Shown: positions 1 to 64,000 of the stretch, one piece after another
How positions within the stretch are numbered: position 1 is the first letter of the stretch
How the letters are laid out: each line of letters opens with the position of its first letter
Assembly: GCA_013388545.1 (NCBI GenBank)
Contig: JACAFB010000008.1
Location: 1-64,000 of the forward strand
Length of the DNA stretch: 64,000 nucleotides
From: Ignavibacteriaceae bacterium
Lineage (GTDB): Bacteria > Bacteroidota > Ignavibacteria > Ignavibacteriales > Ignavibacteriaceae
Reading direction: 5' to 3'
Notes under the pieces: model-generated
Databases searched by the model: none
Seen by the model: only the letters and a program-made list of their open reading frames with translations
Told to the model about the DNA's origin: nothing
Translations under genes and position numbers: made by a program

Positions 1-195
1 CCTCAGAACAGTCTTGTGTCACTCAAAGTATATGATGTACTTGGAAATGAAGTAGCAAATCTTGTCGATGCACAGCAGTCAGCCGGCAGATATGAAGTAA
101 CATTTGACGGATCAAATCTAGCAAGTGGAATTTATCTCTATAAAATAAAAGCAGGAAATTTTACTTCAACTAAAAAGCTTGTGCTGATGAAGTAA
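1..195 (+). CDS. T9SS sorting domain, C-terminal fragment of a secreted protein
   Basis: Only the last 64 codons lie in the window; the gene starts upstream. The fragment reads as a type IX secretion type A sorting domain: LKVYDVLGNEV near the start, SAGRYEVTFDGSNLASGIYLYK in the middle as a beta-rich stretch, and a KKLVLMK end before TAA. In this family the domain targets a protein through the T9SS outer-membrane translocon and is removed or anchored at the surface. The nature of the cargo part cannot be told. A terminator-like hairpin follows about 75 bases downstream. Confidence 0.85.
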   Translation, partial: PQNSLVSLKVYDVLGNEVANLVDAQQSAGRYEVTFDGSNLASGIYLYKIKAGNFTSTKKLVLMK

Positions 196-270
196 ATAAT
201 TGTTTATAAGTTTAGCGGACAAGGCAAGCCTTGTCCCTACAAAAGGAATAAATTGTGATATTAGCTTTAA

Positions 271-300
271 AACCCTCGCAGAGATGCGGGGGTTATTTGG
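271..300 (+). terminator. terminator-like hairpin after the T9SS gene
   Basis: AACCCTCGC at 271-279 pairs with GCGGGGGTT at 286-294 (9 pairs, one G-T), with a 6-base loop. The run after the stem (ATTTGGTTT) is only moderately T-rich. It lies between the plus-strand T9SS gene and the minus-strand gene ending at 338, so it could serve either side. Confidence 0.55.
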
Positions 301-337
301 TTTAGCATCAAACTGATCAAAGTGAATAGGTCATTAA

Positions 338-1171
338 CTAATTTGGATTTTTCCAAATTGGTATGAATCCCGATTGTGAGATAACGTTTTGCCCGTCTGC
401 ACTTAAAACCCAATCGATAAATTTTTTTAACTTACCCTCGGGATTCGAGAGCGTAAAAAAGTAAAGATATCTTGTAATTGGATAGATTCCTGCCTGAACA
501 TTTTGCACTGTAGGAGCAATTCCGTCAACATTCGCGTGAAATATATCACCATTAAATCCAATACCTCCGTAGCCAACAGCATACTTGTTCTCTTCCACTG
601 CCCTGATAATTTCACTTGTGGTGTTACAGGTTATTGAGCTTTCTGAATATTCTTCACCTCCCAGTATATGCTCTTTAAAGTAAAGATATGTTCCCGAATT
701 AATGTTCCTTATTACAGGAATGATTTGGGCATCAGTCCCTTGTAACTCTTTCCAGTTTTTTATTTTTCCTGAAAAGATATTTTTAAGTTCACCCGATGTA
801 AATGATCTTACAGAATTATTCTGATTCACAAATATGCTTAAAGCATCTTTGGCAATTAATGTTGAAACTCCAAGTATACCGAATTTTTCAGCAAGCAGCT
901 TCACTTCATCTGATTTTAGAGTTCGTGATGCGGTACAAATATCTACCTCACCGCGTGCAAGTGATTTAATACCTGTAGCGGTTCCTCCGCCTTCAACATA
1001 AACAGATACGCCCGGGTTTTTTTTCATATATTCTTCAGCAAGTCGTGATACAAGATTATACATCGTATCCGAACCTTTGATTTTTATTATAGCAACTTCA
1101 AGCGGAGCTGTAGTGCATCCAGACAAAATAAAAAATAAAATGACAGGTAAATACAACAGTAATTTTTTCAT
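338..1171 (-). CDS. pstS: PstS-like phosphate-binding lipoprotein
   Basis: Periplasmic substrate-binding protein of the PstS (PBP-like) family. The start was set at the ATG ending at 1171 because it gives a clean lipoprotein signal (MKKLLLYLPVILFFILSGC, Cys19 at the lipobox); a longer frame upstream has no signal sequence. The mature part opens with IKGSDTM, matching the family's GSxT ligand loop, and has the SGTY loop in the middle and a VGYGG turn. About 277 residues, the normal length. It is an orphan: no pstC, pstA, pstB or phoU lies nearby, so it may act in phosphate sensing or serve a distant transporter. Its ATG overlaps the stop of the M28 peptidase gene by 4 bases (ATGA), suggesting translational coupling. 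Phosphate is the ligand by family knowledge, not shown here. Confidence 0.8.
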   Translation of the reverse strand: MKKLLLYLPVILFFILSGCTTAPLEVAIIKIKGSDTMYNLVSRLAEEYMKKNPGVSVYVEGGGTATGIKSLARGEVDICTASRTLKSDEVKLLAEKFGILGVSTLIAKDALSIFVNQNNSVRSFTSGELKNIFSGKIKNWKELQGTDAQIIPVIRNINSGTYLYFKEHILGGEEYSESSITCNTTSEIIRAVEENKYAVGYGGIGFNGDIFHANVDGIAPTVQNVQAGIYPITRYLYFFTLSNPEGKLKKFIDWVLSADGQNVISQSGFIPIWKNPN

Positions 1172-2829
1172 CTTTTTTCTGCAATTGATCTTAAACGTGC
1201 ATTGATAAATTGTGTTCCGGGTTTCCATCCGGGTTCAGTTTCAGAATTAGCAATTTCAATTAAAAAATTATAAATCAAATCAAGATGTTGTACCATTGCC
1301 TTTGTACTGATTTTAATATTGAGATCATCAAAAGGAGTATGATAAAAATTTTCACTGTATTCAATAAATCTTTCAGTAATAAATTCGGTTGAGTAATTTT
1401 TGTTTGTGGGGCCCTCAAGAATCAGGATTGATGGAATTCCTGCTTGTGCAAAAGCCACCTGATCGGATTTGCTGAAAGCTTCAAAATTTCTGAATTCCTT
1501 TGGGATCGAAACCAGTTCTATATTCAACTTATCAGTAGTCTTTTTCAGAATTTCCTGAAGGTCAGAGAGTTCTGCACCGACACCAATCACGCTTGCAAAA
1601 TCTTCAAACAATGCCATCCCGTCAATATTTATGTTTGTTACGGTTTTGTACAAGGGTACTGCAGGGTTCTGAACATAAAATGTTGAGCCAAGTAATCCTT
1701 TTTCTTCACCTGTAAGTGCAATGAAAATAACTGACCGCTTCAATGATTTTTGCTCATTCGATATTCTTCTTGCAAGTTCAAGCAAACCGGCAACACCCAT
1801 TGCATTATCGAGCAAGCCATTATAAATCGAGTCGCCGTTTATTGTCGGTCCAATTCCAAGATGATCGTAATGTGCAGAGACGATTATGTAGCTTTCACTT
1901 AATTTGGGATCATTTCCTTTTACCATTCCGATTATATTTGGTGAGAGAAAATCTCTTTCTTTGAACAATCCTTTGAATGAAAGTGTGGCATTCATTTCAA
2001 AACTTTCAACGCCGCCGGATTGTAACCTGTGATAAATGTTTTTTAATCCGAATCCGGAGCCGGTAAAAAGTTTTTCTGCAAACTTCGGATTCAGAATTAT
2101 ATTCAGATTATTGGCAACTGAATAAGCAAGGTAGACATCTTCAAATGAAAACTCTCTGCTGAGATTCTGCCAGTATTTATCATCATTTACCAGGGGGATC
2201 AATATACTTCCAGCTGCACCTCTTGAAATTGCAATTCTTTGTTTTGACTCGGGCAGACTGTAAATGGTGGGGTTCCCTCCGTCGAAGTAGGAGTCATCAG
2301 ATGAATAAGGTTCGCCTTCAAGAAAGACCGCAATTTTACCTTCAACATCAACTGATTGATAATCATTGTAATCAAATTCAGGTGCAATTATTCCGAATCC
2401 AACAAACACCAGCGGAATTGAAGATGGAATAAATGTCTGTTCCCCTGTTGAATAAAGAAGATAATCATCTTTCAATTTTAGCCTGAAAGTATCTTCCTGA
2501 ATACTCATCTGAAGTTCTGACGCCGGTAAAGGAATACTGCCGTGCATAGGAACATATTGATAATAAGTTTCAGAACTTCCAAATGGCAGGAGTTTATAAT
2601 TGGTAAATTCAAGCGCAATATACTTTGCTGCAAGGTTGCCGCCCATTGTTCCTGTTCCTCTTCCTTCAAAAAGATCGCTTGCAAGAAATTGAAGATGACG
2701 GGATAAATATTTTTCATTGAAGCTCTCTTCATTCTGGCAAAAGGCAAGCTGCTGATAACTGAGCAGACTCAGAAGCAGAACTGAAAGAAGATGTTGCAGC
2801 AAAATATTTACTGAAAGAATTCTATTCAT
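1168..2829 (-). CDS. M28 family zinc aminopeptidase, exported
   Basis: Secreted metallopeptidase of family M28. A signal peptide (about residues 1-31, ending near AFCQ) is followed by FLASDLFEGRGTGT, typical of M28 exopeptidases, then a PA-like insert (about residues 120-260). The catalytic domain shows the zinc pattern in order: SAHYDHLG (His, Asp), NGLLDNAMG (bridging Asp), LTGEEKGLLGS (catalytic Glu and zinc Glu), NIDGM (Asp) and a late YHTPFDD His. All expected ligands are visible. 553 residues fits PA-containing M28 enzymes. It likely releases amino acids from peptides in the periplasm or outside the cell. It is the first gene of a two-gene minus-strand unit with the PstS-like lipoprotein. 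Confidence 0.9.
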   Translation of the reverse strand: MNRILSVNILLQHLLSVLLLSLLSYQQLAFCQNEESFNEKYLSRHLQFLASDLFEGRGTGTMGGNLAAKYIALEFTNYKLLPFGSSETYYQYVPMHGSIPLPASELQMSIQEDTFRLKLKDDYLLYSTGEQTFIPSSIPLVFVGFGIIAPEFDYNDYQSVDVEGKIAVFLEGEPYSSDDSYFDGGNPTIYSLPESKQRIAISRGAAGSILIPLVNDDKYWQNLSREFSFEDVYLAYSVANNLNIILNPKFAEKLFTGSGFGLKNIYHRLQSGGVESFEMNATLSFKGLFKERDFLSPNIIGMVKGNDPKLSESYIIVSAHYDHLGIGPTINGDSIYNGLLDNAMGVAGLLELARRISNEQKSLKRSVIFIALTGEEKGLLGSTFYVQNPAVPLYKTVTNINIDGMALFEDFASVIGVGAELSDLQEILKKTTDKLNIELVSIPKEFRNFEAFSKSDQVAFAQAGIPSILILEGPTNKNYSTEFITERFIEYSENFYHTPFDDLNIKISTKAMVQHLDLIYNFLIEIANSETEPGWKPGTQFINARLRSIAEKR

Positions 2830-2980
2830 TTTGACGACTTAAATTAGCTACAATACTTTTTACAATGAAATGCAAAATTAGTCAACCGGGCACTATGTCT
2901 TCACTCGGGAAATACAAATGTGGTTCTTATCTCCCTTATGATTAATTTTATAATGTCATTCTAAAATTACTGGCGCAGAA

Positions 2981-5041
2981 ATGAATAATTATTTTGAAAA
3001 ATTCTTCTATCCCAAATCCATTTGCATTGTTGGAGCATCTTCAAAACCGAAAAGTCTTGGATATGAATTGACTAAATCAGTTAAAAAATATGGCTACACC
3101 GGTGAACTTATGCTTGTTAATCCGAAGTCTGAAGAAATTCTGGGTTACAAATGCTATCCTTCAATAAAAGACATTGATAAAGCGATCGATCTTGCTATAG
3201 TTATGGTTCCCAAACAATTTGTTGAAGATTCGATAAAAGATCTTATTGAAAAAAACGTCAGGGCAATTATTCTTATAACAGCAGGGTTTAAAGAAACGGG
3301 TGAATCGGGGGCACAAGCTGAAAAAAATTTATCAATACTTATTAAAAAATCCGGTGCAAGAATGGTTGGCCCAAATTGCATGGGGATAATCAACACTCTT
3401 TCTACCGTAAAAATGAATGCTACTTTTGTTGCTGAAGAACCCCGGACAGGAAATATGGCATTTTGTTCTCAGAGTGGTGCAATTGGTGCTGCTGTTCTGA
3501 ATTCTCTGAGAGAAACTGATATCAGGTTCGGGCAATTTATCTCGGTGGGTAATAAAGCTGACGTGAATGAAAATGATTTGCTTGAATACTGGCAGGGCTG
3601 TGATGATGTCGGAGTATTAACTTTTTACCTCGAGAGTTTTGTTGATGGAGAGAAATTCATCGAATATTTTATCAATGAAAAAGTTAACAAACCGGTAATC
3701 GTTCTTAAGGGAGGTAGGACAAGCAGTGGAATTAAAGCTGCATCATCACATACCGGTGCTCTCGGCAGCAGTGATAAAGTTGTTGATGCAGTTCTTTGCC
3801 AGTTTGGAATTATCCGTGCTGATGATCTGAATGATATGTTCAACACAGCAAAAGGTTTTGAAGACTTTCCGTCTCCTTACGGAAACAGAGTTGCAGTTGT
3901 TACAAACGCGGGTGGCCCTGCAATTCTTACTGTGGATACTCTGGAGAAAAATAATCTCGCGCTTGCTGAGCTGAGTTCAAAAACAAAAACGAAGCTGAAA
4001 GAAATAGTTCACCCTGAAGGAAGCGTTAATAATCCTGTTGATCTTCTTCCGGGTGGAACTGCAGAGCAATTTAAAGCTGTAAATGAAATTCTGATTGAGG
4101 ATGAAAATGTTGATGCTGTCTTTTCAGTTTTTGTAGAACCAATTATGGTAAAGGCTTTCCCGGTAATTGAAGGAATAAATGACATTAAAACTAATAAGCC
4201 GATTTTCCAGGTTGTGCTGCCGCTTCCTGAATTCTGGCAGGAATACAGAACTCAATCAAAAACAAAACGTTCGCTTTTCAGAAGACCCGAGGATCCTGCA
4301 GTGGTTTTAAGAAATATGCTGTTTCATAAAAACAAAAAGTCAAATTCCGGGCGGCTTAAAATTGATTCTGTTCATCAGAAAAATTTTCAACTAAAAAACA
4401 AGTTGAATAAATTTTTGCTTCCTTCTGAAGTTGCAGAACTTTGCAGTCATTATGATTTGCCGCTCGTTCAGGATAGAATTTATTCTTTTGATGAACTGGA
4501 AAAATGCGATTTAGAATTCCCATTAGTAATCAAAGCAGTCGGTGAAAAGATCATTCATAAGACTGATTTGAAGGGAGTAGTATTAAACATCCAGAGCAGA
4601 GATGAAATGATCAGTGCTGCATTAGGCATGATTTCTAATTTTAAAGACAAGGAAATCAAACTGGATTCATTTTTAGTTCAGCCGTATTTAACTGCAAAAT
4701 ATGAATTGCTGGTCGGAGCTTTTCGCGATCCAAGCTTTGGCCCGATGATTATGTTTGGCTCCGGTGGAAAATATGTTGAGTATATTGATGATACAGTTAT
4801 TCGATCAGCGTATCTTACCGATTATGATATTGATGAAATGATTCACTCAACAAAGATTGGGAAAATAATTCAAGGTGTTCGTGGCGAGGTGCCGGCAGAT
4901 TTGGCGAGAATAAAATCTACTGTGAAAAATCTTGCCCAAATGATGCTTAATCATTCCGAAATTAAAGAAGTTGATTTGAATCCTTTGCTTGTAACGTCTG
5001 AAAATAGAATCTTTGCAGTGGATGTAAGGATTAAATGCTGA
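2981..5041 (+). CDS. ADP-forming acetate/acyl-CoA synthetase, fused alpha-beta
   Basis: Catalyses acyl-CoA + ADP + Pi to acid + CoA + ATP, a substrate-level phosphorylation step in acetate or branched-acid formation. Domain order: CoA-binding Rossmann domain (FYPKSICIVGASSKPKSLG from residue about 8), succinyl-CoA ligase-like domains to about 460, then an ATP-grasp beta part (about 470-686). The phosphohistidine of the alpha part is visible in SSHTGALGSSD (His257), and a second conserved His lies in EKIIHKTDLKGV in the ATP-grasp part, as in ADP-forming acetyl-CoA synthetases. 686 residues is normal for the fused form. It is divergent from the M28 gene; the 151-base gap between them must hold both promoters. 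Acetate versus other acyl preference cannot be told. Confidence 0.9.
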   Translation: MNNYFEKFFYPKSICIVGASSKPKSLGYELTKSVKKYGYTGELMLVNPKSEEILGYKCYPSIKDIDKAIDLAIVMVPKQFVEDSIKDLIEKNVRAIILITAGFKETGESGAQAEKNLSILIKKSGARMVGPNCMGIINTLSTVKMNATFVAEEPRTGNMAFCSQSGAIGAAVLNSLRETDIRFGQFISVGNKADVNENDLLEYWQGCDDVGVLTFYLESFVDGEKFIEYFINEKVNKPVIVLKGGRTSSGIKAASSHTGALGSSDKVVDAVLCQFGIIRADDLNDMFNTAKGFEDFPSPYGNRVAVVTNAGGPAILTVDTLEKNNLALAELSSKTKTKLKEIVHPEGSVNNPVDLLPGGTAEQFKAVNEILIEDENVDAVFSVFVEPIMVKAFPVIEGINDIKTNKPIFQVVLPLPEFWQEYRTQSKTKRSLFRRPEDPAVVLRNMLFHKNKKSNSGRLKIDSVHQKNFQLKNKLNKFLLPSEVAELCSHYDLPLVQDRIYSFDELEKCDLEFPLVIKAVGEKIIHKTDLKGVVLNIQSRDEMISAALGMISNFKDKEIKLDSFLVQPYLTAKYELLVGAFRDPSFGPMIMFGSGGKYVEYIDDTVIRSAYLTDYDIDEMIHSTKIGKIIQGVRGEVPADLARIKSTVKNLAQMMLNHSEIKEVDLNPLLVTSENRIFAVDVRIKC

Positions 5042-5133
5042 AATTTTAACCAGCAGCTTTATTCTTCCGTTTTTATTTGAATGAAAATTCATTCACTTTG
5101 CATTTTAATTTACAAGATAACATTTACTTTATT

Positions 5134-6186
5134 ATGAACCGGAAAAAATTTATCACATCTTTTTCTGCTCTGACTTTTACATCCCTGACTACGGCTCCTT
5201 TCCGTATTTCAACTACCCGTTGGCTTGACGAACCGGTGATTTTAAAGCCGCCAAGGTTAAAGGCCGGAGATAAACTTGCAATTGTTGCCCCGGGAAGTTA
5301 TATCTCAGAGGAAGAGCTTCAGGATTCAATAAAAAATCTCAATCAGCTTGGCTTCGACACAACTTACTCTGAAAGAGTACTAATGCAAAAAGGTTATTTT
5401 GCCGGGTCTGATAAAGATCGTGCTGAGGATTTAATGGAAAAATTCAAAGACAAAACAGTTAAAGGAATCGTCTGTGCCCGCGGTGGTTATGGCTGTGCAC
5501 GCATACTTCCTTTGCTTGACTTTAATGTTATCAGAACTAATCCCAAAGTCTTGATCGGCTATAGTGATGTTACTGCTTTGTTGTATGGAATATATCAGAA
5601 AGCCGGGGTTGTGACTTTTCACGGTCCGGTTGCTACTTCAACTTATAATGATTTCTCGGTTGATAATTTCAGAAGAGTGCTGGAAAATCCTGAAAGAAAA
5701 ACTTTGCTGACAAATTCACAAAGCGGAGAAGATGAAAATGCTTACGGTGTTACTACAATTGTCAGTGGCAGGGCTAAAGGAAGGCTTGCCGGCGGTAATC
5801 TTGCTATTATGGTTTCATTGATTGGTACTGAGTACGACATTGATTATTCCGGTAAAATTATTTTTATTGAAGAAGTTGGTGAAGAGCCGTATCGAATTGA
5901 CAGAATGCTGACCCAGATGCTCCAGTCCGGAAAATTTAAAAATGCCTCAGGTATTATGATGGGCATTTTCCGCAAATGCGAAGTTGATGAAATAAATGCG
6001 GCGTTTTCAAAGTCATTTAATCTGATGGAAGTACTGCAGGATAGGCTTTCTCACCTAAAGATTCCTGTTGTTTATGGAATGTCGTTCGGGCATGTTAAGG
6101 ATAAATTTACTTTACCATTTGGCATACTGGCAGAACTTGATGCCGATAAGCAGCAAATTTCGCTTCTTGAAAGATCTGTAACCTAA
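5134..6186 (+). CDS. LD-carboxypeptidase, S66 family
   Basis: Murein LD-carboxypeptidase family enzyme that cleaves the L,D bond of tetrapeptides during peptidoglycan recycling, or a related dipeptidase or microcin-immunity-type protein. The start chosen is the ATG at 5134, which gives an exported N-terminus (MNRKKFITSFSALTF). An in-frame start 57 bases upstream has no signal. The Ser-Glu-His triad is visible: nucleophile Ser144 in GYSDVTALLYG, Glu246/247 in FIEEVGEEPYRID and His320 in GMSFGHV. The ARGGYGCARIL loop precedes the Ser. About 350 residues, slightly longer than cytosolic LdcA because of the leader, which suggests periplasmic action. It heads a likely operon with the next lipoprotein gene and priA. 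Confidence 0.88.
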   Translation: MNRKKFITSFSALTFTSLTTAPFRISTTRWLDEPVILKPPRLKAGDKLAIVAPGSYISEEELQDSIKNLNQLGFDTTYSERVLMQKGYFAGSDKDRAEDLMEKFKDKTVKGIVCARGGYGCARILPLLDFNVIRTNPKVLIGYSDVTALLYGIYQKAGVVTFHGPVATSTYNDFSVDNFRRVLENPERKTLLTNSQSGEDENAYGVTTIVSGRAKGRLAGGNLAIMVSLIGTEYDIDYSGKIIFIEEVGEEPYRIDRMLTQMLQSGKFKNASGIMMGIFRKCEVDEINAAFSKSFNLMEVLQDRLSHLKIPVVYGMSFGHVKDKFTLPFGILAELDADKQQISLLERSVT

Positions 6187-6218
6187 ATAATTTCACATAA
6201 ACTTATTTGGAAGTGATT

Positions 6219-6758
6219 ATGAATAAAATATTGTCCTCGCTTTTAATACTTTTTCTTATGATTCAATTCTCGGGATGTCTGGTTTTCAATAATATCTATT
6301 ATGATATTTCACTTAAACCTGATGGTTCGGGTTCGGCAACAGTTTTGATTGAAGACATTAACTCTGATGCATTAACTCCGGAAGAATTTACGAATGACAG
6401 CATTTACATTTTTGATTATGCGCATAAAAGTGAACAATTCATTCTTGATATGGATTATGAAGGGAAAAAAATCATCAGGCGTGAATTAAGTGTTGATGGA
6501 AATAAACTAAATGCTTTCGTAAGCTTTAATTTTGATTCCCTTAAGAATATTGAGGGTATTGGTTTTGATGATCCTTATTATTTTTTAACTCTTGAACCAA
6601 CAGACAGCATAATTTATACAAATGGACAGGTCATCGAATCTGAGAATTATAAAAGAATAATCTGGGATAAATATTTCACCACCCTGAAGTTCAGAATATT
6701 TAGTTCTCATACAAACATCGACGGAATAAAATCTCTGGCTCCTTATTTAAAGAATTGA
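6219..6758 (+). CDS. small lipoprotein, function unknown
   Basis: About 179-residue protein with a lipoprotein signal (MNKILSSLLILFLMIQFSGC, Cys at the lipobox). The ATG at 6219 is preferred over a TTG 12 bases upstream because GGAAG sits just ahead of the ATG. The mature part is mixed alpha/beta with a DGSGSATVLIED stretch near its start, which recalls short periplasmic lipoproteins annotated only as domains of unknown function. No catalytic motif is visible. It lies 32 bases after the LD-carboxypeptidase and 6 bases before priA, so it is probably co-transcribed with both. No function is proposed. Confidence 0.8.
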   Translation: MNKILSSLLILFLMIQFSGCLVFNNIYYDISLKPDGSGSATVLIEDINSDALTPEEFTNDSIYIFDYAHKSEQFILDMDYEGKKIIRRELSVDGNKLNAFVSFNFDSLKNIEGIGFDDPYYFLTLEPTDSIIYTNGQVIESENYKRIIWDKYFTTLKFRIFSSHTNIDGIKSLAPYLKN

Positions 6759-6764
6759 TGAAAA

Positions 6765-9230
6765 ATGTTTGTTGAAGTTGTATTTCCTTTACCATTCAGA
6801 AATACGTTTACTTATTCGGTGCCGGATGATCTTAAAAGATTAGCTAATCCGGGAGTAAGAGTTGTCGTCCCTTTTGGCAAAAGAACACTTACTGGTTTTG
6901 TAATTAATGTCTCTAAAAAAACCGAAGTTAAGGGTGAGATAAAACCGGTTCTCGACTTTCTGGATACGACAATAATTTTTAACAGTGAATTAATAAAATT
7001 TTATCAATGGATTGCCGATTACTATCTCTGCTCGCTGGGTGAAGCACTTAAGCTTGGCGTTCCGCCTGGTTCAGAAGTGGAATCTAAAAGAAGAATTATT
7101 AACAACAAAGAATTCTGTGCGGAGCTTTTAAATAAAGAAAAAAATAAGGATTCACTTAAAGCGAAGATTCTCACAATACTATCCGAGAAATCCGAAATAA
7201 ATTTTTCTTCACTGCAATCTATTGTCAAGAAAAAAAATATTTATTCGATGATAAGAAATCTTGAGAACCAGGGTGCAGTAACTGTTCTTGATCAGGTTGA
7301 TAAACCAAAGGTAAAAATCAAAAAATCCCGGTATGTAAAGCTTGCAGCATCGGTTTCATCTGTTTATTCAATTCTGCCTGAAATAGAAAGACGATCACCA
7401 AACCAGGTAAAGATTCTTCTTCAATTGATAAGTGCAAAAGGAAAATCGCTTCCGTTAAATGAACTTCTTCACCGCACAGAAACTTCATCTTCAGCGGCTG
7501 CTTCTCTTTATAAAAAACGACTAATTGAAATATTTGAAAAAGAAATTGACAGGAAATATGAAGATCAGTATTCTGAAAAATCCTCACAAATAATTTTAAC
7601 AGCTCAGCAAGTCTCTGTCATTCAACAAATAGCAGAATCAATTGAAAGCTCTGCTTTTCAAACTTATCTTTTGCATGGAGTGACCGGAAGCGGAAAAACA
7701 CAGGTTTACATTGAGCTCATTAAAAAAGTGATTGAAAAAGGGAAAAATGCAATAATTGTTGTTCCTGAAATTTCCCTTACTCCTCAAATAACCTCAAGAA
7801 TGTACAATAACTTCGGCGATGTTGTAACAGTTCTTCACAGCCGTATGTCAGCCGGTGAAAGATTTGATGCCTGGAGAAGAATTCTTCGCGGAAATTGCAA
7901 AGTTGTAATTGGTGCACGGTCTGCACTTTTTGCGCCTTTGAAAGAAGTTGGAATTATCATTGTTGATGAAGAGCACGATCACAGTTTTAAGCAGACTGAT
8001 TCAGTACCAAGATATAATGCGCGTGACGCAGCAATAATGCTTGGAAACATACTTAAGTGCCCGGTTGTCCTTGGTTCTGCAACTCCTTCCATCGAGAGCA
8101 TGTACAATGCACAAACCGGGAAATACAAGCTTTTAAGTCTTCCTGAAAGAGTTGATGATGCTAAGCTCCCAATCATCAACTTAATTGATATAACCCTTGA
8201 AGCAAAAAAGAATCGGATGGAAAATGTGTTTTCAAAAACTTTGATTGATGATATTGCCTCCCGGCTGAAAAAAAAGGAAGGAGTTATCATTCTTCAGAAC
8301 CGGAGAGGATTTTCAACAAATATCTACTGCAGCGATTGCGGCGAAGTTGAAACCTGCAAGAATTGTTCTGTTCCGATGGTTTATCACATAAACGGAAATT
8401 ACATTGAATGTCATTACTGCTCGGATAGAAGGGAAGTGCCTCCGGCCTGTTCGCATTGCGGCTCGCTGTCTATTAAATATTTTGGAACAGGAACTGAAAG
8501 GGTAGAAGACGAACTTGCTTTCTATTTTCCAGCTTCGGTTTTACAAAGAGTCGATTCCGATTCAATTACAAGAAAAAAAACTATGGGTTCCGTTCTCAGC
8601 CAGTTCAGTAAAGGGGAAATTGATATACTGGTCGGGACTCAGATGGTTTCTAAAGGAATTGATTTTGCCAGGGTAACATTGGTTGGCGTTATTTCAGCCG
8701 AAACTACTTTGTGGATGCCCGACTTCAGAGCTGATGAAAGAACATTTCAACTGTTGACGCAGGTTGCAGGTCGTGCAGGTAGAAGCAAAGTAAAAGGTGA
8801 AGTAATAATTCAGACAAGAAATAAAAACAATGCCACACTTCAGTATGTTGTAGCTTATGATTACGAAGGATTCTATAAAAAAGAAATTACCCAGAGACAG
8901 CGGCTTGGTTATCCGCCTTTCAGTCATCTTTGTTTAATTGAAGCAAAGGACGAGGATGAAGGAAAAGTTAAAGCAGCCATGAAAGATTTTCATCATCAGC
9001 TTTCTAATTATAAAAAGTGGATTACAATTACAGATCCTTCACCCGCCGTTATTGCCAGAATTAAGGGCAGCTACAGGTATCAGATACTGATAAAAAGCCT
9101 AAAAACTGTCGATCCGGGAGGTAAAATTCTTAAAAAAGCTGTAATAGATTCATTTACCGAATTTAACCGGAAATCCAGGTTCCGCGATGTTAAATTGTTT
9201 TTTGATGTTGATCCGCAATCGATAATGTAA
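6765..9230 (+). CDS. priA: primosomal protein N', PriA helicase
   Basis: Replication-restart helicase that recognises stalled forks and loads the primosome. Domains: a 3'-DNA-binding domain (residues 1-100, starting FVEVVFPLPFRNTF), a winged-helix region, the helicase core with Walker A GVTGSGKTQVY near residue 305 and DEEH near 400, and a zinc-binding insertion (about 520-570) with CSDCGEVETCKNC and two further CxxC pairs (CHYC, CSHC). The C-terminal helicase half has GTQMVSKGIDF and QVAGRAGR. 821 residues is full length. It sits 6 bases after the lipoprotein gene. All expected motifs are intact. Confidence 0.97.
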   Translation: MFVEVVFPLPFRNTFTYSVPDDLKRLANPGVRVVVPFGKRTLTGFVINVSKKTEVKGEIKPVLDFLDTTIIFNSELIKFYQWIADYYLCSLGEALKLGVPPGSEVESKRRIINNKEFCAELLNKEKNKDSLKAKILTILSEKSEINFSSLQSIVKKKNIYSMIRNLENQGAVTVLDQVDKPKVKIKKSRYVKLAASVSSVYSILPEIERRSPNQVKILLQLISAKGKSLPLNELLHRTETSSSAAASLYKKRLIEIFEKEIDRKYEDQYSEKSSQIILTAQQVSVIQQIAESIESSAFQTYLLHGVTGSGKTQVYIELIKKVIEKGKNAIIVVPEISLTPQITSRMYNNFGDVVTVLHSRMSAGERFDAWRRILRGNCKVVIGARSALFAPLKEVGIIIVDEEHDHSFKQTDSVPRYNARDAAIMLGNILKCPVVLGSATPSIESMYNAQTGKYKLLSLPERVDDAKLPIINLIDITLEAKKNRMENVFSKTLIDDIASRLKKKEGVIILQNRRGFSTNIYCSDCGEVETCKNCSVPMVYHINGNYIECHYCSDRREVPPACSHCGSLSIKYFGTGTERVEDELAFYFPASVLQRVDSDSITRKKTMGSVLSQFSKGEIDILVGTQMVSKGIDFARVTLVGVISAETTLWMPDFRADERTFQLLTQVAGRAGRSKVKGEVIIQTRNKNNATLQYVVAYDYEGFYKKEITQRQRLGYPPFSHLCLIEAKDEDEGKVKAAMKDFHHQLSNYKKWITITDPSPAVIARIKGSYRYQILIKSLKTVDPGGKILKKAVIDSFTEFNRKSRFRDVKLFFDVDPQSIM

Positions 9231-9338
9231 TTTTTATACTTAAAAATAAATTTGAAATATTTTAGTGAAAATTAATTTGCTTCTGAAAAGTCCGTTTTTT
9301 AAACTGCCTTTGAAAAAATTTCTTTAGTGAGAGGAAAT

Positions 9339-9599
9339 ATGTTAAAAAGAGAATTTGATGTTGACGTAATTGCTTCTACAATTGGTAAGCTGCGCGGTGC
9401 AAAAGATAAAATTGAATATCTTGAGTCGTTATTAGTCAAGCTTGAAAGTGACCATTCTAAAACAAAATCGTTTCTGAATAAAAAGAAGAGTAAACTTGAT
9501 CAGCTAAAAGAAAAAGTTGATTACCTCGAAAATCAAAATTTAAGGAATTTCCTTATCTCACAGATTGTAATACTGGATAATAAAGCACATCGCGGATGA
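9339..9599 (+). CDS. small coiled-coil protein, unknown
   Basis: 86-residue cytoplasmic protein, highly charged, with heptad-like spacing of Leu/Ile from about residue 20 to 75 (for example IEYLESLLVKLES and LDQLKEKVDYLENQ), so very likely a helical coiled coil. The ATG at 9339 follows GAGAGGAAAT, a good ribosome-binding site; a GTG 12 bases upstream overlaps that site and is less likely. It lies tail-to-tail with the histidine kinase gene with no gap and upstream of the lipoprotein cassettes. It is not recognised as any named family; a structural or adaptor role is possible but unsupported. Confidence 0.7.
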   Translation: MLKREFDVDVIASTIGKLRGAKDKIEYLESLLVKLESDHSKTKSFLNKKKSKLDQLKEKVDYLENQNLRNFLISQIVILDNKAHRG

Positions 9600-11072
9600 T
9601 TATTCCTTTAATGCAGGTAATGTAAAATAAAAAACCGTTCCTTTACCCTTTACACTTTCTACCCCGATCTTCCCGCCTTGTCTTTCAATAAGATCTTTGC
9701 AAAGAACCAATCCAAGTCCTGTTCCGCGTTCATTTTCAGTACCCGGAAGCGAAAAGCCCGAATCGACTTTAAAGAGCTTGCTCATTTCAGTTTCATCCAT
9801 TCCAACACCAGTATCACGAACAAATATTTTAACAAAATCATTCTCTTCTGATACGTCAATTGTAATTGTTCCTCCCTGCGGAGTGAATTTAATTGCATTC
9901 GAAATCAGATTGCGAATTACAGTATAGGTCATACGGTCATCTGCATTTATCAGAATACTGGTGTTTGTTGGATAAATAAGCGTGATGTTTTTGTATTTAA
10001 GATTTTGCTGGTAGAGTAGTGATAAGTCGTGAAATAATGATCGTAAATAAATTTTAACAGGCTCAAATTTAATTCTTCCCGTTTGAATACGCGACCATTC
10101 AAGCAGGTTTTCTGTTAAATTGAAAAGGCTTCTCGCTGATTTGTTTGCTTCTGTAATCATATCCAGCATCTCACGATCGTTCATCTCATGAAAGTCCTCT
10201 TCAAGTATCTCAGTAATTCCGATTAAACCCGACAAAGGACTTCTGATATCGTGAGCAATTATCGAAAAGAATTTATCCCTTGTTTTTATGCTTTCGGAAA
10301 GTTCCTTGTTAAGGAATGTTACCCGTTCCTGATTTTCTTTTTGCTCAGTAATATCTGTACCTGTTCCGATAAACCCAACAAAGCTGCCCTCAGGTGTCAT
10401 CCTGGGAATTCCACGAAGAAGAATCCAATGAAATTCATTATTGCGGTTCTTCAACCTGATTTCTTTTGAGAAAATTTTGCGGCTTTCAAAACAGGAATAA
10501 TAATCTTTGATCAGGCTGTCCATATCATCCTGGTGAACATTTCTCAGCCAGTTCATGCCAAGTTCATCACCGATTTCTGAGCCTGTAAAATTAAGCCAGA
10601 CCTTGTTTACAAAACTGAAAAGCCCGTCAATATCTGCAATCCAAATCATTACTGGTGCGTTATTAGCCAGATTCTGAAATCTTGCTTCACTTTCTTTGAG
10701 CAATTCTTCTTTTATTTTGTTCTGTGTGAAATCAACTATGCTGATTAAAATTGAGAGTTTGTCTGCCTCTTTAATGAGCTTGCCCTGTATTTTTGCCCAG
10801 AAGCTTTTACCTTCGCGGCAGGTGATTTTAGTTTCCAGATTAATATCTAAGCTTTTCGTGATCAAATCATTTATCAAATGCTTTAAGTTGTTTTCGGCAG
10901 CATTATCAAGAAAATTATAGATGGAATAGGAATAAATTTCCTGCTTCGCACAGCAAAGCATTCCAAGGGCATGGATGTTCGACTTTTTAATATTGCCCTG
11001 CAGGTCAATCAAAAGGATTCCTACAGGAAGGTTGTCGAGCAGATTTAATTCTTTTTGTGAAGTATCGAGCAT
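9600..11072 (-). CDS. soluble PAS-domain sensor histidine kinase
   Basis: Cytoplasmic two-component kinase with no membrane segment. In order: a first PAS-like domain (about residues 10-120, GILLIDLQGNI), a second PAS/PAC (about 130-250, ending GTGTDITEQKE), a HisKA dimerisation helix with the phospho-acceptor in FFSIIAHDIRSPLSG, and a HATPase domain with an N-box (NLISNAIKFTPQGG), a G1 box (DTGVGMD) and a G2 box (GTGLGLVLCKDLI). The ATG ending at 11072 was chosen; a TTG 21 bases upstream is possible. No response regulator lies beside it, so it is an orphan whose partner is elsewhere. It is divergent from lipoprotein A1 across a 417-base gap. The signal sensed is unknown. Confidence 0.92.
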   Translation of the reverse strand: MLDTSQKELNLLDNLPVGILLIDLQGNIKKSNIHALGMLCCAKQEIYSYSIYNFLDNAAENNLKHLINDLITKSLDINLETKITCREGKSFWAKIQGKLIKEADKLSILISIVDFTQNKIKEELLKESEARFQNLANNAPVMIWIADIDGLFSFVNKVWLNFTGSEIGDELGMNWLRNVHQDDMDSLIKDYYSCFESRKIFSKEIRLKNRNNEFHWILLRGIPRMTPEGSFVGFIGTGTDITEQKENQERVTFLNKELSESIKTRDKFFSIIAHDIRSPLSGLIGITEILEEDFHEMNDREMLDMITEANKSARSLFNLTENLLEWSRIQTGRIKFEPVKIYLRSLFHDLSLLYQQNLKYKNITLIYPTNTSILINADDRMTYTVIRNLISNAIKFTPQGGTITIDVSEENDFVKIFVRDTGVGMDETEMSKLFKVDSGFSLPGTENERGTGLGLVLCKDLIERQGGKIGVESVKGKGTVFYFTLPALKE

Positions 11073-11489
11073 CTCTTTTTCTTCAATTAACAATCTTTAT
11101 CAATAGTTTTTACAAGCAATTTATCTGCCAGAATTATAAAAAATATAAAGCTCGATTTTCATTCATTTTAAGATACTTTACTAAGTTTCTATCTGAACTA
11201 CGGAAAAAATTCACTGTATTTAACGGATGCTTTGCGTTGAATAAGGCGTGTATCAAATAGTGTTTTTTTTCGTTACATATTCTCAAAAGAAAGCATCTGA
11301 ATATTTTCCTATCCCTAAAAAAGTTGAAAATTTGCCTAAAAATGAAATAAAAATGTATAAAGAGAATGGCAAGCTTTTAGAGTAAAGATATCAGGTTCTT
11401 TGACGCATTGTAAGTTCTTTCTCTTAAAGATAGAGTGATGTTAGGCTTAAATTATTTCAATTTTTAATCACTTAATCTTAGGAGACAAA
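11073..11489. promoter_or_regulatory. 417-base divergent intergenic region with possible structured leader
   Basis: No convincing gene; short frames here lack initiation signals. It must hold promoters for the minus-strand kinase and the plus-strand lipoprotein A1. On the plus strand GCCTAA (11334-11339) can pair with TTAGGC (11441-11446), and inside that AAGAGAA (11360-11366) with TTCTCTT (11419-11425), giving a nested two-helix leader ahead of the A1 ribosome-binding site (TTAGGAGA at 11478-11485). No known riboswitch class was matched with confidence. Confidence 0.4.
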
Positions 11490-12059
11490 ATGCGAATCAT
11501 ACACTTAATCCTTCTACTGACTGCATTCATAGCTTTCAGCTGTATGGATTCGTCTGTAAATAATCAGATTGCGGACGAAAATGACTACCAGCTTCTTAAA
11601 CTTCCTGCTAAATCCGAATTATCTGCTGAAACTGAATTTTCAGTAACTAAAAATATTAATGGTGATGAAGGCGGTTCAATTATCCTGAATAATGCTTACA
11701 AGAATGCTCAAGGAAAATGGGTAGTCATAGCGGCATATTTATATGTTCCGGCCGGTGCATTTAGTGGCTCGGAAAATATTACATTAAAAGTTGATGATGA
11801 CTTTGCAGCAGTAAGTTGCTCCCCGGGCATGGTTTTTAATAAATCTCTTGAGTTAAGTTTAACTTTTACCGGTCTTAATTTACTTGAAATGGGCATAAAT
11901 AATCAGAATGCAGATTTTGCATATATCAGCAATGATGGCTCATTAGAGTATTTAGAGTACAGCAATTTAACTGTAAATACGAATTTGGGTAAAATTTCTG
12001 TTAAAGATGCTAAACTGAATCATTTTTCAAGATTTGGCTTTATTAAAAAGCACGAATAA
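11490..12059 (+). CDS. lipoprotein A1 of the duplicated cassette (ZU5-like)
   Basis: 189-residue predicted lipoprotein (MRIIHLILLLTAFIAFSC, Cys18 at the lipobox) preceded by a strong AGGAG. The mature part is one beta-rich domain with GGSIILN, a VPAGAFSG turn, a VDDDFAAV strand, FNKSLELSLTFTGL, and a C-terminal HFSRFGFIKK tail. The pattern of GG, strand, PxGAFS and late HFSRxG resembles bacterial ZU5-like lipoprotein domains; that assignment is inference from motif order. It is the first gene of cassette copy 1, followed by lipoprotein B1 and two TPR genes, and is a clear paralogue of the protein at 17355-17927, sharing PxGAFS, the DD(E/D)xAAV strand and the HFSRFGFIKK end. Function unknown; the outer-membrane or periplasmic site is inferred from the lipobox. 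Confidence 0.8.
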   Translation: MRIIHLILLLTAFIAFSCMDSSVNNQIADENDYQLLKLPAKSELSAETEFSVTKNINGDEGGSIILNNAYKNAQGKWVVIAAYLYVPAGAFSGSENITLKVDDDFAAVSCSPGMVFNKSLELSLTFTGLNLLEMGINNQNADFAYISNDGSLEYLEYSNLTVNTNLGKISVKDAKLNHFSRFGFIKKHE

Positions 12060-12127
12060 TGAACTCATCTAAATTAAATCCAAGAAAAACAATGGGAACT
12101 AAAGAATTAAAAACAAAAGGTTATAAA

Positions 12128-12697
12128 ATGAAAAACTTAATATTGCTTCCTCTTTTACTAGGTCTGTTTCTTTTCGGTTGTAGTCAGGAGGCTGAGATTC
12201 AGTCCCCGACTGACCCGGGAAGTCAGAACTTTAAGTGGATAGGTCTTCCGTCTCATTCAGTTGCCTCAACTGAAATGGAAGTAACTCAGTCCCAGGATAT
12301 AAATGGTTCAAACGGCGGTACTTTGAATCTTAATTACTCATATGCCGGTGGTCCATTTGGAACAGTAAGTGTTACCTCTACCTTGCAATTTGTTCCTGGT
12401 GCATTTTCAGGAACTAAAACTATAACTGAAACCGTAGATGATTCATACTGCTATGTCAGCTTCGGTCCATCAATGAGTTTCAATTCACCTGCAATTTATA
12501 ACATTACTTATACAGGTATTGATTTATCCGGAGTAAATCCGAATACAGTAGAGTTTGTCTATGCCGCACCGGATGGTTCAACTCAGGTAATTCCAAATGA
12601 TGGAATTTCAATTGACCTGAATACCGGAACATTAACAGTATTAAATGCGAGGTTATCTCATTTTTCAAGATATGGCTTTATCAATAAAACGAATTAA
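12128..12697 (+). CDS. lipoprotein B1 of the duplicated cassette (ZU5-like)
   Basis: About 189-residue lipoprotein. The ATG at 12128 gives a clean lipoprotein signal (MKNLILLPLLLGLFLFGC) and follows AAAAGG; an in-frame ATG at 12059, overlapping the A1 stop, would add a charged leader that would spoil the signal. The mature domain has GGTLNLNYSYAGGPFG, FVPGAFSGTKTITETVDD, SFGPSMSFNSPAIYNI and the C-terminal ARLSHFSRYGFIN. It shares its fold signature with lipoprotein A1 and is strikingly similar to B2 (17985-18545), much closer than A1 is to A2, so B is the more constrained member. A single Cys (CYV, conserved in B2) lies mid-domain. No catalytic residues are visible; binding or structural roles are possible. 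Confidence 0.82.
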   Translation: MKNLILLPLLLGLFLFGCSQEAEIQSPTDPGSQNFKWIGLPSHSVASTEMEVTQSQDINGSNGGTLNLNYSYAGGPFGTVSVTSTLQFVPGAFSGTKTITETVDDSYCYVSFGPSMSFNSPAIYNITYTGIDLSGVNPNTVEFVYAAPDGSTQVIPNDGISIDLNTGTLTVLNARLSHFSRYGFINKTN

Positions 12698-12756
12698 CCT
12701 GAAATCAATAAACTGAAAATGTTAAGAGATAAATAACAAAGTGTCCCGGGAAAAAA

Positions 12757-13998
12757 ATGGAAATGATTAAAAGAAATTTCGAAAACGACCTTCAGCAGAT
12801 TCTGCAAAACTATCTGAGAAAGGAAGAAATTTCAGAGCTTAATGGAAAGCTGAAAGTTTTCGGCGAAAATGGCAGAGACTTTAATAATAAGGTGAGCGAA
12901 ATTTATAAAAGGCAGCTTGATCTCGATCTGTATGACTTTAGTGAACGGATTCAGATTGACCGGACCATTACCTATTCACAAAAGAGCTTATCGCCCGAAG
13001 ACTTTAGCAGTCTTTTAATCAACCTGGGAAAACTTTGTATCTCTCACGGAAGACTAAACCTTGCTCACGAAGTTTTAACCAAGGCACGAAGATTTTCAAT
13101 TGCAGCCACACTTAAAGCTGAATCTCTGCTTGCTCTATCCGATGTTTATAGCCGGCGTGCAAAATGGGAAGAAAGCATCTCCGTTTTACGTAATGCTCGT
13201 ATTATTTACCGAAATGCAAATGATAGAACCGGGATTGCCAGATGTGATAATCTTATGGGTACAATCTATGGCGATCAGGGGGATTTTAATAGAGCAAAAA
13301 GATGTTTTCAATCAAGCCTTTCACGCCTGATGAAAAATGAGAATCCGGAGTTAGTTGCTACTTTGGAAAATAATCTTGGCATCGTTGAGATGATGCTTGG
13401 AGAAAAAGAAAATGCAGTTGATCACTTTAAGCGTGCACTTGAGTTATTTGATGAAATTCGGGAATTAAGGCGAGTTGCTGAAATAAAGTATAATATCGGT
13501 TTGTTGTATTATGAAATGCAGCAATTTAAATCGGCAATCATTTCGTTTGATGAAAGCATAGAGCTGTGCCTCAATGCACATTTTATTCCTACACTCTGCT
13601 TATCATACCTGGCAAAGGCAAATGTATTGGTAACCCTGTCTGAATTCAGCAACGCCCGTGAATTTGCAGATAAAGCTCTCGAGGTAAGTCATCATCTTGA
13701 TGATAAGCTTACAATTGCAGATATCTACAGGATAAAAGGAACAATTGAAAGAAATCTAAAGAATTATAATTCAGCAGAGAACTATTTGCTTACCAGCCAT
13801 AGGATAAATGTAAACCTGAAAAATGAGTTGAATATTGCTGAATCATCATTCGAACTAGCTAAACTTTATGCTGAGATTGGAAAACAAGAATTAAAAGAAA
13901 TTTATTTGCGTGGTTCGATTAATTATTACAAACAAATAAATTCTACTGAAAGGGTAAAATTAGTTGAAGAGTTTTTTGGGGTAGAAAAAGTTTATTAA
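12757..13998 (+). CDS. TPR repeat protein T1 of the duplicated cassette
   Basis: 413-residue protein without signal peptide or membrane segment, so probably cytoplasmic. An N-terminal helical region of about 85 residues (RQLDLDLYDF, IQIDRTITYSQ) is followed by tandem tetratricopeptide repeats from about residue 85 to 395, with typical signatures such as GTIYGDQGDFNRAKRCFQ, NIGLLYYEMQQFKSAI and IKGTIERNLKNYNSAENY. It is homologous end to end to T3 (18580-19833) and more distantly to T2 (14023-15240). TPR arrays bind peptides or partner proteins. It lies 59 bases after lipoprotein B1; a cytoplasmic scaffold encoded with two exported lipoproteins is unusual. Not a named family. Confidence 0.85.
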   Translation: MEMIKRNFENDLQQILQNYLRKEEISELNGKLKVFGENGRDFNNKVSEIYKRQLDLDLYDFSERIQIDRTITYSQKSLSPEDFSSLLINLGKLCISHGRLNLAHEVLTKARRFSIAATLKAESLLALSDVYSRRAKWEESISVLRNARIIYRNANDRTGIARCDNLMGTIYGDQGDFNRAKRCFQSSLSRLMKNENPELVATLENNLGIVEMMLGEKENAVDHFKRALELFDEIRELRRVAEIKYNIGLLYYEMQQFKSAIISFDESIELCLNAHFIPTLCLSYLAKANVLVTLSEFSNAREFADKALEVSHHLDDKLTIADIYRIKGTIERNLKNYNSAENYLLTSHRINVNLKNELNIAESSFELAKLYAEIGKQELKEIYLRGSINYYKQINSTERVKLVEEFFGVEKVY

Positions 13999-14022
13999 CG
14001 AATATTTTTTCTGAGGTCAAAA

Positions 14023-15240
14023 ATGAAAAACGAAAACAACAAAATGTTTGAAGAAATTAAAAAGTTACTTGAGAAACAACTGGGAAGCGATGATACAATG
14101 GAATTCTGCAAAGTGCTTATTGCCCAGGGCAGCCTTGTATCGGATGCAGAATTTAGCGAAAATGACAAAAAGCAAATCCAGTTTGTTATTCCCGCCGGAG
14201 CCGATTTGCGAATATTGGTTGATAAAATAATTACTCTCTTAAAACAAATTCTTCCGGCTGAAAAATATTTCAAACTACTCCTTGATTTTTCAGATCTGAT
14301 GATCTATTACGGTCAGCTTGATTATGCAGCGCAGATTGTTGAAGAATTGATTGACAAGGTTAAATACAATACTCTTCATCTATCCTTAACTGCAGAAGCT
14401 TACCTGCTTATGTCAAAAATATGGTGGTCTCAGGCAAACTGGGAAGAAAGTCTGTATTATGTTCACAAAGCAGAAAGAATGTTCAGGCTGTTAAAAGATA
14501 CTGCCGGGTCTGCAAGATGCGAGAATATGCTCGGAACTATATACGGCGAAAAAGGAGAAATGGACAAAGCATTGAAGCATTTTGAAGCCGCCTCTTCAAT
14601 TCTTAATGATAACGGCGAAATTGCTACAAATGCAGCAATTGAATCTAACCTCGGTGTGATCTACACCATTCTTGGTGATTTCGACAAAGCAATTTGGAAT
14701 TATAAGAACGCAAAAGAAAAATTTGAAAAGCTGAATGATCTTAGAAAACTTGCCCGCATCAAGCATAATCTTGGAATGATGTATACAAGAATGGAAGACT
14801 TTGAATCTGCTCTTGATGAATTTAACGGCTGTATCACTATTTCCATAGATAAGGGTTATCTTTCAAACTGTGCAATATCCTATATCTCAAAAGCTTACAT
14901 CTACACGAAGTTGAATAATCCTGCTCTAGCAGATGCATTTACTGATAAAGCTATGGAAATTGCTTGCAGAATAAACGATAAGCTTACAGTTGCAGATGTT
15001 TATAAAATTAAAGGAATGATCTTTAATAATCTTCAAAACTTTGAGCTCTCTGAGGAATTCTTTGAAAACAGTTTAAGATTGAACAAGGATTTTGAAAACC
15101 AGTTAAATGAGGCTGAAGTTTCTATTGAGCTGGCAAAAACTCTACAATTAAAAAATCGCCAGGAAGAAGCAGAAGCTTATGTTAATTCAGCTAATAATTA
15201 TTTTAAGAATATTAAATACAATTCCAGTTCAGATAAATAA
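14023..15240 (+). CDS. TPR repeat protein T2
   Basis: 405-residue soluble TPR protein, a diverged paralogue of T1 and T3. The N-terminal 90 residues have little resemblance to T1, but the repeat region keeps the same order and spacing: ANWEESLYYVHKAER, GTIYGEKGEMDKALKHF, NLGVIYTILGDFDKAI, HNLGMMYTRMEDFESAL, and IKGMIFNNLQNFELSEEFF. It starts 24 bases after T1 behind TTTTTTCTGAGG. There is no T2 counterpart in cassette copy 2, so it arose by an additional tandem duplication in copy 1 or was lost from copy 2. No signal peptide. Likely a protein-protein interaction scaffold; partner unknown. Confidence 0.83.
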   Translation: MKNENNKMFEEIKKLLEKQLGSDDTMEFCKVLIAQGSLVSDAEFSENDKKQIQFVIPAGADLRILVDKIITLLKQILPAEKYFKLLLDFSDLMIYYGQLDYAAQIVEELIDKVKYNTLHLSLTAEAYLLMSKIWWSQANWEESLYYVHKAERMFRLLKDTAGSARCENMLGTIYGEKGEMDKALKHFEAASSILNDNGEIATNAAIESNLGVIYTILGDFDKAIWNYKNAKEKFEKLNDLRKLARIKHNLGMMYTRMEDFESALDEFNGCITISIDKGYLSNCAISYISKAYIYTKLNNPALADAFTDKAMEIACRINDKLTVADVYKIKGMIFNNLQNFELSEEFFENSLRLNKDFENQLNEAEVSIELAKTLQLKNRQEEAEAYVNSANNYFKNIKYNSSSDK

Positions 15241-15373
15241 TATTAATCTTTATCTGGATATGAATTTTTAATAACTGGGGATTTCTGATTTTTAGCTCTT
15301 TTTCAAGTTTTTGTTTTAGGTTTTACTGGAAATTTTGATTTAAATTAGCATCGCTTTTCTAAAATTCTAAAGC

Positions 15374-17098
15374 GTGCTGATTATCAGAATAAAAAAAATA
15401 TTACCGCTGATTTTCCTTTGGGTTTTGATATCCTGCTCATCTCTTTTTTCCCAATCTGTATTGAAAAGTTTTCATCCTCTTTCAGGTAAATTTGCTGTTT
15501 CGCTCGAAGGAGGATTATCTTTTTCCCGGACCGATTTTCGAATATCCAAATTTGACTCGCTTGCTAAACTATCGTTTGAATATTATTTCCCGACTTACAA
15601 TCCTGGTGCTTTTGGTATTCATTTGTTTGGTGGAGTTGGGGATCTTTCCGGCGAAGGAGGTGCAAGCCTTCAGTATTTATTTGTGAAAAATTTTAATTCT
15701 GTAATCAGGTTTGCCGGTGCAGGTTTATCTTATAATTATCGGCTCTCCCGAATTTTCATTCCTTTCATTTCTCTTGGTGCTTCATACATTAAGTTTTATC
15801 CAAGAGACTATAGTGGAAACGAATTACCGGGCTTAGCTACCGGAAGATATAAAACCCATTCGGCATTGTATTCCGGTGAAATAGGCATTAAATATTTATT
15901 CGATCCCGCTTTATCTCTTAATCTGAGCTTTGGATTAAATTATTCGGGCTCAGATAATCTTGACGACATGCCTGATGAATTCACAGGAGACAGAGGGAAT
16001 GATTTTTTCTACAGCTCGATGCTTGGAATTTCACTTCTTATAAATGGTGTATCAGATATTGATGACGATGGTATTCCCGATGAAATAGATCTTTGTGATA
16101 ACACCCCGGTTGGAATTAATGTTGATGAATTTGGCTGTCCGATTGACTCTGACAAAGACGGAGTAGCTGATTACGTTGATAAATGCCCGGGAACATCCAT
16201 TGGGACTTATGTTGATCCCGTTGGCTGCCCGATTGATTCAGATAAAGACGGTGTGGCAGATGATATTGATCTCTGCGAAAATACTCCACAAGGAGTAAAG
16301 GTTAATCTAAATGGCTGTCCGTTGGATTCAGATTACGACGGCGTTGCCGACTATCTTGATAAATGCCCTGATACCGGGAAAAACGTACTGGTTGATAATT
16401 ACGGATGTCCCGTTGAAAAGGAAGAAGAAAAAATTAGTAGCCGTTCGGAAATTTTCATATTTGATATCCTGAATTTTGAGACTGGCAGTGCAAATCTTAC
16501 TGAATCAGCAATTAAACATCTCGATAAGATAATCCGCATTATGAAAGATTATCCGGCTACTCGCTGGCTTATCGAAGGTCATACTGATAATTTGGGAGGA
16601 TACAATTTTAATAAAGAGCTCTCTAATGAAAGGACAGCTTCTGTAGTTGATTATCTGCTGCAGAGCGGAGTTGAAAGCGGAAGACTAGTCGTAGCAGGAA
16701 TGGGAGAAGAGTTCCCGCTTTATCCAAATGAAACAAGCACAGGCAAATCAATAAATCGAAGAGTTACGATAGAGCTTCTCGATGAATCCATTACACCGGA
16801 GGAGCTAAAAAAGGAAATAACCGAAGTGATAAATGAAATCCAGGGAGGCGAAATAGAAGTTCAACCGCTGATTTTCTTTGATGGAGCGAATTACACTTTT
16901 CAAATATCATCGTGGAAAAGTAAATATAAAGCACTCTCTGAGGTCCGAAAATATATTCAGAACGGATTTAACGCATTCATTTCCGAAGCAGAAGTGCCAT
17001 TAAAAGGAGGCAAATGGTTCAGAGTTCGCATTGGATATTTTGACTCTGCAGGCGAAGCTGCTGAATACAGAGCAAGATTCTTTTCTCAATCAAACTAA
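15374..17098 (+). CDS. OmpA-like outer-membrane protein with TSP3 repeats and a SPOR domain
   Basis: 574-residue envelope protein. A signal peptide (about 1-27, ending FSQS) is followed by a beta-barrel-like region (about 30-220), then calcium-binding thrombospondin type 3 repeats (about 228-347; DIDDDGIPDEIDLC, DSDKDGVADYVDKC and similar), an OmpA C-terminal peptidoglycan-binding domain (about 368-475, with EGHTDNLG and the NERTASVV Arg), and a C-terminal SPOR-like domain (about 505-570, YTFQISSWKSK to RVRIGYFDS). OmpA domains bind diaminopimelate in murein and SPOR domains bind denuded glycan strands, so both C-terminal modules face peptidoglycan. The start is GTG at 15374. It lies 133 bases after T2 and before cassette copy 2. 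Confidence 0.88.
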   Translation: MLIIRIKKILPLIFLWVLISCSSLFSQSVLKSFHPLSGKFAVSLEGGLSFSRTDFRISKFDSLAKLSFEYYFPTYNPGAFGIHLFGGVGDLSGEGGASLQYLFVKNFNSVIRFAGAGLSYNYRLSRIFIPFISLGASYIKFYPRDYSGNELPGLATGRYKTHSALYSGEIGIKYLFDPALSLNLSFGLNYSGSDNLDDMPDEFTGDRGNDFFYSSMLGISLLINGVSDIDDDGIPDEIDLCDNTPVGINVDEFGCPIDSDKDGVADYVDKCPGTSIGTYVDPVGCPIDSDKDGVADDIDLCENTPQGVKVNLNGCPLDSDYDGVADYLDKCPDTGKNVLVDNYGCPVEKEEEKISSRSEIFIFDILNFETGSANLTESAIKHLDKIIRIMKDYPATRWLIEGHTDNLGGYNFNKELSNERTASVVDYLLQSGVESGRLVVAGMGEEFPLYPNETSTGKSINRRVTIELLDESITPEELKKEITEVINEIQGGEIEVQPLIFFDGANYTFQISSWKSKYKALSEVRKYIQNGFNAFISEAEVPLKGGKWFRVRIGYFDSAGEAAEYRARFFSQSN

Positions 17099-17120
17099 TC
17101 ATTAATAAAAAATCTGTTTC

Positions 17121-17141
17121 AATCAGAATCACTTTCTGATT
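17121..17141 (+). repeat. inverted repeat downstream of the OmpA-SPOR gene
   Basis: AATCAGAA (17121-17128) pairs with TTCTGATT (17134-17141) across a 5-base loop. There is no T-run, so it is a weak terminator candidate or an mRNA-stabilising hairpin. TATCAGA is repeated twice just downstream. Confidence 0.45.
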
Positions 17142-17261
17142 ATCAGACATTATCAGAATAATCCTTTAAATAAAATCTTTCTATTCGGAAAAAAATTAGG
17201 GGATTTTTTCGGTTCCTTTTTGGCATTATTTTAAATAAATAATCTGAAATATTGAACGTGT

Positions 17262-17345
17262 CAGGCAGAAAGCCTGGCAAAGAGTAGTTGTGATGCTATA
17301 GCAAAAACTATTTCAAAGATAAATTACTAAGTATCGCGAAACTCT
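17262..17345 (+). promoter_or_regulatory. possible structured leader before lipoprotein A2
   Basis: The 5' flank of A2 contains a perfect CAGGC/GCCTG hairpin (17262-17266 with 17272-17276), a TAGTT/AACTA helix (17285-17289 with 17306-17310), and AGAG (17281-17284) able to close on CTCT (17342-17345), which ends 9 bases before the ATG. The last pairing would lie over the ribosome-binding region, and no good Shine-Dalgarno is otherwise visible. It does not match a riboswitch class known to me; the assignment is inference. Confidence 0.35.
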
Positions 17346-17354
17346 GGGTTCAAA

Positions 17355-17927
17355 ATGAATAAATTTATTTTCTTATTTCTCTTACTTGGGCTTTTACTTT
17401 TTGGTTGTACACAAAATGAACAGCCGGTAATATCACCTCAGGATCAGTCAACTTATTCCCTAATTCAATTACCCCTTTCAGATAATTTTACCTTAGAGCA
17501 GTTGGTCAGCTTGGTTAAAAATATCGATGGATCTGTTGGAGGTATTATTAATGTTTCGCATAGCTACATAGATCTATCCGGAAACCTCGTTACAATGAAT
17601 GCTGAACTAAGAATTCCATCTGGTGCTTTCAGTGATTCAATTAATATCCTGATGCAGATTGATGATGAATATGCAGCTGTACATTTTGAACCTGCAATGA
17701 CTTTTAACAAAGCTCTGGAATTTGACTTAGAATTCACCGGACTAGATGTGGCTGGAATGGGATTGACGAGCGGAAACGTCGATTTTGTTTTTATAGATGA
17801 CAGTGGCAACATTGAGTTGATTGATAAAAATGCGATTCACGTTATAAAATCACAAGGTATGCTTTCAGTCAAGTCAGCCCGGATTCCGCATTTTTCAAGA
17901 TTTGGATTTATAAAGAAATCGAAGTAA
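17355..17927 (+). CDS. lipoprotein A2 of the duplicated cassette (ZU5-like)
   Basis: 190-residue lipoprotein (MNKFIFLFLLLGLLLFGC, Cys18). The mature beta-rich domain repeats the A1 pattern: VKNIDGSVGGIINV, IPSGAFSDSINILMQIDDEYAAV, FNKALEFDLEFTGLDV and a terminal HFSRFGFIKKSK. It is the first gene of cassette copy 2 and is followed by B2 (57 bases) and T3 (34 bases). Compared with A1, the framework and last 12 residues are conserved while the N-terminal half differs, as expected of an old duplication. The fold assignment (ZU5-like) is by motif order only. Function unknown. Confidence 0.8.
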   Translation: MNKFIFLFLLLGLLLFGCTQNEQPVISPQDQSTYSLIQLPLSDNFTLEQLVSLVKNIDGSVGGIINVSHSYIDLSGNLVTMNAELRIPSGAFSDSINILMQIDDEYAAVHFEPAMTFNKALEFDLEFTGLDVAGMGLTSGNVDFVFIDDSGNIELIDKNAIHVIKSQGMLSVKSARIPHFSRFGFIKKSK

Positions 17928-17984
17928 TAAATTTTTAATTAATTAAGTATATCTAATACTCTATCAAAATAAAAGGAACAAAAA

Positions 17985-18545
17985 ATGAAAAAGATATTTT
18001 TCTTCCCGGTACTTTTAGGTCTCATTATGTTCGGATGTGGACAGGAAACCGAAATTCAGTCTCCCGATGGGTCCGGAAATCGGAATCATAAATGGATTGG
18101 GCTTCCCTCACGCGCTTCGGCTTCGACAGAGATGGAAGTAACCCAATCGCAGGTTATTAGCGGTGCAAACGGCGGTACTCTTAACCTCAATTACACATAT
18201 TCAGGCGGACCTTTTGGAACTGTTGAAGTTACCTCGTCACTGGTTTTTCTTCCCGGCTCCTTTTCTGGAAATAAAACCATAACAGAAACAGTAGATGATG
18301 AATTTTGCTATGTAAATTTCGGCCCTGCAATGAATTTCAATTCACCGGCAATATATAATATTGAGTATAAAGGCGTTGATTTAACCGGAGTAGATCCAAA
18401 CACGGTTCAGTTTGTTTATGCTGCATCAGACGGTTCGATTCAGGTTATACCTAATGATGGAATTACTATTAACTTTAACACAGGAACACTAAAAGTTCTT
18501 AATGCGAGATTATCTCATTTTTCAAGGTATGGATTTATTAATTAA
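17985..18545 (+). CDS. lipoprotein B2 of the duplicated cassette (ZU5-like)
   Basis: 186-residue lipoprotein (MKKIFFFPVLLGLIMFGC). Nearly the whole mature chain aligns with B1 without gaps: GGTLNLNYTYSGGPFG, GSFSGNKTITETVDD, CYVNFGPAMNFNSPAIYNI, VIPNDGI, and ARLSHFSRYGFIN at the very end. An AAAAGGAAC ribosome-binding site precedes the ATG. The much closer B1/B2 similarity than A1/A2 suggests either recent gene conversion or strong constraint on B. Located between A2 and T3 in the same order as copy 1. No enzymatic motif is visible. Confidence 0.82.
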   Translation: MKKIFFFPVLLGLIMFGCGQETEIQSPDGSGNRNHKWIGLPSRASASTEMEVTQSQVISGANGGTLNLNYTYSGGPFGTVEVTSSLVFLPGSFSGNKTITETVDDEFCYVNFGPAMNFNSPAIYNIEYKGVDLTGVDPNTVQFVYAASDGSIQVIPNDGITINFNTGTLKVLNARLSHFSRYGFIN

Positions 18546-18579
18546 ATGAATTTATTAACCTTAAATTATTGGGATAACA

Positions 18580-19833
18580 ATGGAGTACATATACAATAAT
18601 TTTGCAGTCGATCTCCAGGAACTCCTGATGAAATATCTGAGTGCGCCTGAAATGTCATCATTGCTTTCAAAAGTTAGCTTGATGGATAAAACCGAAAAAG
18701 ATGAAAGGTTAAATCTTAAAGAAATATACAGGCAGCAGCTCGATATAGAATTCGGGAACTTTAACGAAAGAATTCAACTCGACAGGACAGTAACTTATAC
18801 CCAAAAAAATCTTTCCCCTGAAAAATTTTCCAAAATGCTAATCAATCTTGGAAAGCTTTGCATTTCTCACGGAAAATTAAGCATTGCCCACGAGCTATTA
18901 AACAAAGCAAACAGAAACAATGGAAATAAAGCTACTAAAGCTGAAACATTGCTTGCTATGGCTGATTTATATGCACGAAAAGCGAATTGGGATAGCAGCA
19001 TTATAGCTGTCAGAAAAGCTCGCTTTATTTATTCTGCGTTAAAAGACTCAAATGGCATTGCTAAATGTGAAAACATAATCGGAACTATTTATGGTGATCA
19101 GGGCGAATTCCATGAAGCGAAAGCCTGTTTTGAGAAGTCGCTTTCAATATTAAATCCCTCGGATGATCCCGAACTTATTGCATCAATCCGGGCAAACCTC
19201 GGCGTAATTGAAGTTATTTTAGGTAATAAAGACAAAGCCATAAACTATCTTAACAATGCAATCGATAACTTTAAGTTAACCGGTAATTACAAGCGAATTG
19301 CTGAATTGAAACATAACATCGGTCTGCTTCATTATGAGTTGACTGATTACGAATCAGCATCGAAGTCATACGATGAGTGTATCGATATAGCATTAAAGAA
19401 TAGTTTTATTCCTGTTCTTTGTCTGGCTTATCTGGGTAAAGCAAACTTATTTGTTTCAAGCAGCGAGTATCTTGCTGCTGAAATTTATGCCGATAAAGCG
19501 CTCGAGCTTAGTCATTATCTTGACGACAAATTAACAATTGCTGATATATATAAAACAAAAGGAATAATTGAAAGAAATCTTAAGAATTTTACTAATGCTG
19601 AAAATTATCTGCTTTCAAGCTTAAGATTAAATAACGAATTGAAAAATGATCTTAATATTGCTGAAACTTCATTTGAATTAGCTGTGCTATACGATGAAAT
19701 TGAAAGACCCGATCAAAAAGAAGAGCATCTTAAAGATTCCCTTAATTATTATGCAAGGATGCAATCTGCAGACAGAATCAGGAAGATTGAAGAAATTTTC
19801 AGCATTAATAGAGCATATTCTTCAGCATCATAA
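18580..19833 (+). CDS. TPR repeat protein T3 of the duplicated cassette
   Basis: 417-residue soluble TPR protein, the counterpart of T1. The N-terminal region shares IYRQQLDIEFGNF, ERIQLDRTVTYTQKNLSPE and LINLGKLCISHGKLSIAHELL with T1. The repeats follow in the same register (GTIYGDQGEFHEAKACFE, NIGLLHYELTDYESAS, TKGIIERNLKNFTNAENYLL). Starts 34 bases after B2. It is the last gene of copy 2; a strong terminator follows at 19943. No signal peptide, so cytoplasmic by prediction. TPR function (protein binding) is known for the fold; its partner is unknown. Confidence 0.85.
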   Translation: MEYIYNNFAVDLQELLMKYLSAPEMSSLLSKVSLMDKTEKDERLNLKEIYRQQLDIEFGNFNERIQLDRTVTYTQKNLSPEKFSKMLINLGKLCISHGKLSIAHELLNKANRNNGNKATKAETLLAMADLYARKANWDSSIIAVRKARFIYSALKDSNGIAKCENIIGTIYGDQGEFHEAKACFEKSLSILNPSDDPELIASIRANLGVIEVILGNKDKAINYLNNAIDNFKLTGNYKRIAELKHNIGLLHYELTDYESASKSYDECIDIALKNSFIPVLCLAYLGKANLFVSSSEYLAAEIYADKALELSHYLDDKLTIADIYKTKGIIERNLKNFTNAENYLLSSLRLNNELKNDLNIAETSFELAVLYDEIERPDQKEEHLKDSLNYYARMQSADRIRKIEEIFSINRAYSSAS

Positions 19834-19942
19834 TAAATTATTAATTGCTGCAGGAAATAACCTGTGGTTTGATAATATTTTTAAGATAATAATGAATACA
19901 TCACATTTCGATCAGACCGTAAACTGATCAACCACCCGCTGA

Positions 19943-19974
19943 GGCCGCTCTTTTAAAGGAGCGGCCTTTTTTTT
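19943..19974 (+). terminator. intrinsic terminator after cassette copy 2
   Basis: GGCCGCTC (19943-19950) pairs with GAGCGGCC (19959-19966), 8 GC-rich pairs with an 8-base loop, followed by eight T (19967-19974). A textbook intrinsic terminator closing the lipoprotein/TPR operon. Confidence 0.93.
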
Positions 19975-20005
19975 AACTTTACAAAAAATAACAACCGGTT
20001 TTATT

Positions 20006-21688
20006 ATGATTTACTCCGCAAAAAAAATCACCATCAATTTTATAATCGTTTCAATTATTGCCAGCGTTTTTTCAGTCCTGCAATTCAATTGTGAAAGAAG
20101 CGAAAAACCTGAAGCTAACAGAATAATTGTTGGAGCAGTTGCTGATGTTCAAACAATAAATCCTGCTTTTTCATTCTCAATACTCGAGGGAAATCTTGTT
20201 GAACTGCTCTTTTATAAACTGATTGATAATCGCTGGAATGCCGAAAAAGGCCTTATTGAGTTTATTCCAATGATTGCAGAAAAATGGGAATGGAACGGTG
20301 ATTCAAGCCAGGTGACATTTTATTTGAGAAATGATGCTTTCTGGTCTGACGGGAAACCAATTACTGCTGAAGATGTCGTGTTCACTTTTGATGTTTATTC
20401 TGACCCTGTAGTTCAAAGCAGATTTTATGGTGAGTTTGATATTCTCGAGACCGGAAAAGATCTTCACATTAATTCAGAAAAAAGTTTTGAAATTATTTCT
20501 CCGCACGTTCTTAAAGTAAAACTTAAAAAAGATGTTGTCCCAACTCTCCTTGGACTTGATGTTCCGCTTATTCCTAAACATATCTGGAGTAAATATGATC
20601 GTAAAGAAATTGCAAATGCCAAAGAGAATTTTGAACCTGTAACAGGAGGGGCATTCAAGTTGGTAAAATGGGAAAGAGAATCAGGCATTTATCTTAAAGC
20701 TGATACAAGCTCATTTTTATTTAAGCCGGGAAGTATTGAAGATCTCATCATAAAAGTTATACCTGATTATCAGTCGCGTATCACTCAGTTGAAAAAAGGT
20801 GAGATAGACATCGTTGATGGAATTAAAAGCGAGGATGCAAAAGAGCTTGAAGAAATGGATAATTTAAATATTTTCTCTCTTGGCGGAAGAGAGTACGATT
20901 ACATAGGCTGGAATCACATAGATCCGCTTCAGTTTACTGCAAATAAAAAGCAGTTACCTAATAAACTTTTTTCTTCACCTAAGGTCAGAAAAGCATTAAC
21001 GATGTCGGTAAACAGGAAGGAGATTCTGCAATCATACATAGGAAAGTATGGACAGATTGCAAGAGGACCGGTTTCTCCGTTATTTAAAGTTTATTATGAT
21101 TCAAACCTTCCGCTAGACGAATACAATCCCGAAAAAGCCCGTGCACTGCTTAAAGAAGAAGGATGGTTTGATCAGGATAACGACGGTATAATCGAAAAAG
21201 CAAACACTAAGTTTAGTTTTACGCTTTACACTAATTCGGGTAATCCTCGAAGGGAATATACTGCAACTATTATCAAGAATAATCTCAAGTCTGTCGGAAT
21301 CGAAGTAAAAATCGAATTGCTTGAAACCGGTGCATTCATTGATCGGCTGTTAGCCCGCGAATTTGATGCCTGGTTATCAGGCTGGACAATTCCTATTCCG
21401 GCAAACTTAAATCCATACTGGAATTCAGACCAGGAAGAGGGAATATTTAATTTCTCGAGCTATTCAAACAGCTCGGTTGACAGCATACTTAAAAAACTTG
21501 AGACAAAGATTACAGAAGAGAAAAAAGCAGAACTATATAAAATCCTTCAATCAATCTTTTACAAAGATGAACCGGTTACATTTCTCTTTTGGGTTGATAA
21601 TATAATTGCTTCCAATAAAAAAATTGAGAACGTAGAGTTCACACCATTAGGATATCTGGCTAAAGCCTGGAAATGGAAGGTCCTTTGA
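20006..21688 (+). CDS. oligopeptide/dipeptide-binding lipoprotein, SBP family 5
   Basis: 560-residue extracellular solute-binding protein of the OppA/DppA family. A long N-terminal hydrophobic segment ends in VLQFNC, a lipobox-like site. The mature chain opens IIVGAVADVQTINPAFS, typical of family 5, and has WSDGKPITAEDVVFTFDVY and KVRKALTMSVNRKEIL, both family hallmarks. It probably binds peptides for an ABC importer, but no permease or ATPase genes are nearby. Flanked by terminators on both sides (19943 and 21708), so it is a monocistronic unit. Ligand identity (peptide, nickel or other) cannot be decided from the sequence. Confidence 0.9.
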   Translation: MIYSAKKITINFIIVSIIASVFSVLQFNCERSEKPEANRIIVGAVADVQTINPAFSFSILEGNLVELLFYKLIDNRWNAEKGLIEFIPMIAEKWEWNGDSSQVTFYLRNDAFWSDGKPITAEDVVFTFDVYSDPVVQSRFYGEFDILETGKDLHINSEKSFEIISPHVLKVKLKKDVVPTLLGLDVPLIPKHIWSKYDRKEIANAKENFEPVTGGAFKLVKWERESGIYLKADTSSFLFKPGSIEDLIIKVIPDYQSRITQLKKGEIDIVDGIKSEDAKELEEMDNLNIFSLGGREYDYIGWNHIDPLQFTANKKQLPNKLFSSPKVRKALTMSVNRKEILQSYIGKYGQIARGPVSPLFKVYYDSNLPLDEYNPEKARALLKEEGWFDQDNDGIIEKANTKFSFTLYTNSGNPRREYTATIIKNNLKSVGIEVKIELLETGAFIDRLLAREFDAWLSGWTIPIPANLNPYWNSDQEEGIFNFSSYSNSSVDSILKKLETKITEEKKAELYKILQSIFYKDEPVTFLFWVDNIIASNKKIENVEFTPLGYLAKAWKWKVL

Positions 21689-21707
21689 AATAATAATTAA
21701 ATAAGAA

Positions 21708-21730
21708 GGCTCCTTTCGGAGCCTTTTTTT
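21708..21730 (+). terminator. intrinsic terminator between convergent genes
   Basis: GGCTCC (21708-21713), loop TTTC, GGAGCC (21718-21723) followed by seven T. Flanking A-T pairs extend the stem. It ends the solute-binding protein gene; its T-run overlaps the stop of the convergent minus-strand gene, so it may work weakly in both directions. Confidence 0.93.
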
Positions 21731-22556
21731 ATCCCATAAACCAGCCTAAAAATGGGAAAGCTTTTGCCAGACCCCAGAAAAGCAAACTGCCTAAAATCCA
21801 GATTCCGAATACCATCAGGAAGTATTTCATCATCGATTTTGATCTGAACATTTTTGCAAGTCCGATTGATAGAACAACATTAGTCCAGATTGTTATAATG
21901 TCAAGTTTTCCTAAAACCCATCCCAGGAATTCTGACTTATCAGAATCAAAAAACGAAGCCACACTTAAATCAGGAAGCATTTTTCCTAAAACGAGCGAGA
22001 GTATTGCTCCAAGTATAACAGCAACTATCCCGATGTAAGCAGATAGTCCGTTAGCTACAAGCGATGATGCATAAACTCCCTCTCCTTTGAAAACAACTTT
22101 AGCAAAAAAGAAATGCAAGCCTGCCATAATAAAAAAGATAATAAACCCAATAACCAGGATTGAAACTGATTGAATTATCATTCCTACCGTCCCTCTTCCC
22201 TGATCCATCTGTTCGAGGATTCTATCCATTTGCTGCTCAGCTTGTTCTTGTGTCATCTGTCCGTTTTTTACTGCTTCACTAAAGTTTTGTTCAATTCTTT
22301 CCACAGCTTTTTGACGAACCTGATAAGCTATTTCGGGATTGTTAAGCAAAATTATCTGCGAAATTGCGACCAGAACAAGAAGAATCAGCATTGGGAGAAA
22401 CCAGTCGATTGTGCGGGCAGGAAAGAGAGAGGTTTTCTCAAAAGTTTTTCCCGGCTCAGTAAAAACCCCGATCATTTTATCTGAATGACTTAATTCTTCT
22501 TCTTGAAGAGGAACTTGCTCATTGGGGATTGAAGAGGTTGTATCGTTAGTATCCAT
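21729..22556 (-). CDS. Yip1-like integral membrane protein
   Basis: 275-residue membrane protein. An N-terminal cytoplasmic stretch with MIGVFTEPGKTFE (a Yip1-domain entry pattern) precedes about five hydrophobic segments (near residues 50-70, 125-150, 160-190, 220-240 and 245-270). Between the first and second is a charged Gln/Glu-rich helix (about 75-120, QMTQEQAEQQMDRILEQMDQ). The Yip1 domain family is seen in bacterial membrane proteins of mostly unknown role. It is monocistronic on the minus strand, divergent from tnaA across 174 bases. The family call rests on layout and the entry motif. Confidence 0.72.
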   Translation of the reverse strand: MDTNDTTSSIPNEQVPLQEEELSHSDKMIGVFTEPGKTFEKTSLFPARTIDWFLPMLILLVLVAISQIILLNNPEIAYQVRQKAVERIEQNFSEAVKNGQMTQEQAEQQMDRILEQMDQGRGTVGMIIQSVSILVIGFIIFFIMAGLHFFFAKVVFKGEGVYASSLVANGLSAYIGIVAVILGAILSLVLGKMLPDLSVASFFDSDKSEFLGWVLGKLDIITIWTNVVLSIGLAKMFRSKSMMKYFLMVFGIWILGSLLFWGLAKAFPFLGWFMG

Positions 22557-22692
22557 AGATAATCTCCTAGATGAATGGTTAATTTTCTTTGATGAAAAAC
22601 TTATTCAATCTTTATCTGAAAGACAATTAAAAAATGACAAATGGTAGAATAATTATCACTATAAATCTAAGGAAATAACATTAAATGATTAT

Positions 22693-22700
22693 TAACTTTG
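22693..22700 (+). promoter_or_regulatory. tnaA: possible TAnnTTTG promoter element upstream of tnaA
   Basis: TAACTTTG at 22693-22700 fits the Bacteroidota -7 consensus TAnnTTTG, 31 bases before the tnaA ATG. A clear -33 TTG is not seen at the usual distance, so the call is tentative. Confidence 0.35.
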
Positions 22701-22730
22701 TACAAATCAAAATAAAAAGCTGGAAAATAT

Positions 22731-24107
22731 ATGAATCCCAAGACGATTATTGAGCCATTTAAGATTAAATCTGTTGAACCAATCCGTTTCACAACCCGCG
22801 AAGAACGAGAAAAAATATTGATTGAAGCTGGTTATAATCCCTTTATGATTCACGCTGATGATGTGCTGATTGATTTGTTGACTGACAGCGGAACTTCTGC
22901 AATGAGTTCAAAACAGTGGGCTGCAATTATGGAAGGTGATGAAGCTTATGCCGGGTCAAAAAGTTTTTATCGCTTTGAAGATGCAGTTAAAAAAATAACT
23001 CATATGAAGTACATCATTCCGACTCATCAGGGTAGAGCTGCAGAGAAAATACTATTCTCGATTGTTGGTGGACCGGGAAAATATTTCCCGAACAATACTC
23101 ATTTCGACACAACAAGGGCTAACATTGAATTTACCGGTGCAGAAGCAGATGATTTTTTAACTGAAGTTGGAAAACATCCTGAGCAAAGAGCTGACTTCAA
23201 AGGAAATATGGATATAGAAAAACTGGAATCTTTCATTAAGGAAAAGGGTGTTGAAAATATTCCGCTTTGTATGATAACCGTTACAAACAATTCAGGCGGA
23301 GGTCAACCGGTTTCGATGCAAAACATAAGGGATGTTAAAAACCTTTGTAATAAATATGGAATTCCGCTTTTTATTGATGCTTGCCGCTTCGCAGAAAATG
23401 CTTATTTCATAAAGCTTCGGGAAAAGGGATACGAAAATAAAACCCCGCTCGAAATCGCTCAGGAAATGTTCTCTTATGCTGACGGTGTTACTATGAGCGC
23501 AAAAAAAGATGCTCTGGTAAATATCGGCGGATTCCTGGCAATGAACGATCAGGGGCTTGCAATGAAATGCCGTAATCTTTTGATTGTTACTGAAGGTTTT
23601 CCAACTTATGGCGGGCTTGCAGGTCGTGATCTTGAAGCTGTAGCGCAGGGTTTGACTGAAGTGCTTGATGAACATTATTTACAATATCGCTTAAGAAGTG
23701 TTGAATACCTTGGTGAAAAGCTGGTTGCTGAAGGTGTGCCGATTATTGAACCACCGGGTGGTCACGCAATTTACATCGATGCTAAAAGATTTGTCCCTCA
23801 CATCAAAGCAGATAAATTCCCCGGACAGTCAATTGTTTGTGAATTATATCTTGAAGGAGGAATCCGTGCAGTTGAAATTGGAAGCGTAATGTTTGGAAAA
23901 TATGACAAAAATAATAAACTTATCCCGCCGCCGATGGAATTAGTGAGACTTGCGATACCCAGAAGGGTTTATACTCAAAGTCACATTGATTTTCTGATTG
24001 AGATCATTATTGAAGTATTCAGGAACAGGAATAAGCTGAAAGGCTACAAAATAGTTTATGAAGCTCCTATACTTCGTCATTTCACGGCAAGGTTTGAACC
24101 TGTTTGA
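22731..24107 (+). CDS. tnaA: tryptophanase
   Basis: PLP-dependent beta-eliminating lyase splitting tryptophan to indole, pyruvate and ammonia. 458 residues, full length. Landmarks: IDLLTDSGTSAMS near residue 50, PTHQGRAAEKI, the PLP lysine Lys259 in MSAKKDALVNIGG, and PTYGGLAGRDLEA. Tryptophanase and tyrosine phenol-lyase are close relatives; here Asp126 (HFDTTR), Ile in AVEIGS and His450 (LRHFTARF) match tryptophanase rather than the Thr, Arg and Phe of tyrosine phenol-lyase at those places, so tryptophanase is preferred. No tnaC-like leader or tnaB permease was found. It heads a compact six-gene operon running to 28017. Confidence 0.9.
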   Translation: MNPKTIIEPFKIKSVEPIRFTTREEREKILIEAGYNPFMIHADDVLIDLLTDSGTSAMSSKQWAAIMEGDEAYAGSKSFYRFEDAVKKITHMKYIIPTHQGRAAEKILFSIVGGPGKYFPNNTHFDTTRANIEFTGAEADDFLTEVGKHPEQRADFKGNMDIEKLESFIKEKGVENIPLCMITVTNNSGGGQPVSMQNIRDVKNLCNKYGIPLFIDACRFAENAYFIKLREKGYENKTPLEIAQEMFSYADGVTMSAKKDALVNIGGFLAMNDQGLAMKCRNLLIVTEGFPTYGGLAGRDLEAVAQGLTEVLDEHYLQYRLRSVEYLGEKLVAEGVPIIEPPGGHAIYIDAKRFVPHIKADKFPGQSIVCELYLEGGIRAVEIGSVMFGKYDKNNKLIPPPMELVRLAIPRRVYTQSHIDFLIEIIIEVFRNRNKLKGYKIVYEAPILRHFTARFEPV

Positions 24108-24131
24108 TTTAATAACTTTTTTTAACCTGAT

Positions 24132-24938
24132 TTGAAAAAAAATATTTCTTTTATTTTCCTGCTTTTTTCAATAAGCAGCGTAAATATTTACGCCCAGGAA
24201 TTTTCTATTTCAATTTTTCCTGAAGAAAAGCTTTTTTCTACATACTATGCAGATGCAGTGGCTCATCAGTTTTCTCTTTCTAAAAGCTTTAAGACAAGTG
24301 AGTGGTATGGAAACATCGGCGCACTAATTCCTTTTTTAAATGTTTCGTTATTAAAACAGAATTTTCAGATTTCTGCTGGAGCTACTGCATTTAACACGCT
24401 CATTAAAACACCGGGTCATATAACTGTATTTACTGTTGATTATCTTGTTGATTTTTTTGTTGATTCAAGAATAGCCGAAAACTTTACCGGAAGATTTATC
24501 TGGGGTCATCTTAGTGCCCATTTTGCCGATGACGGGATAACTATTCTAAATGCTAATCCGGTAAGTTATGTCAGAGATTACGCCGGACTTCATTTTCAGC
24601 ATTCGTTTAACAATGTTAACGGGAAAATTTATTCAGGTGTTTTTTACAATTTTCATAATGAACCGGTGCTCGATCAGCATTTTACTTTTCAGATTGGTGG
24701 AGATGCCGGCGTTCAAATGGTTAATAAAATCATTGCTTATGCTTCATTGGATATTAAGTTCAAATCCGAAGTTAATTACGGTACCACACAAAGTTATCAG
24801 GTTGGATTAATATATCCCTCTTTTTCAAACCGGTCGCTTAGGTTTGCAATCACACACAGAAGAGGATTTGAAGAACGCGGCCAGCTTTTTAATCTAAAAG
24901 ATAATAAAACTATGGCTGGAATTTATTTCGATTTTTAA
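24132..24938 (+). CDS. exported DUF1207-like protein
   Basis: 268-residue protein with a signal peptide (about 1-21, ending IYAQ). It starts with TTG at 24132, 24 bases after tnaA. The mature chain resembles the DUF1207 family: an N-terminal FPEEKLFSTYYADAVAHQFS stretch, a GNIGALIPF segment, then alternating amphipathic strands ending in an aromatic YFDF residue pattern, which suggests an outer-membrane beta barrel. No enzyme motif is visible. Function unknown; position in the tryptophanase operon suggests co-regulation only. Confidence 0.7.
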   Translation: MKKNISFIFLLFSISSVNIYAQEFSISIFPEEKLFSTYYADAVAHQFSLSKSFKTSEWYGNIGALIPFLNVSLLKQNFQISAGATAFNTLIKTPGHITVFTVDYLVDFFVDSRIAENFTGRFIWGHLSAHFADDGITILNANPVSYVRDYAGLHFQHSFNNVNGKIYSGVFYNFHNEPVLDQHFTFQIGGDAGVQMVNKIIAYASLDIKFKSEVNYGTTQSYQVGLIYPSFSNRSLRFAITHRRGFEERGQLFNLKDNKTMAGIYFDF

Positions 24939-24940
24939 CT

Positions 24941-25795
24941 ATGAAAAGAATAATATTTCTTCTTCTGATTACAGCGGTTTTTATTTCTGCACAGGTTAAA
25001 GATACACTTGTCCAGCAAGAAGAACCCTTTTTCAACAGGAAAAATATTTCAATAATCGGTGTATCAGGATTCTTTACATTCAGTCTCGTTCAATCCTATT
25101 TGATGTGGTGGAAAGATGACCACAGAACTTTTCATTTTCTTAACCCTCCGGCAAATCAATCGTGGTTTGATTCACCCGGGCAGCGTGGTATTGACAAAGC
25201 AGGACATTTTTATACTTCCTACTTTTTATACAAAGCTCAAAAAAATATTTTAACCTGGGGAGGATATTCTGAAAAAACCTCCAGTCTTATTTCACTTTTA
25301 TTTGATGTGAGCTTCTCAATATTGATTGAAGTCGGAGATGGTTTTTCTTCTTACGGTTTTGATTACCAGGACCTTGTTTTTAATCTTGGCGGCGCAGGCT
25401 TTGGGTTGCTTCAGGATAAGCTGTCGGTTTTCAGGAATATTAATTTTAAATGGAGTTATTTTCCGGATAAACTTGCTTTTCCTCCTGAATTTACTGAGCA
25501 CTATGATTCGCATATTTACTGGATGACATTTAACCTGCACAACCTGCTGCCTGACGGAGTAAATAATTACTGGCCTGCATTTTTACAACCGGCAATTGGT
25601 TTCAGTGTTGCCGGAAAGGGAAGCCGAAGAGAACTTATTGTTGGTGTTGATTTGAACTTACTTGAAATTTTTAAGACCGATGATGAAAACTGGAATCTTT
25701 TTATTTCAACTGCAGAATTATTTCATTTACCTTTACCGGCAATCAAATATTCAAAAGATAAAATTCCCGAATACAGATTATTTATGTTGAATTAG
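24941..25795 (+). CDS. exported DUF2279 (YfiM-like) protein
   Basis: 284-residue protein with a signal peptide (about 1-17, ending ISAQ). The region DKAGHFYTSYFLYK followed by EVGDGFSSYGFDYQD and NLGGAGFG is the signature of the DUF2279/YfiM family, in which a His and acidic residues lie in membrane-associated helices. Starts 2 bases after the previous gene. Two or three hydrophobic helices are likely. The biochemical role of the family is not established. The C-terminal third looks beta-rich. Confidence 0.75.
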   Translation: MKRIIFLLLITAVFISAQVKDTLVQQEEPFFNRKNISIIGVSGFFTFSLVQSYLMWWKDDHRTFHFLNPPANQSWFDSPGQRGIDKAGHFYTSYFLYKAQKNILTWGGYSEKTSSLISLLFDVSFSILIEVGDGFSSYGFDYQDLVFNLGGAGFGLLQDKLSVFRNINFKWSYFPDKLAFPPEFTEHYDSHIYWMTFNLHNLLPDGVNNYWPAFLQPAIGFSVAGKGSRRELIVGVDLNLLEIFKTDDENWNLFISTAELFHLPLPAIKYSKDKIPEYRLFMLN

Positions 25796-25799
25796 GAAA

Positions 25800-26627
25800 A
25801 TGGCTTCAATCAAAAAACTTTATAATTATTCAAATCAGAAACAAATCTGGCGAATTATTCCGGATTTAAAGAACAGAGTCCTGATTGAAGAGCGGGATTT
25901 GCAGCAGAAGCAGGTTTATTTTCAATGCATTGATTTGATCACAGGAAAATTTTTGATCAAAGATTTACAGTTTGAAGAAAAATTCTGGATTGGCGTTGAG
26001 GAAATTTGTGAATATATAGTGCTTTTTCATAAGTATTCAAAACCGGATATGCCCGGGCACAAATCTATAATTGCTTACGATCTTATTAGTCAGAAAATTT
26101 TATGGGAGAATGATCATTACTCTTTTTTTCAGGTTCTGAATGACCTGGTATATTGCTTTAGTCAGTCTTTTGAAAAAAGAAAATATTTTGCAGTCGATTT
26201 ATTTACCGGCAAACTAAAGTATGAACTGGAGGATGAATCCACTGAAATCATTGAGTTGAAAAATAAGACTAGTGCTGAAGAAAATATTTCAAGATATTCT
26301 TTCCCGTCAGTTTTTGACGTAAAGCTAAATCCTGATCCGTTGATAGAAGAATATTTTTCTGAATTCAGAGAGAGTAATCTCATCTCTGGAAGGATTGAAT
26401 TTGTCCACAAAGATGATTTGCTCTTCTTCAGTTTCCATGAAATTGAAGACGGGGAATTTCTGAATAATAAATTCAGGGTAGTTGATTTTTCCACAAAAAA
26501 AATTATTTTTGAGCAAACGCTGATTTCACATACTCAATTACTTGTTACTGATTCCTTTTTCCTTATTGACAACTTACTTTTTCTGCTGGAAGGCAAGACA
26601 CAATTCAGCGTCTGGAAAATTTTTTAA
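25800..26627 (+). CDS. DUF4905-like cytoplasmic protein, unknown
   Basis: 275-residue protein without signal peptide, beginning MASIKKLYNY 4 bases after the previous stop. The sequence reads as repeated beta strands (IWRIIPDLKNRVLIEERD, IDLITGKFLIKDLQF, IIAYDLISQKILW, FAVDLFTGKLKYEL), consistent with a beta-propeller-like fold; the layout resembles the Bacteroidota family DUF4905. No catalytic residues are recognised. It is in the middle of the tryptophanase-to-AmrB operon. The family name is given with moderate confidence. Confidence 0.65.
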   Translation: MASIKKLYNYSNQKQIWRIIPDLKNRVLIEERDLQQKQVYFQCIDLITGKFLIKDLQFEEKFWIGVEEICEYIVLFHKYSKPDMPGHKSIIAYDLISQKILWENDHYSFFQVLNDLVYCFSQSFEKRKYFAVDLFTGKLKYELEDESTEIIELKNKTSAEENISRYSFPSVFDVKLNPDPLIEEYFSEFRESNLISGRIEFVHKDDLLFFSFHEIEDGEFLNNKFRVVDFSTKKIIFEQTLISHTQLLVTDSFFLIDNLLFLLEGKTQFSVWKIF

Positions 26628-26642
26628 TAAAGGAAAATCAAA

Positions 26643-27209
26643 TTGGAAATTAGCGAAGAAGAAAAAAAAGTGCTTCTCAACGCCGCTAGACATTCTATTA
26701 AATCAAAATTTACGAACGAAGCATTACCGGCCTGTGACTATGAAAAATTTCCAAACCTGGCAATCAATGCAGGTGCTTTTGTAACATTAAGTGTTGGAAA
26801 CCAGCTCAGAGGCTGCATCGGGTATATTGTATCTGACAAGCCTTTATTTCAAACAGTGGTTGATGCAGCAAGGCAGGCAGCCTTTAAGGATCCACGGTTT
26901 TTACCTTTAAATAAAGCTGAGCTTGATCTGATTGAAATTGAAATATCTGTTCTTTCACCGCCATTTGATTTAAATGATTACAATGAAATTGAAATTGGCA
27001 AACATGGATTAATTCTCGATGAACTTCAGCGGGCTCTTTTATTACCACAGGTTCCTGTTGAACATAATATGAATCTTGAGGAATTTCTGACTGCTCTATG
27101 CCGTAAAGCCGGTTTACCCGGAAATACCTGGAGAGAAAGGCAAATTAAATTGAAAGCATTTACTGCAAATGTCTTTTCTGAAGAAACAAATGGAGGAAGA
27201 AATGAATAA
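26643..27209 (+). CDS. amrA: AmmeMemoRadiSam system protein A (AMMECR1 domain)
   Basis: 188-residue AMMECR1-domain protein. The diagnostic LRGCIGY hexapeptide region is at about residues 54-60, followed by AARQAAFKDPRF and an IEISVLSP strand; the C-terminal part has LLPQVPVEHN and FLTALCRKAGLP, also typical. It starts with TTG at 26643 behind AAAGGAAAA. It overlaps the MEMO gene by 8 bases, the usual pairing. In many genomes the pair comes with a radical SAM protein; none is in this window. The function of the domain is not firmly established; a nucleic-acid or protein-modification role has been suggested for the system. Confidence 0.93.
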   Translation: MEISEEEKKVLLNAARHSIKSKFTNEALPACDYEKFPNLAINAGAFVTLSVGNQLRGCIGYIVSDKPLFQTVVDAARQAAFKDPRFLPLNKAELDLIEIEISVLSPPFDLNDYNEIEIGKHGLILDELQRALLLPQVPVEHNMNLEEFLTALCRKAGLPGNTWRERQIKLKAFTANVFSEETNGGRNE

Positions 27210-28017
27210 AATCAGAAAACCTGCCGTCGCCGGATTTTTTTATCCATCCTCACCGGATTCTCTTTCTAATCAGATAGAAGAATTTCTTGTTCGGGTTGAT
27301 AACAAACTGAATCCTTCACAAATAACTGGTATAGTTTCACCACACGCCGGCTATACTTATTCCGGTTTAACTGCCGCACATGGTTTTAGCTTGTTAAAAG
27401 GGAAAAACATTGAAACTGTAATTATCATATGTCCCAGTCATAGAGAATATTTTCCCGGCATTTCCATTTATAATGGCGATGCATATCAAACCCCTCTTGG
27501 CCTGGTAGAAATTAACAAAACTATGGCTGAAAAAATTATTGAAGGAAGCCGATCGATATTTTTTGGTGAGCAGGGACATCATCAGGAACATGCAATTGAA
27601 GTACAGCTTCCCTTCATTCAGGAAGTTCTTCCTTACTTTAAACTGGTGCCCGTTGTCATGGGAGATCAGGGTAAGGATTTTGTTGATGATTTAGCCGAAA
27701 GACTTTCAAAAGTAATTGATGAAAGAACTGTTATTGTTGCAAGCTCAGATTTATCACACTACTTTTCAAGCGATGTAGCTGATAAGATGGATTCACTGGT
27801 TGCAAAAAGAATTTCACAATTTGATTATGAGGGATTATGGTATGATCTTGAACAGCACAATTGTGAAGCTTGCGGCGGCGGTCCTATTGTTGCTTTGATG
27901 AAAGCAGCTTCAATTGCAGGAAGAAAAAATTCCGCAGTCCTGAACAGATCTGATTCGGGAGATGCTTCGGGTGACAAGTCTGAGGTTGTAGGATATATTT
28001 CAGCAATTGTTTATTGA
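27202..28017 (+). CDS. amrB: AmmeMemoRadiSam system protein B (MEMO1 family)
   Basis: 271-residue MEMO-family protein related to extradiol dioxygenases. The ATG at 27202 follows GGAGGA, giving the normal family start (NKIRKPAVAGFFYP). Metal-site residues equivalent to human MEMO1 His49, His81 and Cys244 are visible as His48 (SPHAGYTYSG), His80 (PSHREYFPG) and Cys224 (CEACGGGP). Other family motifs are HAIEVQLPF and SSDLSHY. It is the last gene of the tnaA operon. Biochemical role in bacteria unknown; family members bind iron or copper. Confidence 0.93.
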   Translation: MNKIRKPAVAGFFYPSSPDSLSNQIEEFLVRVDNKLNPSQITGIVSPHAGYTYSGLTAAHGFSLLKGKNIETVIIICPSHREYFPGISIYNGDAYQTPLGLVEINKTMAEKIIEGSRSIFFGEQGHHQEHAIEVQLPFIQEVLPYFKLVPVVMGDQGKDFVDDLAERLSKVIDERTVIVASSDLSHYFSSDVADKMDSLVAKRISQFDYEGLWYDLEQHNCEACGGGPIVALMKAASIAGRKNSAVLNRSDSGDASGDKSEVVGYISAIVY

Positions 28018-28461
28018 GCTTGCTTTTATTTAATTACTTAGAAATTTTGTTACGCTTTAATATAATCTCAGAAAAATAAAGCAATCACCATTCTGATAAC
28101 CGGTGCAGGAGTAGTCCCGGCAACCGCCTTGAAATGAATCAGAACTCTTGATATAGTGCTGAGAAACATATCGCTTATAAAGTAAAGTCTTTTTATTTGC
28201 GCAAGAATTTTTTCAGTATGTATAGGCATTCTCTAAATGAAAGAAATTATTCATCTGAAATCTTCGAAGAACTTTTTTTCTTTTGACGACAACTTTTTTT
28301 AAGATTTCTTTCTCCGTAATTAAAAACTGAATTTCTCCTGGAAACATTATTATCAATTAAACCAAATATGAAATAATGTTTTTACCACCGGAAATAGAGG
28401 GAAATTAGCACGGATTTGCTATATTTCGCTTCAATTTTTCAGGAACTATTGAAAGCTTAGT
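28018..28461. other. 444-base intergenic region with a structured segment
   Basis: No protein gene is supported. The segment 28091-28144 folds well on paper: TTCTGAT (28091-28097) with ATCAGAA (28138-28144), an inner CGGTGC (28101-28106) with GCAACCG (28120-28126, one bulged A), and an apical GGA/TCC (28108-28110 with 28115-28117) on a GTAG loop. This part is also richer in GC than its surroundings. The rest (28190-28380) is AT-rich with homopolymer T tracts. The 3' end carries a candidate promoter for glyQS. No tmRNA, SRP RNA, RNase P or riboswitch consensus was matched. Confidence 0.5.
28420..28427 (+). promoter_or_regulatory. glyQS: possible -7 element for glycyl-tRNA synthetase
   Basis: TATATTTC (28420-28427) differs by one base from TAnnTTTG and lies 34 bases before the ATG. 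No convincing -33 element was identified. Confidence 0.3.
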
Positions 28462-29943
28462 ATGGAAAAGCAGAATGATGTTGATAAAATTGTTTCTCTG
28501 GCAAAACGGAGAGGCTTCGTATTTCAATCGAGCGAGATTTACGGCGGATTGAACGGGTGCTGGGATTACGGTCCGCTCGGCGTTGAACTGCTGAAGAACA
28601 TTAAAGAGGAATGGTGGAAAAGCATGACCTACCGTGAAGACGTTGAAGGAGTTGATGCATCAATCCTTATGCATCCTAAAGTTTGGGAAGCATCGGGACA
28701 CGTTGCCAATTTTACTGATCCGATGATCGACTGCAAACAATGCAAAGCCCGTTTCAGACTTGATGTTTTGGGTGATTCCATAAATCAAAAGAAAAAAGAT
28801 AAAGCTGTTATCGAGACCAAAACAGAATTCAAAGCCAATGCACAGGTGCTGGAAAGAATCGAAAATAAGCTGAGTAATCCCGGAGACGAAGATCCTTTCA
28901 ACCTTTTGCTTGAAGATGCAGAAATATCCAAAGTTTTACTCAGCAAGCTGAATTGTCCGCAATGCGGAAATCCAAATACATTTACCGATGCACGTAAGTT
29001 TAATCTTATGTTCAAAACTTTTATCGGTCCTGTTGAAGACAATAGCGCTGTGGTTTATCTTCGCCCCGAAACAGCACAGGGAATATTTGTGAATTTTCTT
29101 AACGTTCAGGGTTCGGCGCGCCAGAAACTTCCATTCGGGATTGCCCAGATTGGAAAAGCTTTCAGGAATGAAATTAATACTAAAAACTTTTTGTTTCGTA
29201 CCCGTGAGTTCGAGCAAATGGAAATGCAGTTTTTTGTTAAACCTGCCGATGATAAAAAGTGGTATGACTACTGGAAAGCAGAAAGACTTGAATGGTTCAA
29301 ATCGCTTGGGATGACCCCCTCGAAATTAAGATATCACGATCACCCTCAGAATAAACTTGCTCACTATGCAAAAGAAGCTACCGACATTGAATACGAGTTC
29401 CCGTTTGGCTGGGGTGAAATAGAAGGTATTCATAATCGTACTGATTTCGATCTCAGTCAGCATGAAAAATTCTCAGGTAAATCTCTGAAATATTTTGATG
29501 AAGAAAGCAAAGAAAAATTTGTTCCTTATATAATAGAAACTTCTGCCGGAGCGAGTCGTTCGTTTATGGCATTCCTGACTGATGCCTATTATGAAGAAGA
29601 AGTAAAAGGAGAGATTAGATCAGTTCTTAAATTTCATCCAAGGCTCGCTCCTTTGAAAGCTGCAATACTTCCTCTTGTTAACAAAGATGGCATGCCCGAA
29701 ATATCAAGAGAAATTGAAAAAACGCTCAGGAAGAATTTCAAAGTATTTTATGATGATAAAGGTGCGATCGGACGAAGATACAGGAGAATGGATGAAGCCG
29801 GTACGCCGTATTCAATTACTGTTGATACTCAAACTTTAGAAGACCGCACTGTTACTGTTCGTGAAAGAGATTCGATGGAACAGGTGAGAGTTTCAATTGA
29901 CCAGCTTACAAATTATCTCTCCGATAAGCTGCTGAACTCCTAA
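28462..29943 (+). CDS. glyQS: glycyl-tRNA synthetase, dimeric type
   Basis: Class II synthetase that charges tRNA-Gly. 493 residues; the single-chain alpha2 type, not the GlyQ/GlyS pair. The N-terminus has RRGFVFQSSEIYGGLNGCWDYGPLG in several pieces, typical of this class. Cys91/Cys94 (CKQC) and Cys165/Cys168 (CPQC) form a probable zinc ribbon inserted in the catalytic domain. Motif 2 is in GKAFRNEI and FLFRTREFEQMEMQFF, and motif 3 is GASRSFMAFL. The C-terminal anticodon-binding domain runs from about residue 390. It stands alone with its own terminator at 29960. A tRNA-Gly gene is at 58159. Confidence 0.97.
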   Translation: MEKQNDVDKIVSLAKRRGFVFQSSEIYGGLNGCWDYGPLGVELLKNIKEEWWKSMTYREDVEGVDASILMHPKVWEASGHVANFTDPMIDCKQCKARFRLDVLGDSINQKKKDKAVIETKTEFKANAQVLERIENKLSNPGDEDPFNLLLEDAEISKVLLSKLNCPQCGNPNTFTDARKFNLMFKTFIGPVEDNSAVVYLRPETAQGIFVNFLNVQGSARQKLPFGIAQIGKAFRNEINTKNFLFRTREFEQMEMQFFVKPADDKKWYDYWKAERLEWFKSLGMTPSKLRYHDHPQNKLAHYAKEATDIEYEFPFGWGEIEGIHNRTDFDLSQHEKFSGKSLKYFDEESKEKFVPYIIETSAGASRSFMAFLTDAYYEEEVKGEIRSVLKFHPRLAPLKAAILPLVNKDGMPEISREIEKTLRKNFKVFYDDKGAIGRRYRRMDEAGTPYSITVDTQTLEDRTVTVRERDSMEQVRVSIDQLTNYLSDKLLNS

Positions 29944-29959
29944 TAAAATTTTACGGAAG

Positions 29960-29998
29960 AGCGGGTGAAAAATGAATAATTTCTTCATCCGCTTTTTT
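29960..29998 (+). terminator. intrinsic terminator after glyQS
   Basis: AGCGGGTGAA (29960-29969) pairs with TTCATCCGCT (29984-29993), one G-T pair, 14-base loop, followed by a T-run to 29998. Confidence 0.9.
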
Positions 29999-30057
29999 AT
30001 TTGAAACAATTATATTTCGAAACAGGTTTAATACTTCAAATTTTCTGGAGTAATGTT

Positions 30058-31197
30058 TTGAAAAAATTGTTGATAATTGGTTCCTTTTTTCTTTTCACAA
30101 TTAATTTGTCCGCTCAGTCAGCTGGTTTTGATTCACTTGTAACCACAGGCATTCGCCAGATTTATAATATTAAATTCAAAGACGCTGAAACCACTTTTAG
30201 AAAACTTATTGCAGACTATCCGGATCATCCGGCGGGAAGATTCTTTCTTGCAATGATTGACTGGTGGAAAATACTTGTTAATCCCGATAATGAATCCTAC
30301 GACGATATCTTTTTTCAAAAACTTGAAGATGTAATTTATCAATGCGATCAGATTCTTGATAAGAATACTGAAAACGTGGATGCATTGTTCTTTAAAGGCG
30401 GTGCTATTGGTTTCAGAGGAAGGCTGAGAGCTTACCGTGAAAGCTGGCTGAAAGCTGCCGATGACGGTCGTGAAGCTTTGCCAATCGTTGAAAGAGCAGC
30501 TAACCTCGATCCGGGAAATCTTGATGTGCAGCTTGGCTTTGGCATTTATAATTATTATGCCGCAGTAATTCCAGACGAATATCCGCTGGTAAAACCTCTA
30601 ATGCTCTTTTTCCCTTCGGGCGATAAGCAGAAAGGAATTGAGCAGCTAACTAACACAGCTTATAACGGTAAGTATGCAAAATATGAAGCCCGTTATTTCC
30701 TTATGACTCTCTATTACAACTTTGAAAATAATTCTAACAAAGCCGATGAATTTTCGAAACTGCTTTACGAGGAGTTTCCTGATAATCCTGTGTTTCAAAG
30801 ATGGCGCGGTAGAATTGCAGTCAGGCGCGGAGATATGTCACTTGCAGATTCATTATTCAAAGATGTGCTTCGCAAAGCAGATATAAATATGTTTGGATAT
30901 AATTTTCCGAAAGTAATCAGGGAAGCTGCTTATTATGTGGGTGCGCAATACAGGAATCTGAACCAGGTTGACTCAGCAATTGTCTATTTCGAGAGGTGTG
31001 TATCTGTATCGCGCGAGATTGAAAAGGAAGAAGAATCAGGTTTCCAGATAAACGCCACTTTGTATCTCGGTATGCTCTTTGAAGCTAAAATGAATAAAAC
31101 AAAGGCGATTGAGTATTACGAAAGAGTTCTTGAAATGAAAGAATACGGAAGTTCGCATGCTATTGCCGAAGAGAGCTTGAAAAGGTTGAAGCTTTAA
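30058..31197 (+). CDS. exported TPR repeat protein
   Basis: About 379-residue protein. The start is taken as TTG at 30058 because CTGGAG lies 7 bases upstream and the product then opens with a clean signal peptide (LKKLLIIGSFFLFTINLSAQ, first residue read as Met). Upstream in-frame codons give an unlikely leader. The mature chain has several TPR-like helical hairpins: KFKDAETTFRKLIADYPDHP, DALFFKGGAIGFRGRLRAY, and a C-terminal YLGMLFEAKMNKTKAIEYYERVLEM. Likely periplasmic. No catalytic domain. Genes of this type are usually annotated only as TPR proteins; function unknown. Confidence 0.8.
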   Translation: MKKLLIIGSFFLFTINLSAQSAGFDSLVTTGIRQIYNIKFKDAETTFRKLIADYPDHPAGRFFLAMIDWWKILVNPDNESYDDIFFQKLEDVIYQCDQILDKNTENVDALFFKGGAIGFRGRLRAYRESWLKAADDGREALPIVERAANLDPGNLDVQLGFGIYNYYAAVIPDEYPLVKPLMLFFPSGDKQKGIEQLTNTAYNGKYAKYEARYFLMTLYYNFENNSNKADEFSKLLYEEFPDNPVFQRWRGRIAVRRGDMSLADSLFKDVLRKADINMFGYNFPKVIREAAYYVGAQYRNLNQVDSAIVYFERCVSVSREIEKEEESGFQINATLYLGMLFEAKMNKTKAIEYYERVLEMKEYGSSHAIAEESLKRLKL

Positions 31198-31213
31198 TTG
31201 TAGTATCTTAAGC

Positions 31214-31244
31214 TTGCTTGTTTTATTGTCAGTAATTATTTTTG
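31214..31244 (+). promoter_or_regulatory. Bacteroidota-type promoter of the subtilisin-like gene
   Basis: TATTTTTG (31237-31244) fits TAnnTTTG. TTG triplets at 31214-31216 (20 bases upstream) and 31218-31220 (16 bases upstream) are candidates for the -33 element. The predicted 5' leader is about 35 bases and contains TTAGGGAG ahead of the ATG at 31286. Confidence 0.5.
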
Positions 31245-31285
31245 TGTTGCAAGATCAGTTTCACTAATTTTTTAGGGAGTTCACA

Positions 31286-33220
31286 ATGAAAAAAATTAGT
31301 ACTTTAATTGTTCTCTCTCTCTCTCTCTCTCTCTGTAGTAATGCCCAAACGCGCATAAACCTTGGGGAAAAATTTTATGAAAAATTTGGAGCCGCCTGGT
31401 TTCTATGTAAAGAGAAGACAAATTCACATTTTGAGTTAATCGAAAGTTCTGCTACTGTGAAATTAAAACCTCAGGTTAGCAAAGTTTCCTTCTACGAATT
31501 TGCAGAGAAGTTTGGGATTATAATAGAACGTGAAAATGTGCTGGGGTATATTGATATTAAACTTCCCTTGAACAAAAACTATATTCAATCATATACTGAA
31601 TTAAAAGAAACAAATCTCTTCGATTACATTGAACCCCACACAATTGGTAAACCGAATGTTGTCCCTAATGATCCCGATTTTCCTTTGCAGTACTATCTCC
31701 GAGCCAATCATAGCTGGCCACATATAAATGCCGAATTGGTTTGGGAAGATGAGGTTGGCGATCCCTCCATAACTGTTGCTATTATTGATAATGGAATTCA
31801 AAGTGATCCTGCAGTTCAACACCCGGATTTCAATTATGATTATATAACTGGATTTAGTCTTATCCCGGGTGTTGAGGATTTTAATGATCCAGCCTATCCA
31901 GAATGTCATGGAACAGCAGTATCAGGAATAATTGGAGCAAAAACCAATAGCCTTTTTGGAATTGCAGGTATTGCCGGTGGATGGTATCCATCAACTCCCG
32001 GGGTGAGTTTGATGATATTAAAGACAGATTATATTGATGGATATATAGATGACGCGATAATTTTTGCAGCCGAGCACGGTGCCAAAATAATTAATATGAG
32101 CTTTTATTGTGCTGAAACAGCAATGATCAAAGATGCAATTGATTATGCTTACTGTAAGTACGGTTGTTTATTAGTAGCTGCGGCAGGGAATCCGGTGGCT
32201 GGCGAAGCTCCTGATCCCGTTTTGTTCCCCGCTAATTACTATCGAGTAATGGCAATTAATGGAATACACACAAACTGGCAAGCCTGGGGAAGAACAGGAC
32301 CGGAAATTGAATTAGTTGCTCCATCATACAATATCAGGACTTCTAGAACATGGGACTTAAACACTCAAACTCCATCAGCATACTGGACGGGTACTTCATT
32401 TTCATCTCCACAAGTTGCTGGTGTTGCAGCATTATTATACAGTCATAGACCTGAATTGATTAATTGGGATGTAAGACATCTATTAAACGCATCAGCATTA
32501 TATCTTGGTGGGGACCCAAACAAATTCGGAAATGGATTATTACAGGCTGACCAATCTCTGCATGCTATGTATCCTGAGTTTGGCATTATTCCCCCAACAC
32601 CATCAAATCTGACTGTGAGTACTCCTGTGGGAGGCCATCCAATTTTTAACTGGAATACAGTTTTTTCAACTCCGTCAATCAGTCATTATAATATTTATAG
32701 AGCTAATGGTGATTGGCCGGGCAGATTTGGATTCTTCAAAGTTGCAGAAGTAATTCATAATAATTCGTTAAATACTCACACATGGACGGATAACAATGTT
32801 GTTGTTGCTCCACCAAATAGTGTTAACAATTATTTTTATTATAGAGTTACTGCCGTTAATAATTATGGAAAAGAATCTATTACATCGAATGAAGTAAATG
32901 TCGGCGAGCATAATGCTGGTTATGAAAAGACAATGTCGAATATGAAAGAAAGTAATATTGAATATTCATTACATCAGAATTATCCAAATCCTTTTAATCC
33001 AAGCACTAAAATAAGGTATTCTGTAAAAAGCCCAGGATTTGTCTCACTGATAGTATCTGACATATTAGGGAATCAGATATGTGAATTAGTGGGTAAAGAT
33101 CAACAGCCTGGATATTATACGGTTGATTTTAATGCGTCAGCTTTATCCTCTGGTGTGTATCTTTATCAGATAAAGGTAAATGGCTTCATTGCTTCGGATA
33201 AAATGTTATTGATAAAATAA
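31286..33220 (+). CDS. subtilisin-like serine protease with T9SS sorting domain
   Basis: 644-residue secreted S8 protease. A signal peptide (about 1-21) is partly encoded by a TC dinucleotide tract. A propeptide-like region (about 25-125) precedes the catalytic domain, where the triad is visible: Asp168 (AIIDNGIQ), His208 (CHGTAVSGIIGAK) and Ser371 (GTSFSSPQVAGVAALL). An FN3-like segment (about 440-540) follows. The C-terminus is a T9SS type A sorting domain ([16 protein letters not shown] to KMLLIK). Likely a cell-surface or extracellular protease exported by T9SS. A Bacteroidota-type promoter lies just upstream. The microsatellite near the start could switch the reading frame. Confidence 0.93.
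   Translation: MKKISTLIVLSLSLSLCSNAQTRINLGEKFYEKFGAAWFLCKEKTNSHFELIESSATVKLKPQVSKVSFYEFAEKFGIIIERENVLGYIDIKLPLNKNYIQSYTELKETNLFDYIEPHTIGKPNVVPNDPDFPLQYYLRANHSWPHINAELVWEDEVGDPSITVAIIDNGIQSDPAVQHPDFNYDYITGFSLIPGVEDFNDPAYPECHGTAVSGIIGAKTNSLFGIAGIAGGWYPSTPGVSLMILKTDYIDGYIDDAIIFAAEHGAKIINMSFYCAETAMIKDAIDYAYCKYGCLLVAAAGNPVAGEAPDPVLFPANYYRVMAINGIHTNWQAWGRTGPEIELVAPSYNIRTSRTWDLNTQTPSAYWTGTSFSSPQVAGVAALLYSHRPELINWDVRHLLNASALYLGGDPNKFGNGLLQADQSLHAMYPEFGIIPPTPSNLTVSTPVGGHPIFNWNTVFSTPSISHYNIYRANGDWPGRFGFFKVAEVIHNNSLNTHTWTDNNVVVAPPNSVNNYFYYRVTAVNNYGKESITSNEVNVGEHNAGYEKTMSNMKESNIEYSLHQNYPNPFNPSTKIRYSVKSPGFVSLIVSDILGNQICELVGKDQQPGYYTVDFNASALSSGVYLYQIKVNGFIASDKMLLIK
31312..31334 (+). repeat. TC dinucleotide microsatellite inside the signal peptide
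   Basis: 23 bases of uninterrupted alternating T and C (eleven and a half TC units) coding alternating Leu-Ser from about codon 9 to 16 of the subtilisin-like protease. Gain or loss of one unit would shift the frame. Confidence 0.97.
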
Positions 33221-33295
33221 TTTAATCAATAAATAGTAACTGATATTTTATTAACAGGTGAAACTGGTCTTGCAATTATTAGAGGAGATAAATAA

Positions 33296-35554
33296 ATGAT
33301 AAAGAGAATTTTATTTTTAATTCTTGTTTTCAATCTGCTTGCATTTGCACAGGTATTCCCTCCTGAATTTATCGACATAAGTTTTCCCGGCGGTTATCAA
33401 GACCTTGCTTTTACAAAGGGTGGTAGGGATGTATTAATAACAGGAGGTGCGTTAATCAACTATGAAATTGATAAGAAATCCAAGACTTTGATAAATTGGC
33501 TTCCTGAAAATGGTTCGGCGGAGATTTATTTTGACACTGTTGATAATAAAACTCTAATGGTTTGTGGTGGGCGATATACTTGGCATAAACCTCGATATAA
33601 GTCAACTGATTTAGGAATATCTTGGCAGGAAATGCCGGACTCACAAACTATTTGTACCTCCAATCCTCTTAATCCGAATATATTGTGGGGCTGTAAAGTC
33701 ATTTATAATTCTGATAATGAGCTTTATAAGTCTTATGATAAAGGAGAGAGCTGGAATTATGTAAGATCATTTTCATCTTATATTTATAAGTTTGGATTAT
33801 CATATGCACTAACAGATACTTCCTGGATATATTTTAATGCAGATGATGGAATATATTTATCAAGGGATGGGGGCAATAATTGGGTGTTCAGAGACTTAAC
33901 TATGTATCCATATGGAGGGAAAATTTGGGTAAATCCATACAATAAACGATCAATCATATTCGCTCGTGATGGTCGGCTCTTTAAATCTAAAGACGCAGGT
34001 ATAACTATAAAGTTGATCTGGGCTTCAGAATTAGCCGATTTTGTAGTATCATTAACTGATACAAATACCATAGTGTTATGTCAAGCTGCATATCCCGCTG
34101 TCAACAAATCAACTGATGAAGGTAATTCCTGGCATCCAATCAGTCCAGAGACTTTACTGGGAGGCGGGCGTCTCTATGCTAATCCATATAAACCAAACGA
34201 ATTGTTTATGGGAATATTATTTAGTACTGATTTTGGAGATACTTGGGAAGTTGTTAATTGCAGCTCTGGTCCTAGCGATATGGTTTATGCTGATTTTCCT
34301 GTTGCAGGAAAAGTATTTGCATCAACTACCTCTTACAGGGCAGGAATGTTTGCAAGCACCAATTATGGAGCCAGTTGGTTCCGGCCAATGGATTTTTTTG
34401 CTGATTCGGTCAAAGCATACATACCAAGCGTTTCGATGAATCCTTTTAATCCGGATGATGGATTGCTTGTAGATCATTTTCAGCTTTACCGCACTGTTGA
34501 TGCAGGAATCAGCTGGGATAAAATCAGGGATTTTAATTACTCTCGTTATGTAGTTCATCATCCATTAGTTGAAAACCTCATTTATCTTAGCACCATCGAT
34601 ATGCCAGCAGGTTCTTCGGTAATTCATGTAAGTGATGATAAAGGAGAAACCTGGAGTATGACAAACATATTACCGTGGTATGAAGGTATTTGGGAATTAC
34701 AATTTCATAATTACAATCCCGATATAATTTACGGAAGGAGATATCAATCTGTTGTTAAAACTACCGATAGAGGAAACAGCTGGATAAAAATTAACAATGG
34801 CTTGCTTAAGGTCGATGGGGCAACCATGCCACCAAAGAAAATAACTATGCGTAAGGATTCATCAAATGTTTTATATTGTATTCAGATTGCAACAATGATA
34901 CCTGGAAGATTAAGCAAGACAACTGATGGCGGAAATACCTGGTTTCAAATTGATCAGTCGTTGCTGGAAATGGATGGTATGTGTGATTATAGAACTATGT
35001 GGCTTGATCCAAGAAAACCCGGAAGAATGTATGTAGGACTGATGAGTTATAAAGATAAATCGAACATTGCGGGAAGGTGTGGTGGCCTGTACCTGACAGA
35101 AGATGATGGTAAAAGTTGGCGAAGGATTTTTGCAGGGTCAGTTAATATGATTGTCGCTGACAACTCAGAACCTGCAAATATTTACGTTAGCACATCCTGT
35201 GGTTTAGTCAGGTTTATAGATACTCTTACAGTTACTGGTGTGGATGAAAAAGAAAGAAACCATACTCCTCAGGGTTTTGCTTTAATGCAGAATTATCCAA
35301 ATCCTTTTAATCCAGGCACTAAAATTTTGTATTCACTGGAAAACGAAGCACTGGTTAGGCTAAAAGTATTTGATGTCCTTGGAAATGAGGTTTCTACGCT
35401 GGTAAACGAATATAAGAGTGCTGGAAGTTATGAGTATGATTTCAATGCTCAAGAGCTATCAAGCGGGGTTTATTTTTATCAATTACAAGTTTGTCCGGGG
35501 CAAAGCGGAAAAAATTCTTTCATTGAAACCCGGAAGATGATTCTCTTGAGATAG
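33296..35554 (+). CDS. Asp-box (BNR) repeat protein with T9SS sorting domain
   Basis: 752-residue secreted protein. A signal peptide (about 1-19, ending AFAQ) is followed by about a dozen Asp-box motifs of the form S-x-D-x-G-x-x-W (for example SYDKGESW, SRDGGNNW, STDEGNSW, TVDAGISW, SDDKGETW, TTDRGNSW, TTDGGNTW, EDDGKSW), which build a sortilin/BNR-type beta propeller. The C-terminus is a T9SS sorting domain ([16 protein letters not shown] to KMILLR) with a short insertion (PGQSGKNSF) before the final strand. Such propellers bind glycans or proteins; a hydrolase role is not supported because no sialidase active-site set is visible. It is 75 bases after the subtilisin-like gene. Confidence 0.88.
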   Translation: MIKRILFLILVFNLLAFAQVFPPEFIDISFPGGYQDLAFTKGGRDVLITGGALINYEIDKKSKTLINWLPENGSAEIYFDTVDNKTLMVCGGRYTWHKPRYKSTDLGISWQEMPDSQTICTSNPLNPNILWGCKVIYNSDNELYKSYDKGESWNYVRSFSSYIYKFGLSYALTDTSWIYFNADDGIYLSRDGGNNWVFRDLTMYPYGGKIWVNPYNKRSIIFARDGRLFKSKDAGITIKLIWASELADFVVSLTDTNTIVLCQAAYPAVNKSTDEGNSWHPISPETLLGGGRLYANPYKPNELFMGILFSTDFGDTWEVVNCSSGPSDMVYADFPVAGKVFASTTSYRAGMFASTNYGASWFRPMDFFADSVKAYIPSVSMNPFNPDDGLLVDHFQLYRTVDAGISWDKIRDFNYSRYVVHHPLVENLIYLSTIDMPAGSSVIHVSDDKGETWSMTNILPWYEGIWELQFHNYNPDIIYGRRYQSVVKTTDRGNSWIKINNGLLKVDGATMPPKKITMRKDSSNVLYCIQIATMIPGRLSKTTDGGNTWFQIDQSLLEMDGMCDYRTMWLDPRKPGRMYVGLMSYKDKSNIAGRCGGLYLTEDDGKSWRRIFAGSVNMIVADNSEPANIYVSTSCGLVRFIDTLTVTGVDEKERNHTPQGFALMQNYPNPFNPGTKILYSLENEALVRLKVFDVLGNEVSTLVNEYKSAGSYEYDFNAQELSSGVYFYQLQVCPGQSGKNSFIETRKMILLR

Positions 35555-35588
35555 CGGATTATTGTTTTTCCGAGTATTAGATTCAGAT

Positions 35589-36524
35589 TCACAGCCTGGT
35601 TGAAATGCTGACTCTGTGCAATCCGCCGATTAATCCTAATGAGGAATATCCATAATCAAAATTATAACCGGATATAATTGCACCAAGCCCCACATTAAAA
35701 CCGGCAATTCCCGATGTAGTGCCAACTTTAAGTTCAGAGCGCTTTTCGTTGTCATATCCGAACCTGAGCCTGAGTACTTTGCTTAATGTAAATTCCGCGC
35801 CCACAGTGAAAGCTTTAAATTTCTTTAAGAAATCATCGCGGTCTTCATTCAATTTATGAAAGTCTAAAGATAATCTAAGAGGCAAGTATTCAAGTCTTTT
35901 CGAAACACCGATAACAATATCAAGAGGAAGATCTTCTTTAGAGTCATAGTAACTTGAAATCTGTGAGCCGAGATTAAGCACTGCTATTCCAATATTCAGC
36001 ATTTGTTCGGGAAACTGATAGTGAAGCCCGAAGTCAACGCCAAGTGCGCTGGAAGAACGATCAGCAATTTTTGAGTAAATTACTTTTGCGTTCGCACCGT
36101 AAAAGAAATTTTCGTCTAAAGCGTTTGCATATCCAAGAACGAAAGCAACTTCGCCGGCGCCAAATTCACCGGTTTTTGCCCCGAATTCATTAGCTTCCGT
36201 AAAGTCACCGTAATTAATATACTTGATTGCAGCACCAAATCTTCCAATGCTCTCAAACTCGCGCGAATATGAAAGACTTGCAAGATTTATATCCAGCAAA
36301 TGTTTCACAAATGAAAAGGAAATCGGTTCTTCGGTTAATAGTTTCAAGCCTGAAGGATTATAAAAAATTACGTCCGGATCGTCATTGTTTGAAACAAAGC
36401 TTCCGGCAAGCGCTCCGGCTCTTGCACTCATATCAACACGCAAAAATTCATAAGTGGATTGTGCATTAAGACTGTTAATAGCGAACAATATTATGAAAAA
36501 AGGAAATAACAGAATTCTCGACAT
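35589..36524 (-). CDS. porQ: PorQ/PorV-family type IX secretion protein
   Basis: 311-residue outer-membrane protein. A signal peptide (about 1-22, ending NAQS) is followed by TYEFLRVDMSARAGALAGS and DPDVIFYNPSGL, the characteristic opening of PorQ/PorV proteins, and then a 14-strand-like alternating pattern to the terminal aromatic/Leu residues (SISTRL). PorV shuttles T9SS cargo and PorQ is a related component; the TYxFL...SARxxALxG pattern favours PorQ. It is convergent with the Asp-box gene with only 34 bases between, so it is encoded beside T9SS cargo genes. No other T9SS core genes (porK, L, M, N, sprA) are in the window. Confidence 0.8.
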   Translation of the reverse strand: MSRILLFPFFIILFAINSLNAQSTYEFLRVDMSARAGALAGSFVSNNDDPDVIFYNPSGLKLLTEEPISFSFVKHLLDINLASLSYSREFESIGRFGAAIKYINYGDFTEANEFGAKTGEFGAGEVAFVLGYANALDENFFYGANAKVIYSKIADRSSSALGVDFGLHYQFPEQMLNIGIAVLNLGSQISSYYDSKEDLPLDIVIGVSKRLEYLPLRLSLDFHKLNEDRDDFLKKFKAFTVGAEFTLSKVLRLRFGYDNEKRSELKVGTTSGIAGFNVGLGAIISGYNFDYGYSSLGLIGGLHRVSISTRL

Positions 36525-36762
36525 AAAATTTCTCCATTTACGGTCGCTTATTTAAATATATTATTTAATAAAGGCAAGGGAAATTCTTTGAACAAAATTG
36601 TTAAATGTGGAATTAGTATTGCATTTGAAAATTAAACTCTTTTTAATTTCTTTGTGTTGAAAATGCATGAACCTAATATTAAAAACGAATATCTTACATT
36701 GTGTCAAATTTGTGCTTTAATACTTAAGCTTAATAAAAAATAAAATGGAGAATGAATAGAAA

Positions 36763-37617
36763 ATGAACACCCTGAAAACTGTATTCTTAATGACTTTAAT
36801 GATGGTTCTCTTCCTGCTTGTCGGCTATCTTATCGGCGGAAAATCAGGAATGACTATCGCATTTATTTTTTCACTAATTATGAATTTTGGAGCTTATTGG
36901 TTTTCGGACAAAATGGTTTTAGCGATGTACAGGGCCAAGCAGGTCACGCGTGAAACTGCACCCAGGTTTTATGCTATGGTAGAACAGCTTTCGAAAAATG
37001 CAAACCTGCCAATGCCTCGTGTTTACATTATTGAAGACCCGACACCAAATGCATTTGCAACTGGAAGAAATCCTCAGAATGCCGCAGTTGCCGCCACAAC
37101 AGGAATTCTTCAGGGATTAAACAATGAAGAGCTTGCCGGTGTTATGGCTCACGAACTGGCGCATATCAAGCACAGAGATATTTTAACCGGAACTATTGCA
37201 GCCACGCTTGTTGGCACAATAACCTATATTGCTCAGATGGCTGGCTGGGCTATGATGTTTGGCAGAAGCGATGATGATGAGGGAGGCAATCCCCTTGCTT
37301 CACTGCTGATGCTGATACTTGCACCAATTGCTGCAACTCTTCTTCAACTTGCAATTTCGCGGTCGCGGGAATATGCTGCTGATGCCGGTGGCGCACAAAT
37401 AAGCGGAAATCCAATGGCTCTGGCTTCTGCTCTTGGAAAGATTTCCAGGGCAAACCTTGTAAAACCGGTTGATCATGTTAATCCATCTTCAGCTCATATG
37501 TTTATAGTAAACCCACTGAGTGGTAAGGGATTTGCAAGCTTGTTTTCAACGCATCCTCCGGTTGAGGAAAGGATTAAAAGACTTCAGGAAATTTCATCCG
37601 GAAGAAGAATGGCTTAA
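36763..37617 (+). CDS. htpX: HtpX membrane zinc metalloprotease (M48)
   Basis: 284-residue inner-membrane protease that degrades damaged membrane proteins. Two N-terminal membrane helices (about 5-25 and 30-50) precede the zinc site HELAHIKHRD (His130, Glu131, His134). Two more hydrophobic segments follow (about 145-165 and 178-200), then the third ligand region SREYAADAGGAQ. STHPPVEERIKRL near the end is also typical. Full length. It is divergent from porQ over 238 bases and probably ends at the hairpin at 37703. Confidence 0.96.
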   Translation: MNTLKTVFLMTLMMVLFLLVGYLIGGKSGMTIAFIFSLIMNFGAYWFSDKMVLAMYRAKQVTRETAPRFYAMVEQLSKNANLPMPRVYIIEDPTPNAFATGRNPQNAAVAATTGILQGLNNEELAGVMAHELAHIKHRDILTGTIAATLVGTITYIAQMAGWAMMFGRSDDDEGGNPLASLLMLILAPIAATLLQLAISRSREYAADAGGAQISGNPMALASALGKISRANLVKPVDHVNPSSAHMFIVNPLSGKGFASLFSTHPPVEERIKRLQEISSGRRMA

Positions 37618-37677
37618 TTTTTTGCAGCAATCTTCAGCTTGATTAAGTTGAAGATTCTTTGAATATTAGCATCAGCT

Positions 37678-38310
37678 ATGTTGAATAAGTTATTTAATAT
37701 CAAAGCCGGAGCCGGAATGATTTCCCTCCGGCTTATTTTTTTTATTTTTTTATCCACAGTTACTTTTTCTCAATCAAAAACCAACCTTCAGCTTTTTTAT
37801 GAATCTGTTGACTCGGTGGTTGACAGCATTTCTAAAGAACTGAACTTCACGAAACAACCGGTTCAGTTGAATCTTAATCTCGGACTGGAATATTCATTGT
37901 TCTCAAACAGCATTTACAATTCGTTACAAGAAAATGGAATAAATTTTTCTGAGAACCGTAGTTCAGGTCTCTCTGAGATTATTGTAAATATAGTTCTTGA
38001 AAAGTGCGAAGTTGATTACGGTGAGCCATTCAAAGACGGTTTATTCGGCAGTTACTTTCTTCAGAGGAATATAAGGCTTAGCGGAAACTACTCGGTCCGC
38101 GATTTCGATTTCAGATTAAAGCAGTTTTCAATATTAAAGAGCGACACTGTTGCAGTTGATGAAATAAAAAAATTAGAAAACCCCTCCTTTCCTTTTACAG
38201 AAGGTAAAGTTCCGGAAGAATCTTTTTTTTCGGGAATTACGGAACCTTTAATTGCAGTTGGATCTGCGGCAATAGCTGTTATTTTGTTCTTCTCAATACG
38301 ATCAAAGTAG
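37678..38310 (+). CDS. small exported protein with C-terminal membrane anchor, unknown
   Basis: 210-residue protein of no recognised family. It has an N-terminal hydrophobic segment (LRLIFFIFLSTVTFS), a soluble middle rich in beta and helix (LNLNLGLEYSLFSNSIYNSL) and a C-terminal membrane helix (LIAVGSAAIAVILFFS) ending RSK. The first ATG is at 37678; a second in-frame ATG at 37717 lies inside the loop of a strong terminator hairpin and would give a cleaner signal peptide (MISLRLIFFIF). The 5' coding region therefore overlaps a terminator. 70 bases separate it from bamD. Confidence 0.7.
   Translation: MLNKLFNIKAGAGMISLRLIFFIFLSTVTFSQSKTNLQLFYESVDSVVDSISKELNFTKQPVQLNLNLGLEYSLFSNSIYNSLQENGINFSENRSSGLSEIIVNIVLEKCEVDYGEPFKDGLFGSYFLQRNIRLSGNYSVRDFDFRLKQFSILKSDTVAVDEIKKLENPSFPFTEGKVPEESFFSGITEPLIAVGSAAIAVILFFSIRSK
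37703..37747 (+). terminator. intrinsic terminator overlapping a coding start
   Basis: AAGCCGGAG (37703-37711) pairs perfectly with CTCCGGCTT (37726-37734) over a 14-base loop, followed by A and a long T-rich tract (37736-37747, one A). Probably the terminator of htpX, but it lies inside the 5' coding part of the next gene. Confidence 0.85.
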
Positions 38311-38380
38311 CAGGAAATACCTTTGAAGCCTTGACCAATTTCTTTATTATTGTATCCCAAATCAATGAGTAATTATAAAG

Positions 38381-39142
38381 ATGAAACTATTTTATCACTT
38401 GTTCATATTGCTTTTGTTTTTTTTATGGGGGTGTTCAGGTTCAATCGATACGGCAAATCTTTCTGCTGAAGAAAAGCTTGCCAACGCAATAAAGCTTTAT
38501 GAAGATGAAGATTATGAAGAAGCTGTAAATGAATTTCAGGCAATATTGCTTCAGTATCCCGGCAATGAGGTGATTGATGATGCACAATACTACCTGGCAA
38601 AGTGCAGATTTGCCCGCGGAGAATATATTCTTGCAGCTTATGAGTTCAGTAAGCTTATTAAAACTATGCCTGCAAGTCCTTTTCTTTCAGAATCACAATT
38701 CATGCTTGGAGAAAGTTATTTTGAATTATCACCCAATTACTCATTAGATCAGCGTTATACAAAAAAAGCAATTGAAGAATATCAGGCATTTATAGATTTC
38801 TTTCCTCTCGATAAAAAAGTTGCCGAAGCAGAACAAAAGATTCATGACTTGAATGAAAAACTTGCCGAGAAAGAATTCAACTCCGCACGAATCTATGAAA
38901 AGATGGAATACTCAAATGCAGCTATATTTTATTACAACCAGGTTCTTGAAAAATTTCATGATTCAAAATTTGCTCCGCTTGCATCATACAGGAAAATTCT
39001 GCTTTTAATTTCAAAAGGTAAAAACACCGAAGCCTTAAAAGAAATAAACAATTTCCTTGTTAAATACCCGATGGATATAAACTACCCTGAAGTTGAAAAC
39101 CTCAGAGTTACGTTAGAATCAAATCTCTCGGCTTCAAAATGA
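38381..39142 (+). CDS. bamD: BamD outer-membrane assembly lipoprotein
   Basis: 253-residue lipoprotein (Cys18 in FLWGCSGS) of the BAM complex, which inserts beta-barrel proteins in the outer membrane. The mature part is a TPR-like array: AIKLYEDEDYEEAVNEFQAILLQYPG, DAQYYLAKCRFARGEYILAAYEF, MLGESYFEL, and YSNAAIFYYNQVLEKFHDSKFAP. The order and spacing of the helical hairpins match BamD (YfiO). It starts a series of overlapping genes (next start overlaps by 4 bases, ATGA). Confidence 0.93.
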   Translation: MKLFYHLFILLLFFLWGCSGSIDTANLSAEEKLANAIKLYEDEDYEEAVNEFQAILLQYPGNEVIDDAQYYLAKCRFARGEYILAAYEFSKLIKTMPASPFLSESQFMLGESYFELSPNYSLDQRYTKKAIEEYQAFIDFFPLDKKVAEAEQKIHDLNEKLAEKEFNSARIYEKMEYSNAAIFYYNQVLEKFHDSKFAPLASYRKILLLISKGKNTEALKEINNFLVKYPMDINYPEVENLRVTLESNLSASK

Positions 39143-39615
39143 TAAACTCAAAACCTGTCAGTGAATCCGTAATCACTATGACCGAGCTGGTTCTGCCGAA
39201 CCATACTAATCAGCTTGGTAAGCTGCTTGGCGGTCAGTTGATGCATTGGATAGATATTTGTGCTGCGCTGAGTGCCGCCAAACATAACCAGCGTGTCTGC
39301 GTTACCGCATCAGTTGACAGAATTGATTTTCATCACCCCATTTCATTGGGAGATGCAGTAACACTGGTTGCCTCTGTGAACAGAGTTTTCAATACTTCGA
39401 TGGAAGTTGGAGTAAAAGTTTTTGCTGAGAATTTCAGAGAAGGCAAAAGAATTCATACTAATACAGCGTATCTTACATTTGTAAGTGTGGATTCTCAGGG
39501 AACTCCTGTTAAAGCAGTTGAAATTATCCCTCAATCAGAAGAAGAAAAGCGCAGATATGACGAAGCTTTAATCAGAAGACAAAACAGACTTAGCAGCCGT
39601 GTTAAGAAGGATTAA
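39139..39615 (+). CDS. acyl-CoA thioesterase, hotdog fold
   Basis: 158-residue cytosolic hotdog-fold thioesterase of the YciA/BFIT type that hydrolyses acyl-CoA. Family motifs are LVLPNHTNQLGKLLGGQLMHWID (in pieces: PNHTN, GGQLMHWID) and ITxxSVDRIDFHHPI with the active-site Asp in MHWID. Length normal. It overlaps bamD by 4 bases and the next gene by 17 bases, so it is translationally coupled. It is an unexpected neighbour for bamD; co-transcription does not by itself imply a joint role. Confidence 0.92.
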   Translation: MINSKPVSESVITMTELVLPNHTNQLGKLLGGQLMHWIDICAALSAAKHNQRVCVTASVDRIDFHHPISLGDAVTLVASVNRVFNTSMEVGVKVFAENFREGKRIHTNTAYLTFVSVDSQGTPVKAVEIIPQSEEEKRRYDEALIRRQNRLSSRVKKD

Positions 39616-41701
39616 AGCACTTTTACTATTTCTTATAGTTTCCTCATCTTCATTTCCACAAATTCCGATAAATGGTTTTTGTAAACTAACCTCATATGAA
39701 ATTGAAAAAAATCTGACTCTTATTTCTACTTTAAATTTTAATGATGATTTTTACACTGATCTTGCATTTGTTGAACGGGGAACAAAAAATTTTTTTCTGC
39801 TTGAAGGCCTTCCTAATGGCAGGTTCAGAAATATTCCTGAATTTAAATTACCTTATGAAGTTGCTCAGATAGCTCCAATCTTAAGTCCTGATGGACGAGT
39901 TTATCAATATGGATTTACTTCAAGAAGCGGAAGACTATTTGGTCTGATAAATTTTACGAAAACAGGTAAACCCTCTGCAGCTTCAACTTATAGTTTTAAA
40001 TCTTTTCCTGAAAATATCAGCACCGGTGATGTTAATGGCGATAATTTACAGGAAGTCTTAATTTCAGGAAGAGCATTTGAAGGATTAAGTGTTCTTTTTA
40101 TCGATGGACTAAAAATTTCTGAAAGCAAGATTGAATCAAAAGTAAGTTACTCACATTCAATTTTAATTGATCTTACCAGCAATGGTTTTCCCGATATTGC
40201 AGCATATTGTTTGAACAACAGCTCACTTATATTTTTTCATAACAACGGAATCGGAAGATTTAATAAAGTAAGAGAGATTAAAGTATTGAATGGGCTTTTC
40301 TCTTTAACCGCATTTGATCAGAATCTTGATGGCTTTGCAGATATTATTTTCTCATCGGGTCAGTCAATTAAAATTCTCTTTGGTGATGAAATCTCATCAT
40401 ATGATAAATCTGTTACGTTGAAGACAAAATATATTCCTCACAAAGTAGTTGTAGGCGATTTTAATAAGGATGGTACAATCGAGATTGCTTATGCGGATAC
40501 TGTTAGTGGTTTCGTTTCTGTTTTTTTCAGTAAGAATGAGTCGGGGTTTTATAATGAAGTGGTTTATTCAAGTAAAGAAAATGTTAGCGGTCTGCTTCCA
40601 TTTTACAGCCGTTTCATTGATGGATTCGTTTTTTCAACCAGAAACGGTGAGGTTTTCACTTTAACGGTTCTTAACAGTATACTTTCAGAGGTTAACCTTG
40701 CCGCCGGGATTAGTCCCGGTGCAATAAATACTTTTGACAAAGATAATAACGGCATAAACGATATTTGCTTTATTGATGAATATGAAAAGACATTAAAATT
40801 AATTCTAAGGGATAATGCAGGAATTCCTTCCCGGCTTTTTTCAGTTTCAATTTATGAAAACGCTGAAAAAATCGTTGTTAATGATAAAGACCCTTTGATT
40901 AAAACTTTCTATTTGTTTTCATACGACAAAAAATTTATTGAAATAATCAGGTATGATTTTTCAAATACCAAATTTACAAGAGATGCTATTTACGTTCCCG
41001 GCCCGATAAGTGATTTAAGAATCATCCCGGGTGTTGAAAATGATGAAGTATTCACGGCTTACCGGAAAAATAACAAGCTCGAAATTGCTTCATTGCAATT
41101 GGTTGACAGAAGAACACATATCAAAAAATCATATTCGTTTAATGATGATTTCATTTCAGTGAATCTTGTTCCCGGTGAATTTCTATCAGCATTTTACTGG
41201 ACAAAAAAAGCTAATGAATACTTGTTAATGAGTTTTGCGGAAAATCGGAATAACAAAATTGCTTCAGAGGTTTTCAGATTTAGAGATTCGTCAGATGTTT
41301 CAATCAAATCGATTGAAGGTGATTTCTTTAATTCAGATAAAGTATCTCTTACCAGTTTTGTTTACAGCGAGAAAAATTCTTACGTTATTTTTCATCAGGG
41401 TAAAGAAAATTACATATCAAAAAATACAAAGCTCATAAATGAACTTAGGATAACGAATCAAAAACAATTATTTTTTGGTGAGCTAAAGAATAACGGTATA
41501 AAGAAACTCTGCATTTATATTCCCGGGCAGAAAAGTTTGTATGTAATAAACTTTCTGAGGGAAGGAAACAAACTTTTTAAGACTAAAATTGCGTCCGATG
41601 TAAAGATCAACAATTTTGTTATTAAGAATCTCGACTTTAACAATTATCATCTAATTTATACTGATCCGGAAAAGGGATTTATAGGAATTAAAAAATTATA
41701 A
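39599..41701 (+). CDS. exported VCBS/FG-GAP repeat protein
   Basis: 700-residue protein starting with GTG at 39599 inside the end of the thioesterase gene. A signal peptide (about 1-22, ending SSFPQ) is followed by repeats of the form GDVNGDNLQEVLISG, LTSNGFPDIAAY, DQNLDGFADIIFSSG, DFNKDGTIEIAYAD and DKDNNGINDICFID, the calcium-loop pattern of FG-GAP/VCBS beta-propeller repeats. There is no T9SS sorting domain at the C-terminus (ends KGFIGIKKL). Probably periplasmic or surface-exposed, with an adhesive or scaffold fold. It abuts the following metalloprotease gene with no gap. Confidence 0.82.
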   Translation: MLRRIKALLLFLIVSSSSFPQIPINGFCKLTSYEIEKNLTLISTLNFNDDFYTDLAFVERGTKNFFLLEGLPNGRFRNIPEFKLPYEVAQIAPILSPDGRVYQYGFTSRSGRLFGLINFTKTGKPSAASTYSFKSFPENISTGDVNGDNLQEVLISGRAFEGLSVLFIDGLKISESKIESKVSYSHSILIDLTSNGFPDIAAYCLNNSSLIFFHNNGIGRFNKVREIKVLNGLFSLTAFDQNLDGFADIIFSSGQSIKILFGDEISSYDKSVTLKTKYIPHKVVVGDFNKDGTIEIAYADTVSGFVSVFFSKNESGFYNEVVYSSKENVSGLLPFYSRFIDGFVFSTRNGEVFTLTVLNSILSEVNLAAGISPGAINTFDKDNNGINDICFIDEYEKTLKLILRDNAGIPSRLFSVSIYENAEKIVVNDKDPLIKTFYLFSYDKKFIEIIRYDFSNTKFTRDAIYVPGPISDLRIIPGVENDEVFTAYRKNNKLEIASLQLVDRRTHIKKSYSFNDDFISVNLVPGEFLSAFYWTKKANEYLLMSFAENRNNKIASEVFRFRDSSDVSIKSIEGDFFNSDKVSLTSFVYSEKNSYVIFHQGKENYISKNTKLINELRITNQKQLFFGELKNNGIKKLCIYIPGQKSLYVINFLREGNKLFKTKIASDVKINNFVIKNLDFNNYHLIYTDPEKGFIGIKKL

Positions 41702-43387
41702 ATGAAATTTTCTTTAATAAATATTCTGCTGCTTTTTCTGATTCTGGAAATCAATGCTCAGACGCTGTCAAATCGGGAGCTTGATTCTTTATATTCAGAT
41801 TTTATAAAAATCAAATCATATCATACTATTGCTGATATTTCTCAGCCTCTCAGGCCAGATTCCGGAACAGTTAAATGCGGGTTTTCAGAAGTGAATTCCG
41901 TAATTCCCTTTTTATCTCAGTTTTCAACCGAAAAGCAAAAAACCATATATAAGCTTTTACAAAGACCTCAAAAGCAAACGAGCTTTGTAACGCCCGGAGG
42001 ATTTTTCAGAGTTCATTTCGATACCTCAGGTATTGAAAAACCAGAATATGATCTAGGTTTGCTTGCCGAAGCTCTTGATTCAGCTTACAGGTTCGAAATT
42101 AATTACTTGAATTATGCGGTTCCGGTCAGCGACAATGGCGAAGGTGGAGATGCTCTTTACGATGTTTATATTCTTGATTTAGGAACAGGACAGGGTGGTC
42201 TCTACGGTTATACTCAATACAGTGACCAGGAAATAGTTCCCGGTTCAGGAAGATATACTTCTTATATGGTTATTGACGAAGATTATCTCGGCTTTAAGTC
42301 TGCCGGAATTCAAGGAGCAAGAGTAACAGTTGCTCACGAATTTCATCACGCCATACAGGGATCTGGTTATATATTCAGACAACAAGATACTTTCTTTCAT
42401 GAACTTTCTTCTACTGCTATGGAAGAATTCGTGTTTGATTCGATCAATGATTATTATGGCTATATGCTAAGTTATTTCAGAAGTCCCGAAAATCCATTTG
42501 CTCAGAACAATGGATACAATCTTGCAATCTGGAATATTTTTATTCATAAAAATTTTGGATTTGAAATTCTGAAAAGACAATGGGAGTTAATGCCGGGCTT
42601 AAGAGCTTTAAACGCAATCAATCTTAGTTTAAATGAATTAGGAACTACTTTCGCTAAACAGTTGAACAAGTTTGGTGTCTGGACATACTTCACAAAATTC
42701 CGTGCCCAGCCAAACAACTATTTTGAAGAAGGTGAGTTTTATCCTTTGATAGATATTGGTGCGGTAATTAATTTTTCACCTCCATCAAGAGAAGTGAATC
42801 TTAATGTTAAATCCACATCAAATAATTTTATTACGCTTAAAGATCAGTCAACCGGCGATACCCTGATAGCAATTATTACTAACGGCGATTACATTAGTGG
42901 TATAGATAGTATTAATAAATCATTTCCTCTTGAATATATTTTATTTACCGATCCGAATTCCGGCGAGCGAAAATTAACTTCCCATTATTCCTCGGATTTT
43001 AATGTGAATAATAACAGGTTTTTATGGTCTGCTTCGGAGTTGTTGAATGGAATTCTTGTAAGAGAAGACAGTGCACAAATTCCTCTGCCCGAAAAAGTTT
43101 TAGAATATGCCTTTCCCAATCCTTTTTATTATATGAGAGGACTATCTGATATTAACTTGCCTGTTGCAACAAGCAATTCGGGTACAGCAATATTTAATAT
43201 TTACACCATCGCAATGGAACTGGTTTTTACCGGAGAAGGAAGAATAATCAATAATAATGGTAAAGCCGTTGTCCTCTGGGACGGATTTGATGATAAAAAA
43301 AATAAACTGCCATCAGGAGTTTATATTTACGTTACCAAAGCCGATGATGAAATTACTAAAGGAAAAATTGTAATTTTTAATGAGTAA
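41702..43387 (+). CDS. MXAN_6640-type putative metalloprotease with sorting-like C-terminus
   Basis: 561-residue exported protein (signal peptide about 1-20, ending EINAQ). A zinc motif HEFHH is at residues 212-216 (VAHEFHHAIQGSG), and an upstream YDVYILDLG plus GLYGYTQY region matches the MXAN_6640 family of putative metalloproteases. The C-terminal 90 residues (YAFPNPFYYMRG, LPSGVYIYVTKAD) look like a diverged T9SS or FlgD-like sorting domain with only a PNPF core. It overlaps ccmA by 8 bases. A catalytic role is by family and the HExxH motif; substrate unknown. Confidence 0.82.
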   Translation: MKFSLINILLLFLILEINAQTLSNRELDSLYSDFIKIKSYHTIADISQPLRPDSGTVKCGFSEVNSVIPFLSQFSTEKQKTIYKLLQRPQKQTSFVTPGGFFRVHFDTSGIEKPEYDLGLLAEALDSAYRFEINYLNYAVPVSDNGEGGDALYDVYILDLGTGQGGLYGYTQYSDQEIVPGSGRYTSYMVIDEDYLGFKSAGIQGARVTVAHEFHHAIQGSGYIFRQQDTFFHELSSTAMEEFVFDSINDYYGYMLSYFRSPENPFAQNNGYNLAIWNIFIHKNFGFEILKRQWELMPGLRALNAINLSLNELGTTFAKQLNKFGVWTYFTKFRAQPNNYFEEGEFYPLIDIGAVINFSPPSREVNLNVKSTSNNFITLKDQSTGDTLIAIITNGDYISGIDSINKSFPLEYILFTDPNSGERKLTSHYSSDFNVNNNRFLWSASELLNGILVREDSAQIPLPEKVLEYAFPNPFYYMRGLSDINLPVATSNSGTAIFNIYTIAMELVFTGEGRIINNNGKAVVLWDGFDDKKNKLPSGVYIYVTKADDEITKGKIVIFNE

Positions 43388-44009
43388 CTATTCAGTAAGC
43401 GGTAAATCGATTGGCAAATCTTTCGGCAGAAGATTGATCTTTGAAAATCTTGATTTCGAATTTCTGAATTATGGTGTATTCGGAATTTCAGGGCCCAATG
43501 GTTCCGGCAAATCAACATTAGTGAAAATTATTGCCGGACTTACATCTGCTACAAAAGGAAGAGTAGTCCACAAATTCAACGGCAAAGAAGTAATTCCCGA
43601 GAAACTTTTTGAGAACATCGGTTTCGTTTCACCTTACCTTGTTTTGTATGAAGAGTTTTCAGCTGTTGAAAACCTGAAGTTCTTTTCCGAAATAAGAAAG
43701 ATTGAATATCCAAAGGAAATTATTGATAATCTTCTGAACCGGTTTTTACTTTTCAACCGTAAAGATGATCTTGTTAAAACTTATTCGTCGGGAATGAAGC
43801 AAAGATTAAAATTCATTTTCGCTTTAATGCATTCACCTTCGCTGCTGATCTTTGATGAACCAACATCAAACCTGGATGATGAAGGAAAGGAATCGGTTTA
43901 CAAGATTATTATTGAAGAGAGCAAAAGCAAAATTGTTATCGTTGCCTCAAATGAAAATACCGACCTGGAATTATGTTCATCGAAAATTCTTCTGGAAAAA
44001 TATAAGTAA
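43380..44009 (+). CDS. ccmA: CcmA heme exporter ATPase
   Basis: 209-residue ABC ATPase of the cytochrome c maturation system. Walker A GPNGSGKST at about residue 38, the signature YSSGMKQRL, Walker B LLIFDEPTSNLDD and a late SKIVIVASN. Works with CcmB to release heme-loaded CcmE. The ATG lies inside the end of the metalloprotease gene (ATGAGTAA), so translation is coupled. Short as expected for CcmA, with no extra domains. Confidence 0.92.
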   Translation: MSNYSVSGKSIGKSFGRRLIFENLDFEFLNYGVFGISGPNGSGKSTLVKIIAGLTSATKGRVVHKFNGKEVIPEKLFENIGFVSPYLVLYEEFSAVENLKFFSEIRKIEYPKEIIDNLLNRFLLFNRKDDLVKTYSSGMKQRLKFIFALMHSPSLLIFDEPTSNLDDEGKESVYKIIIEESKSKIVIVASNENTDLELCSSKILLEKYK

Positions 44010-44023
44010 CCCGGAAAGATGAT

Positions 44024-44683
44024 TTGAAAGCTGTTGCATTATTTAAAAAAGATTTAAACTCGGAACTGAGAACCCGATATGCAGTCAACTCGCTGGCAAT
44101 GTTCATTATCGTTGCACTGAGTGTAATTCTGTTTTCTGTAGGAAATGAAAAAATATCCGAAAGCTTAACCGGCGGACTTTACTGGGTTGTGATTTTTTTT
44201 ACTGCAATGTCAGGTCTCTCAAGAGCATTTGTTTCAGAAGAGGAAAGAGGAACAACTCTCACCCTTCAGCTTGTCAGCTCACCGGCAACAGTTTTTTCGG
44301 GCAAACTGATTTTTAATCTTATTCTTGTCTTTGTAATGAATTCCGCCATTACAATTTTTTATTCAATGCTTTTTGAAGCATTTATAATTAAGAATTTTTT
44401 TCTTTTTCTTTCTGCATTTATTTTTGGAAACATAGGGCTGGCGGTTTCATCTACTATTATTGCAGCAATAATCGCAAAAGCTGGAGCAAAAGGTACCTTG
44501 TATCCTGTTTTATCATTTCCGATATTGCTGCCGCTGATTTTGACCTGTGTTAATCTGACTATTTTTTCAATTGACGGAATGTCATTTGAAAATTCAAAAT
44601 ATGAGCTGGCAATTATAATCAGCTATGATGTGATAATGACCACGGCATCTTATATGCTTTTCGATTTTATATGGAAAGAATAA
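44024..44683 (+). CDS. ccmB: CcmB heme exporter permease
   Basis: 219-residue inner-membrane protein with about six helices (near 20-40, 50-65, 95-120, 125-150, 160-180, 195-215). The opening ALFKKDLNSELRTRYA and FxxEEERGTTLTLQLV are typical of CcmB. Starts with TTG at 44024 preceded by GGAAAGATGA, 14 bases after ccmA. Partner of CcmA in the CcmABCD complex. Confidence 0.92.
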   Translation: MKAVALFKKDLNSELRTRYAVNSLAMFIIVALSVILFSVGNEKISESLTGGLYWVVIFFTAMSGLSRAFVSEEERGTTLTLQLVSSPATVFSGKLIFNLILVFVMNSAITIFYSMLFEAFIIKNFFLFLSAFIFGNIGLAVSSTIIAAIIAKAGAKGTLYPVLSFPILLPLILTCVNLTIFSIDGMSFENSKYELAIIISYDVIMTTASYMLFDFIWKE

Positions 44684-44710
44684 AAAAATTAATAATTAAC
44701 TGAATTGAAT

Positions 44711-45415
44711 ATGATCTGGAAAATATTTCTCTTACTGCTTCTTTCGTTTGTTTCTGTTGCCGGAATCGCTTTTCCGATTGTTCAAAAACCATCTGCCTGG
44801 TATGAATTTCCATTTATTCCCGGTCTTGAAGAAAATGCAAAAATAATTTTCTTTCATGTTCCAACCGCCTGGCTTACTGTACTTGCTTTTCTGATGTCGA
44901 CTATATACAGCTTCAAATATCTTCGTAAAAAAAATCCTGACGATGATGCAAAATCTTATTCAGCAGCGCAGCTGGGAATGATTTTCTGTATTCTTGCAAC
45001 TGTAACAGGGGCAGTTTGGGCTAAATTTGCCTGGGGATCATTCTGGAGCTGGGATCCAAGGCAGACAAGTATCTTTGCATTGCTTTTAATTTATGGCGCA
45101 TGGTTTGCACTAAGATCTGCAATTGAATCGGAAGAAAAACGTGCAACCTTATCTTCTGTTTATTCAATTATTGCATTTGTTACTGTACCGTTTTTCATTT
45201 TTGTTATGCCAAGAATAATGACCGGTTTGCATCCTGGTTCTGCAGATGATACAAATGCAGGTCCGGTTGTGGATTTTAAGATGAACAGCAATATGCAATT
45301 GATTTTTTTTCTTTCAATGGCTGGATTTACAATACTCTATTTCTGGATGTGGAAGCTCGGTTATAAGTCCTATATCTTAAAAGATAAAATAAACAAACAA
45401 ATTCTCAGAGGTTAA
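44711..45415 (+). CDS. ccmC: CcmC heme-handling protein (WWD family)
   Basis: About 234-residue inner-membrane protein that delivers heme to CcmE. The WWD motif WGSFWSWDPRQTS is near the middle, and conserved His residues lie in FFHVPTAW and GLHPGS. Six membrane helices are apparent. An ATG at 44711 is preferred; a TTG two codons upstream is an alternative. Followed after 2 bases by ccmD. Confidence 0.93.
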   Translation: MIWKIFLLLLLSFVSVAGIAFPIVQKPSAWYEFPFIPGLEENAKIIFFHVPTAWLTVLAFLMSTIYSFKYLRKKNPDDDAKSYSAAQLGMIFCILATVTGAVWAKFAWGSFWSWDPRQTSIFALLLIYGAWFALRSAIESEEKRATLSSVYSIIAFVTVPFFIFVMPRIMTGLHPGSADDTNAGPVVDFKMNSNMQLIFFLSMAGFTILYFWMWKLGYKSYILKDKINKQILRG

Positions 45416-45417
45416 GT

Positions 45418-45567
45418 TTGGAAGGATTATACAATTTCTTGTCAGCCAACGCAATTTACATCGTAATGATAGTGGTGCTGATTGTTTGGCTCGGTATATT
45501 TTTGTTCTTAATTAATTTAGACAAGCGATTGAAGAATTTTGAAAAAGAATTTAAGGAGAAAGTATAA
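45418..45567 (+). CDS. ccmD: CcmD small membrane protein
   Basis: 49-residue protein, TTG start at 45418, stop at 45565-45567. A single membrane helix (about residues 13-34, IYIVMIVVLIVWLGIFLFL) is followed by a charged tail (DKRLKNFEKEFKEK). Size, layout and position between ccmC and ccmE identify CcmD, which joins the CcmABC complex for release of holo-CcmE. Its TAA shares one base with the ccmE ATG. Confidence 0.85.
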   Translation: MEGLYNFLSANAIYIVMIVVLIVWLGIFLFLINLDKRLKNFEKEFKEKV

Positions 45568-45956
45568 TGAAGAACAAATACATATTCGGTGGAATAATAA
45601 TTGTCGTTTTTCTTGGTTTAATGGGTTACTTGTTCACTCAAAGCAATATTCAATACGAGAACAACTTTAGCAACGTAATGTCGAAAGATAAAACTGTTAA
45701 AGCTGCCGGTAGCTGGGTTAAAGAAAAAAGTTATCAGGTAGATCGGGAAAACAGGACTTTCACATTTTTTATGGTTGATGAAAACGGCACTGAAATGAAA
45801 GTTATTTATAAAGGGGCTATGCCAAACAATTTTGAAACCGCTACAAGTGTAGTTGTAACCGGGCAGTACCGCGACGGTTATTTCCACGCTAAAGATATAC
45901 TTACAAAATGCCCGAGTAAGTATGAAGAACAAAATGTAAATTCATCAGGCATTTGA
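45567..45956 (+). CDS. ccmE: CcmE heme chaperone, CxxxY variant
   Basis: 129-residue periplasmic heme chaperone with an N-terminal membrane anchor (about 5-24) and an OB-fold domain (AGSWVKEKSYQ to GQYRDGYFHAKDIL). In the classical protein the heme ligand is His in HxxxY; here the site is LTKCPSKYEE, with Cys115 and Tyr119, the CxxxY form known from sulfate reducers and archaea. The chain ends soon after. Translation is coupled to ccmD by a one-base overlap. Confidence 0.93.
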   Translation: MKNKYIFGGIIIVVFLGLMGYLFTQSNIQYENNFSNVMSKDKTVKAAGSWVKEKSYQVDRENRTFTFFMVDENGTEMKVIYKGAMPNNFETATSVVVTGQYRDGYFHAKDILTKCPSKYEEQNVNSSGI

Positions 45957-46065
45957 TATAATAACATTTAGTCCTGCAACTCTTTTAGTAAATCATTTTA
46001 TTTCAGATTTAATTTACAGGATAACAAACATTTAAAGTTTCAATTAGAAAGTTTTTGAGGAAATT

Positions 46066-48471
46066 ATGATCGGCAGTATTGTTTTAACATTGGCGCTTGT
46101 GTCCAGCTTGCTGGCAATGATAATGTATTACCTGAGTTACCGCGGATATTCCAACACTCTTAATTATGGAAGAATTGCTTATCACGCAATGGCTATTCTG
46201 GTAATTGTTGCTTCTGCAATTCTATGGCAGGCAATCCTGACTCATCAGTTTCAGTATAAATATATTTACAGCTATAGCAGCACAAGCCTGTCAACAGGAT
46301 TTTTAATAGCTTCTTTCTGGGGAGGGCAGGAAGGCAGTTTTATGCTCTGGCTTCTGCTTACAGCAATTGTTGGGATTATACTTCAGTCTTATAGCTCAAA
46401 ACGTGGTGACCTTGAACCAAGAGTTATGGCTGTATTCACTCTTGCTACTTCGTTTTTACTGGTAATGGTTTCACCCTGGTTTAAAAATCCTTTCGAATAC
46501 ATTTGGACCGAGCCGGTCTTTATCGGTTTGAACAGTATAAATCCTGTTTACTTTAATTCTTCATTCATTCAGCCATTCTTGTTTAGCGATGAATCAACCG
46601 GACAAAATTTTATTAAGATGAGCAATGAGCTATATTCGCTTTTAACAGCTAACGGAATAGCAGTTAACAATTTCATTATTAATGGCAAGGGACTTAATCC
46701 ACAGCTTCTCAATTTCTGGATGCAAATTCATCCTCCTATTCTGTTCATAGGATTTTCAATGTCAACTGTTCCGTTCGTTTTTGCAGTTGCAGCTATGCTT
46801 AAAAATGATTATTCCGAATTTGTTAAGCAATCATTCCCCTGGATGCTTGCCGGAATGGGAATATTGGGATTGGGAATTATGCTTGGCGGTTACTGGGCTT
46901 ATGAGATGCTAGGTTGGGGTGGATACTGGGCCTGGGATCCCGTTGAGAATTCGAGTTTGATTCCATGGCTAATTGGCGTAGCCTCAATTCATACCTTACT
47001 TGTTCAGAAGAAAAGTCAGGCAAAAAGTGGCGGAATCGGAAGGTATGCAAAGACAAACTTAATTCTATCACTTCTTACATACATTCTTGTGCTTTACAGT
47101 ACTTTCCTTACCCGAAGCGGAGTACTCGGAGACGCTTCGGTTCATTCCTTTGTCGATCCCGGAATGTTGGTTTATTTATTCCTTTTAATCTTCATCGGCA
47201 CTTTTGTGCTATTAGGCTTTGGATTGCTCATCTATCGCTGGAAGAGTTTAAATGAGCAGCAGGTTTATGAAGAAAATATTCTCGCCAGAGAACTCGCTTT
47301 ATTTACTGCGGCAATTGTTCTTAGCGCATCGGCAATTATTGTTTTGGTTGGAACTTCAGCCCCTCTTTTCGGCAGTTCTGTTGATACTGTTTTTTATAAT
47401 GAAATGCATGTCCCGCTTGGAATTATTATTGGCCTTTTGAATGGAATCAGCTTGCTGATCAAATGGAAACAAACAAGAGGTCAGGAGCTATTGAAAAAAT
47501 CTCTTCCCTCTCTTTTGGGCTCAGTGATTTTTACTTTGATATTAATTACTGTTGGAAAAGTAACTAACGTAATGATGATTCTGCTTGCATTTTCCGCGGC
47601 ATTTTCTCTCGCTGTAAATCTTGAGATAGCTCTGAAAATTGTTAAAGGTAATTTGAAAATGCTCGGTGCTTATGTGGCACACACAGGCATTGCTCTGTTT
47701 ATTCTTGGTGTTGTTGGTTCAGCCGGATATACTCAGAATGTTGATACTGATCTGGTTAAAAATGAACCTAAAGAAGTTTTTGGCTATGAAATGACTTTTA
47801 CAGGATGGTCTCCAATCGAAAATAATACCAAGTATCAATTCAATATTGATTTAAAAAAAGATGGAAAGACTTATAAAGCTGCCCCGATAATGTATGTTAG
47901 TGAATTCAATAATAGTTTAGTTCGTGAGCCCGATATTCTCAGCTTCCTTACAAAGGATCTTTATCTTTCCCCAATGAGTTATGAAGAAGGAAGAATTACA
48001 AATTCGGGTGATGTAAATTCATTTTCGCTTAAGAAAGGAGACTCGCAGGAGGTAATGGGTGCTAAGCTGACTTTCGACCGTTTCAACATTTCTCCTGAAA
48101 CGATGACAGCAATGCAAAGCGGCGGCGACTTTCAGATGGGAGCCGTTCTAATACTCGAAGCTAACGGCAAGCAGGAAGAATTCGAACTGCTCCGGAAGTT
48201 TGTCAGTGGAAATACTGAATTTACTGAATATGTCTCTGAGGCTATGAAACTTAAAGTTAAACTTCTTAATCTCTCAGCTCAATCTATTGATGTAGAAGTT
48301 TCATCAACAACCACAACGAATGTTGAAACTGTGAATGAAGAACCAAAAGAAGTACTGGTCGTTTCAGCAAGCATTAAGCCGTTTATAAGTCTTGTTTGGA
48401 TTGGTGTTGTGGTAATGGTAGCAGGATTCTGTTTGTCAGTATTGCGCAGATTAAAAGAATCAATAACCTGA
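46066..48471 (+). CDS. ccmF: CcmF cytochrome c heme lyase subunit
   Basis: 801-residue inner-membrane protein that ligates heme to apocytochrome c. About 15 membrane segments. The WWD domain is WGGYWAWDPVENS, with FWGGQEGS earlier and MQIHPPILF carrying a conserved His. About 60 residues lie between NPFEY (about 141) and GLNPQL (about 209), against about 10 in the E. coli protein, so there is an insertion there. A hydrophilic periplasmic domain precedes the final helix. It begins 109 bases after ccmE, so it may be in the same operon. A terminator follows. Confidence 0.93.
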   Translation: MIGSIVLTLALVSSLLAMIMYYLSYRGYSNTLNYGRIAYHAMAILVIVASAILWQAILTHQFQYKYIYSYSSTSLSTGFLIASFWGGQEGSFMLWLLLTAIVGIILQSYSSKRGDLEPRVMAVFTLATSFLLVMVSPWFKNPFEYIWTEPVFIGLNSINPVYFNSSFIQPFLFSDESTGQNFIKMSNELYSLLTANGIAVNNFIINGKGLNPQLLNFWMQIHPPILFIGFSMSTVPFVFAVAAMLKNDYSEFVKQSFPWMLAGMGILGLGIMLGGYWAYEMLGWGGYWAWDPVENSSLIPWLIGVASIHTLLVQKKSQAKSGGIGRYAKTNLILSLLTYILVLYSTFLTRSGVLGDASVHSFVDPGMLVYLFLLIFIGTFVLLGFGLLIYRWKSLNEQQVYEENILARELALFTAAIVLSASAIIVLVGTSAPLFGSSVDTVFYNEMHVPLGIIIGLLNGISLLIKWKQTRGQELLKKSLPSLLGSVIFTLILITVGKVTNVMMILLAFSAAFSLAVNLEIALKIVKGNLKMLGAYVAHTGIALFILGVVGSAGYTQNVDTDLVKNEPKEVFGYEMTFTGWSPIENNTKYQFNIDLKKDGKTYKAAPIMYVSEFNNSLVREPDILSFLTKDLYLSPMSYEEGRITNSGDVNSFSLKKGDSQEVMGAKLTFDRFNISPETMTAMQSGGDFQMGAVLILEANGKQEEFELLRKFVSGNTEFTEYVSEAMKLKVKLLNLSAQSIDVEVSSTTTTNVETVNEEPKEVLVVSASIKPFISLVWIGVVVMVAGFCLSVLRRLKESIT

Positions 48472-48492
48472 AAAAAATCTATTTGAAAAAAT

Positions 48493-48518
48493 AAGCCCGG
48501 GAAACCGGGCTTTGTTAT
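48493..48518 (+). terminator. intrinsic terminator after ccmF
   Basis: AAGCCCGG (48493-48500), loop GAAA, CCGGGCTT (48505-48512), then TGTTATTT. An 8-pair stem with a modest T-run; it closes the Ccm region. Confidence 0.85.
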
Positions 48519-48694
48519 TTCTTCTATTTCATTCGGGTAATTACGGTTTCACGTTAAATAAATCTCAGAATTGCCAGAACCAAGTTTCATATGTTAATTC
48601 AAAATTTCTTTTGTTTGAAAAATAAAATACTGATTAAGCTTATTTAACAAATTCTTTAGATGATAAGAATTTAATTTCTGTTACTAAATTTTAT

Positions 48695-48702
48695 TAAGTT
48701 TG
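48695..48702 (+). promoter_or_regulatory. TAnnTTTG promoter element before the aminotransferase gene
   Basis: TAAGTTTG (48695-48702) matches the TAnnTTTG consensus and lies 33 bases before the ATG at 48736. Because it covers the alternative TTG at 48700, it argues for the downstream ATG as the start. A -33 element is not distinct. Confidence 0.4.
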
Positions 48703-48735
48703 GAGCGTAAGTTTTATAGCAAACCGGAGAAAGAA

Positions 48736-49956
48736 ATGACTTCTAAAATTATTCCTGCAATAAGAACAGAAAATATTACTTATGCTGTCAGAGACATTGT
48801 TGTACTTGCAAATCAGGTCGCAAAAACGGGTAAGGAGATGCTTTATCTGAATATAGGCGATCCCAACTTATATGATTTTGCCCCGCCAAAGCATCTTCTC
48901 GAAGCTACTTATGAGGCTATGCTGAAAAACCTTAACGGCTATGCACCTTCATCCGGAATTAAAGAAGCAGTTGATTCAATTGAAAAAGAAGCTGAAAGAA
49001 AAGGCATCACAAATGTTCACGACATTTTTGTTACCACCGGGGCAAGTGAGGCAATTGATATTTGTTTAACTGCGCTGGTTAATGACGGAGAAAATGTTTT
49101 GACTCCAACTCCCGGTTATCCTCTTTATACAGCGATTGCAAGCAAGCTGCAAATGATAGAAAACCCATATTACCTTAATGAGGAAAACGGCTGGCTTCCG
49201 GATGTTGATGATATTAAATCTAAAATTAATAATAAAACCAAGGCTATAATTCTTATCAATCCCAATAATCCTACAGGCTCGTTATACACTGAAGAAAATC
49301 TTAGAGAGATTGTTGAACTTGCTCTTCAACATAACCTAGTCATTTTTGCTGATGAAATTTATGACAAGCTTTTATTCGACGGTAAAAAGCATATATCAAT
49401 AGCATCATTGAATAAGGATGTCTCGTGCATAACTTTTGGTGGACTTTCAAAAAATTATATGGTTCCCGGCTTCAGAATCGGCTGGGGTATAGTCAGTGGG
49501 AGAAAAGAAATTCTTGCAGATTATATTGAAGCCATAAATAAAATTCTTCGTGCACGCCTTTCTGCTAATCATCCCGAACAATACGGAATAAAACCTTCAC
49601 TTGAGGGGGATCAGTCCCATCTTACAGAAGCTATGAAAAAGCTTCAGGTCAGGCGAGATCTTACAGTTGAAATGTTGAACGAAATACCAGGCATAAGTTG
49701 TGTTAAGCCTGAGGGAGCTTTTTATGCTTTCCCAAGGCTTCATATGAAACAGCCCGATGCTCATTTTGTGTCCGAACTTATCAAAGAAACCGGTGTTGTA
49801 ATTGTTCCGGGAAGCGGTTTTGGACAAGTACCGGGAACACAGCATTTCAGAGTTGTATTTTTACCAAATGAAGAAATCCTTAAAAAAGCGTATAAAGCCA
49901 TTGGCAATTTCTACACTAAATACCTCGAAAGGTATCCTGACCTGGTGGAAGCTTGA
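48736..49956 (+). CDS. PLP-dependent aminotransferase, alanine-type (AlaA-like)
   Basis: Class I/II aminotransferase of about 406 residues. The ATG at 48736 follows GGAGAAAGAA. Motifs: LNIGDPNLYDF near the start, FVTTGASEAIDICL, INPNNPTGSLYTEENL, IFADEIYDKLLFDG and the PLP lysine in GGLSKNYMVPGFRIGW. The overall pattern resembles alanine-synthesising aminotransferase AlaA; aspartate aminotransferase is an alternative. It probably links pyruvate with alanine and glutamate. Monocistronic, with a promoter element upstream and a hairpin downstream. Confidence 0.9.
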   Translation: MTSKIIPAIRTENITYAVRDIVVLANQVAKTGKEMLYLNIGDPNLYDFAPPKHLLEATYEAMLKNLNGYAPSSGIKEAVDSIEKEAERKGITNVHDIFVTTGASEAIDICLTALVNDGENVLTPTPGYPLYTAIASKLQMIENPYYLNEENGWLPDVDDIKSKINNKTKAIILINPNNPTGSLYTEENLREIVELALQHNLVIFADEIYDKLLFDGKKHISIASLNKDVSCITFGGLSKNYMVPGFRIGWGIVSGRKEILADYIEAINKILRARLSANHPEQYGIKPSLEGDQSHLTEAMKKLQVRRDLTVEMLNEIPGISCVKPEGAFYAFPRLHMKQPDAHFVSELIKETGVVIVPGSGFGQVPGTQHFRVVFLPNEEILKKAYKAIGNFYTKYLERYPDLVEA

Positions 49957-49986
49957 GAAACTCCTTAAAAGTCAGATCAGTTTATT

Positions 49987-50021
49987 GAGGTTTAGTCTGC
50001 CTTGATTGGCTAAACCTCTTT
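49987..50021 (+). terminator. terminator-like hairpin after the aminotransferase gene
   Basis: GAGGTTTAG (49987-49995) pairs perfectly with CTAAACCTC (50010-50018) over a 14-base loop; only a short TTT follows, so termination efficiency is uncertain. Confidence 0.7.
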
Positions 50022-50067
50022 ATCTATATTTGAACCTCATTTAAGTAATCACTGGCAACTAATAATC

Positions 50068-51318
50068 TTGGAAAAGTACAATATTTCTGCACTTTCGAAC
50101 GGAATTCAGTTAGTTTCTGAATACATTCCATATGTAAAATCATTTTCAATCGGATTTTGGTTTAATGTTGGCGCAAGAGATGAAAATGAGCGTAATAATG
50201 GGATTTCACATTTCATTGAACATATGGTTTTTAAGGGAACAAGAAAAAGAACTGCCAAACAGCTTTCAGATGCAATTGAATCTTACGGCGGCTATTTGAA
50301 TGCTTTCACAGGAAAGGAACACACTTGCTATTACGGAAGAGGTCTTTCTGAAAATTTAAGGAGAACTTTCGATGTAATTTCTGACATGATTCAGAATCCT
50401 TTGTTCAGAGACTATCATATAAAGAAAGAAGCCGGGGTTGTAATAGATGAATTAAATGACATCAATGATAATCCTGAAGAATTAATTTTTGATAAGTTTG
50501 AAGAAATTCTTTTTTCCGGTAGTCCGTTAAGTCTTCCGATAATCGGCAGAGAAAATAATATCTTAAATTTCAATTCTCCTTCGCTTCATAAGTATCATAA
50601 AGAAAAATACCTTGGCAGCAATCTTTTAATTGTTGCAAGTGGAGACGTAAAGCACGAAAATTTATTGAAAACTGCAGAGAATTATCTTTATAATGAATTT
50701 ACTTCAGCAGCTCCCCGTAAATTGAAAAAAGCAAATCCGGTCTCGGGCATACACCTTATCAACAAAGAAATTCAACAGGTTCATTCGATAATTGGTAGAG
50801 AGACTTTTGGATACAAAAGTGATAACAGATTGAAAATAAAAGTTCTTTCAACTTTACTTGGTGAAGGCAGCAGTTCCAGATTATTTCAATCTGTAAGAGA
50901 GAAGCTGGGAATCACCTATCAGATTAATTCATTTCTTAATTCATTTTACGACGTATCTGCATTTGGTGTATATTTTTCTACCAATGAAAAACATTTGGAA
51001 AAAGTTACTTCAATCATCTTAAAGGAGTTTAAAAGGCTCAGAGAAACTAAAGTTGGGGAAAAGGAATTGAACAGAGTAAAAGAATATTTGAAAGGAAGCA
51101 TCATACTTAGTCTTGAAAACACAACTAACAGGATGATTAGAATTTCAAATTCTTTGCTTTATTTCAATAGGATTCTAAGTGCTGAAGAAGTGCTTAAGAA
51201 AATTGATGCCGTAACCGCCGAGGATATTTTGAACCTTGCCGGTGAGTTATTGGTTGAAAAAGAATTAGTAAGTGTAACTTTAAAACCGGCTGAACCGAAA
51301 AAAAATAAAGCAGCCTGA
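50068..51318 (+). CDS. M16 family zinc peptidase
   Basis: 416-residue processing-peptidase-like M16 enzyme. The inverted zinc motif HFIEH is at residues 48-52 with the third Glu ligand about 76 residues later in VVIDELNDIND. FNVGARDENERNNGISH and FKGTRKRTA are typical. Second-half motifs include GEGSSSRLFQSVREKLGITYQI. Starts with TTG at 50068 and has no signal peptide, so a cytoplasmic location is likely. 20 bases before nuoG; co-transcription with the Nuo genes is likely but unrelated in function. Confidence 0.93.
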   Translation: MEKYNISALSNGIQLVSEYIPYVKSFSIGFWFNVGARDENERNNGISHFIEHMVFKGTRKRTAKQLSDAIESYGGYLNAFTGKEHTCYYGRGLSENLRRTFDVISDMIQNPLFRDYHIKKEAGVVIDELNDINDNPEELIFDKFEEILFSGSPLSLPIIGRENNILNFNSPSLHKYHKEKYLGSNLLIVASGDVKHENLLKTAENYLYNEFTSAAPRKLKKANPVSGIHLINKEIQQVHSIIGRETFGYKSDNRLKIKVLSTLLGEGSSSRLFQSVREKLGITYQINSFLNSFYDVSAFGVYFSTNEKHLEKVTSIILKEFKRLRETKVGEKELNRVKEYLKGSIILSLENTTNRMIRISNSLLYFNRILSAEEVLKKIDAVTAEDILNLAGELLVEKELVSVTLKPAEPKKNKAA

Positions 51319-51338
51319 AATTATTTAGAGAAAAAATT

Positions 51339-53024
51339 ATGCCCAAAATATTTATTGATGGAAAAGAGATAGAATTCAAACAAGGTCAAACTATCATTGA
51401 AGCAGCAAAAGATGCAGGTATTGACATTCCTCATTTTTGCTGGCATCCAAGCTTGTCCGTATCTGGCAATTGCCGGATATGCCTGGTTGAAGTTGAAAAG
51501 ATGCCGAAGCTTGTAATAGCCTGTTCAACAATAGCTGCCGAAGGGATGGTTGTTTATACGCAGTCACAAAAAACACTTGCAGCCCGAAATGCAGTTATGG
51601 AATTTTTATTAATTAACCATCCGCTTGATTGCCCTATTTGCGATGAAGCCGGTGAATGTAAATTACAGGATTATGCTTATGAGCACAGTATTGGTGAAAG
51701 CCGCTTCGTTGAAGAAAAAGTGAAAAAAGAAAAAAGAGTACCCCTTGGCCCAAGAGTAATGTTTGACGGAGAAAGATGTATCTCCTGCTCGAGATGTATC
51801 AGGTTTTGTGATGAAATAGCTAAAGATCCTGAATTGACTTTTGTTCAACGTGGTGACAGAGTCACAATAACTACATATCCCGGCGAAGTTATGGATAATC
51901 CCTACTCTATGAATGTAGTTGATATTTGTCCTGTTGGCGCACTTACAAACACAGACTTCAGGTTTAAGGCACGGGTTTGGGAAATGTCTGCGACAAAATC
52001 AATTTGTAACGGATGTGCGCGAGGCTGTAACATAGACATTTGGGTTCGGAATAATGAAATACTCAGACTCACTCCCCGCCACAATGAATCTGTTAACAGC
52101 TATTGGATGTGTGATCACGGGCGATTAAATACCTTCAAATTTGTTAATGATTCTTCAAGAATTGATTCACCTCATATCAGAAAGGAAGGTCAATTAGTCA
52201 AAGTTGGTTGGGATGAAGCTTTTGCAGAAGCATCATCAAGATTAAAATCGTTTTCTAAAGATGAAATCGCAGTAATCGGTTCTGCATTTGCTACTTGCGA
52301 AGACAATTACCTTGTAGCCCGATTTGCTAAATCTGTTTTGGGAACTGGCCACCTTGATTTTATCCACCACAACGATCCTTCTTTTGAAGATGATATTCTT
52401 AGAAGATCAGATCGTACTCCAAATTCTTTGGGAGCTAAATTAGTTGGTGTTCGGCCATCTAAAAATGGTTTGGACTTCAACTCAATAATCAAAGCAATTT
52501 CTGAACGCAGAATAAAAGCATTGTATCTTGTTGAAGATGATACTATTCAAAACGATCCGGAAATTGAAAATATTCTCGCAAAGCTTGATTTGTTAGTTGT
52601 TCATTCGACAAATTATAATAAAACTACTGATATTGCTGATATTGTTTTTCCTGCTTCAACTTATGCCGAAAAGAACGGTACATTTGTCAATTTTGATGGA
52701 ATGATTCAAAGAATTAAACCAGCAGTATCTACACTTGAAGCCGACCGAGCGCTCGAGGGAATGGCAATGAGCAGATTGGATAAGTTCGGGACAAGGTGGG
52801 ACAGGTGGGCACAGGGAGTAAAATTTGATGCAAGACCTACCTGGCGTATAATTTCTGGTCTTTCATCGGTGATGGGTTATAAATTTAAATACAACATGGC
52901 TGAAGAAGTTTTTAAGGATATTGCTTCAGGAATAACTTCATTCAACCACCTTGATTACGATATAATCGGCGAGCAAGGATTTAAAATAAAAGCTTCTGTT
53001 TTAGAAAAAGAAATTTTAGAATAG
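51339..53024 (+). CDS. nuoG: NADH-quinone oxidoreductase subunit G
   Basis: 561-residue Complex I subunit with iron-sulfur clusters. An N-terminal 2Fe-2S ferredoxin domain (HFCWHPSLSVSGNCRICLVE, then CST), a His-Cys site (NHPLDCPICDEAGECKLQDYA in pieces), a 4Fe-4S domain (CISCSRCIRFC, then DICPVGAL) and a molybdopterin-type 4Fe-4S domain (CNGCARGCNI, WMCDHGR). The remainder (about 280-561) is shorter than in the roughly 900-residue E. coli subunit, but short forms are common. All cluster ligands appear present. It precedes nuoH by 15 bases. Confidence 0.92.
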   Translation: MPKIFIDGKEIEFKQGQTIIEAAKDAGIDIPHFCWHPSLSVSGNCRICLVEVEKMPKLVIACSTIAAEGMVVYTQSQKTLAARNAVMEFLLINHPLDCPICDEAGECKLQDYAYEHSIGESRFVEEKVKKEKRVPLGPRVMFDGERCISCSRCIRFCDEIAKDPELTFVQRGDRVTITTYPGEVMDNPYSMNVVDICPVGALTNTDFRFKARVWEMSATKSICNGCARGCNIDIWVRNNEILRLTPRHNESVNSYWMCDHGRLNTFKFVNDSSRIDSPHIRKEGQLVKVGWDEAFAEASSRLKSFSKDEIAVIGSAFATCEDNYLVARFAKSVLGTGHLDFIHHNDPSFEDDILRRSDRTPNSLGAKLVGVRPSKNGLDFNSIIKAISERRIKALYLVEDDTIQNDPEIENILAKLDLLVVHSTNYNKTTDIADIVFPASTYAEKNGTFVNFDGMIQRIKPAVSTLEADRALEGMAMSRLDKFGTRWDRWAQGVKFDARPTWRIISGLSSVMGYKFKYNMAEEVFKDIASGITSFNHLDYDIIGEQGFKIKASVLEKEILE

Positions 53025-53039
53025 CGGAGAATTCTTCCG

Positions 53040-54068
53040 ATGTCGCTCATTGAAATACTAATAATTACTTTAATTAAAATTCTGATAATACTTACCCTTA
53101 CTTTGCTCACGGTATCATATCTTGTTTATTTTGAGCGAAAAATAAGTGCATGGGCTCAAAACAGATTAGGTCCTAATCGTGTTGGCTGGGAAGGAATTCT
53201 GCAACCATTTGCCGATGTATTCAAATTACTTCTTAAAGAAGATATCGTGCCTAACAAAGCCAACAAAGTAATTCACAGTCTTGCACCAATGGTTGCATTG
53301 TTCGTTGCATTTACTACTTATGCAGTAATCCCCATTGGCCCAAACGTTCAAATTTTTGGCTACGACATTTCGCTTGTTGTTGCTGATATAAACATTGGAA
53401 TTCTTTATGTTCTTGCTTTGACCTCTCTTGGAGTTTACGCAATTACTTTTGCAGGCTGGTCTTCCGGAAGTAAGTATTCATTGCTTGGCGGAATTAGATC
53501 TTCCGCCCAAATGATTTCATATGAAATTTCCATGGGATTTTCAATAGCGGGAGTGTTACTTCTTTCTGAATCACTAAGACCAATTGCTATTGTTGAATCA
53601 CAAGCAGGATGGATGTGGAATGCTGTTGTCCAGCCAATCGGCTTCATTACTTTTTTTGTTTCGGCATTTGCTGAAACAAACCGCCTTCCATTTGATTTAC
53701 CTGAAGCTGAACCTGAACTTGTCGGAGGTTTTCATACAGAGTATAGTTCAATGAAGTTTGCAGGTTTCTTTCTTGCCGAGTATGCAAATATGATTATTGC
53801 ATCAGCTTTGATAACAACTTTGTACCTGGGTGGCTGGCAGATTCCCTATATTGAAAAACTTGGGTTAGCCGATTGGCTTGTTACTGTATTTCAGGTTGGA
53901 TCATTCTTTATTAAAGTTGGTATGCTGTTATTCTTTTTTATTTGGATAAGATGGAGTATCCCAAGATTCAGATATGATCAGCTGATGAATATCGGCTGGA
54001 AAGTAATGTTTCCGCTTTCTTTAATTAACCTGGTCTGGGTTGCAGTTTTAATAATGATTTTTAATTAA
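53040..54068 (+). CDS. nuoH: NADH-quinone oxidoreductase subunit H
   Basis: 342-residue membrane subunit of Complex I near the quinone site, about eight helices. Signatures: YFERKISAWAQNRLGPNRVGWEG (in pieces), QPFADVFKLLLKED, ETNRLPFDLPEAEPELVGGFHTEYS and FFIWIRWSIPRFRYDQLM. Full length. Follows nuoG and precedes nuoI (51 bases). Confidence 0.96.
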   Translation: MSLIEILIITLIKILIILTLTLLTVSYLVYFERKISAWAQNRLGPNRVGWEGILQPFADVFKLLLKEDIVPNKANKVIHSLAPMVALFVAFTTYAVIPIGPNVQIFGYDISLVVADINIGILYVLALTSLGVYAITFAGWSSGSKYSLLGGIRSSAQMISYEISMGFSIAGVLLLSESLRPIAIVESQAGWMWNAVVQPIGFITFFVSAFAETNRLPFDLPEAEPELVGGFHTEYSSMKFAGFFLAEYANMIIASALITTLYLGGWQIPYIEKLGLADWLVTVFQVGSFFIKVGMLLFFFIWIRWSIPRFRYDQLMNIGWKVMFPLSLINLVWVAVLIMIFN

Positions 54069-54119
54069 GAAAATATTGAATAAGATAGAATAATTTCTTT
54101 TCTAAAGTTTGGAGAGATA

Positions 54120-54614
54120 ATGGCAGAGAAAAAACGATTAAAGGATTTAAGCATTTGGCAAAAGATTTATATTCCCGAAATCTTTAAAGGATTAGCATTG
54201 ACTTTTAAGAATATGTTAAAGCCAAAGTTTACTATGGAATATCCTGAGGAGAAATTTATTCCTCCGGCTTCATACCGGGGCAGACCCGTTCTTGTACAGG
54301 AGGAGAACGGCGAGGAAAGATGTGTCGCTTGTGGATTGTGTTCGCGAGTTTGTCCGGCATTAGCAATTGAAGTACAGGCAGCTGAAACTGAAAGAGAAAA
54401 AGAAAGGTATCCTGAAAGATTCGAAATCAATATGATCAGGTGTATCTTCTGCGGTTTCTGTGAAGAAGTTTGTCCCGAAGAAGCAATCGTGATGAGTAAA
54501 GATTATGAATTGGCATTTACAAACAGACAGGAAGCCATTTATGGAAAGGATAAACTTTTAGTTCCTGTATCCCAGCTCCAGGATAGAATTGAATTCCTCC
54601 GGAACTATAAATAA
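54120..54614 (+). CDS. nuoI: NADH-quinone oxidoreductase subunit I
   Basis: 164-residue 4Fe-4S subunit of Complex I. Two cluster motifs: Cys68-x2-71-x2-74-x3-78 ([12 protein letters not shown]) and Cys108-x2-111-x2-114-x3-118 ([12 protein letters not shown]). The pattern [19 protein letters not shown] is typical of the N-terminal side. A GGAGAG site precedes the ATG. Last Nuo gene in the window: nuoJ-N do not follow. Confidence 0.96.
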
Positions 54615-54648
54615 TATCGCCGGATGATAATCAATATTGATAAATTTA

Positions 54649-56325
54649 ATGTCTGGAAAGCTTTTAATATTATTTTCAATTGCTTTACTTCAAACCTATA
54701 GTTTCTCTCAAAGCTTTGAATACAAATTAATTTATCCGTCCCGTATCCCTCAAAATTCAAATTTTGAAATTGCTCTGCTGCTATCGGATTTCGATAGGAA
54801 CTCGGACAAAGTGGAATTGTTTTTCATGCCAATGGATGGCATTTCGGTTCAGGGAGTTATTATTCGTTCACAATATATCAGTGAAAAAGTTAAAATATCT
54901 GAACTGTCTGCGGATAATTTTTCTCATAAGGTTTATAAAATCTCGCTGAATCTTCAAGACTCTCTATTCGTAAATAGCTCATCATTTCAGTTATTATTCA
55001 ACTTCCAGTCAAAAGAAATCAGGAAATCAGGTTTTAAAGTATTTGGCAGGTTCCTGAAAAATAAAAATGTCGTCGATATTATTGGCGAGAGAAATCCTAA
55101 CAGTCAGTTTGATGAAAAAGACTTCAAACTAATTGAGTTGAATTTTTATAAACCACAGAAAGTTGCTGGTAATGCGCTTCAATTAAGTAGAAGTTCTTTA
55201 TTCTCTCTGAATATTTCCCCTGTTACTTTCTCAAATCTGTGGATCGACTTCTGGTTTAAATTTGTCGATCCAGATTTTTCATTCTTAAGATTAAGTAATT
55301 CTCAAACCGATGAAACAATATTTCAATTATCTGTTAATCCTTATCAAATGCTTTCAGCTGAAAACCATTTCTTTTCAAACTGGAGTTTGAATCCGACTTT
55401 TCTTACCAAAAAAAGCTGGCATTACTTTTCAATTGAAATCGTTCCTCAGGATGCAAAAATATTCGTTTATTGTGACGGTTTATTATTAGCTGAGATTAAA
55501 TCAAATAACATTCTCTCATCAAAGCTTTTGTTGGAGTTTTCTTATTCAGGAAAGACGGGCTCTTATCAGATTGAAAAATTAAGAATGATTGATAAGAAAG
55601 ATGACTACAAAGAAATTATCAAATCTGCCAATTACACATCTTTCAAATCTGATGGATCATCATTAATTGAGGAGTTATTATTTGATGACGAATCAGCGCT
55701 AAGCCATTCTCGTGAAAACATCAAAATTGATTACGAAAATATTAAACTAATAAAGTCAGATGCTCCAATATTTCTAAGAGCTCCTGAACTTAATACTTAT
55801 CTGATTGCAAACTATATTCAATTAGAATGGGAGACGGGGGAAACCAGCTCAGCAGCAAAATACATTATCGAAAAATCCTACAATGGAAACGATTTTGAAC
55901 CGATTCACGAAATAACAGTTAACCAGTCCCCGGAATCGAAATACACTTTCTTTGATGATTTATTAGGTAAGGAAGAAATAATCTTTTACAGGATAAGGCA
56001 AATTAATATTGACGGAAGCACCGTTTATTCCTCGGCTGTAAAAATAGGCCAGGGAGAAATTGATATTTTCAGGGTTGAACCGAATTATCCCAATCCATTC
56101 AATCCCAAAACAAGCATAATGGTAGAAATGTTTGAGGATAATGAAATTGAAATAAGTGTGTATAATTTGGAAGGCAAAGAAGTCGAAAAGCTCTTTAAGG
56201 GATTCCTGCTAAAAGGAAAACATCGTTTCGAATTTAATGCAGAAAAATATCCATCGGGGATTTATCTATATAAAGTTTCATCAGATGTCTTCTCGCAAAC
56301 AGGCAAAATGATCTTAACCAAATAA
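54649..56325 (+). CDS. exported LamG-like protein with T9SS sorting domain
   Basis: About 558-residue secreted protein. The ATG at 54649 gives a signal peptide ([21 protein letters not shown]); a TTG 12 bases upstream is possible. A concanavalin/LamG-like beta domain lies at about 165-330 ([30 protein letters not shown]), then an FN3-like segment (about 380-470), and a T9SS type A sorting domain at the end ([16 protein letters not shown] to KMILTK). Likely surface or extracellular. It is placed between nuoI and the YifB gene with 34- and 23-base gaps, so it may be read in the same transcript. Confidence 0.85.
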
Positions 56326-56348
56326 ATAAACAGGGCAAAGAGACGGAA

Positions 56349-57887
56349 ATGATTTCAAAAGTTTATTCAAGCGCAACAATCGGAATAGATGCTTTTATTA
56401 TTGAAATCGAGACCAATGTTGAGAAACAAATTCCTTCATTCACAATTGTCGGTTTGCCTGATAACGCTGTAAAAGAAAGCAGGGAAAGAGTACAAGCCGC
56501 AATCAAAAACAGCGGTATCTCTTTCCCTGCAAAAAAAATTACAGTGAATCTTGCTCCTGCAGATGTAAAAAAAGAAGGCAGCTCTTTTGATTTGCCTATT
56601 GCAATTGGATTACTTATAGCATTTGAACAAGTTAACAGCCCCTTAATTAATGAATCCATAATCCTTGGCGAGCTTGCTCTTGATGGAAAGCTAAGAGGAA
56701 TTAAAGGTGCTTTACCAATTGCTGCAGAAGCGCGCAGAAAAGGTATTAAAAGAATTATATTGCCCGCCGATTCATCAAAAGAAGCCTCGATAGTCGATGA
56801 TATTGAAGTATATGGAGTAAACGATTTATCAGAAGTAATCTCTTTTTTGAATGGAGATATTCAGCTTGAACCGGTAAAAACCGATAAAGACGAACTATTT
56901 TCACAAATAAATAAATATGTTTTAGATTTTTCAGACGTTAAGGGACAGGAAAACGTAAAGAGAGCTTTAGAAATTGCAGCAGCAGGTGGCCATAACATTC
57001 TAATGATTGGGCCTCCGGGTTCGGGGAAAACAATGTTAGCCAAAAGGTTGCCGTCCATTCTTCCGCCATTGACTTTTGACGAAGCATTGGAAACCACGAA
57101 AATTCATTCAGTTGCCGGAATATTACCTCGTGAGAAAGCATTAATAACAGAACGCCCATTTAGAAATCCTCACCATACAGTTTCAGATGCCGCGTTGGTA
57201 GGCGGTGGTTCATTCCCTCGTCCGGGTGAAGTTTCTTTTTCCCATTATGGAGTGCTTTTTCTTGATGAATTGCCCGAGTTTAAGAAAAATGTACTTGAAG
57301 TCTTAAGACAACCATTGGAAGATGCAAAAGTTACCGTAAGCAGATCAAAACACTCAGTTGAGTTTCCGGCCAACTTCATGTTAGCTGCCGCAATGAACCC
57401 TTGCCCGTGTGGATATTTCACGGACCCAAACAGAGAATGTACCTGCACACCTCAACAAATACAAAAGTATATGTCTAAAGTCTCCGGACCTCTTTTAGAT
57501 AGAATTGATATTCACATCGAAGTTCCTGCCGTCAAATATAAAGAGCTATCGTCTGATGCTAAAAGCGAGCCTTCATCTGAAATACGAAAAAGGGTCATCA
57601 AATGCCGGAATACTCAATTGGCAAGATTTAAAGGTCTGAATAGAATATACAACAATGGTGATATGGGGACCAAAGAAATTAGGCATTTCTGCAAATTAGA
57701 TACCTCGGGTGCGGAATTATTAAAAATCGCAATGAATAAGCTGGGATTATCAGCCAGGGCTTATGATCGGATTTTAAAAGTTAGCAGGACTATTGCGGAT
57801 CTTGAAGAGTCTGAAAACATTTTACCACAACACATAAGTGAAGCCATTCAATATAGAAGCCTGGATAGGGAATTGTGGAATAAATAG
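56349..57887 (+). CDS. comM: YifB/ComM family Mg-chelatase-like AAA ATPase
   Basis: 512-residue AAA+ protein. An N-terminal Lon-protease-like domain ([34 protein letters not shown]) precedes the AAA core with Walker [16 protein letters not shown] at about 221-228 and Walker [10 protein letters not shown] near 306. [17 protein letters not shown] and the Cys cluster CPCGYFTD...CTC are typical of YifB/ComM. ComM is a branch-migration helicase for integrating DNA during transformation in some bacteria. No other competence gene is nearby. Full length. Confidence 0.93.
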
Positions 57888-58004
57888 TACTAATATTTTT
57901 ATAGTAAATGAAATTGGATAAAATATTCTAAAATATTTCGATATTGAAGTATTTGCATTTTTAAAGATATAAAAATATATTTGTTGCTCGCTTATTGGAT
58001 AAAT

Positions 58005-58088
58005 GGGCGGACGCCGGAGTTGGAGAGCCGGGGCGGACTGTAAATCCGTTGGCAAACGCCTTTGGGGGTTCGAATCCCTCGCCGCCCA
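58005..58088 (+). tRNA. tRNA-Tyr (GTA)
   Basis: 84-base class II tRNA with a long variable arm. The acceptor GGGCGG pairs with CCGCCC; the anticodon loop CTGTAAA carries GTA at 58040-58042; the T arm is GGGGG-TTCGAAT-CCCTC. CCA is not encoded. First of a tRNA cluster; a terminator follows at 58111. Confidence 0.95.
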
Positions 58089-58110
58089 CTCCTTGATAGT
58101 GGTATTAAAC

Positions 58111-58146
58111 ATAGGGAAACCATTTTGAAATTTCCCTATTTTTTTT
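58111..58146 (+). terminator. intrinsic terminator between tRNA-Tyr and tRNA-Gly
   Basis: ATAGGGAAA (58111-58119) pairs perfectly with TTTCCCTAT (58131-58139), 11-base loop, then seven more T to 58146. It would separate tRNA-Tyr from the downstream tRNA-Gly, or reduce read-through into it. Confidence 0.88.
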
Positions 58147-58158
58147 AAGAAAAGCCCT

Positions 58159-58232
58159 GCGGGAGTAACTCAGTTGGCTAGAGTCACAGCCTTCCAAGCT
58201 GTTGGTCGCGGGTGCGAGTCCCGTCTCCCGCT
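58159..58232 (+). tRNA. tRNA-Gly (TCC)
   Basis: 74 bases. Acceptor GCGGGAG/CTCCCGC, anticodon loop CTTCCAA with TCC at 58193-58195, T loop TGCGAGT. CCA is not encoded. Confidence 0.95.
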
Positions 58233-58242
58233 CATTAAATCG

Positions 58243-58315
58243 GCTGACGTAGCTCAGTTGGTAGAGCACATCCTTGGTAAGGATGAGGTCACCGGTTCAA
58301 TCCCGGTCGTCAGCT
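58243..58315 (+). tRNA. tRNA-Thr (GGT)
   Basis: 73 bases. Acceptor GCTGACG/CGTCAGC, anticodon loop TTGGTAA with GGT at 58276-58278. CCA is not encoded. Located 10 bases after tRNA-Gly, in the place usually followed by tuf. Confidence 0.95.
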
Positions 58316-58339
58316 CAAACAGTTAAGGATAATCAAGTT

Positions 58340-58489
58340 ATGAGAGAAATAATAACACTTGAATGTACTGAGTGTAAGAGAAGAAATTACACTACTACTA
58401 AAAACAAGAGACTTCATCCGGCAAGAGTTGAATATAAAAAGTATTGCCGCTGGGATAAGAAACACACTATTCATAAAGAAACAAAGTAA
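58340..58489 (+). CDS. rpmG: 50S ribosomal protein L33
   Basis: 49-residue ribosomal protein with the L33 pattern [29 protein letters not shown] and HTIHKETK. The first zinc pair Cys9/Cys12 is present; the second is CRWD, so the fourth zinc Cys is replaced by Asp, leaving three Cys. The ATG at 58340 is used because it gives the conserved family start. Located between tRNA-Thr and tRNA-Trp. Confidence 0.93.
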
Positions 58490-58503
58490 AAGTATAAACT
58501 GTT

Positions 58504-58576
58504 ACGCCAGTAGCTCAATTGGTAGAGTGGCGGTCTCCAAAACCGTAGGTTGGGGGTTCGAGTCCCTCCTGGCGTG
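58504..58576 (+). tRNA. tRNA-Trp (CCA)
   Basis: 73 bases. Acceptor ACGCCAG/CTGGCGT, anticodon loop CTCCAAA with CCA at 58537-58539. The 3' CCA is not encoded. Immediately upstream of secE, its usual neighbour in many bacteria. Confidence 0.95.
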
Positions 58577-58597
58577 CATAAAATTTTCGGAATTTTT

Positions 58598-58780
58598 ATG
58601 AAAGAAAAAATAATCAATTTCTTTAATGATATAATTAAGGAAATGAAAAAAGTAACCTGGCCTACTAAACAAGAATTGAAGGAATCCACAACTATTGTTA
58701 TTGTAGTTTGTCTGGTAATAGCCGCGTTTACTTACGTTATAGATATGATAATTAACCAGGTATTAAAAGGAATATTTTGA
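58598..58780 (+). CDS. secE: preprotein translocase subunit SecE
   Basis: 60-residue single-helix SecE. The conserved amphipathic segment EMKKVTWPTKQEL is followed by one membrane helix (VIVVCLVIAAFTYVIDMII). The ATG at 58598 was chosen because it gives the family start. Its TGA overlaps the nusG TTG. Stabilises SecY in the SecYEG channel. Confidence 0.95.
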   Translation: MKEKIINFFNDIIKEMKKVTWPTKQELKESTTIVIVVCLVIAAFTYVIDMIINQVLKGIF

Positions 58781-59328
58781 CAGAAACTAAAATGGAATTT
58801 AAGTGGTACGTGGTTAGGACTTATTCTGGTCATGAAAATAAGGTGAAGACACTTCTGGAAGCGGGCTTAAACGAAAATGAATCACTTAAACTGAAGATTC
58901 AAGAAGTCCTTGTTCCCATGGAAAAGGTTTTTGAAATTCGCGAAGGCAAAAAAAGAAGCAAAACTAAAAATTTCTTTCCTGGCTATATTTTAATTAATGC
59001 TGATTTAGATAATCAGGTTAAGGATTTCATTCTCAACACTCCATCTGTAATGGGTTTTCTTGGAACTAAGAATGTACCGAATCCACTTCAGCCGGAGGAG
59101 GTTAAAAGAATTGTTGGCAGAATAACTCAGGATGAAAATAGCGAACGAAGTGAAACAATATTTCGAAACGGCGACATCGTTAAAATAATTGATGGCCCGT
59201 TTAACAATTTTACCGGCACGGTACAGGAAGTAAATGAAGAAAAAATGAAAATAAAAGTTATGGTGTCAATCTTTGGAAGAAAAACTCCGGTTGAAATTGA
59301 TTTCGTTCAAGCTGAATTAGAAAAATAA
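58777..59328 (+). CDS. nusG: transcription antitermination factor NusG
   Basis: 183-residue NusG. An NGN domain (KWYVVRTYSGHENKVKTLLE, FPGYILINADLD, VMGFLGTKNVP) and a C-terminal KOW domain (GDIVKIIDGPFNNFTGTV) are present. Start by TTG at 58777 overlapping secE; an ATG at 58792 is an alternative that gives the more typical opening MEFKWYVV. Modulates RNA polymerase pausing and coupling. Confidence 0.96.
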   Translation: MTETKMEFKWYVVRTYSGHENKVKTLLEAGLNENESLKLKIQEVLVPMEKVFEIREGKKRSKTKNFFPGYILINADLDNQVKDFILNTPSVMGFLGTKNVPNPLQPEEVKRIVGRITQDENSERSETIFRNGDIVKIIDGPFNNFTGTVQEVNEEKMKIKVMVSIFGRKTPVEIDFVQAELEK

Positions 59329-59358
59329 AAGATATTAAAATTTTTAAGGTAAAATCGT

Positions 59359-59784
59359 ATGGCAAAAAAGGTAGTTGGATTTATAAAACTTCAGATTCCA
59401 GGTGGAAAAGCAAATCCTTCACCACCTGTTGGTCCGGCATTAGGGCAAAAAGGTGTTAATATTATGGAGTTTTGTAAACAGTTTAATGCTAAAACAAGCG
59501 ATAAAGATGGACTTATTATTCCAGTTGTGATAACTGTTTACTCTGATAAATCGTTTACGTTTATTACCAAAACTCCGCCTGCAGCAGTATTATTAAAAAA
59601 AGCTATTAAATTGGAGAAGGGTTCGCCCGAGTCAAACAGAAATAAAGTTGGTAAAGTAACCAAACAACAGATTCGCGAAATCGCCCAAATTAAAATGCCT
59701 GACTTGAATGCTTTTAATATTGAACAAGCTATGAATATGATTGCCGGCACTGCTCGTAGCATGGGAATTACAGTTGAAGATTAA
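59359..59784 (+). CDS. rplK: 50S ribosomal protein L11
   Basis: 141-residue L11, full length. Motifs: [37 protein letters not shown] (in parts) and the C-terminal [13 protein letters not shown]-binding part. Part of the nusG-rplKAJL-rpoB cluster. Confidence 0.97.
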
Positions 59785-59818
59785 TAAAATAACTGAAAAT
59801 TGAAATTCTGGTGAAACC

Positions 59819-60514
59819 ATGAAAAAATCTAAAAGAATTAATTCGTTGACAAAAACTATTGATAAATCAAAAGAGTATTCACTGATTGAAGCTATTAAGA
59901 TTCTCAAGGAAAATTCAAAAGTTAAGTTCGTCGAATCTCTGGATTGTGCTATTAGACTTGGAGTAGACCCGAGACACGCAGATCAAATGGTCAGAGGTAC
60001 GGTTAGTTTGCCAAACGGAACTGGTAAAAGTGTTAAGGTTTTGGTTATAGCTAAAGGTGCTAAAGCTCAGGAAGCGTTGGATGCGGGCGCTGATTTTGCT
60101 GGATTTGATGAATATCTTGAAAAGATTAAAGGCGGTTGGACAGATGTTGATGTAGTAGTAGCAACTCCGGATTCTATGGGTGAATTAGGAAAATTAGGTA
60201 AGATTCTCGGACCAAAAGGTTTAATGCCCAACCCTAAAAGCGGTACGGTTACAATGGATGTTGCCAAGGCAGTTAAAGAGGTTAAAGCCGGAAAGATTGA
60301 GTTTAGAGTTGAAAAAACCGGAATAGTTCACACTACCTTAGGGAAATTAAATTTTGAAGCAGAAAAATTAGAAGAAAACGCAAAGGCATTTCTTAACACT
60401 ATTATTAAGCTTAAACCAGCAAGTGCTAAAGGCCAATACGTTAAAAGTCTTTTTCTTTCGAGCACTATGGGCCCCGGTTTGAAAATATCGAAAGACGAAA
60501 TTTCTGTATCATAA
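59819..60514 (+). CDS. rplA: 50S ribosomal protein L1
   Basis: 231-residue L1 with [35 protein letters not shown] (in parts), [29 protein letters not shown] in parts and VEFRVEKTG. In the family L1 also represses its own operon by binding mRNA. Starts 34 bases after rplK. Confidence 0.97.
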
Positions 60515-60548
60515 AAGTTTTACGCACTCATTATTTATTAACGCTTCT

Positions 60549-60563
60549 AATCCAGTTTGGATT
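60549..60563 (+). promoter_or_regulatory. rplJ: small hairpin in the rplJ leader
   Basis: AATCCA (60549-60554) and TGGATT (60558-60563) form a short stem on a 3-base loop within the 75-base gap before rplJ. It could be part of an L10-type autoregulatory leader, but the full L10-leader consensus was not recognised. Confidence 0.35.
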
Positions 60564-60589
60564 AATTTCAAATTTACTACGGGAGAAAA

Positions 60590-61111
60590 ATGAACAAAAC
60601 TGAGAAAGCCGAAGTCATTTCCGAAATTAAGGAGCTGATTTTGAACTCTTCTGCTATTTATTTGACTGATTATAACGGAATAAATGTAGAAGATATTAGT
60701 CAGGTAAGGAATGATTTCAGAAAAGATGGGGTTCAGTATAAAGTTATTAAAAACACTTTATTTAAAAGAGCCCTTGATGAATCAGGTAAGTTTCCAAAAC
60801 TTTCCGACTATCTTGTTGGCATGACAGGGTATGTTTTTGCTTCAGAAAATCCTGTTGCGCCTGCAAAAATTATCAAAAAATATAATGATAAAATTCAGAA
60901 GCTGAATTTAAAAGCCTGTTATATTGAAAGTCAGTTTTACGATGGAAGCAAGCTTAATGAGTTAGCAAACCTGCCATCCAAAGCTGAAATTGTTGCCGGA
61001 ATAATGGGTAGTTTGAATTCACCTGCATCTGGAATCGTCGGCGTTCTTAATGCAACAATACGAGATCTGGTTAGTGTTGTTGACGAAATTGCAAAGAAGA
61101 AAGCCGCATAA
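60590..61111 (+). CDS. rplJ: 50S ribosomal protein L10
   Basis: 173-residue L10, the base of the ribosomal stalk. [20 protein letters not shown] and [11 protein letters not shown] are typical, as is the helical C-terminus that binds L7/L12. GGGAGAAA precedes the ATG. Followed by rplL at 44 bases. Confidence 0.96.
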
Positions 61112-61155
61112 TTTTTAATAAGAATGATTTAAGAAAAAATTCAGGAGTTATAAAA

Positions 61156-61539
61156 ATGTCTGATAAAGTAACTGCGCTTGTAGAAAAAATTAAAGAACTT
61201 ACATTGGTAGAAGCCGCCGAGCTCAAGAAAGCTTTGGAAGCAGAGTTTGGCGTAACAGCGGCAGCGCCAGTTGTTATGGCTGGTGGCCCGGTTGCAGGCG
61301 GGGGTGATTCTGCCCCGGTCGAAGAAAAGACCGAATTCGATGTGATATTAGTTTCAGCTGGCGAAAAGAAAATTAATGTTATTAAAGTTGTCAGAGCTCA
61401 TACGGGGCTTGGATTGAAAGAAGCTAAAGATCTGGTAGATACTGCCCCGAAACCAGTTAAAGAAGGAATTTCTAAGGACGAAGCTCAGAAACTTAAGAAA
61501 GAATTCGAAGAAGCTGGCGCAACTGTAGAAATCAAATAA
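61156..61539 (+). CDS. rplL: 50S ribosomal protein L7/L12
   Basis: 127-residue stalk protein. N-terminal dimerisation helices ([21 protein letters not shown]), an Ala/Gly/Pro hinge and the C-terminal domain ([25 protein letters not shown]) are all present. Followed by a strong hairpin before rpoB. Confidence 0.97.
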
Positions 61540-61562
61540 AAAATCATTTTAATCATTATTTC

Positions 61563-61602
61563 AAAAAGTGATAAGACGGTAATTTCCGGCTTATCGCTTT
61601 TT
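61563..61602 (+). terminator. terminator/attenuator between rplL and rpoB
   Basis: AAAAAGTGATAAG-A-CGG (61563-61579) pairs with CCG-G-CTTATCGCTTTTT (61586-61602), one mismatch and one T-G pair, 6-base loop. The right arm ends in five T. Likely a partial terminator or processing site that lets rpoB be expressed below rplL. Confidence 0.88.
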
Positions 61603-61669
61603 GCGTTATAGAAAACGTTGTTAAAGGTTGGTTGATCATTAAAGTTAATTATCCCAAGGAGGATTTAAA

Positions 61670-64000
61670 TTGAGCAATAATCGAATTTCTTTTAGTAGAA
61701 TACCTTCTATAATTCCGGCTCCGGACCTTCTTGCTATTCAAACCGAGACTTTTGAGGATTTTATTCAGATTAAAGTGCTTCCTCATAAAAGAGAGAACAA
61801 AGGTCTTCAGCAGGTATTCAATACTAACTTTCCGATATTTGATAATAAAGAACATTACAGGCTTGATTTTATTGAATACTACATTGAAAAACCCAGATTC
61901 AGTGTAGCCGAATGTCTTGAAAGAGGTTTAACCTATGCTGCGCCTCTTAAAGAAAAATTACGTCTGTCTCAGAAAGACGCCGATACCGAAGAGTTTATCA
62001 ATAGTGTCGAGCAGGAAGTATATCTCGGCAACTTGCCGTTTATGACGGACAAAGGAACCTTTATTATAAATGGTGCTGAAAGAGTAATTGTTTCTCAACT
62101 TCACAGATCCCCGGGTGTTGCATTTGCCCAAACTATTCATCCGAATGGAACTCCTATATATTCTGCCAGGATTATTCCATTAAGAGGTTCGTGGGTTGAA
62201 TTCGCTACCGATATCAACTTTGTGATGTATGTTTATATTGATCGAAGAAAGAAATTTCCTGCAACAACTCTTTTAAGAGCATTAGGTTATGTAAGCGATG
62301 ATCAGATTTTATCTTTGTTTAATCTTGTCGAAGAAGTTGTTGTAAAAAAAGTAAAGATTGAAAACTATGTTGGAAGAACAATTGCAAGCGATGTTTTTGA
62401 TCTTTCAACTGGCGAAATCTTCTTAACTCGTGACAGCGTTCTTACAGAAGAGGATATTGAACGACTTCAGGAAGCTGAAGTTGAAAAACTCAAATTCATT
62501 ATTGCCGAGGCAAATCCTGATCTAGATTTGATTCTTAATACATTAAGAAAGGACACTGCTCATACTCAGGAGGAAGCATTATACTCAATTTATCGACAGC
62601 TACGCTCCGGTGAAGCTCCGGATTTAGATACCGCCCAGGCTTTGATTGACAAATTATTCTTCAACGATAAACGATATGACTTAGGTGATGTTGGCCGCCA
62701 CAGAATGAATGATAAGCTCGATTTATCTATTCCGGAAACTACAACCGTATTAACCGTTGAAGACATTATAGCTATCATGAAGTATATAATAAAGCTCAGG
62801 AATGGCGAAGAGAATGTTGATGATATCGATCATTTGGGAAATCGACGAATAAGAACGGTTGGTGAACAACTCAGCCAGCAATTCAATGTAGGTATGGCAA
62901 GGATGGCTCGAACAATCAAAGAGCGCATGAATATGAGAGACTCTGAAAGTTTTACCCCGCAAGATTTGGTTAATGCCAGAACAATCAGCAGCGTTATAAA
63001 TGCTTTCTTTGGAACAAACCAGCTCTCTCAGTTTATGGATCAGACAAATCCGCTTGCAGAAATGACTCACAAGAGAAGAATGTCTGCTTTAGGCCCCGGA
63101 GGTTTAACCCGTGAGCGTGCAGGCTTTGAAGTGAGAGACGTTCATTATACTCATTATGGTCGCTTATGCCCGATTGAAACACCTGAGGGACCTAACATCG
63201 GTTTGATTTCGTCGCTTACAATTTATTCTCGGGTAAACAGGTACGGATTCCTTGAAACACCTTACCGTAAAGTTGAAAGAGGTAAGGTCACAAATAATGT
63301 TGAGTACTTATCTGCCGAGCAGGAAGACCTGTTTACAATAGCTCAGGCCAACGCTCCATTAAATGAACAGTCCAGGTTTATAAATGAGAGAGTAAAGTCA
63401 CGTAACAAAGGTGAATTTCCAATCGTTACACCTGATCATGTTCAGTTTATGGATGTAGCTCCTGCTCAAATAGTTAGTGCGGCAGCTGCTCTGATCCCAT
63501 TTCTTGAACACGATGATGCTAACAGAGCCTTGATGGGATCTAACATGCAGCGTCAGGCAGTTCCATTACTTAAACCCGAAACTCCATTAGTTGGTACCGG
63601 TATGGAAAAGAAAGTTGCTGAAGACTCTCGCGCAATGTTAATGGCCGAAGATAACGGTGTTGTTGAATATGTTGATGCAAATCAGATTACAGTAAAGTAT
63701 GATATTAATCCTAACAGCGTTGAAGCATTAACAAGTTTCAACGATTCACGCAGAGTAACCTATAAACTCACCAAATTTCATGGGACTAACCAGGAAACTT
63801 GTATAAATCAGATTCCGATTGTGCGCGAAGGTCAAAGAATCAAAAAGAATGATGTTCTTGCTGACGGTGCTTCTACTGATCAGGGTGAGTTGGCACTTGG
63901 AAGAAATATACTAGTTGCTTTCATGCCTTGGAGAGGTTATAACTTTGAAGATGCAATAATTATTAGTGAAAAGATTGTAAGTGAAGATGCATTTACTTCG
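61670..64000 (+). CDS. rpoB: RNA polymerase beta subunit, 5' part
   Basis: Catalytic beta subunit of RNA polymerase; the first 777 codons are present and the gene runs off the end. The TTG start at 61670 follows an AAGGAGG site at 61656-61662. N-terminal FSRIPSIIPAPDLLAIQTETFEDF, the fork loop and rifampicin region (QLSQFMDQTNPLAEMTHKRR, SALGPGGLTRERAGFEVRDVH) and IETPEGPNIGLI are present, with the wild-type-like Ser in HKRRMSALG. rpoC is presumably downstream. Reading frame intact throughout. Confidence 0.98.
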   Translation, partial: MSNNRISFSRIPSIIPAPDLLAIQTETFEDFIQIKVLPHKRENKGLQQVFNTNFPIFDNKEHYRLDFIEYYIEKPRFSVAECLERGLTYAAPLKEKLRLSQKDADTEEFINSVEQEVYLGNLPFMTDKGTFIINGAERVIVSQLHRSPGVAFAQTIHPNGTPIYSARIIPLRGSWVEFATDINFVMYVYIDRRKKFPATTLLRALGYVSDDQILSLFNLVEEVVVKKVKIENYVGRTIASDVFDLSTGEIFLTRDSVLTEEDIERLQEAEVEKLKFIIAEANPDLDLILNTLRKDTAHTQEEALYSIYRQLRSGEAPDLDTAQALIDKLFFNDKRYDLGDVGRHRMNDKLDLSIPETTTVLTVEDIIAIMKYIIKLRNGEENVDDIDHLGNRRIRTVGEQLSQQFNVGMARMARTIKERMNMRDSESFTPQDLVNARTISSVINAFFGTNQLSQFMDQTNPLAEMTHKRRMSALGPGGLTRERAGFEVRDVHYTHYGRLCPIETPEGPNIGLISSLTIYSRVNRYGFLETPYRKVERGKVTNNVEYLSAEQEDLFTIAQANAPLNEQSRFINERVKSRNKGEFPIVTPDHVQFMDVAPAQIVSAAAALIPFLEHDDANRALMGSNMQRQAVPLLKPETPLVGTGMEKKVAEDSRAMLMAEDNGVVEYVDANQITVKYDINPNSVEALTSFNDSRRVTYKLTKFHGTNQETCINQIPIVREGQRIKKNDVLADGASTDQGELALGRNILVAFMPWRGYNFEDAIIISEKIVSEDAFTS

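Follow-up and report, generated by a model that had tools for sequence, protein, structure and literature searches.

Duplicated lipoprotein–TPR cassettes in Ignavibacteria as candidate signal/receptor pairs of a peptide-signalling circuit

Quorum sensing by imported peptides and TPR receptors is regarded as a trait of Firmicutes. In RRNPP(A) systems such as Rap-Phr, a short peptide is secreted from a precursor, imported by Opp and read by a cytosolic TPR protein with two-component control, and paralogous signal/receptor pairs are multiplied within one genome. RRNPPA genes have been reported from Firmicutes only (PMC9765709). Tandem peptide copies within a precursor are also known in RRNPP(A) systems (PMC11343458). 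On the reading proposed here, the locus described below would share the features listed above, but its host belongs to the Gram-negative Ignavibacteria. Ignavibacteria are a widespread environmental group, and a literature search found no cell-cell signalling described for them and no published description of the lipoprotein/PRO/TPR system.

The genes lie in a 64,000-nucleotide stretch of DNA, referred to as the window (Table 1). The initial annotation had noted two lipoprotein genes and a TPR gene in the same order twice, with an extra TPR paralogue behind the first copy. The ORFs were found where it had placed them, as A1-B1-T1(-T1b) and A2-B2-T2. Members of the two copies indeed align end to end, with identities of 40% for A1/A2, 75% for B1/B2 and 52% for T1/T2, and T1b is 33% identical to T1. 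The lipoproteins A and B had been described as different but related; their relationship was confirmed (32–37% identity), and they are paralogues of one family rather than two unrelated proteins. Shuffle z-scores of 35–123 back these identities. All four lipoproteins of the window have a signal peptide and a lipobox Cys, and the TPR proteins have no signal peptide. Together with the data from related genomes given below, this organization suggests that the duplicated cassettes are probably signal/receptor pairs of a Gram-negative, RRNPP-like peptide-signalling (quorum-sensing-like) circuit. The divergent PAS-PAS histidine kinase is, by association, a possible member of the regulon.

Table 1. 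Features of the locus, in window coordinates
Feature	Coordinates	Strand	Remarks
PAS-PAS histidine kinase	9600..11093	-	divergent from A1
sigma54-like -24/-12 site	11115..11130	-	TGGCAGATAAATTGCT; 21 bp ahead of histidine kinase start
Lipoprotein A1	11490..12059	+	ZU5-like beta-sandwich; C-terminus HF-SRFGFIKKHE
SRFGFIK heptapeptide, A1 tail	12027..12047	+	TCA AGA TTT GGC TTT ATT AAA
Lipoprotein B1	12128..12697	+	ORF open from 12059, 12128 the likely start; C-terminus HF-SRYGFINKTN ('N-type' tail)
SRYGFIN heptapeptide, B1 tail	12665..12685	+	position derived from ORF end
T1, cytosolic TPR protein	12757..13998	+	413 aa; putative peptide receptor
T1b, second TPR protein	14023..15240	+	405 aa
OmpA/TSP3/SPOR protein	15374-17098		between the two cassette copies
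Lipoprotein A2	17355..17927	+	C-terminus HF-SRFGFIKKSK
SRFGFIK heptapeptide, A2 tail	17895..17915	+	
Lipoprotein B2	17985..18545	+	C-terminus HF-SRYGFIN
SRYGFIN heptapeptide, B2 tail	18522..18542	+	position derived from ORF end
T2, cytosolic TPR protein	18580..19833	+	T1 paralogue
Oligopeptide-binding protein SBP	20006..21688	+	Pfam SBP_bac_5 1.3e-75; directly behind T2

All lipoproteins of the window end in HF-S-R-[FY]-G-F-I-[KN], and what distinguishes A from B most tellingly is their peptide, SRFGFIK in A and SRYGFIN in B. The organism's own whole genome (2.9 Mb) has 14 coding copies of SRFGF[IV]K, two in the tails of A1 and A2 and 12 in one secreted repeat protein on contig C75, here called PRO; the reversed pattern, used as a control, gave a count of 0. 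PRO has a signal-peptide-like N-terminus, and its 12 S-R-F-G-F-[I/V]-K copies lie in 16-residue units of regular period with a conserved spacer, xxQLxxLG. The borders of the heptapeptide unit are alike in kind from repeat to repeat. Serine is encoded by TCA/TCC in some heptapeptide copies and by AGC/AGT in others, and the identity of the copies therefore lies at the peptide level. In one relative (G030), SRYIFAK occurs 16 times in PRO and in the two lipoproteins of that genome, and nowhere else. When tails were compared with the PRO heptapeptide of the same genome in 13 genomes, the summed distance was 9 versus 35.3 after shuffling (p<1e-5); seven matches were exact, and G003 showed a mismatch (SVYGYSK vs SRYTWAK). 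Among pairs of lipoproteins that were <60% identical and had tails ending in K/R/T/Q, tail distance was 0.76 within and 2.94 between genomes (p=2e-4). The RRNPPA precursor is adjacent, small (10–100 aa) and secreted, whereas PRO is a multi-copy protein of 160–325 aa that often does not adjoin the TPR gene, and the proteins that do adjoin it are lipoproteins of ~190 aa. PRO was not found in 12 genomes with TPR proteins, all of which have lipoproteins; contigs often break in the repeats. PRO-like matches in G198 and G341 were rejected because the core operon is absent there.

The initial annotation could match the cassette to no known system. In a Pfam/NCBIfam search of nine window proteins, the lipoproteins matched no Pfam family and the TPR proteins gave generic TPR matches. 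The H, F and S of the lipoprotein HFS motif are each at least 90% conserved, with one natural HFC. In the lipoprotein model, made for A2, the heptapeptide is the last beta-strand (residues 182–187), preceded by a strand break at residues 180–181, and some tails extend 2–21 residues past it. The family aligned by hhalign with L169, a bacterial Pfam-ZU5-positive protein (E=4e-6, probability 87%; shuffles at most 1.7%). A second ZU5 domain, L168, gave no match to the lipoprotein profile, and only three ZU5 domains were found across the phylum. A fold search of the PDB with the lipoprotein model returned as its best hit a weak match to a CD97 entry, an adhesion GPCR (E=0.026, TMq 0.29), and a PDB sequence search with the profile returned mainly signal-peptide matches. 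Judged by sequence, the lipoproteins may be distant ZU5-like domains; they bear an HF/S autoproteolysis motif, and self-release of the tail by autoproteolysis at HF/S is possible. They resemble the ZU5/GAIN/Nup98 autoproteolytic superfamily (PIDD, adhesion GPCRs) in the beta-sandwich and in HFS standing just ahead of the last strand. They differ in that Pfam ZU5 has no hit among 59 family members, a few members have no HFS (G012: GGARYGFTR) and autoproteolysis is putative here.

The TPR proteins (405–417 aa, Pfam TPR_12 1e-27 to 4e-29) fall within the 250–500 aa of cytosolic RRNPPA receptors, and no HTH family was found in them by the Pfam/NCBIfam search. The TPR model is a succession of helix pairs (mean pLDDT 89), with short helices at 8–16, 22–32 and 48–54, partly of low confidence, in the N-terminal part, where RRNPPA receptors have an HTH or a three-helix bundle. 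It is similar to TPRs that bind peptides, pheromone-bound Rap among them (TMt 0.63–0.72); in the fold search LGN came first by E-value, and the TM-scores of Rap exceed that of LGN. With TPR profile A4, kinesin light chain and LGN (1e-18) ranked above RapF (6e-14) among PDB sequences. By these scores the TPR proteins stand no nearer in sequence to Rap than they do to kinesin light chain or LGN, and unlike RRNPPA receptors they have no specific sequence kinship with Rap, Rgg or PlcR over other TPR proteins. T1b forms its own clade, with homologues in four other genomes. Phr-like short ORFs were sought beside solo TPR genes and none was convincing.

The pairing of lipoprotein and TPR genes recurs in relatives. 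Of 59 relatives surveyed, 25 have the lipoprotein family and 29 the TPR family; these are nearly the same genomes, and the genes are mostly adjacent. Lipoprotein or PRO occurs in 29/29 genomes with TPR and in 0/30 without (p=2e-17), and PRO is present in each of the four TPR genomes that have no lipoprotein. In lipoprotein-less genomes the profile search gave partial matches only, starting at the signal peptide, so the family seems truly absent from them; weak matches in G009 and G024 were rejected as partial and within longer or other ORFs. The oligopeptide-binding SBP, usually single-copy, is found in 29/29 TPR genomes versus 2/30 TPR-less ones (p=8e-15). The core operon of relatives reads DppF-DppD / SBP-DppB-DppC, Ser/Thr kinase, sigma54 activator, PRO or lipoprotein, (metallopeptidase-like), TPR and histidine kinases. 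The organism's own C75 operon has DppBCDF and lacks SBP; the sole SBP found in the genome is that behind T2, which is likely the partner of the Dpp permease and ATPases on C75. In relatives, TGGCAY-N5-TTG stands upstream of 19/44 lipoprotein genes and 7/32 TPR genes but of only 3/269 others. No good sigma54-like site was found at the cassettes of the window, where the total number of such sites is no more than chance, so this point rests on the relatives. The sigma54 activator, the histidine kinases of the core operon and these upstream sites recall NtrC-type regulation, which is here tied to peptide import and to a Ser/Thr kinase that also has AAA and TPR parts.

We infer a circuit in which PRO is the secreted precursor of the heptapeptide, the tails of A1 and A2 each hold one more copy, and B1 and B2 carry the related SRYGFIN. 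An exported protease, possibly the HExxH protein whose gene adjoins that of PRO, would cut the peptide out of PRO; in the lipoproteins the peptide would be freed either by a protease or through autoproteolysis of the ZU5 type. It would then be taken up by the oligopeptide ABC transporter, formed by SBP and DppBCDF, and bind T1, T1b and T2 in the cytosol. Once bound, the TPR proteins might adjust the activity of the core-operon regulators (the GAF/PAS histidine kinases, the Ser/Thr kinase and the sigma54 activator), and these would act on sigma54-type promoters of the PRO, lipoprotein and TPR genes. The operon is set apart from RRNPP(A) by encoding a sigma54 activator together with a Ser/Thr kinase and a peptidase-like protein. 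Several points count against the circuit: TPRs of the T1/T2 type bind many things and are not specially close to Rap in sequence, the window cassettes have no good sigma54-like site, some tails extend past the heptapeptide, PRO was not found in 12 TPR genomes, and the G003 peptides do not match.

The initial annotation had suggested a possible envelope system, read here as a complex of two exported lipoproteins with a soluble TPR scaffold. Conserved order and pairing would suit such a complex, but the inner membrane separates the lipoproteins from the TPR protein, TPR proteins without lipoprotein occur in genomes with PRO, and the consistent TPR partners are kinases, a sigma54 activator and Opp/Dpp import. 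The lipoprotein C-termini moreover spell out the unit that a secreted precursor carries in many copies. The peptide circuit accounts better for both the TPR partners and the tails, and we consider an envelope complex very improbable. A rather unlikely alternative, more plausible than that complex, makes the heptapeptide a cell-surface motif for docking or assembly that is specific to the species, with PRO as a structural (fibre or amyloid-like) protein, lipoproteins as anchors whose strands exchange or stack, and TPR as operon regulator. The position of the motif as last strand fits this, as do the regular period of PRO and the conservation of its spacer as well. Docking leaves unexplained the near-perfect co-occurrence and linkage with a usually single-copy oligopeptide importer and the pairing of lipoproteins with a cytosolic TPR, and the like borders around every unit are those expected of excised peptides.

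Tandem repeats of a core, and the weak match of the TPR proteins to the RiPP-associated HaaT model (6e-12, far below its cut-off), could point to a multi-core RiPP, whose core peptides are exported as a natural product after modification while the lipoproteins give immunity or display the core. This seems most unlikely, given that the Pfam and operon surveys found no conserved modifying enzyme in the core operon, that PRO starts like a signal peptide and that core copies also stand at lipoprotein C-termini. Opp systems are often nutritional, and the operon with its regulators might serve peptide uptake with the lipoproteins and PRO as unrelated passengers; the species-specific identity between the heptapeptides of tail and PRO and the co-occurrence of these genes with TPR leave this hardly any probability.

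A complete-looking peptide circuit in Ignavibacteria would carry imported-peptide quorum sensing beyond Firmicutes, to the far side of a major divide. For each genome the circuit predicts precisely which peptide is the signal (SRFGFIK, SRYIFAK, SRYGWAT and others), so that it lends itself to direct tests. A further suggestion is a new origin of pheromones, as the strand at the C-terminal end of a lipoprotein on the surface. Enterococcal pheromones of the cCF10 type are likewise taken from a lipoprotein precursor, but from its N-terminal signal sequence. More tentatively, the lipoproteins may be membrane-anchored pheromone donors, in which a ZU5-type fold cleaves itself at HF/S, holds and then releases its last strand as the heptapeptide, to be imported and read by the adjoining TPR. 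If true, this would place a tethered-agonist-like logic, as in adhesion GPCRs, in the quorum sensing of a Gram-negative phylum.

The duplicated lipoprotein A-lipoprotein B-TPR cassettes of the initial annotation (A1-B1-T1, followed by a further TPR gene, T1b, and A2-B2-T2) are present at 11490-13998 and 17355-19833. All four lipoproteins carry a signal peptide and a lipobox Cys, and the TPR proteins have no signal peptide. B1 very likely starts at 12128, because the first ATG of its ORF would put 23 extra residues ahead of the signal peptide. Pairwise identities are 40% (A1/A2), 75% (B1/B2), 52% (T1/T2), 33% (T1/T1b) and 32-37% (A versus B), all well above shuffles, and A and B therefore belong to one lipoprotein family (LIP). 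An oligopeptide-binding protein, SBP (SBP_bac_5, 1.3e-75), lies immediately 3' of T2. The OmpA/TSP3/SPOR outer-membrane protein between both cassettes is not recurrent among the neighbours in relatives and is probably a passenger.

Among 59 relatives, LIP occurs in 25 and the specific TPR family in 29 (E<1e-40; the best of the remaining genomes stops at 1e-20). A gene-neighbourhood survey, which the initial annotation had proposed as a check, revealed that LIPs mostly adjoin a TPR, either alone or in the order LIP-LIP-TPR(-TPR). The records of the loci from named genomes (25/25) are titled Ignavibacteria, Ignavibacteriaceae, Melioribacteraceae or unspecified Bacteroidetes/bacterium assemblies. 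All four LIP-less TPR genomes encode PRO, a secreted repeat protein. Leaving out two weak partial LIP matches (G009 and G024), LIP or PRO is present in 29/29 TPR genomes and 0/30 others (p=2e-17). Solo TPR genes without LIP (L106-L109, L113, L115) have another conserved neighbourhood, with ABC transporter genes and a membrane protein of ~200 aa, and several have a sigma54-like site.

LIP sequences diverge to 25-40% identity, while nearly all C-termini read HF-S-R-[YF]-G-[FW]-x-[KRN], most with the stop exactly seven residues past HF. Arginine 2 is conserved in 58 and glycine 4 in 52 of 61 tails. Tails of the first type (A1, A2) end in K/R and equal the PRO peptide of the same genome. Those of the second (B1, B2), SRYGF[VIL]N, vary little from genome to genome. 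In G000, G012, G028, G047 and G048, SRYGF/SRFGF tails ending in N are accompanied by TPR proteins that branch close to T1/T2, and probably also in G029, where the T1-like gene is cut by the contig end. This co-occurrence hints that there may be two ligand-receptor pairs. A fifth LIP of the window's own genome ends in PYSRFGFIR without HFS; it is not beside a TPR and is flanked by large secreted proteins sharing a C-terminal sorting-like domain.

The PRO of this genome (255-266 aa) has a signal-peptide-like N-terminus and units of the form ...QLDELG-SRFGF[IV]K. Stretches that could code for SRFGF[IV]K number 14 in the whole genome, namely 12 in PRO and the A1 and A2 tails, and the reversed-pattern control gave none. 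In G030, SRYIFAK is encoded 16 times in PRO, in two LIP tails and nowhere else. Serine codons differ between LIP and PRO, which speaks against recent DNA copying. Where LIP and PRO are both present (13 genomes), the smallest distances from tail to PRO add up to 9, with 7 exact matches; permutation gives a mean of 35, and none of 100,000 permutations was as good. LIP tails within one genome are also alike (0.76 differences within versus 2.94 between genomes, p=2e-4; LIP pairs <60% identical, tails ending K, R, T or Q), and near-identical tails span separate LIP-tree clades, for example in G029. PRO heptapeptides of relatives are SRFGWVR, SKYGWVR, SRYIFAK, SRYGWAT, SRYAFSR, SRYGFLR, SVYGYSK, ARYGFTR, SRYGFTR, GRFGWTK, TRYIFVR and SRWGWGK. 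Other families of the order and class have PRO with SRYGFVR and SAYIFGR and similar neighbour genes. PRO is under-counted because assemblies often break within repeats.

Coordinates of features in the window, in other contigs of the same assembly and in relatives
Feature	Position	Strand	Remark
PAS histidine kinase, divergent from A1	window 9600-11093	-	
Near-perfect sigma54-like site TGGCAGATAAATTGCT	window 11115-11130	-	21 bp before the start of the kinase divergent from A1
OmpA/TSP3/SPOR outer-membrane protein	window 15374-17098	+	
PRO, 12 units of 16 residues, all with SRFGF[IV]K at their end	L011:13882-14682 = C75:41879-42681	-	own genome
Exported protein (~1217 aa), conserved HELVH, adjoins PRO	L011:10059-13712	-	own genome
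Fifth LIP, contig C68	L012:9761-10447	+	own genome
Ser/Thr kinase-AAA-TPR protein (~1190 aa)	L072:11138-14719	-	regularly between Opp permease genes and sigma54 activator, relatives too

The A2 model is a confident beta-sandwich (mean pLDDT 90) whose chain breaks at F180-S181, between its two final strands, and its best fold match is a weak one to a CD97 entry (adhesion GPCR, E=0.026). A bacterial domain assigned to ZU5 by Pfam aligns with the LIP profile through to HFS (E=4e-6; the best of 30 shuffles scored far lower), whereas a second ZU5 domain gives no match. Several of the ZU5, GPS/GAIN and Nup98 domains are cut between HF and S. All three kinds of domain have been classed together as autoproteolytic (PMC3482391), and this grouping, the chain break and the alignment to HFS make putative LIP autoproteolysis plausible. 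Four LIPs of G012 (L063, L097) end in GG-ARYGFTR without HFS and resemble the LG-ARYGFTR units of the G012 PRO, an indication of cleavage by an ordinary protease in that genome. The exported neighbour of PRO is a candidate processing protease; HELVH is kept in 14/14 copies checked, and no Pfam peptidase family matched.

The recurrent gene order is DppF-DppD (divergent), SBP-DppB-DppC, a Ser/Thr kinase that also has AAA and TPR parts, a sigma54 activator bearing a Fis-type HTH, LIP or another secreted gene, TPR, and two histidine kinases, one with GAF and one with PAS and a receiver domain. SBP_bac_5, usually one copy per genome, occurs in 29/29 genomes that have the TPR family and in 2/30 that lack it (Fisher 8e-15; 21/21 versus 0/16 inside the window's own family), and lies <=10 kb from a LIP or TPR gene in 16/29. 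In this genome, contig C75 encodes DppF, DppD, DppB, DppC, the kinase, the activator, PRO, the peptidase-like HExxH protein (on the side of PRO opposite the activator), TPR and two kinases. This operon has no SBP, and the only one found genome-wide is the copy behind T2; the window cassettes are therefore tied to the C75 operon. A second SBP may lie elsewhere, the genome being 83% complete.

TGGCAY-N5-TTG (sigma54-type -24/-12) occurs <=150 bp upstream of 19/44 LIP and 7/32 TPR genes that have an upstream gap; for other genes the figure is 3/269 (p=1e-15 and 8e-6). A looser motif precedes 10/15 PRO genes, two of these being the same own-genome gene, which has the site TGGCACGTTCATTGCG. The LIP cassettes in the window have no convincing sigma54-like site.

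The T1 model is a TPR superhelix (pLDDT 89), and its fold matches in PDB are the peptide-binding TPRs LGN, APPBP2 and pheromone-bound Rap (TMt 0.63-0.72). Sequence profiles of the TPR family did not single out Rap, and we therefore leave the family outside RRNPPA. PDB entry titles give SRGHTS-type pheromones as ligands of Phi3T Rap, and the shared S-R start is a mere curiosity. RRNPPA systems, in which tandem propeptide copies are known (PMC11343458), have been described from Firmicutes (PMC9765709, PMC10075063), whereas the present gene set is from Ignavibacteria. In a literature search mostly confined to papers outside subscription, we found no description of peptide signalling in Ignavibacteria or of the same gene set in any other group. 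Without claiming RRNPP membership, we infer that the LIP/PRO-TPR-importer set works like RRNPP signalling; heptapeptides from LIP tails and PRO units would be imported through Opp/Dpp and received by the TPR protein.
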